Positions 1 through 24,659 of a stretch of DNA of 24,659 nt are shown here, one piece after another (the first letter of the stretch is position 1; every line of letters starts with the position of its first letter). The notes beneath the pieces were generated by a model, which was given only the letters and a program-made list of their open reading frames with translations, had not been told where the DNA came from and did no database searches. The DNA comes from Vittaforma corneae ATCC 50505 (taxonomy: Eukaryota > Microsporidia > Nosematidae), in contig NW_006889849.1 of assembly GCF_000231115.1 (NCBI RefSeq), forward strand, positions 19,929-44,587, given 5' to 3'. A program made the position numbers and the translations under genes.

Positions 1-644
1 CCCCTCATGCTCGAGTGACTGTTCTGGCATGGGCTTTTTGGCATTTCTACTCTGGAGCCCAGCATGCTGGCCCCGCCAATTCTCTGTCTTTTGCTCTCAT
101 ATGCACCCCCTCCAAAATTCAGGTCCTCCTCCATGCTGGGATGGGTGGATCTTTCGCGGATGCTTTTCCTTGCAGAGCCTTCATCTTCAAACATGATTTT
201 CTGGAGAATCTCGGGCCTAATTGCTGCCAAGTCACTGGCAGAAGCACCGTGGGATGTGCTATCCATGGTGTCCCTCGCCTCTTGCCTGCCGTCTGGTTGT
301 TCCTGGACCGCGCCTGCTTCGTTCTGCACTCCTGCACCCCAAAACCTGTTAATTCTTGGAACATCCTTTAGTGTTTTATTGGCACATGAACTCTCTGATG
401 GGCTTGAATTGAGCACAGGATTGTTCAGAAGATCGTCATCAAGATCCTCATGCTCATTCTTCTCCTCCCTATAGGACTTCCAGATGCTCACCTTGCTTTC
501 AAACTGGTCGTCAAAAAGACTCTGGTGCGTCCTTGCAGAGGATATCTCTGTGCTCCTCTGTGGCACGCCATCCGCATCCTCGTCAAACAGCGAGCCTGTC
601 TTCTCATCTGCTTTGCTGTCATTCGCTCTGCTATGCTGGTCCAT
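1..644 (-). CDS. Unrecognised acidic, probably disordered protein; 5' part only, runs off the left edge
   Basis: From an ATG at 644 the minus strand stays open for 214 codons to the window edge with no stop, so only the N-terminal part is seen. The protein begins MDQHSRANDSKADEKTG and is rich in Asp, Glu, Ser, Gln and Asn, with little hydrophobic patterning and no domain I recognise, so this part is probably disordered. The start is well supported: CCC lies three bases upstream (646-648) and a TTTTATG-type A+T box lies about 25 bases upstream. It is divergent from the POT1-like gene with 56 bases between the two starts. Coding potential is inferred from the long open frame and plausible composition, since an alternative frame on the plus strand is also open for 137 codons. 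Function unknown. Confidence 0.6.
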   Translation of the reverse strand, partial: MDQHSRANDSKADEKTGSLFDEDADGVPQRSTEISSARTHQSLFDDQFESKVSIWKSYREEKNEHEDLDDDLLNNPVLNSSPSESSCANKTLKDVPRINRFWGAGVQNEAGAVQEQPDGRQEARDTMDSTSHGASASDLAAIRPEILQKIMFEDEGSARKSIRERSTHPSMEEDLNFGGGAYESKRQRIGGASMLGSRVEMPKSPCQNSHSSMR

Positions 645-663
645 TGGGATCTAAACAGAACAA

Positions 664-673
664 ACATAAAAGG
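664..673. promoter_or_regulatory. Shared A+T-rich promoter box between divergent genes
   Basis: The 56-base gap between the starts at 644 (minus) and 701 (plus) contains a single A+T box reading CATAAAAGG on plus and CCTTTTATG on minus. It lies about 20 to 30 bases from both start codons, so one TATA-like element may serve both directions. Inferred from position and composition only. Confidence 0.35.
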
Positions 674-700
674 ACAGAGGCCATTTCTGCACTGGAGTGG

Positions 701-2260
701 ATGGAATACACACTGCCAAGTTGCGACAGTGGCACATGCCATTCGACATTCTTCCAGAACCCAGCTCAGATGATAATCCTCGGAGAAGTCCAGAACTGCT
801 CTTCGGAAAAAGTGGCAATCAGGACGCAGGAAGGAAGCTTTGAGCTGTCTGGAGGCGAAGTCGACCATGGCCAGCTTGGCCAAAACGACAGAGTGGTTGT
901 CAGTGTCCCGCACATTTCCCACTTTTCTCAGCTTTCAAAAATAGAATACACAAAAGGTGTCAAAATTGCCAGAAATCCCTTCAAGTACATCTCCGACCTA
1001 AGAAAAGACCAGTACTGTGACGTGGTTGCTGTGTGCACAGACTACAAGCCCCTGGTTAAGACCAAGGGAACCGACCATCTGTTTTCTCTGTGCTTGCTTG
1101 ACCAGACTGGCAGTGTGGAGCTCAAGGTTTTCATCGATGAGAAGAGCTTCCGAGAAATGGCCGAGGATGCCAGCGAGCCGTTTAGAAAGGGGGACGTCCT
1201 GCTAGTCAGGAATATAAAGCAGGGATTTAGCGAGCGCGTTGCTGTTGTCTCAAAGCCTTGTCTAATCTACAAGGTGACAGGCTACGAGGCGGCAGATTCT
1301 GCCGAAAACAGCGGGCAGGAGCTGGGCAGCTTTGTGGAACATGCAATTGCACGGTTCTTGGCAAGCTGCTATAGAAGCACGTCGTTTTCTGCGTCGTCAA
1401 AAATGAAGAGCATCCGGGATCTCCGAGACAGAAGCTTCTTCAACATCCTTGGCAAGGTTATTCACTGCGAATACGACCAGGTGCCGTCGGTAAGCATAAC
1501 AGACTTTACTGCCAGTCCGATGGTGGAGCGGGGATACGGGGCATTTCCCAACAATATGGTGCTCACAATCAAGCTTTTTGGCCAGCACTCGTCTCTTTTG
1601 AAGAGGATTGCTGTTGGGAAGCACTGTCTATTTGTGAACATCAGGATGCATTCGTTCGACACTGTCCTGGAGGCATACATGCACGACAACCTGTCCGGCG
1701 ATGTTGTTCCTGTGGACAGCGAAAATGAACTAGGCGAAATCAAAGCAAGAGAGCAGGAGTACTATTCGAGTCTGCACAAAAGCAGCCAAACACAGGACAC
1801 AGACAACAGCGACGCGGATGCCGATCGGAAACAGCCGAATGCAGACATGTCTGGAGACAGCTGCTTGAGTGCCTCTGCAGCAGATGGCACAGCGCCAGTA
1901 GAGCCGCACAGGCCCCTCGACATCCCAATAGTTCCAATCCATCACATTGGCGAGCCCGGAATCTTCCTGTGCTCCTGCCTCATAGGCGATATTTCCTACT
2001 CACCGCAAAACCTGCATTCAATAGTGACTGTTGTGGACTCTGGCCGCGAGTACCAAACCAGAGCAAAGAAAACCCTGACCCGGAAAATTGCCGAATCGGA
2101 CAAAATAGCCGCAGGCTCAGAGTTCAAGTGCTTGGTCTTGAAGACCGCAGCAGACGTGCTGTTCTTGGTGGACGTCTTTGTGGATGAGCAGGAGTATCGA
2201 GGCTTTCTTGAATTTTACCACAGATCGTCAGAAAAGCACAGCATTAGAACAGATCATTAA
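701..2260 (+). CDS. POT1: POT1-like telomere end-binding protein
   Basis: Predicted single-stranded telomeric DNA-binding protein of 519 residues, acting at chromosome ends. The best evidence is a telomere-binding OB fold at about residues 95-190 with the segment DVVAVCTDYKPLVKTKGTD (KTKGTD at 120-125), which closely follows the POT1 signature of a [KR]T[KR]GTD loop followed by a strand ending in LLDQT. A second OB-like domain lies at about 240-330 (SFFNILGKVIHCEYDQVPSV onward), the order seen in POT1. A Ser/Asp/Gln-rich linker (about 350-410) separates this from a C-terminal domain. A small extra domain precedes the first OB fold. ATG 701 is the first in-frame ATG; ATG 770 (GILGEVQ-like segment starts just after it) is possible. 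It converges with the YEATS gene. The family call is good; telomere specificity is inferred. Confidence 0.75.
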   Translation: MEYTLPSCDSGTCHSTFFQNPAQMIILGEVQNCSSEKVAIRTQEGSFELSGGEVDHGQLGQNDRVVVSVPHISHFSQLSKIEYTKGVKIARNPFKYISDLRKDQYCDVVAVCTDYKPLVKTKGTDHLFSLCLLDQTGSVELKVFIDEKSFREMAEDASEPFRKGDVLLVRNIKQGFSERVAVVSKPCLIYKVTGYEAADSAENSGQELGSFVEHAIARFLASCYRSTSFSASSKMKSIRDLRDRSFFNILGKVIHCEYDQVPSVSITDFTASPMVERGYGAFPNNMVLTIKLFGQHSSLLKRIAVGKHCLFVNIRMHSFDTVLEAYMHDNLSGDVVPVDSENELGEIKAREQEYYSSLHKSSQTQDTDNSDADADRKQPNADMSGDSCLSASAADGTAPVEPHRPLDIPIVPIHHIGEPGIFLCSCLIGDISYSPQNLHSIVTVVDSGREYQTRAKKTLTRKIAESDKIAAGSEFKCLVLKTAADVLFLVDVFVDEQEYRGFLEFYHRSSEKHSIRTDH

Positions 2261-2267
2261 ATCAGCC

Positions 2268-2290
2268 TTTAAAATTACAGCGGTTTTAAA
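2268..2290. repeat. A+T-rich inverted repeat after the POT1 stop
   Basis: TTTAAAA (2268-2274) and TTTTAAA (2284-2290) are perfect inverted copies separated by nine bases. They lie just downstream of the POT1-like stop codon in the space between convergent genes. A role in 3'-end formation is possible but only inferred. Confidence 0.3.
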
Positions 2291-2348
2291 TTTCAATTCC
2301 TGCACAAGCTATTTAATCAACAGAGCGGCCATCGAGTCGTGCGGCATC

Positions 2349-2828
2349 CTACTTGTTTTTTCGGTCCTCAAGCAGCTCAAGCATGTAGTTTATGCCCTCG
2401 TCAATCCTTTTGTACTCCTCGTCGTCGTCGACATACTCGAACATGTACCCCGGATCTATGGGTACGGCCTCTCCTTTATAGGCAATCGTATCCACCCTTT
2501 CAGATACTAGGGGGTAGGTGCTGCCGTGCAGCTTCAGGTAGTGGTTGGTGTTGATCTTTTCGTTGTTGAACAGTATTATTTTTATTTGTATTGTGAACTC
2601 TCCCCATCCCTTTTCGGATATCTGGAACGGCTCCTGCAGCACGTTGATGTATGGGTTTTTGAAGGACTCGTGGAGTCTGAACTGGACAGTCTTGAGAACG
2701 CCCGGGGTGGCCTTGACATAGCATTTCCATTCGTGGGTGAGCTCGGGAAATGCCCTCTCGTTTTCTGGCACGAAGACAGCCTCTGAGCCTATGATTATGG
2801 GAACGGTGCTGTACTCTTGCAGGCACAT
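2349..2828 (-). CDS. YEATS-domain chromatin reader (Yaf9-like)
   Basis: A 159-residue protein that is almost entirely a YEATS domain, the acyl-lysine histone reader found in SWR1/NuA4 (Yaf9) and TFIID/chromatin complexes (Taf14). Seen directly: VPIIIGSEA near the N-terminus, HEW at 32-34, VQFRLHESFKNP at 48-59 and GWGEFTIQIKI at 74-84, the family core including the His/Ser/Phe of the reader pocket (53, 55, 56). A short charged C-terminal helix (about 132-159, ending LELLEDRKNK) resembles Yaf9 more than Taf14, which has an added ET domain. I chose ATG 2828 because CCCC (2833-2836) and an A+T box lie directly upstream, as at neighbouring genes. An upstream ATG at 2873 would add 15 residues, but lies inside a perfect inverted repeat. 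Confidence 0.85.
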   Translation of the reverse strand: MCLQEYSTVPIIIGSEAVFVPENERAFPELTHEWKCYVKATPGVLKTVQFRLHESFKNPYINVLQEPFQISEKGWGEFTIQIKIILFNNEKINTNHYLKLHGSTYPLVSERVDTIAYKGEAVPIDPGYMFEYVDDDEEYKRIDEGINYMLELLEDRKNK

Positions 2829-2868
2829 CGGTGGGGATAAAAGTGCATCTGCATATTTATCAACAGAA

Positions 2869-2892
2869 AGCATACTTATGCGAAAGTATGCT
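2869..2892. repeat. Perfect 9-bp inverted repeat (hairpin) between genes
   Basis: AGCATACTT (2869-2877) and AAGTATGCT (2884-2892) are exact reverse complements with a six-base loop. An overlapping alternative hairpin uses GCATA and TATGC. It lies about 32 bases past the stop of the secreted-protein gene and 40 bases before the YEATS start, both on minus. It could act in 3'-end formation or as a binding site; no function is shown. Confidence 0.5.
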
Positions 2893-2923
2893 AAACACAG
2901 CTAGATTAAAAGCGAAAACAAAT

Positions 2924-3778
2924 TTAATCATCGACTCTAGGCAGACAAGATTGTTTGATCTTCTTGATTATCTCATCAAACACCACTTCAAACTCGTCCT
3001 TGCTTTCGCTCAGCGGAGAGGCAAACATCCTCCTGGCCAAAACATTGAGCCCTGCACGCAGGTGCTTGATCTTGGCGAACACAGCATCAACGACCGCCTC
3101 ATGCTCCATGCCAGACGAATAGATGACCCGTAGATTCTTCATGAACAGGTTCATTACCTTGTCTGGGTTTGGAAGAGCCGGTGTGGGCACAAAGGCTGGG
3201 TTGATCAGCGGAAGGAAGATCCCACCATCTTCGTAGAATTTGAAGAGGAAGTAGTCGTTAATCAGCCATGCATGGTCGCGGCCATCGCTGTCGGGTTTTG
3301 GACCAAGTAACGAAGCATGCTTCTGGAAAAATGAATACGAAGCTCTGAGGAGACGGGAATGTTTTGCCCTGAATTCTCCGGCTATCTCGTCTCTGTCGCA
3401 GTACTCGTGAAACTTTACAAAGAAGCTTCGAATCATCTCTCGGATATTGTCTACCTCAGGATTGTCCTCGGCCCCAACGATGTCGCTAAGAAGCCTTCCG
3501 TACGGCGTCGTAGTGAAAAGATCTGCCGCTACACTGGCAAGAGCTTTGCTATTGAAAACTAGAAACTTGGTCAGATCCTTGAGACTGTCAACAACGTCCT
3601 CATCGCTTAAGAGATGGAAAAGGACAACATCTGCTTTTGAGCACTTATATTTTGTACAGCACGGTGTGTGCTTCGGTTGTTCATCCACAGCACTGATGCT
3701 CTGGACGTGTCTCTGCTCTGTGTCTCCAGTCGTTCCAACACTGAGTGCCAGTAGTAAAAGCTTAAATACTTCTACCAT
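2924..3778 (-). CDS. Putative secreted protein, unknown function
   Basis: A 284-residue protein that starts MVEVFKLLLLALSVGTTGDT, a typical short signal peptide with probable cleavage after about residue 16-18. No second membrane segment is visible, so it may be secreted or retained in the endomembrane lumen. A Cys-rich patch (CCTKYKC) lies near residues 39-45; the rest looks helical with many Phe and Leu. I do not recognise a family. The first in-frame ATG is 3778, and its context is convincing: CCCC at 3782-3785 and a TTTTATG-type box upstream. It is divergent from PCNA, with 142 bases between starts. In microsporidia such orphan secreted proteins are often lineage-specific and host-exposed, which here is only inference. 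Confidence 0.65.
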   Translation of the reverse strand: MVEVFKLLLLALSVGTTGDTEQRHVQSISAVDEQPKHTPCCTKYKCSKADVVLFHLLSDEDVVDSLKDLTKFLVFNSKALASVAADLFTTTPYGRLLSDIVGAEDNPEVDNIREMIRSFFVKFHEYCDRDEIAGEFRAKHSRLLRASYSFFQKHASLLGPKPDSDGRDHAWLINDYFLFKFYEDGGIFLPLINPAFVPTPALPNPDKVMNLFMKNLRVIYSSGMEHEAVVDAVFAKIKHLRAGLNVLARRMFASPLSESKDEFEVVFDEIIKKIKQSCLPRVDD

Positions 3779-3920
3779 TTTGGGGTAAAAGAAAACAAAG
3801 CATAAAAGTCCCAAGAAACAGCGTGCTACCTTGGGTCTGCAGAGGAGCTGGCCAAAGCTATTTCGTGCCCAGATGTCGTCCCAGAGCCCTCGACAAATTT
3901 TTTATCCAACATCTTCCCCA

Positions 3921-4710
3921 ATGTTCGAGGTTGAACTCAGAAAATTCAGACTCAGAAAAGAACATCGCTTACGAGCGACTCAACGCATTTAGAAAGGTGA
4001 TCGAGAGTCTCGCAGACATCGTGGATAAGATGGAAATCAAGTGCTCCGACTCGGGACTGGACATCCAGGTGATGGACTCGATGCATGTTGCCCTGGCAGA
4101 CGTGCACTTCTCAAGAGAAACATTCACGAGCTACAGATGCGACAGGGATGTGCAGCTGGGCATCCCAATCAAGCACTTCCTCACCGTCCTTAGGGGAATA
4201 GCCCTTGAGGAGAAGAGTCTTCTGAGATTTTCATGCGAGGACGAGCCCCAGGCCCTCAAAATCGAGCACATCCTCCCAAACTCCCAGTTCGAGTTTGACA
4301 TCACTCTGTACCAAATAGGCACAGAGTCCTACTCAGTGCCGGAGCTCGAGTTCGACACAAAGGTCAGAATGCCCTCGGAGCAGTTCAGAAACATCTCGCG
4401 GCTTATTGGGTCGTTTGGAGAGTATATCAACTTTGAGTGCGAAGACAAAAGGCTGGTTGTCAAGCAGAATGGAGACCTGATAAAGAACAACATGAGTCTG
4501 AAGCCAAACGAGGAGACCGTGTTTATCGACGCGACAGCCCCTGTCAACTTAGAGATAGCCATGAAGTATGTTAATATTGTCAATAAGGTGTCCACCCTCA
4601 GCAGCGAGGTAAGAGTCAACCTTGGAAACTCGACGCCGGTGTTTTTTGAAGTCGACATCGGCAGCATTGGATACATCAAGTTCTATATTGCGCCAAAAGC
4701 ACAAAATTAA
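3921..4710 (+). CDS. POL30: PCNA sliding clamp, with a 5' frame break (candidate 31-base intron)
   Basis: The DNA polymerase processivity clamp, a homotrimer encircling DNA at replication forks. Diagnostic segments are the first helix AFRKVIESLADIVDK, IQVMDSMHVALADVHF, YRCDRDVQLGI (human YRCDRNLAMGV) and the ending GYIKFYIAPK (human GHLKYYLAPK). The body frame has no ATG before codon MEIKC at 4030, which is already inside the conserved fold. The only good start is ATG 3921 (MFEVEL, matching the family MFEARL), with CCCC at 3916-3919 and an AAATTTTTTAT box 20-30 bases upstream, but it is one frame away and would hit TAG at 3990. Removing a GT...AG segment at 3930-3960 restores the frame, giving 252 residues against about 258-261 in the family. 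A frameshift or one-base sequence error is the alternative. Confidence 0.9.
3930..3960 (+). other. Candidate 31-base intron in PCNA
   Basis: This segment begins GTTGAA and ends AAAAG, has length 3n+1, and its removal joins MFE to NIAYERLNAF in the frame of the conserved PCNA body. The 5' site does not match the usual GTAAGT, which weakens the call. The spliced N-terminus is only about one residue longer than human PCNA before the first helix, whereas a simple one-base skip would leave about ten extra residues. Confidence 0.35.
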
Positions 4711-4775
4711 ATGGTTGTTCAGAGCAAGTATTGCTAATTTAATTTATTTTAATGCCAAGGCTAAAGTCGCAGGGC

Positions 4776-5795
4776 CTAGTCAGACAGGACCTCGTACTCG
4801 TCCAGAATGCCCCACACCCTCGGGTAGAGATCCTTCTCCATTATCACCCTTTTGGTCTTCGTGATGATGCCTCTCTCCATCTCGGCCAGCTGGCTCGATG
4901 CAACCAGCGGCTGGGCTATTGCCACTGCTTCGCCCTTGGCTGTCATCAGCACAACAGTCGAGTTTGTGTCAAAGTCCCTGTCGTACCTCAAGACCCCAGG
5001 CACCGACAGCTGTCCCCCGTAGCATATGGCATTCACGGCCGAGTCTCTGATCATTATTCTCGGGTACGACACCAGCAGTGTTTCAAGAGGCCTCACCACC
5101 TTTCTGAGATACCTCTCCTCTCCGGTCTTTTTGTACATGTAGTAGGCATCCTGGACATCGTGGAGCGTCACACACTCGTCCTCTGTTGTCAGCCCACTCT
5201 GTGTCCGTCTGAGATCAGCCATTGCTGCGCCGCATCCGATGTACAGCCCAATGTGTGTGCACAGTGTTCTGATGTAGGACCCCGCCTCGCACCTGACCTC
5301 GAAAAGCGCCATCTTGGGCGTAAACTCGATAATATTAATCGCATAGATCCATCTCAGCCTTAGATCCCGCTTGACTGCACACATCACAGGCGGCCTCTGA
5401 AACAGATGCCCAGTCAGCTTCCTGCATGCATTGCTGAACTTCTCGGCCGTGGTCTCCGTGTCAAATTCAATGCAGCAAACGTATGTCTTTCCTGCGTTCT
5501 GCTGGCTTTTGGTCAGCCTCGTTGCTCTGTTCAAGCAGATGCTCAACACGCCAGTCACCTTCGGATCCAGCGTCCCGCTGTGGCCTGTCTTCTCGCAGTC
5601 GAGGATGCCCTTTACCCACGTCACAACCTCATGCGAGGATGGATTTGCAGGCTTGTCGACCGTGACCACCCCGTACTTCAGATACTCGCCAATTGGCCTA
5701 TTCACCGGCATTGTTCCGTGGCCGCTTGGGTTGTGATCCCTTGACTTTACAACCATCTGGTCTTGGTTTTTCAGCAGGAGCAGGCTTTCCTCCAT
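4776..5795 (-). CDS. CBF5: Cbf5/dyskerin, H/ACA snoRNP pseudouridine synthase
   Basis: Catalytic subunit of H/ACA snoRNPs, which isomerise uridine in rRNA in the nucleolus and help pre-rRNA processing. The TruB-family core is nearly textbook: DKPANPSSHEVVTWVK, then KTGHSGTLDPKVTGVL with the catalytic Asp at residue 77, RATRLTKSQQNAGKTYV, LFQRPPVMCAVKR and CEAGSYIRTLCTH. A PUA domain follows (about 235-325: DSAVNAICYGGQL, VPGVLRY, IMEKDLYPRVWG). At 339 residues it lacks the Lys-rich tail of yeast and human proteins. ATG 5795 is preferred because a 14-base element identical to that of the eIF3b gene lies six bases upstream; ATG 5837 would add 14 residues. It converges with PCNA and lies 44 bases downstream of the Rrb1-like gene on the same strand. 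Confidence 0.95.
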   Translation of the reverse strand: MEESLLLLKNQDQMVVKSRDHNPSGHGTMPVNRPIGEYLKYGVVTVDKPANPSSHEVVTWVKGILDCEKTGHSGTLDPKVTGVLSICLNRATRLTKSQQNAGKTYVCCIEFDTETTAEKFSNACRKLTGHLFQRPPVMCAVKRDLRLRWIYAINIIEFTPKMALFEVRCEAGSYIRTLCTHIGLYIGCGAAMADLRRTQSGLTTEDECVTLHDVQDAYYMYKKTGEERYLRKVVRPLETLLVSYPRIMIRDSAVNAICYGGQLSVPGVLRYDRDFDTNSTVVLMTAKGEAVAIAQPLVASSQLAEMERGIITKTKRVIMEKDLYPRVWGILDEYEVLSD

Positions 5796-5801
5796 CCAGG
5801 A

Positions 5802-5815
5802 CTGCAAAAATTTGC
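5802..5815 (-). promoter_or_regulatory. AAATTT-type promoter element of CBF5
   Basis: The coding strand reads GCAAATTTTTGCAG, ending six bases before the chosen ATG. Exactly the same 14 bases lie three bases before the eIF3b start. AAATTT-like signals are reported upstream of ribosomal protein genes in Encephalitozoon cuniculi, so a link to ribosome production is plausible. Confidence 0.55.
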
Positions 5816-5839
5816 TCAAAAAATCTGTGTGCAGCATGC

Positions 5840-6874
5840 TTATTCAGACAGCTCAGCAAACGAAACCGGCTCAAACACACACAGCCCGTCCTCACTGGTC
5901 ACGGCTATCGAGCTTCCATAAAATGCACAGTCCTTATAGCATCTTTGGCCCTGATGCACAAAGAGAAGGCTTCGGGGAACATCCAGGCCCTGCTCGTCCT
6001 CCAGAGTAATATCCCAGAGACAGACCTGCTCGTCAGATCCTGTCACAAACACCTCGTCGTCCCTCCACCTGACAAACGAAATGGGCGTGCAATGCCACTC
6101 AAAGACTTCCCTGCTGCCAGTTTCAAGATTTACGAGATGCACTCTGCCATTATCGTCGCCAAACACTACATGTCCGTTTCTGGCATCCAAAGAATTAACC
6201 TCCGAGTCGTTTTCGATGGTTGAGAGCAGCTCTCCCTTCAGGTCAAATATTCGGACCCTGTGGTCTAGCGACCCCGTGGCTATTATGCTCCGAGCATCAT
6301 CGAAGCCCACACACTCAATCGGAGACTCGCCAGACGATATGCAGCCCAGTAGCTCGAGACTGTGGCTGTAGACCTCGACGTTGCCATTTTCACACCCGAC
6401 GATTACATAGCTGTCTGAAACATGCAGCCCAAACCTGAAGAACCCCTTTACCTCTGCAACAACATTGCATTCCAGATCAAACTTTGTGAGAAAGCTGTCC
6501 GAAAGCGCAAAGATCGCATTGCAGATCCGGACTTTGTTGAATGCTCTGTCGGCTGGATGTGTTCTAAATTCAAGCACGCTAAGCCCACTGCCGTCTGCAG
6601 TCCTCTCCAGTTCCACTTCAACTATTTGGTTGTCATGCTCTTCTGTGCGATCTCGGTCTGGAAAGGTTCCCAGGACGATCCTGGACTTGCAAATATCCAG
6701 ACTCATGGACGGCCACTCCAAACTGATGTACTCGAGTAGAGAATAGGCCTCCTCATCCACCTCAAGCTCGCCCTCCTCCGTGCCTGTTGGCCTGTATGTC
6801 TCGTAGTCTTCCGAGCTTAGGTCTATTTCTTCAATGGGCTCTTCTCTTGTCTTTTGCACGCTCCTCTTGGCCAT
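5840..6874 (-). CDS. RRB1: Rrb1/GRWD1-like WD-repeat ribosome assembly chaperone
   Basis: Predicted 344-residue WD40 propeller of the Rrb1/GRWD1 group, whose members escort ribosomal protein L3 (uL3) to nucleolar pre-60S particles. Family features visible: an acidic N-terminus (residues 11-42, rich in Glu and Asp), then LLEYISLEWPSMSLDI (47-61), matching the conserved WPxLSFDI block. WD-type repeats follow, including ATGSLDHRVRIFDL (199-212) and VTGSDEQVCLWDI (277-289). The near-diagnostic LLFVHQGQ is at 303-310, with a final blade after it. It is shorter than yeast Rrb1 (about 510). ATG 6874 is the first in-frame ATG. The 3' end is only 44 bases before the CBF5 start, and the two share the ribosome-biogenesis theme. 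Confidence 0.8.
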   Translation of the reverse strand: MAKRSVQKTREEPIEEIDLSSEDYETYRPTGTEEGELEVDEEAYSLLEYISLEWPSMSLDICKSRIVLGTFPDRDRTEEHDNQIVEVELERTADGSGLSVLEFRTHPADRAFNKVRICNAIFALSDSFLTKFDLECNVVAEVKGFFRFGLHVSDSYVIVGCENGNVEVYSHSLELLGCISSGESPIECVGFDDARSIIATGSLDHRVRIFDLKGELLSTIENDSEVNSLDARNGHVVFGDDNGRVHLVNLETGSREVFEWHCTPISFVRWRDDEVFVTGSDEQVCLWDITLEDEQGLDVPRSLLFVHQGQRCYKDCAFYGSSIAVTSEDGLCVFEPVSFAELSE

Positions 6875-6946
6875 TGCGGTTACTGCAAAACTGCCGAGTA
6901 AGCGCTGAGGCCAACGGAGATTCCTGGCTGTAGTCCAGGATCGCTC

Positions 6947-6960
6947 CTGCAAATTTTAGC
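6947..6960 (-). promoter_or_regulatory. Diverged AAATTT-type element upstream of the Rrb1-like gene
   Basis: The coding strand reads GCTAAAATTTGCAG, matching 11 of 14 positions of the CBF5 and eIF3b element, but 72 bases before the ATG. A partial copy, TTTTGCAG (6883-6890), lies eight bases before the ATG. The gap of about 170 bases is shared with the divergent PP2A-like gene, so the element could serve either. Confidence 0.3.
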
Positions 6961-7044
6961 TCATGCCCAGGCTGGTCGGGTCTGGCCTATCCCCATGCTT
7001 TGCTTTGCATTTCAGCCACTCTTTCTTTGGCACCCCCTTCTCAA

Positions 7045-8385
7045 ATGGACATGAATCTTCTCGACATTGCCGAGATACAGTCCCTTATTGGAGTAAGTGA
7101 AGAACTCACAGAAAATGTCATGCACAGGATTAGATCTCTACCGCCCTCGCGCGCATTTCTCTCAATATACAACATCCTCCTAATTGAGCGATTCGAAAGC
7201 ACACTACCTTTGATAGAAAAGGTAATGGCAGAAAAGATCGATCTGGACTTTCTTAGACTACTTCAAAGCTCCAGGTTCTATCTGCACAGAATGGCTGTTC
7301 CTCTCCTTGTCAAGAACCTGTCCTTTGCCGAGAAGAAGTCTATTCTAAAAATTAGCTTGAAAGACGAAATTTGTGAAGTTGTGAAAAGGACGGTGTTCTC
7401 GATACGAGAAAGCAATCCGTTCGATGCAGAGGAGCTGCTGGAGATCGCCCTGGATCTGTTCAAGAGCAAGTACACAATGGTCAAGATCCTCTGTGTCGAC
7501 ATTTTGGCGATGCTGGGTGAAAGCAGCTTTCTATTGATTGATCTGATCAAAAGCACGAACTGGAGGATGAGATTGAAGGTGGCGTCCAGAATATCGGAAT
7601 TCAGCCAGGGCGACCAGGAGAAGATCACCAGCGAGCTGATCTCGGATCCGCTGGACGAGGTGAGGATTGAGCTGGCCAGACATCTTACGAGTCTGAGCTA
7701 CACACAGCTGCTAGACGATCCAAACGAGCTTGTGAGGGGAAACTATCTCAGAGGCGTTCTAGACAAGATTGAGGACGAGGCTGTGCTCAGAAAAATGCTG
7801 GAAGACAGCAGCTGGGAGGTGAGAAAGAGACTGCTGGGGCTCAAGGGAGAGATGTTCAAGAAGATCACCATTCCCCTGATACGAAACAAGACGGAGAATG
7901 TGCCGTGGAGAGACAAGTACGAGATATTCTGTCTGGTTGAGGAGAAGGTCTCGGACGAGTTTACCTCAAAGCTGCTCATGGTGTTTCTACTGAAGCATAT
8001 TAGAGACAAGGTCTGGGAGGTGAGGCAGCAGGCGCAGCGTATCTTGGTCAAAATAGTCCAGCTACACTCCTGGATAGAGGAGTATTTCTACGAGCTGGAG
8101 AGTCTTGCTGCCAGCCCAAACTATCTCCACCGGATCAGTGTTGTCCCGGTAGTCGTTGAATATGACCTGCGCTTCAAAACGGATCTTGGGCGCAAGCTAA
8201 AGGAGGATGCAGTGGCCAATGTGCGAGAGCGCTTTAAGGACTACTGCGACGCAAGGGGGATCAAGATGGACTATCTGTCTGGCTACGATGAGGCGGGCTT
8301 TGACACCTCGTTTGCCGACTCGCCCCTAGACACTGTCCGGTCCGAGCATAATAGAAAGGACCAGAACGACAGCTACTTCGAATAA
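7045..8385 (+). CDS. TPD3: HEAT-repeat protein, probable PP2A scaffold subunit A
   Basis: A 446-residue all-helical protein built of HEAT repeats of about 38 residues. Typical repeat B-helix starts are visible: STNWRMRLKVASRISEFSQ, DPLDEVRIELARHL, DSSWEVRKRLLGLK and DKVWEVRQQAQRILVKIV. The alternation of W/VRxxxA-type motifs, the DxxWRVR-like block and NYLHRISVVPVV near the C-terminus (PP2A-A has YLHRMT) point to the scaffold of protein phosphatase 2A, which holds catalytic and regulatory B subunits. It is shorter than the usual 590 residues with 15 repeats. The last 45 residues are polar and probably disordered. ATG 7045 is the first in-frame ATG, with CCCCC at 7033-7037. It converges with the Ulp1 gene. 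Another HEAT protein is possible. Confidence 0.65.
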   Translation: MDMNLLDIAEIQSLIGVSEELTENVMHRIRSLPPSRAFLSIYNILLIERFESTLPLIEKVMAEKIDLDFLRLLQSSRFYLHRMAVPLLVKNLSFAEKKSILKISLKDEICEVVKRTVFSIRESNPFDAEELLEIALDLFKSKYTMVKILCVDILAMLGESSFLLIDLIKSTNWRMRLKVASRISEFSQGDQEKITSELISDPLDEVRIELARHLTSLSYTQLLDDPNELVRGNYLRGVLDKIEDEAVLRKMLEDSSWEVRKRLLGLKGEMFKKITIPLIRNKTENVPWRDKYEIFCLVEEKVSDEFTSKLLMVFLLKHIRDKVWEVRQQAQRILVKIVQLHSWIEEYFYELESLAASPNYLHRISVVPVVVEYDLRFKTDLGRKLKEDAVANVRERFKDYCDARGIKMDYLSGYDEAGFDTSFADSPLDTVRSEHNRKDQNDSYFE

Positions 8386-8486
8386 ATAAACCATAATTGG
8401 TATATGCGTGTCAGACACTTAAATGAGTTGGCTACTGCTTCTTGTCTTAGGTCTATTAATTTATTGAATGTGCAGACAGCATTGGC

Positions 8487-9224
8487 TCAGGTGCCAGTGG
8501 AGGGCTTGGAATGTGGCAGTGCCTCTCCGTAGTACAGTATTCTGCCCGACAGTATTTCGTGCAGCATCTGCCGTCTGATCCTGGGAATGTCGTGTGTGCT
8601 AAAGCAGAAGTAGTTGGAGTCGTCGGCCGCATAGTACTTGGCATATGCACAGCAGAACACCCCGCAGTCGTCCCCATTGCTCTGCCTCGGAATCTTTCCG
8701 CGGGTGTGTCGTAAATAGAACCCAACATTCTCGTTGCTCCGCTCCAGAATGACGTTGGCGTAGAACTCCTTGATTTTCAGTATTTTGCCATATGCAACCT
8801 CGGCCATTGAGTCGTATCCTATCAAAAGGTTGTCCTGGATTTTTACCAGCGACCAGTGCGAGTCCGCATGTATTGGGACGAAGAAGCTGCGGTACCTCGA
8901 AAAGTCGACGGTGCTGAACAACTCCGCCAGCTCCTCCGTGGACTTCTCAATGATCATTGGATAGACAAACGTGGAAAAGTAGTACGACTGCTTGTGGAAT
9001 CTTCCCAGTAGCTCAAAGTAAAAGTTTATAATTTTGTCGTTCAGCCATCTTCCTGGCAAAAGTGTCTTGAGGTCCGAGGCGTAGAATATTGTTTTGTGGA
9101 TGCATACCTTTTTAAAGTGCGAAGTGTAGCTGTAAACATCATCAAAGCATAGCTCCGAGACGTCCTCACCGATGTACTCAAGACTGCTGTCTTCAGAAGA
9201 CGATCCGACCTCAATGAGTTTCAT
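8487..9224 (-). CDS. ULP1: Ulp1-type SUMO protease (peptidase C48)
   Basis: A 245-residue cysteine protease predicted to mature SUMO and remove it from target proteins, often at nuclear pores. The catalytic set is complete and in family order: His123 in HWSLV, Asp138 in GYDSM, Gln181 of the oxyanion hole in PRQSNGDDCGVF, and Cys187. The substrate-groove motif GRWLNDKIINFYFELL is at 58-73, as in yeast Ulp1 and SENP proteins. Only about 40 mostly acidic residues precede the protease domain, so the long regulatory N-terminus of yeast Ulp1 is missing. ATG 9224 is preceded directly by CCC (9225-9227). The 3' end converges on the PP2A-like gene with about 100 bases between. Confidence 0.93.
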   Translation of the reverse strand: MKLIEVGSSSEDSSLEYIGEDVSELCFDDVYSYTSHFKKVCIHKTIFYASDLKTLLPGRWLNDKIINFYFELLGRFHKQSYYFSTFVYPMIIEKSTEELAELFSTVDFSRYRSFFVPIHADSHWSLVKIQDNLLIGYDSMAEVAYGKILKIKEFYANVILERSNENVGFYLRHTRGKIPRQSNGDDCGVFCCAYAKYYAADDSNYFCFSTHDIPRIRRQMLHEILSGRILYYGEALPHSKPSTGT

Positions 9225-9335
9225 GGGCCAAAAAGAGCAGCCTGCTCAAAAAGACATTATTCAATACATGTTGGTGGTTTTGTGAGCCGGTCTGGGATGT
9301 TGTTGTATAAAGTCCACAGAGTTATGACAAATAAT

Positions 9336-10847
9336 TTAATACTTGCGATGGGACAGAAGATACTCTCTCCACTCCTTTACCAAAGCTTCGATGTCCTTGT
9401 CCTCATCCTTCTCTTCGATCTCGTCCAAGCGGTGCGCTTTCAAAATACTCTGTTTCTCCTCCTCACTAGCTTCAGGATGCTGTCTCCACCCAAAGCTGGA
9501 CAGGCTGTTGTATACCTGTTTGAACATCAGTGTGCCGTTGCTGTTAAAAATCTGAACGAGGCCGCCAGAAGACTCGCTGTGTGAAAACACTGCAACATAG
9601 AGTCCGTTTTGGCTCCACTCAATGCCGGTGCATCCAGAGTGTGAATGCACAGTTCTAAGCACTGCCCTGTCGTAGAACTCGATGCTGCTCGACATGCTGT
9701 TGTAAACACAGCAGAGGGAGCTAAAGCAGGACAGCATGACCTTCTCCTTCTTCTTTATGCTGTGGAGCATTCTAAAGTTGTACCTTTCCTTTGTGTAGAA
9801 CTGGACCTCGAAGTTCGACAGCTGAATGACAAAGAAGTTGTCGGAGACGGAAATATCAAGAATGCTATGGTCCAGGTTGAGGGACGTGACCTCGCCGTTC
9901 AGATAGCTTTCAAGGACATAGAAGTCTCCCGAGCCCGGATTTTTGGTTAGAAAGGCAAACAGCCGAGAGTCTGCGAAGTAGAATCGAATGTCTTTGACAT
10001 GTGTCACGTTTTTTGAGGTTGGCTGCCCGTTGTCGTAGACGATCTTCTGGTATGCGCCATCTACAAATCTCGCCATTCTGCCTCTGCTACAGACCACAAA
10101 CGAGTTGTCGCTAATGCTGATGCTCTCGAGTCCCTTTCCGAGCGTGCTGGCTGTTTCGGCAGGCGAGCCCATCTCCCCCGCTTGGCTGTCCGAGGACGAA
10201 GAAATCGGCACCGCTTTGTCCTGTATGTGGAAATAAATGGACTCGCCCACAAAGCTGAACGGCTGGGCACTAAACTTGGAAGCCAGCACTCCTCTGAAAA
10301 GGTCGTAGATATAAACAGTAGACGAGGTAACCAGGGCTGTGATGGCGTTGTTGTCACTGTACACAACAGAATCAATGTTCTCCTCGAGCCGGGCATCAAA
10401 AACCAAGTCCAGGTCATCCCCGATGCAGAAGCTGACAGAGGCGCCCCTTACAAACCCATATATTGATCCGTCGTTTGAAATATAGCACTGTGATATCAGC
10501 TCAATCCTGTTGACTGTTTTGACCGTTCTTCTGTCGATTGAGTTCATTTCAAAGCAGCTGCCGTATGTGACGTGAAAGAAGTCGTCTCCCGCTCTTAGCC
10601 ACCCGAATGCACTCTCTCGTGTCACAGCCAGCAGCGGCTGGCTCCTCTTCAGCTTCGCCAAGGCCCTTTGAAATTGCATGTACGTCATGGCCTTTACGTT
10701 CTCAGAGGCCAAGCAAGAGGTAACATACTTCTGAAGATTCCGGGGCACCGAGATGAGGAAGACGCTGCCGTTTTGGCAGTGGGTAAAGTCGGCAGCAATC
10801 GGCTTGATTTTCAGAGGATCTCCAATCGCAACGATCTCAGCCTCCAT
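9336..10847 (-). CDS. PRT1: eIF3b/Prt1-like beta-propeller translation initiation factor
   Basis: A 503-residue repeat protein, probably subunit b of eIF3, which scaffolds the 43S pre-initiation complex. Recognition rests mainly on the C-terminal third: HSHSGCTGIEWSQNGLYVAV (the xxEWDPTGRYV-like final blade), QIFNSNGTLMFKQ, then SSFGWRQHPEASEEEKQSI matching the family LLWRPRPPTLLS..., and a charged helical tail. The middle is beta-rich and propeller-like. The N-terminal RRM of yeast and human eIF3b seems absent, so the protein starts close to the propeller. The open frame continues upstream through the tRNA gene, but ATG 10847 is chosen because GCAAATTTTTGCAG and GGG lie directly before it, as at CBF5. 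eIF2A is a less likely alternative. Confidence 0.65.
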   Translation of the reverse strand: MEAEIVAIGDPLKIKPIAADFTHCQNGSVFLISVPRNLQKYVTSCLASENVKAMTYMQFQRALAKLKRSQPLLAVTRESAFGWLRAGDDFFHVTYGSCFEMNSIDRRTVKTVNRIELISQCYISNDGSIYGFVRGASVSFCIGDDLDLVFDARLEENIDSVVYSDNNAITALVTSSTVYIYDLFRGVLASKFSAQPFSFVGESIYFHIQDKAVPISSSSDSQAGEMGSPAETASTLGKGLESISISDNSFVVCSRGRMARFVDGAYQKIVYDNGQPTSKNVTHVKDIRFYFADSRLFAFLTKNPGSGDFYVLESYLNGEVTSLNLDHSILDISVSDNFFVIQLSNFEVQFYTKERYNFRMLHSIKKKEKVMLSCFSSLCCVYNSMSSSIEFYDRAVLRTVHSHSGCTGIEWSQNGLYVAVFSHSESSGGLVQIFNSNGTLMFKQVYNSLSSFGWRQHPEASEEEKQSILKAHRLDEIEEKDEDKDIEALVKEWREYLLSHRKY

Positions 10848-10850
10848 GCC

Positions 10851-10864
10851 CTGCAAAAATTTGC
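10851..10864 (-). promoter_or_regulatory. AAATTT-type promoter element of the eIF3b-like gene
   Basis: The coding strand reads GCAAATTTTTGCAG, ending three bases before the ATG at 10847, identical over 14 bases to the CBF5 element. This conservation between unrelated genes supports a real promoter element and helps choose the start codon. Confidence 0.55.
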
Positions 10865-10898
10865 GATTGAAATGGGCCAACAAATGCAATGGACTGGC

Positions 10899-10902
10899 AA
10901 AA
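10899..10902 (-). terminator. RNA polymerase III terminator of tRNA-Leu
   Basis: Five bases after the tRNA discriminator base the minus strand has TTTT, the standard Pol III stop. It lies 35 bases upstream of the eIF3b AAATTT element. Confidence 0.6.
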
Positions 10903-10907
10903 CTGAA

Positions 10908-10991
10908 TGACATCAGCAGGATTCGAACCCGCGCACGCGTACGCGTATTCGATCTTGAGTCGAACGCCTTAGACCACTCGGCCATGATGTC
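10908..10991 (-). tRNA. tRNA-Leu(CAA), intronless
   Basis: An 84-base class II tRNA. The acceptor arms GACATCA and TGATGTC pair perfectly over seven bases, followed by discriminator A at 10908. The D arm reads GCCGAGTGGTCTAAGGC, which is also the Pol III A box. The anticodon arm is TTCGA, loop CTCAAGA, TCGAA, giving anticodon CAA for codon UUG. The variable arm is 15 bases with an ACGC/GCGT stem, and the T arm is GCGGG-TTCGAAT-CCTGC (B box). The GGTCTAAGGC D loop and long variable arm fit tRNA-Leu rather than tRNA-Ser. Yeast tRNA-Leu(CAA) has an intron after the anticodon; none is present here. CCA is not encoded. Confidence 0.95.
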
Positions 10992-11067
10992 TGTGCAGTG
11001 CTCCATGCAGCTCCATCTTCCCATTCGAAACAACATTAAATCTTAATTACATCTGCTGATAAACCAT

Positions 11068-12192
11068 TTAATTAACACCGGAAAACCTGTAGTCCTGGCT
11101 CTGTGTCGTGCACCTCATCCAGAACTTCTGGCTGGGCCGGTGGATGTTCGCACAGCTCACGAGCCTAACGGGCGAATCCTCGGCATCCTCAAGCCTGAAG
11201 TCCACGGATATGCTGCTCCTTTTCTGCCCGCTTGCCACCTCCTCGTCAAGCGAGCACACTGCTATTCTGATGCTTTCCCTGCCAAAGAGACAGTCCCTGA
11301 GTCTCCAGTGCACCGTTCCTGTTTTCATGTCAAAGTTGCACTCTCCGGCACTCGCCTTGGCCTCGGCCCTGTAGGCTCTCTTTCCAACTGGTATTCTAAA
11401 CTCAACAAATTTGAACTTCCCCTTGTACTCACTCACGAAAGTATAAGTCCGCACGCCGTTCTCATGCTCACTCCTGCCATTCTCAAGTCTGAAGTACAGG
11501 GCGGAGTTTCTAACCTGGAAGCTGAGGATGTTTCTGTTTTCAACATTCTTGCCTGATATTACCACTACGTTATCTGAGCTGCCGTGAATCTTGTGCTGCT
11601 CAAACGGATATGGCGTCTTGAACTGGACGTTGTCTGGCATCTGGAACACAGCCTTCAATGAGGACACCGGCACGTGGTCCAGGAACACCTCTCCATACGA
11701 CCTACTGTGCAGCACATCGTCCCGCATGTTCCGCACACTGTGGATGCTCTGGACCATATTGACAAGGACGTTGCTGGCGGCAAACATGCTGCTGTCCACA
11801 AGAGTGCTCTCGTTAAATCCCGCAACTCCATTTGGGGCGGGCCTAAACACGATCTCGGGCGTTCTGAGCAGCTCCAGGAGCACAAAATAGCTATTCTTTA
11901 CGGTGGCGGCTGTCACATGTGATATTCTGTTCTCCAAGTACAGCTTTAGATCCACCAGGTACTTTGTTGCAGCAAAGTTGTCTAAGTCGGTGAATCGGAC
12001 AGTCAGAATGGTGTCATTGACTCGGAGATGGCTGTACTTGTGGCCAGAGTGGACAGAGACTGGATACGTAAGCAGGGGTGCTTGGCTGTCTGTGCCAGCC
12101 TGTTTTGGTGCTGGGCTCTTGAACGGGAAGCTGTGCGAGTGCCCGAACAAAAGGTTGTTTGAAAAATCAGAAATGAAGATCTCCTCAATCAT
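11068..12192 (-). CDS. Adaptor protein complex medium (mu) subunit
   Basis: A 374-residue clathrin-adaptor mu chain, which binds tyrosine-based sorting signals in cargo tails during vesicle formation at the Golgi, endosome or plasma membrane. The N-terminal longin-like part starts MIEEIFISDFSNNLLFGHS, and a mu homology domain fills about residue 165 to the end. Its clearest segments are FVEFRIPVGKRAYRAEAKAS, GTVHWRLRDCLFGRESIRI and the family-type ending FWMRCTTQSQDYRFSG (compare VRYITQSGDYEIR). It is shorter than usual (about 420-450). I cannot say which AP complex. ATG 12192 is supported by a clear TATATAAT box about 30 bases upstream. It lies about 75 bases upstream of tRNA-Leu on the same strand. 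Confidence 0.8.
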   Translation of the reverse strand: MIEEIFISDFSNNLLFGHSHSFPFKSPAPKQAGTDSQAPLLTYPVSVHSGHKYSHLRVNDTILTVRFTDLDNFAATKYLVDLKLYLENRISHVTAATVKNSYFVLLELLRTPEIVFRPAPNGVAGFNESTLVDSSMFAASNVLVNMVQSIHSVRNMRDDVLHSRSYGEVFLDHVPVSSLKAVFQMPDNVQFKTPYPFEQHKIHGSSDNVVVISGKNVENRNILSFQVRNSALYFRLENGRSEHENGVRTYTFVSEYKGKFKFVEFRIPVGKRAYRAEAKASAGECNFDMKTGTVHWRLRDCLFGRESIRIAVCSLDEEVASGQKRSSISVDFRLEDAEDSPVRLVSCANIHRPSQKFWMRCTTQSQDYRFSGVN

Positions 12193-12219
12193 GGACGACC
12201 GTGGTGCAGATTGTGTTTG

Positions 12220-12229
12220 TATATAATCT
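12220..12229 (-). promoter_or_regulatory. TATA box of the mu-subunit gene
   Basis: The coding strand reads GATTATATAC, about 28-37 bases upstream of the ATG at 12192, the best TATA match in the window. Confidence 0.5.
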
Positions 12230-12302
12230 ATTGTTTGGCTAGCTGAAACCAGCGGTAAATAAAAAGACTGCTGTCACTGGCATTTAATTAAAAGAGTTAC
12301 AT

Positions 12303-15164
12303 TCACATCGGAGCGCCGGTTCCCTTTTCCAGCTCCTTGCCAAAGTACCTGGCCATCCCGATTCTACGGTACGAGGATACTTCAGAATACGAAGAAACCA
12401 GCATGCTGATTTCAGGGATGTTGTAGTTCTGGAAGCTGGACTCGATGGAGCACAGGCAGTTGTCAAACTCAAGGTTTTTGAAGTCAAACACCAGGTCCTT
12501 CTGGCACTCGAAGCACCGGACAAGATGGTTTGAATACACGATTCCACAGTCAATGCATCTTCCCTTTTCCTTATACAGACTAGTCACGGCTTGATACAGC
12601 TTTGTGCTGACCTTTTCAATGTAGAACTCGTCTGGAATGACGGCGCCGCATCTAGAGCACTGGGAAGCAGGTCCCTGGACATGCTGGCAGCACGGAAGCA
12701 CAAAGGTCATAGTGCTCTGCACTGTCCTGGGGACAACATCCTTCACCTCGAAGATCATTCCAATTTTCTCGGTGTGGACAAAGGACAGCAGGGAGACAAG
12801 CCGATACAGAGACGGCAGCAGCTGGTTTTTAATATAGTACTGGTAGTCTATCTTGACCTTCTCGTCGGGGTGGTAGGCCCTGTATGATATTGGGCCGTCC
12901 CCCTCCCCAATGACGTACGACACAACGTCGTCCTGGTGGTAAGTAATATTCTTGGATGCCCTGAGTCTCAGCGCTAGGTTTACATGGGGGAGGTTGGTGG
13001 CATTGGTGTACGCACTGATATCCCGGCTGAGGACTGAGGAAATGATAAAGTCCTCGACCGGCCTAGCGAACAGTGTGGAGTAAAAGTCGGAGCATATCCC
13101 ATATATCTTTTCTGCTGTTTCCATGGTGTTGTTCTTCTTAAGGGCACTGCACCTTGCCTTGTCCCCTGCCTCGTCCGAGTCTTCAAGCAAATTAATGCCA
13201 ACACCCCTGCCTGTTTTCGCACTGCACCCATCAAACGGATTATTGACTGCGATGCTTGTAGTTTTAACATCGCTTCTGTACTCTTCTCTGTCCTCCAGCA
13301 TTACGTTCAAGACAGACCTACTCAGGTCAGTACTTGCCGAGCAGAAGTCCCTCCTGACAATATCGATGCCCTTGGTCTCAATGCACGACCCATTCATGTC
13401 AAACACAAGGGCTGCATACTTCTTCTTCGTGTACAGCAGAAGCTTCTTAAACACCTTTTCCAGCTCAATTCCAATACTGCTGTACCTCGAATTGATCTTG
13501 CTGACCAGCGCCTTGGCAGAGTCAACTGCCCTGCCATAGTACTCCTTGGTCCCGGGATACCTTGTGTGGATCATTATCGAATCCGTGTCGCCATATATTA
13601 CCTTCATGCCCAGCTGCTCAGCAGCAATCTTTGTTTCATTCAGCAGCTCCCTTCCTTTGGCCGTTATGAATGCCGCCATCTCGAAGTTACAGAACCGCGA
13701 CCCCGTAAACCCAAGACACCCATAGATCGAGTTGGCTGTGAGCTTCAGCGCCCTCTGCCTTATGTCCAATGCCATTCTCTCTTCTGGGCTCTTTGCACTC
13801 CTCAGCAGCTCCTTGACTGATCGTCTTCTCCTCACCAGGCTTCTCAGAATCCTGGGCAGGAACGTGTCCGCGTGTCTGTCTGCCACCGAGCTGACAATCT
13901 CTGGGTTGTTCAGCACGTCTTCTGCATTGTCCTCCGTGATGTAGAATCTGCTGGATCCTACTGTGGAGAAGCACACATTGAACTCCTGGATTATCGACGG
14001 ATACAGGGAATTGAAGTCAAGCAGAAGCACAATGTCCTCGTAGAATCCCTGGACCGGATCCAGAACAAGCCCCCCGCTGTACTTTACATTCATCTTGGGC
14101 GTGACGGGCGGAAACAAGTAGCCTCCTGCATACAGCTCATGCATAAGAGTGTACTCTATCCTCTCGGCCCTGCAGTTGCCCAGACACCTGTTCAGCAGGT
14201 ATCCGCTTATCTCTGCCATTTCCTTCGCTAGGCTGAGCGCATTCATCGACTCTGCAATGTCGACAAGTGCCTTGGCATCTCCCTCAAGACCCTTGGTCCT
14301 GTTAATGCGATATAGCGAGCACAGCTCCTGGATGGAGTAGTCTCTGCCCTTTACTGTCCCCTGTGCAAACGAAAATACATCACAGACTATCCTGTCTCTG
14401 AGACTAAGCTTCGACTTGGCATGCAGATTGTGGTACACAACGAAGTCTGGATTGTCCTTTCTTATTGTCTCATTTATGAAGGCTAGCACTTCTTTTGGCC
14501 CGTCAAGTGACTTGTATCCCGCTGGCTGTGCTTTGCCTATCGCCCCGCAGGTGTAGCACTCCTTTTTTCTGTTGTAGTATGCAAACTTGGAGATGCAGCC
14601 TCCGGCACTTTCAACAGCTATCGAGGCCATCTGTAGTTCTGGGAACTTTGCGTTTCTAACAAACGAGACGTCATTGTATTGCACTGTGCATTTGGAAACG
14701 TTCCTCAGCTCGACTATTCCAGGGCCCATAATGCCCTTTGATATTACCAGATTCTCCACAGGATTCTGAAACTCAGTAAGGATCATCTCGCAGTGCTCAG
14801 AATCAAAGCTTTCAAAGCTGATCCTCTTGTTGAAGGTTAACTTTAGCAGCTCCAACTCTCTTGCCACCGACTTGTGGAAGATGTTCCGTCTCTTGACCCT
14901 TTCCATCTCCTTCACCTCTGAGGTGAAGGACTTGATCTCCAGAATAAGAGATTCCTCGTTGCCTGGCGTTGGAAGAAAGTAGACGGGCGACACAATGTTG
15001 CACACACGTAGCACTTGAATTCCAGAGCTGCTCTCGGGAGGCCTGCCATACAGATACACTTCGGTTTCACTTTTCTGATCAATGTTGAAGACGTGGAAAA
15101 GCATGGATGAAGGGTGGATGAAACAACCTGTGCTAATGCAGCAAGACACTGCTGAACTGGCCAT
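12303..15164 (-). CDS. POL1: DNA polymerase alpha catalytic subunit
   Basis: A 953-residue family B DNA polymerase that extends RNA primers made by primase at origins and on the lagging strand. Motif A is LLDFNSLYPSIIQEFN (about 381-396), where NSLYPSIIQEFN is typical of Pol alpha rather than delta or zeta. Motif B is KLTANSIYG (474-482) and motif C YGDTDSI (524-530). The exonuclease-like region lacks the catalytic acidic residues (AVES, and YHNLHAK without Asp), as expected for Pol alpha, which does not proofread. The C-terminus has Cys pairs CCQH...CSRC (825-839) and CIDC...CFEC (870-887), the two metal sites that bind the B subunit. The long N-terminal extension of yeast Pol1 (1,468 residues) is missing. 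ATG 15104 (MLFHVFNID), preceded by CCACCC, is an equally good start. Confidence 0.95.
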   Translation of the reverse strand: MASSAVSCCISTGCFIHPSSMLFHVFNIDQKSETEVYLYGRPPESSSGIQVLRVCNIVSPVYFLPTPGNEESLILEIKSFTSEVKEMERVKRRNIFHKSVARELELLKLTFNKRISFESFDSEHCEMILTEFQNPVENLVISKGIMGPGIVELRNVSKCTVQYNDVSFVRNAKFPELQMASIAVESAGGCISKFAYYNRKKECYTCGAIGKAQPAGYKSLDGPKEVLAFINETIRKDNPDFVVYHNLHAKSKLSLRDRIVCDVFSFAQGTVKGRDYSIQELCSLYRINRTKGLEGDAKALVDIAESMNALSLAKEMAEISGYLLNRCLGNCRAERIEYTLMHELYAGGYLFPPVTPKMNVKYSGGLVLDPVQGFYEDIVLLLDFNSLYPSIIQEFNVCFSTVGSSRFYITEDNAEDVLNNPEIVSSVADRHADTFLPRILRSLVRRRRSVKELLRSAKSPEERMALDIRQRALKLTANSIYGCLGFTGSRFCNFEMAAFITAKGRELLNETKIAAEQLGMKVIYGDTDSIMIHTRYPGTKEYYGRAVDSAKALVSKINSRYSSIGIELEKVFKKLLLYTKKKYAALVFDMNGSCIETKGIDIVRRDFCSASTDLSRSVLNVMLEDREEYRSDVKTTSIAVNNPFDGCSAKTGRGVGINLLEDSDEAGDKARCSALKKNNTMETAEKIYGICSDFYSTLFARPVEDFIISSVLSRDISAYTNATNLPHVNLALRLRASKNITYHQDDVVSYVIGEGDGPISYRAYHPDEKVKIDYQYYIKNQLLPSLYRLVSLLSFVHTEKIGMIFEVKDVVPRTVQSTMTFVLPCCQHVQGPASQCSRCGAVIPDEFYIEKVSTKLYQAVTSLYKEKGRCIDCGIVYSNHLVRCFECQKDLVFDFKNLEFDNCLCSIESSFQNYNIPEISMLVSSYSEVSSYRRIGMARYFGKELEKGTGAPM

Positions 15165-15193
15165 AAAGATAGATCAATAAATAGTGAATTTAT

Positions 15194-16213
15194 TTATACC
15201 TCAAAAGTTGTGTAGTATTTCAACGAGTGCTCCCCGAGGTCGAAAAACCGACTGAGCCTGCTGCTGATGTTTGTTAGATCAACCCCAATCGTCATCAGCT
15301 GGTGTGCATCCGCATCACCTCTAGAGTATCTTAGATCTAGCATTTTGTATGGGAAAAGCATCGGTATTGCGTCTGGGAACTCCTCAAGATCAATCCCGGC
15401 TTTCAGAATCTTCTGCCTCGTGAGCATTTCAAGGAGCATGCTGGTTGCCTCGTCAACTAACTTGGTGCGTGGGATTTTGCCTTTCAGTTTTCTTACCCTT
15501 TCTCTAATTTCAAACAGGCTGTCCATAATCTCCCTGCTCTTGCCGCCAGATTCTTCGCTGAACTCAGTGGCAATGTATTGTCCGCACCCTTGTAGACTAA
15601 ACTCGTAGTAGATGTAGTGTGCATTTGCCTCTCTTCTAAAGTCAACCATGCTGCTATGGAACTCGTCTACCTGACTGTCCTTGAGTGTCTCAAAGAGCCT
15701 GTAGAAAACCTCCCTAACGTGGCCAGTGAACCTATCCTCGACAGAGTATGTGTAGTAGAAGCTCTCGCTGCCATCGAAGTCTTCACTACTCAGGTACGGC
15801 GAGAACAATACATAGCTGAAGGTGCTGGGCATTCCTCTGCCGTTCATGTATCTCTCTGTCAGGTTTGCATCAAAGACGAGCCTTCCCCATGCCTTCCTGA
15901 AGATCCCAGTGTTTTCTTCAGTCTGCTCGTTTTCCAGGGCTTTGTTGAAAATTCCAAAGTTGCAGTCCTTCTCAACCACGGCACAGAACTGTGAGCCAAT
16001 CACACACTCTAGGTCTCGAAATACTGCCGCTCGGTACTCGTCAAGGAGACAGCTGAGCTGCGATGTGGGGCACCGCTTGTAGATGGTGCTGTTGAATGCT
16101 ACAAGAACGATGAGAGCCGGATCGAGCATGTAGGCTACAACCATCAGCAGTCTTTTAGCCCATGCCATGAGGGGCTGATGCTCCAAAGAGTCGAGAATCA
16201 CAATGCCAGCCAT
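15194..16213 (-). CDS. Unrecognised protein with N-terminal membrane anchor or signal sequence
   Basis: A 339-residue protein. After the first in-frame ATG it has hydrophobic segments (MAGIVILDSL, then RLLMVVAYM and PALIVLVAF at about 20-42) that could be a signal anchor or an uncleaved signal. A Cys-containing stretch follows (KRCPTSQLSC...LEC...QFC...KDC, about 45-85) that could form disulfides outside the cytosol. The remainder is charged, with helical segments such as EIRERVRKLKGK and aromatic patches, and ends KYYTTFEV. I recognise no domain. Its stop is 30 bases before the Pol alpha start and its start is 57 bases after the LRR gene stop, all on the minus strand. Start 16213 is the first ATG; the frame itself opens slightly earlier. 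Confidence 0.6.
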   Translation of the reverse strand: MAGIVILDSLEHQPLMAWAKRLLMVVAYMLDPALIVLVAFNSTIYKRCPTSQLSCLLDEYRAAVFRDLECVIGSQFCAVVEKDCNFGIFNKALENEQTEENTGIFRKAWGRLVFDANLTERYMNGRGMPSTFSYVLFSPYLSSEDFDGSESFYYTYSVEDRFTGHVREVFYRLFETLKDSQVDEFHSSMVDFRREANAHYIYYEFSLQGCGQYIATEFSEESGGKSREIMDSLFEIRERVRKLKGKIPRTKLVDEATSMLLEMLTRQKILKAGIDLEEFPDAIPMLFPYKMLDLRYSRGDADAHQLMTIGVDLTNISSRLSRFFDLGEHSLKYYTTFEV

Positions 16214-16269
16214 TAGTAAGAGAAGATGCAAACAGAGTAGTTTGCTTTCAGAATCGATATTGCGATCTA

Positions 16270-17046
16270 TCAGTTTATTAAACTATTTTTGCTGGGATCG
16301 GACCATCGTTTCATTCCATATGTCAGAAGAGCCATCACGACTAGTGGTATCAAAATAATCAGGAGCAATATGTATATGAATGTTCCTACCGGTATCTTGC
16401 AGCATGCCACTTTGTCCAGAAGCCGCTCTAGTGCGCCGTACCACTTAGCTCTCTGCTCCAGTATTTCCTGCCTCCTTGTTTTCTCTTCAACCGTGAAGAT
16501 TATGTTTATGCCAAAGATGCCCCTGAGGCCCTTCCTTCCCAGGAAGCCTGCTGGGTCGTCCCCCTCTGGGATCAGATTGTCGACCAGCGACATCACCTGT
16601 CTGCCTATGTCTGCATCTTCTGGCAGGTACAGTCCCTTGATCCTGTTGTGGTCCAGGTTGATATGCGCCAGCTTTGGCAAGTAGAAGATGCAGGGCGTGA
16701 CATACTCGATCTTGTTGTGCGGCATTGAGAGACTGAACAGCTTGTGCAGGTTTATGATTGTGTCTGGAATGCGTGTTATTTCACAGTTGGAGATCACTAT
16801 AAACTCAAGATTTTGAAGAGTGAAGAGGAGGTCTGGAAGGAACTCAATGGGGTTCGAGACAATTCTTAGCAGTCTGAGACTGTGGAATCTTGCAACCGTG
16901 TCTGGTATAAACTGCAGGCCGTTATTGACTAGGCCAATTGCCTCGATCTTCTCCGGGTCCTTCTGTCTGTCCTCGTCCGTGAAGTCTGTAAATCGGACGT
17001 TGTAATAAGATATGGAGTTGTCCTCAGCTGCTTTTTTTTCTTCCAT
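16270..17046 (-). CDS. Leucine-rich-repeat protein with C-terminal membrane anchor
   Basis: A 258-residue protein. About four LRRs of 22-23 residues occupy about 35-138, for example LRLLRIVSNPIEFLPDLLF, LEFIVISNCEITRIPDTII, LFSLSMPHNKIEYV and LAHINLDHNRIKGL. A charged linker (about 140-215) leads to one strong transmembrane helix at 219-244 (GTFIYILLLIILIPLVVMAL) and a short basic tail. With no signal peptide this is a tail-anchored layout, placing the LRRs in the cytosol, probably on ER or another internal membrane. The partner is unknown. ATG 17046 has CCC at 17052-17054, and an AAATTT stretch lies about 35 bases upstream. Ras-binding LRR proteins are a loose structural comparison only. Confidence 0.75.
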   Translation of the reverse strand: MEEKKAAEDNSISYYNVRFTDFTDEDRQKDPEKIEAIGLVNNGLQFIPDTVARFHSLRLLRIVSNPIEFLPDLLFTLQNLEFIVISNCEITRIPDTIINLHKLFSLSMPHNKIEYVTPCIFYLPKLAHINLDHNRIKGLYLPEDADIGRQVMSLVDNLIPEGDDPAGFLGRKGLRGIFGINIIFTVEEKTRRQEILEQRAKWYGALERLLDKVACCKIPVGTFIYILLLIILIPLVVMALLTYGMKRWSDPSKNSLIN

Positions 17047-17251
17047 GAGATGGGCTCGAAAAGCCGCCAGAACTTACAAATTTAGAACATAATAAAGGAG
17101 CACGGCTCAGAGCCTAGCGCTGCAGGTCCCAGTGGCTTTGCCAAAGCAGGCACAGACTATGGGCCAAGACTCAGGGAATGCACTGCTGAGCACACAAAAG
17201 GATGCATAAAAGACAGATTTCATGTATGCCAATACAATTTATTAGTTCTAC
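17047..17251. other. Longer intergenic gap, no gene seen
   Basis: One of the two largest gaps (205 bases), between the 3' end of the RhoGAP-containing stretch and the LRR start. It holds the LRR promoter region (AAATTT at about 17079-17084) and a G+C-richer core with the short palindrome GCTTTGCCAAAGC. I found no tRNA arms and no open frame above 20 codons. Confidence 0.4.
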
Positions 17252-18080
17252 TCAAACCTTGATCAGTTCCTTAAAATGCTCAAAGATATAGCACACAAAA
17301 TTCGACAGATGCTTTATGCCCATCCAGTTCGGCTCATTGAGGTGTGGCTTGATCAGATTTGGCATCATGATAACAGCCAGTCCTGGCAGACTTAGCTTTT
17401 TGCTTGAGTCCAACTTTTTTAACTTACTCGTAGTCTTTGCGCACACATAAACACAGTTCTCCAGTATTTTCCGGTTTGTGTACGGGAGGCTCCAAATAAA
17501 TGCCTTGGTACACGCCATCTTGTCATCCTCGTCTTGGATCTGCTCTATTTTAATCGCTATGTCGATCATCTGCCGGGGAATCACTGGGTCCTCAAATGTG
17601 CTGAAAAGAAACTTGTAAACTGCCGCGATGTCAATAACATCAAAGGCTGCCCTGAGCCTGGTCATCCCCTGCTGCTTTGAAAGCTCCGAGGCCGATATCC
17701 TCCTGAGCAGCTCCATCAGGTCTATTATTTTCTGTCTCGTGCTGTTCACCCTGAAAATCTGAGTTTTCTCCAGAGTGTCCCCAAGCAGCAGCTCGCTGGC
17801 AAGATGCAGGATCCCTGGTATTAGCAAATGGTGCTCCGAAAACCTGAAGTGCGATGGCCGCATGTCGTACTCGCTTACCCGAATCGTGCTGAGCCTTCTG
17901 AACACCCATCCAAGAAGCGACTGCTTCAGAGTCAAAACCTCCATCCAGGTAATGTACTTTCTGAGGATTTTCCTGTGGCTGTCGATAAATTCTGCTTTTT
18001 ATTCTTTCCTGTTCGTCTTCAGACACATCGTTTATTGTTACGTATCTTTTGTGCAGCTTGGGTGCCTTTTTGCGATTCAT
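17252..18080 (-). CDS. RhoGAP-domain protein, with a 5' frame break (candidate 34-base intron)
   Basis: A GTPase-activating protein for Rho-family small G proteins, acting in actin and polarity control. In the body frame, the RhoGAP domain shows IPGILHLASELLL, then KTQIFRVNSTRQKI with the arginine-finger Arg, DIAAVYKFLFSTFEDPVIP, LPYTNRKILENCVYV and LSLPGLAVIMMPNLIKP, in the canonical order. The upstream frame starting at ATG 18080 (MNRKKAPKLHKRYVTINDV) looks coding for about 41 codons and has an A+T-rich promoter box at 18093-18111, but is one frame off. Removing the GT...AG segment 17924-17957 joins the two into 264 residues. Alternatively ATG 17944 starts a 230-residue protein in the body frame and the upstream codons are 5' leader. 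The domain call is strong; the 5' structure is open. Confidence 0.8.
17924..17957 (-). other. Candidate 34-base intron in the RhoGAP gene
   Basis: On the minus strand this begins GTACAT and ends GACTCTGAAG, length 3n+1. Splicing joins ...QENPQK to QSLLGWVF in phase 0. The ATG at 17944, which would be the alternative start, lies inside it. The 3' part resembles that of the PCNA candidate (GACTCAGAAAAG). Confidence 0.35.
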
Positions 18081-18230
18081 GCACTTTGTTTGTGGAAATA
18101 AAAAATAATTTGAATGTTTAATACGTCAACAATCAAAATAATCCGTAAAGGCCCAAGGGGGATGCGTGGCGGATGCACACTGCAGTTGGTGGGGCTGCTG
18201 GTAGAAAGCTGTGATCGGCATTCCCACTTT

Positions 18231-18587
18231 TTAAGGCTCCTTGCATCCCGTGCAGCCAGCGAATAGCGAAGTAAACTGCTCCTCTGAGATATCCTCCCCG
18301 CATACTTCAAAAATACCAGACAGTGCATTCTCGTCAAGGTGCATCTTCCTTGCAGCTTCGCTGATTTTTTTCCTGCTTAAGTATCCGCCTTCCTGCAGCA
18401 TTGAAAACACCTCGCCAACTGCTGGGTCGGCTGCCCTGCTCCCCTTTTTCTCTAAGATGGCTTCGGCATTGACAAATGGCCCCATAACCCTCCTTCTTTC
18501 TGGCTTAACGCCGTTCAAGAGACAGTGTCTTCTGTACTCTAGGTATGTAATGGGCCTTCTGCTCTTCATGTCCTCTTGCTTTTCCAT
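18231..18587 (-). CDS. Small protein, possibly a degenerate EF-hand protein
   Basis: A 118-residue protein with a basic N-terminal part (RPITYLEYRRHCLLNGVKPERRR) and a C-terminal half (about 62-112) with helix-loop-helix patterning reminiscent of EF-hand pairs: EVFSMLQEGGYLSRKKISEAARKM and then ISEEQFTSLF. The calcium-ligand loops are not intact, so metal binding is doubtful; centrin- or myosin-light-chain-like proteins are loose comparisons. The family is not firmly recognised. ATG 18587 has CCC at 18599-18601. It lies 150 bases upstream of the RhoGAP start on the same strand. Confidence 0.55.
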   Translation of the reverse strand: MEKQEDMKSRRPITYLEYRRHCLLNGVKPERRRVMGPFVNAEAILEKKGSRAADPAVGEVFSMLQEGGYLSRKKISEAARKMHLDENALSGIFEVCGEDISEEQFTSLFAGCTGCKEP

Positions 18588-18750
18588 TTGTCTTGGATGG
18601 GTCTCCAGTCCTGGCCAAACATGAGGAGAATTGCCCCGCCAACCATGCTGGTCTCAGCAGCTCTTGAAACTTTGTTTATGCATCATCTTATACTATATTT
18701 ACATAAATAATCAAATCAATATGCAATCAAAATAGCATAAAGTGTGCTGT

Positions 18751-19020
18751 TTATTCCTTTTTCTTAATCTCCAGCATTTCCAGGTCCTCTCTTACTCCCA
18801 AGTCCTCTGAGTCGTCTTCAAAAACAGCTGTTTCCTTCACATTCGAGAGTATTGAATATTTCACATAGTCCCTAATCTCACACTCCTTGGACTTCTCAAT
18901 GTAGTCTCTGTAGTTGTTCAGCATGGCTTCCCTCAGTGTCCTTAGATTCTCCAGCGTTGCTTCATTGAGAGAATTTGACGACTCGTTCTCGATATACTCT
19001 GACTCGGTCTCACTTGGCAT
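18751..19020 (-). CDS. Small acidic helical protein, unknown function
   Basis: An 89-residue protein, strongly acidic at both ends (MPSETESEYIENESSN and VFEDDSEDLGVREDLEM), with a central helix of about 45 residues (LENLRTLREAMLNNYRDYIEKSKECE) that could form a coiled coil. There is no signal or membrane segment. I recognise no family. The start is well supported: CCCCC lies directly before the ATG (19021-19025). It is divergent from the first tandem paralogue with 111 bases between starts. A small subunit of a larger complex is possible, but that is a guess. Confidence 0.6.
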   Translation of the reverse strand: MPSETESEYIENESSNSLNEATLENLRTLREAMLNNYRDYIEKSKECEIRDYVKYSILSNVKETAVFEDDSEDLGVREDLEMLEIKKKE

Positions 19021-19131
19021 GGGGGCTGGAAAAGTGCTAACGTATTACACTGGCAACTTGCGACAGTATGTGCTGGGCAGCACGCCTTGTGCTAACTGCC
19101 TCTTCCTGCTTTAACTTCGGTACCCCTTAAG

Positions 19132-20304
19132 ATGAGGTGGATACTCGAAACTCTCAAGACTCTTGCCAGCGAGGGCGTAATGCTGGGAAAGAAAAGTAAA
19201 GACAAGTATTTGGCCGACAAGATACTTAGGAACAACAACTTGGAGAAGTCTCCCGGTGGCCTGGAAACATACTCGGTGCGGGTGGACGCCAGCAAAGAAC
19301 GCTGCTCGCATCTCAACAACCTCAAATGCAAGCTGTCTGAGGCAGCAGAAACACAGAAAATCGGAATCCGCGACTTCGTCCTTGAGAGCAGCTATGTAAA
19401 GAACATGCTTGGATATGAGAAGCGGTTTGTGCAGTTTCTTTCGCCCTTCCCCGTTGATGAGAAGAACGAGGCAGTATACTGCTGCGACGGGTGCTACTAC
19501 AAGTACAAGCTGGAGACCATAATAGACATGCTGGACTATGCATCCTTGGACATTGAGGCCTCGCTATTCGGTGCCATTGGGTCTGGCAGATTCACTCTGA
19601 TAGGTCTCAAGAAGAAACTCACGAAAAAGGAGATTAATGAAAAATCGAAGGAAGAGGAGGTCGAATACAAGAAGATGGTAGCGCTGTCTATGCAGCACAA
19701 TGGACAGGTGTATTTAATAGCAAGGAGCGGCAGGCGAATCTGTCTTCTGTGCATTGCAGAGCATGTCTTTGAGGGAGGGGTGAACTCAAGACATGTGTAT
19801 CTGATCAGAGATGCCGTCACCAGTGCTGAAAAGTTTGCCAGCATCACCGAGAATGACGCATACAAAATCAGCTATGTTGAGATTGATAGGATATATAGAT
19901 TTGACAGCGAGACTGGCCAGGCAGTCAACATTGTTGCGGGCAACGCTAGTAAGTTCAGGAAGGAGTACGAAGCAGTATACCCTGACGACACCATGTTTGC
20001 CGATATAAGGGCCGAGGTCAAGAGAGTTGCCAGGAGCTTCAAGCCTATGCTCAGTGCAGAGGCTATCGAAGAAATTGACAGGGCACTGGGCAGGAATGCA
20101 AAATCTGATGCCAAGACTGGCAGCAGCGGGGCAGCGCAGAAGAACTCTGGCGATCAAAGGCCTGCAGAGGACCCAGCAGCTGGACGCCCGGGGCTATTCA
20201 AGATAATTGCAGTGTGTATTGTTGCCACTGTAATCCTGTACTACACGATAAGACTGGTGATGCCCAAGAGTCCTCCGCAGATGCGCAGAGTTCCCATACT
20301 ATAG
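19132..20304 (+). CDS. Tail-anchored protein of a tandem paralogue family, copy 1
   Basis: A 390-residue protein of no family I recognise, clearly related to the next gene. Shared features in order: an N-terminal block MRWILETLKTLASEGVMLGKK (copy 2: VKWIAKCLKDLAALGVL), then DKYLADKIL; a CCDGCYYKYKLETIIDMLDYASLDIE block at about 117-142 with a CxxC pair; FTLIGLKKK; a YVEIDRIYRFD block; and a conserved stretch before a low-complexity Ser/Gly/Ala linker (about 322-352). One transmembrane helix is at about 356-376 with a short basic tail. The lack of a signal peptide suggests a cytosolic body anchored at the C-terminus. ATG 19132 has CCCC at 19123-19126. The CxxC may bind metal or form a disulfide. 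Confidence 0.7.
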   Translation: MRWILETLKTLASEGVMLGKKSKDKYLADKILRNNNLEKSPGGLETYSVRVDASKERCSHLNNLKCKLSEAAETQKIGIRDFVLESSYVKNMLGYEKRFVQFLSPFPVDEKNEAVYCCDGCYYKYKLETIIDMLDYASLDIEASLFGAIGSGRFTLIGLKKKLTKKEINEKSKEEEVEYKKMVALSMQHNGQVYLIARSGRRICLLCIAEHVFEGGVNSRHVYLIRDAVTSAEKFASITENDAYKISYVEIDRIYRFDSETGQAVNIVAGNASKFRKEYEAVYPDDTMFADIRAEVKRVARSFKPMLSAEAIEEIDRALGRNAKSDAKTGSSGAAQKNSGDQRPAEDPAAGRPGLFKIIAVCIVATVILYYTIRLVMPKSPPQMRRVPIL

Positions 20305-20417
20305 CATAATAAATAAAACTCGTTTTGTTAGCCGATTGTTTGGGTTAAACTGCGGTCTCTGTCTTCTGGCAGTTCGTTTTGCCACATCCGTTTATTTCAT
20401 CTGCCGTCACCCCTTTG

Positions 20418-21554
20418 ATGGCAGACGTAAAGTGGATTGCCAAGTGCTTAAAAGACTTGGCTGCATTGGGTGTTCTGAATACAGAAAAGCAGTCCTCGGA
20501 CGAGTACTTGAAGAACAAGCTCGTTGAAAAGAATGCCAATGTTTCTGACAACGTTAGATCGTTTAATGTCTTTCTCTATCCAAGCGCTACAAACTGTGAC
20601 AAAAAGTCAAAGGATCTCAGAAACTGCGATCTTTTTACATTTGCAAACGAAAACAAGTACATCTTCAGGGAGTTCCAATACACACCAGCCACAAAAAACC
20701 AGCCCTCCTCCCAGCAGATCCTAACGGTCAATACCGTGCAGGACTTTAAGGAGGGGCACTATTCCTGCAGCTTCTGCTACTACAAGCACCGTGTGCTGTC
20801 TCTTCTGGAAAGACTGCAGTATGCCCCATTAGAGATAGAGTTGCCGATGGCAGGCGCCAACGGAACCCAGACATTCTTCTTTGTGGGGCTGGAGATGAAG
20901 AAAAGCAAGGACGATCCAACCAAGTACAAGGTGTTCATGGGCTTTAAGTATGACTATAAGGACCCCAAGGACAGCAGAGCTGCAGTTCGCAAGCGATATG
21001 TATTGGTCTCGGCCAGCCTAGACAGTAAGGTCACGTATGTCGAGCTCATGCCCCGGGAAAATAGCGAGTACGATGTTGATATGAAGCATGTTATAACGTC
21101 GCTCCCCGTTGACGATCTCGAAGTGGAGCTGTTTGATTTGAACTCCATATACTACACCGATGAAAACATGAATGAAATAAACCTTGGCGCCGAGCGCTTT
21201 GACTCCTTTGTCCAGTCATTTGCAGTATCAGTCGACGTTGAGGGTCTATTCGAGACAGTAAGGCCTGTGGTCAGCAAGAAGCTTGATGAATGTGCCAAGC
21301 AGGCCAAGAAGCTTGAGGAGCAGGTTGGCATGATCATCTCCCAACAGACAGTAGAAAAGAAGGCGGCAGAGATTGGGATAGGAGACAAGGGTAAGGAAAA
21401 TAAGGAGGAGCAAGGCCAGAGCCTGTTCTTCTTCAGCAACAAAAAGGTCTTCGCATCTATTGCAGTAGCAACAATCGTCATACTTTTCTTCTACTATGCC
21501 TTGGGCAGGAGCAGCGAACAGGCCGACAGGAAGGAGAGGGTGGCCCTGCTTTAG
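20418..21554 (+). CDS. Tail-anchored protein of a tandem paralogue family, copy 2
   Basis: A 378-residue paralogue of the preceding gene, 113 bases downstream on the same strand. It keeps the N-terminal VKWIAKCLKDLAALGVL, the SCSFCYYKHRVLSLLERLQYAPLEIE block with CxxC at 117 and 120 (within one residue of copy 1), FFFVGLEMKK, YVELMPRE, and SIYYTDEN...INLGAERFDSF. The C-terminal third differs: a Lys/Glu-rich probable coiled coil (about 285-334) replaces the Ser/Gly linker before the membrane helix at about 345-362 and a short charged tail. ATG 20418 is the first in-frame ATG, with CCCC at 20410-20413. The low similarity despite identical layout indicates an old duplication or fast divergence. 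It converges with MCM6. Confidence 0.7.
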   Translation: MADVKWIAKCLKDLAALGVLNTEKQSSDEYLKNKLVEKNANVSDNVRSFNVFLYPSATNCDKKSKDLRNCDLFTFANENKYIFREFQYTPATKNQPSSQQILTVNTVQDFKEGHYSCSFCYYKHRVLSLLERLQYAPLEIELPMAGANGTQTFFFVGLEMKKSKDDPTKYKVFMGFKYDYKDPKDSRAAVRKRYVLVSASLDSKVTYVELMPRENSEYDVDMKHVITSLPVDDLEVELFDLNSIYYTDENMNEINLGAERFDSFVQSFAVSVDVEGLFETVRPVVSKKLDECAKQAKKLEEQVGMIISQQTVEKKAAEIGIGDKGKENKEEQGQSLFFFSNKKVFASIAVATIVILFFYYALGRSSEQADRKERVALL

Positions 21555-21712
21555 GCGAGTGCCAAACCAAAATATAAATCAGTCTACTGAGGTAACCTTA
21601 TAAATAAACACTATCTTCTACAAACATTTATTACCTACTCGGCTGGGTAGCCTCTTTATGAGCGAGCATGTCACATCGTAGTGGGCAGCAGTACTTTTGG
21701 CCGTTTTGCAAG

Positions 21713-23860
21713 TCAATAATCATAGTTTGGATGAATGTGCACCACCCCATCCATTTCAAACAGCACCCCCTCGTGCCCAATCAAAAAATCAATGACCTTT
21801 TCACACTTCAGCTTTTCGTTCTCGTACACCGCAATTGTTCCAAGGCTCTCCTCGACCAGCAGTAGGTACCTGGAGACAAGCTCGTCCTTGCCTATGTTCG
21901 TGCCGGACTTTAAAAGGTAGATGAGGGTGTTGGTGATCTTGGCCAGGTCCTTGCCGGGCAGGCTGTAGGATTCAAGCGAGTCAACCGCAGTGAGAACAAC
22001 GTCCTCGCTCTTGATCTCGACCAGGGACGACTTCAGGAGCCTGAATGCCTCCAGAATGTACTGTGGAGAGACCTCGCTTTCGTTGTGGATCTTGGCAAGC
22101 GCCTCGCTCAGACGAATCAGAGACTCAAGGTGCCTGACCGTCATTCTGTAGTTGTTGGTGTTGACCAGGGAGTCCTGTCGGAGAAGCACGTACTTGTCGA
22201 TAAGCTCCTTCTTGGACTCCGCTGTCAGCACCGGCATCTTGTCCTTCACGTATCTGATAAACAGCTTCACCTCTTCAACCGAGAACGGCCGCAAAACAGA
22301 GCTGCTTAAGCTAGTGTCCGGCGAATGGCCAGACCCGAATCGATCGCTGCCATTGTAGACAAGGTGGTTCTGCAGGATGTGCCGAGAAATGTTCCGGTCA
22401 TTCTCCGGCTCGGGGTCGTCAATCAGCACAAAGTAGAGATCGAAACGCGACATTATTGGTGCCGACAGGTTTACATTCTGGCGCAGGGTCTTTCGTTTGT
22501 CGTATCTGCCCCTGATCGGGTTGGCTGCTGCAAGAATCGATGTTCTGCTGTTGAGCGTTGCATTAATCCCTGCCTTCGAAATGGTAATTGTCTGCTGCTC
22601 CATCGCCTCGTGGATGCTCACCTGGTCCTTATATGTCATCTTGTCAAACTCATCAATGCAGCACACGCCCAGATCGCTGAGCATCAATGCACCAGCCTCG
22701 ATCGTAAACTCGCCAGTCTCTCCATCCTTCACCACGGCTGCCGTCAAGCCGGCCGCGCTGGAGCTCTTTCCCGACGTATAGATCGACCTCGGGTTCAGCG
22801 CACTGGTCTGCTTTAGAAACTGTGACTTAGCAGTGCCAGGATCCCCCACAAGCAAAATATTGATATCGCCCCTCAGTCTTATGTCCTTTGTCTTGGACAC
22901 TCCGCCCACAAGCATCAGGAGAATGGCGGACTTGATATTGCTGTGCCCGTGGATGGTGGGAAACAGACTCTCGGACAGCTTGTTGTAAAGATCGGGCGTC
23001 GAAAGCATCCTCCTGACAACCGCAAGCTCGTCGTTTGTAAACCCATCGTTTTCTATGTAGATGTCAGCGTAGATGCAGAAAAAACAGAGCTTGTAGCTCA
23101 TTTCCTTCGAGCCTGTGCTTCTCTTCTGCTTCTCGTCGGCCACTCCGTCTGCCGCCACAACGCTCTTTTGGCTTGGCAGCTTAACCTGAACAGCATCAGG
23201 CACAACAACAAGATATCCAGTGAAGATGTGCGAGGCTCCCGGCTTTATTTGCTCGCAAAGCTCGTTACGCACAACAACATCAATAGACCTGGGCAGACAT
23301 CCATTGGGCACCTCCTCGGTGTTCTCCTGGACATGGATCCTCTGCCAGTTGGAAAACTGAGACTCAGAAAGATCAACCTCAAACCTCCTTCTGTTCGTGC
23401 ACAGGTGGTTGGGACAGAAGAGCGGCTCGGTGTACTTGTACTCCTGCCTCACGTCTCTTATTACCGACTTGCAGTCTCTGCAAATGAAAACTCCTGCATG
23501 AAGCTCCGGCCTAACCTGCGTGGTCCTAGTCACAGTTCCTGAAAACGAAACAAGGTCTCCCAGCACATCGCTCCTCAGCTCCCGTATTTTTAGACGGTTC
23601 CCGCTATTTTTGAAGCCAACCTCAAGCGGCCTCTCGATGTTTTTCAGACAGTAGCTCTTGAAAATCCCATTCAGAAGCTCGTGCTTGTGGATAAAATCCT
23701 TGTGAATTTCAGTGAACAGCTGGCTGCTGGCATCCCTCACATCATCCAGATCAATAAAGAACGTCTCCTTGTTTGCATCGGCCACTTCCTGGAGTCTTTC
23801 TGGAAGGCCTCTGGACTCATTCAAGAAGTTGTAAAAGTCGTCCTCGAGAGAATACTGCAT
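21713..23860 (-). CDS. MCM6: MCM6, replicative helicase subunit
   Basis: A 715-residue subunit of the MCM2-7 helicase that unwinds DNA at replication forks. The N-terminal OB region has TRTTQVRPELHAGVFICRDC and YKYTEPLFCPNHLC, with zinc-binding Cys at 127, 130, 149 and 154. The WQRIHVQENTEEVPNGCLPR segment with TRTxxVRPEL and KYTEP identifies MCM6 among the paralogues. The AAA+ core has Walker A GDPGTAKS (339-346), Walker B CIDEFDKM (401-408) and the arginine finger SRFD (471-474). The C-terminal winged-helix region is short. The frame continues upstream, but ATG 23860 is its first ATG, with CCC at 23867-23869 and an AAATTT element just beyond. It converges with tandem copy 2. Confidence 0.96.
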   Translation of the reverse strand: MQYSLEDDFYNFLNESRGLPERLQEVADANKETFFIDLDDVRDASSQLFTEIHKDFIHKHELLNGIFKSYCLKNIERPLEVGFKNSGNRLKIRELRSDVLGDLVSFSGTVTRTTQVRPELHAGVFICRDCKSVIRDVRQEYKYTEPLFCPNHLCTNRRRFEVDLSESQFSNWQRIHVQENTEEVPNGCLPRSIDVVVRNELCEQIKPGASHIFTGYLVVVPDAVQVKLPSQKSVVAADGVADEKQKRSTGSKEMSYKLCFFCIYADIYIENDGFTNDELAVVRRMLSTPDLYNKLSESLFPTIHGHSNIKSAILLMLVGGVSKTKDIRLRGDINILLVGDPGTAKSQFLKQTSALNPRSIYTSGKSSSAAGLTAAVVKDGETGEFTIEAGALMLSDLGVCCIDEFDKMTYKDQVSIHEAMEQQTITISKAGINATLNSRTSILAAANPIRGRYDKRKTLRQNVNLSAPIMSRFDLYFVLIDDPEPENDRNISRHILQNHLVYNGSDRFGSGHSPDTSLSSSVLRPFSVEEVKLFIRYVKDKMPVLTAESKKELIDKYVLLRQDSLVNTNNYRMTVRHLESLIRLSEALAKIHNESEVSPQYILEAFRLLKSSLVEIKSEDVVLTAVDSLESYSLPGKDLAKITNTLIYLLKSGTNIGKDELVSRYLLLVEESLGTIAVYENEKLKCEKVIDFLIGHEGVLFEMDGVVHIHPNYDY

Positions 23861-24066
23861 AGCCTTGGGCCTAAAAATTTTACAAAAGGAGTCGTAGATC
23901 TCAAGCAGCGGGCTTTGACAACTGGGGCCTTGTAGATGGGCGGCTCTTCCGGAGACTGTGCGAAAACGTGGTAGCAGCAAAATAGACTTGCATGCTAAAA
24001 TTCAAACTATAGAACAACAATCAAAAAACACTATCCATTCAATAAATAGAAATGAGAGTTAAAGCT
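23861..24066. other. Longer intergenic gap, no gene seen
   Basis: The largest gap (206 bases), between the MCM6 start and the 3' end of NOG1. It carries the MCM6 promoter element and A+T-rich sequence with CAATAAATAG near the NOG1 end. The MCM6 frame stays open through part of it, but has no ATG. Confidence 0.4.
23870..23883 (-). promoter_or_regulatory. AAATTT-type element upstream of MCM6
   Basis: The coding strand reads GTAAAATTTTTAGG, ending nine bases before the MCM6 ATG, with a CCC between. It shares the AAATTTTT core with the CBF5 and eIF3b elements but not their flanks. Confidence 0.4.
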
Positions 24067-24659
24067 TTATTTTCTGTGCTTGCTGCCTTCCGGCCTGAAT
24101 ATATGCCTGGGCTTTAAGTCGTAATACCTTCCTGGTTTTTCTGCCTGGACCTTCTTATTTCTTGACGGCTTCGGAGCCGCCGAAACAATGTGTTTGCTCG
24201 CCGGAGCTGGATCTACCAGGTCAAACTCTGCTGCCTGTCTTGCCGGATTCTTTCTATGTGCAGGCACCGATGCACGCTTGTTAAACAGCGCCATCATGTT
24301 GGCGTGGATTCTTGCATTGTTGCAGTCCTCGTACAATCTTCTTTCCTCAGGCGACATAACATCGTACTCCCTCAGATAGTAGCTGCACTCCTCGTTAACC
24401 ACCTGCTGCAGCTTCGACTGTATCTCTGGGTCTATGAAGTCGGCAACATTCTTGCCGTTGTAGATCTCGGGAATGATGTCGTATTTGTTGTCACAGAAAT
24501 ATGTCTCGTTCTCGTCAAGGCCGTAGCATGGATTTACCCCCAGACACTCCCCATCTGCCCGTTCGTTGATTGCCCTGGGAACGCATGGCTCAATTCGGTG
24601 CATGAAGCTCGACGCTTTCTCCTGCTTCTCAGACACTCTTTCGGACAAAAGCATGTCGC
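24067..24659 (-). CDS. NOG1: NOG1 nucleolar GTP-binding protein, C-terminal part only
   Basis: The frame is open to the right edge, so only about 197 C-terminal codons are present and the GTPase domain lies outside the window. NOG1 is an OBG-family GTPase that binds pre-60S particles and is needed for their late nucleolar and export steps. Recognition comes from the segment after the G domain: MLLSERVSEKQEKASSFMHR, then PCVPRAINERADG (compare human PxVPxxxxER), and above all YDIIPEIYNGKNVADFIDPEIQSKL, which matches the family KIPEIxxGxNIADYIDPxI block. A basic tail with KPSRNKK and ends RPEGSKHRK fits nucleolar targeting. The tail is shorter than in human NOG1. It joins CBF5 and the Rrb1-like gene as a ribosome-assembly factor. 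Confidence 0.88.
   Translation of the reverse strand, partial: DMLLSERVSEKQEKASSFMHRIEPCVPRAINERADGECLGVNPCYGLDENETYFCDNKYDIIPEIYNGKNVADFIDPEIQSKLQQVVNEECSYYLREYDVMSPEERRLYEDCNNARIHANMMALFNKRASVPAHRKNPARQAAEFDLVDPAPASKHIVSAAPKPSRNKKVQAEKPGRYYDLKPRHIFRPEGSKHRK

What the first reader, a model, noticed from the sequence alone, without database searches (positions are those of the whole stretch)
3921..4030. PCNA start codon and body lie in different frames
The conserved PCNA frame is open upstream of 4030 and includes the first helix, but contains no ATG there. The only promoter-supported ATG (3921, MFEVEL, CCCC and an AAATTTTTTAT box upstream) is one frame away and runs into TAG at 3990. PCNA is essential, so this should be an intron, a programmed +1 shift or a base error. 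Removing the GT...AG segment 3930-3960 gives a family-length N-terminus.
Basis: partly seen in the sequence, partly recalled or inferred. Interest (0 to 1): 0.75.

Follow-up and report, generated by a model that had tools for sequence, protein, structure and literature searches.

The report
PCNA gene with one surplus base
An essential replication gene of a microsporidian parasite looks split across two reading frames, most likely because the assembled sequence carries one surplus base rather than because the cell splices or shifts frame.

Summary
ATG 3921 reads MFEVEL... and stops at TAG 3990. The PCNA body frame (to 4707) is one frame away, with its first ATG at 4030. The intron reading fails. 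In 27 of 27 related proteins residues 1-6 fit the ATG-3921 frame, and the closest, P0002 (87-90% identical), runs MFEVELKNSDSEKNVAYERLNAF collinearly with the window, without a gap. So 3930-3960 is coding sequence. Homology places a net one-base surplus within 3936-3948.

PCNA is not alone. A RhoGAP-like gene in the same window has the same kind of break against its one relative. Twenty 10-kb stretches of the same assembly hold 12 frame switches, in 8 of the 20 stretches, 8 surplus and 4 missing. Three genes there are split inside one Pfam family: DNA polymerase delta, an RNA polymerase largest subunit and a pyridine-nucleotide oxidoreductase.

The simplest reading is a base error in the assembly, at a short A run. 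A real indel or a programmed +1 shift is not excluded, because no reads could be seen.

The parts
3895..3919 (+). AAATTT-like (3895-3900) and CCCC (3916-3919) signals directly upstream of ATG 3921
   Evidence: signal type described in PMC2803860 (passages)
3921..3938 (+). likely true start and codons 1-6 (MFEVEL) of PCNA, in the frame of ATG 3921
   Evidence: residues 1-6 fit this frame and not the body frame in 27 of 27 relatives
3936..3948 (+). interval within which the frame changes; net one surplus base relative to relatives; overlaps a run of four A
   Evidence: sequence
3946..4710 (+). PCNA body frame with stop codon
   Evidence: Pfam PCNA_N and PCNA_C; relatives
3930..3960 (+). GT...AG segment proposed as an intron; read here as coding sequence
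   Evidence: aligned without insertion to the close relatives
17252..18080 (-). second gene of the window with the same kind of break: RhoGAP-like protein, residues 1-28 in the frame of ATG 18080, the rest in another frame, net one surplus base
   Evidence: one relative, P0032, runs through in one frame; Pfam RhoGAP

Best explanation
This is an ordinary intronless microsporidian PCNA gene that starts at ATG 3921 and ends at 4710. The assembled sequence carries one surplus base within 3936-3948 (about codons 6-8, at a short A run), which throws the start and the body into different frames. The likeliest cause is a sequencing or assembly error, one of several frame breaks in housekeeping genes of this assembly. 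Shown: the two frames, the collinearity with relatives, the interval and sign of the shift, and further breaks elsewhere. Inferred: that the surplus base is absent from the organism's DNA.
For: Residues 1-6 fit the ATG-3921 frame in 27 of 27 relatives (BLOSUM62 19 to 29, against -6 to -1 in the body frame). Residues 9-23 score 13 or more in the body frame in 18 of 27 and higher there than in the ATG frame in 26 of 27; P0002 scores 74 against -9. P0002 aligns without a gap from its first residue. AAATTT- and CCC-like signals sit at ATG 3921 (PMC2803860, passages). A second 5' break of the same sign lies in the RhoGAP-like gene of the same window (one relative). 12 frame switches lie in 8 of 20 fetched 10-kb stretches (193.6 kb of ACGT), 8 surplus and 4 missing. 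Pieces in different frames match successive parts of one profile: PF00136 2-185 and 187-453 (L037); PF04998 1-87, 97-138 and 171-260 (L041; the middle piece, 23.9 bits, is under the cut-off of 28.5); PF07992 2-109 and 125-291 (L038). Precedent: in Nosema ceranae (454 reads) 58 cases of adjacent ORFs could be joined by assuming a single-base frameshift error (PMC2685015, passages).
Against: No reads or second assembly of the same organism could be seen, and the sequencing technology is unknown. The A run is only four bases long. 9 of 27 relatives score under 13 for residues 9-23 in the ungapped body-frame comparison, and P0023 scores worse there than in the ATG frame (-11 against -4); most of these have longer N-termini. 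The frame model was trained on the same sequence, keeps only segments over 60 nt and has no measured false-positive rate. Five of the 12 switches (L033, L036, L037:3042, L038, L043) have an in-frame ATG within 30 nt and could be neighbouring genes, although Pfam supports a break in L037:3042, L038 and L033. L032 and L036 gave no family, one side of L043 and the piece L041:1588-1809 gave none, and L037:7158 was not scanned. The stretches come from contigs of lower G+C than the window's, so their error rate may not carry over. ATG 18080 of the RhoGAP-like gene has no CCC within 20 nt. In the window only PCNA and the RhoGAP-like gene were compared with relatives; the frame model shows no other break there.
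Confidence: 0.85

Rival explanations
1. A real one-base insertion is fixed or polymorphic in this organism. PCNA is then made from a non-ATG codon in the body frame (such as TTG 3931, where the predicted protein P0001 begins) or from ATG 4030, or this copy is dying.
For: The body frame is open upstream to at least 3775. P0001 was predicted from TTG 3931 (read), and CCCC lies within 20 nt of that codon too. The frame is otherwise intact to 4707.
Against: PCNA has one match in the assembly and is essential in eukaryotes (established knowledge). ATG 4030 would drop the first strand and helix (established knowledge of the fold) and lacks upstream signals. Residues 1-6 of the relatives are still readable in the ATG frame. 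Other genes expected to be essential are broken in the same assembly.
Confidence: 0.08
2. A programmed +1 frameshift on the mRNA: ribosomes start at ATG 3921 and skip one base near codons 6-8.
For: Net shift is +1 in PCNA and in the RhoGAP-like gene, and 8 of 12 other switches have the same sign. A four-A run lies at the site.
Against: Not conserved: the 26 relatives aligned are each predicted in one frame. No stop or rare codon at the site: CTC 17.0, AGA 20.5 and AAA 17.4 per 1000 of 7424 window codons. A tRNA-Arg(TCT) gene exists (30 of 42 tRNA loci scanned). The stop is about 45 nt downstream. The nonamer CTCAGAAAA at the site recurs at 3951 in the same gene, where the relatives continue without a shift. 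4 of 12 switches elsewhere have the opposite sign. One search for microsporidia with 'programmed frameshift' listed 2 papers, neither on this by title (listing only).
Confidence: 0.05
3. A short spliceosomal intron 3930-3960 (GT...AG, 31 nt).
For: GT and AG are at the ends and removal brings start and body into one frame (sequence). The resulting N-terminus would be close in length to yeast PCNA. Some microsporidia have few, short introns (PMC10245619, passages), in ribosomal-protein genes with a motif at the 5' end (PMC4435813, passages).
Against: The close relatives encode this segment. Removal leaves 15 residues before the conserved V where P0002 has 25. U6, U2 and two Prp8 domains were not found in the assembly; these are weak negatives, the more so since Prp8 is kept in most species without splicing. 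Splicing was lost or reduced in the ancestor of Ent. bieneusi and V. corneae (PMC4435813).
Confidence: 0.01

Closest known systems
PCNA of related microsporidia (P0002 unnamed; P0007 Glugoides intestinalis; P0019 Pancytospora philotis)
   Same: Same domains and an MFE start; 262, 262 and 264 residues
   Different: Here start and body lie in different frames
Single-base frameshift errors in a draft microsporidian assembly (Nosema ceranae, 58 cases, PMC2685015, passages)
   Same: Neighbouring open frames that match parts of one protein, parted by one base
   Different: Technology of this assembly unknown; breaks counted only in a sample
Short introns of some microsporidia (PMC4435813 and PMC10245619, passages)
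   Same: GT...AG ends close to the start codon (GT...AG as the general rule is recalled)
   Different: No insertion relative to the close relatives; no spliceosome parts found

Membership tests
PCNA (eukaryotic sliding clamp) | PCNA_N and PCNA_C domains | tested here: met
   PF00705 E 4.9e-20, PF02747 E 1.2e-22; PDB PCNA chains
PCNA (eukaryotic sliding clamp) | N-terminal Met in frame with the body | tested here: not met
   Met 3921 is one frame away; the aligned relatives have it in frame. I take this as a fault of the sequence, not as a different family.
spliceosomal intron | segment absent from homologous proteins | tested here: not met
   3930-3960 aligns as coding to the close relatives; absent only from distant PCNAs such as yeast
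spliceosomal intron | spliceosome in the organism | tested here: inconclusive
   no U6, U2 or Prp8 domain found, but no control genome rang either; PCNA_N and tRNA searches did work on this assembly
programmed +1 frameshift | site conserved among relatives | tested here: not met
   26 aligned relatives are each predicted in one frame
programmed +1 frameshift | stop or slowly read codon at the shift site | tested here: not met
   common codons, stop about 45 nt downstream
programmed +1 frameshift | shifted protein product | not testable with these tools
   needs proteomics or a reporter
base error in assembly | similar breaks in other housekeeping genes of the same assembly | tested here: met
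base error in assembly | reads disagree with the assembled base | not testable with these tools
   no reads held

The most novel reading that the evidence does not exclude
The surplus bases are real, and this parasite reads many essential genes (PCNA, its partner polymerase delta, an RNA polymerase subunit, a RhoGAP) through frame breaks near short homopolymers by ribosomal or transcriptional slippage genome-wide.
Probability: 0.04. Interest if true: 0.85.

Novelty: not a real feature. Interest (0 to 1): 0.1.

Why it matters
As an error it matters only for annotation: the protein predicted for this gene (P0001) starts at the wrong place, and broken frames in this assembly should not be taken as introns, pseudogenes or recoding without reads. 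If the bases proved real, tolerance of many frame breaks in essential genes would be remarkable.

Tried and rejected
Intron 3930-3960: rejected by the close relatives. Upstream in-frame ATG: none in the body frame from 3775 to 4029. Second PCNA copy: one match only. Programmed shift at a recurrent motif: CTCAGAAAA occurs 9 times in the 224.7 kb of window plus 20 stretches, one of them 15 nt downstream in the same gene. Whether the window's contig belongs to another organism than the other contigs (G+C 0.49 against 0.30-0.44) was looked at and left open: PCNA and the gene at 4776-5837 (Cbf5-like to my eye, not scanned) have one match each in the assembly, which argues against a second complete genome, but the gap is unexplained. 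U2, U6 and Prp8 searches are weak negatives because no control genome rang. P0027 (140 residues, a fragment) was left out of the alignment and tree but was used; P0001 is the window's own protein and is not counted as a relative.

Full report
What is there. The window is bases 19929-44587 of contig C16 (77,468 bases) of an unnamed 2.9-Mb, 35-contig assembly, microsporidian by its nearest PCNA relatives. ATG 3921 opens a frame of 23 codons (MFEVELRKFRL...) that ends at TAG 3990. The frame of 3922 is open from at least 3775 to 4707 and has no ATG before 4030. It carries PCNA_N and PCNA_C and matches PCNA chains of the PDB.

Which ATG is the start. In E. [quoted passage not shown] an AAATTT-like signal stands before it in ribosomal-protein genes of five microsporidia and in highly expressed E. 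cuniculi genes (PMC2803860, passages read). ATG 3921 has both; ATG 4030 has neither; TTG 3931, ten bases on, shares the same signals. CCC lies within 20 nt of 11 of 19 other starts in the window, against 14.6% of random 20-mers; AAATTT lies within 40 nt of 2 of those 19. A three-periodic coding model puts the 5' end of body-frame coding at about 3926. ATG 3921 is therefore the likely start.

Relatives settle the anatomy. A search of 5.8 billion proteins gave 28 matches. One is the window's own prediction, P0001 (259 residues), which begins at TTG 3931 in the body frame; the other 27 are relatives. In 27 of 27, residues 1-6 fit the ATG-3921 frame (BLOSUM62 19 to 29) and not the body frame (-6 to -1). 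Residues 9-23, compared without gaps, score 13 or more in the body frame in 18 of 27, and higher there than in the ATG frame in 26 of 27. The 9 low ones (P0018, P0020-P0026, P0028) mostly have longer N-termini; P0023 is the exception that scores worse in the body frame, -11 against -4. For the closest, P0002, the scores are 74 and -9. P0002 is 262 residues and aligns to the body frame with no gap from its first residue; 26 relatives were aligned, P0027 being a fragment. In P0003 and P0008 the predicted protein begins further upstream, and P0015 has MLE for MFE. The change of frame lies within 3936-3948, the net difference is one surplus base, and the interval overlaps a run of four A.

Intron. 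Splicing out 3930-3960 would leave 15 residues before the conserved V of RKV. No U6, U2 or Prp8 domain was found in the assembly; these are weak negatives since no control genome rang, while the PCNA_N and tRNA searches did work on it. Desjardins et al. 2015 place a loss or reduction of canonical splicing in the ancestor of Ent. bieneusi and V. corneae, and note that Prp8 is kept in most species without splicing (PMC4435813, passages). In the PCNA tree the window groups with P0002 (99/95) and lies in a set of 24 rows that holds Glugoides and Pancytospora and not Ordospora; the root is at the midpoint. Glugoides is Enterocytozoonida (PMC12449221, passages); that Ent. bieneusi and V. corneae belong there too is recalled, and neither is in my tree.

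Is PCNA special? It seems not. In the same window a RhoGAP-like gene (17252-18080, minus strand) shows the same thing: its one relative, P0032 (275 residues, 75%), runs in one frame, while the window has residues 1-28 in the frame of ATG 18080 and the rest in another, again with one surplus base beside an A run (Pfam RhoGAP). Twenty stretches of 10 kb from 15 other contigs (193.6 kb of ACGT) show 12 same-strand frame switches between segments over 60 nt, in 8 of the 20 stretches; a thirteenth, in the window at 5843, is a pair of neighbouring genes. Of the 12, 8 are surplus and 4 missing. Twenty pieces from 11 of the 12 switches were scanned against Pfam. Three genes are split inside one family: DNA polymerase delta in L037 (PF00136), an RNA polymerase largest subunit in L041 (PF04998 in three pieces, the middle one under the cut-off) and a pyridine-nucleotide oxidoreductase in L038 (PF07992). 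Domain order supports breaks in L033 (helicase then DSHCT), L048 (two weak condensin-like matches), L041:3197 and the first L037 switch. L043 has a shortened ERCC4 domain on one side only. L032, L036 and the piece L041:1588-1809 gave no family, and L037:7158 was not scanned. Five switches have an in-frame ATG within 30 nt and could, on that ground alone, be neighbouring genes.

Reading. Frame breaks in several genes expected to be essential, of both signs, near various short runs or none, are what base errors in a draft assembly give. Cornman et al. 2009 report 58 such pairs in Nosema ceranae that could be joined by assuming a single-base error (PMC2685015, passages). A programmed +1 shift would be expected to have a conserved site and usually a stop or slow codon (general knowledge). 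The site is not conserved, its codons are common, a tRNA for AGA exists, the stop is about 45 nt away, and the same nonamer recurs 15 nt downstream without a shift in the relatives. Against my reading: no reads were seen, the run is short, the frame model has no measured false-positive rate, and the other contigs differ from C16 in G+C (0.30-0.44 against 0.49).

Verdict. Observation confirmed, intron rejected, base error most likely (0.85, unchanged after checking). Interest is low unless reads show the base is real.

Noticed in passing
whole window (contig C16 of G000): G+C is 0.49 here against 0.30-0.44 in the 20 stretches and the tRNA loci of other contigs. PCNA and the gene at 4776-5837 have one match each in the assembly, so a second full genome is not evident; the gap is unexplained.
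   Followed up: partly
17252-18080, minus strand: RhoGAP-like gene with start and body in different frames, one surplus base beside an A run.
   Followed up: yes
L037:1235-4131, L041:945-5131, L038:85-1039: DNA polymerase delta, an RNA polymerase largest subunit and a pyridine-nucleotide oxidoreductase of the same assembly are each split over two or more frames.
   Followed up: partly
19132-20304 and 20379-21554, plus strand: Two neighbouring paralogous proteins (30% over 185 aligned positions) without a Pfam match at E 0.001 and, by eye, with a hydrophobic stretch near the C-terminus.
   Followed up: partly
701-2260, plus strand: Protein with weak matches to POT1-type single-strand telomere-binding domains, possibly a telomere protein.
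   Followed up: no
G000: C16, C23, C22, C4, C19, C6, C21, C2: Eight places in the assembly match the window's MCM helicase subunit, two more than the usual MCM2-7 set (set recalled); the window's own has a weak MCM6_C match just under the cut-off.
   Followed up: no
3961-3990 and relatives P0002-P0028: These microsporidian PCNAs carry about ten more residues before the first helix than yeast PCNA; the stretch varies in length among them.
   Followed up: no
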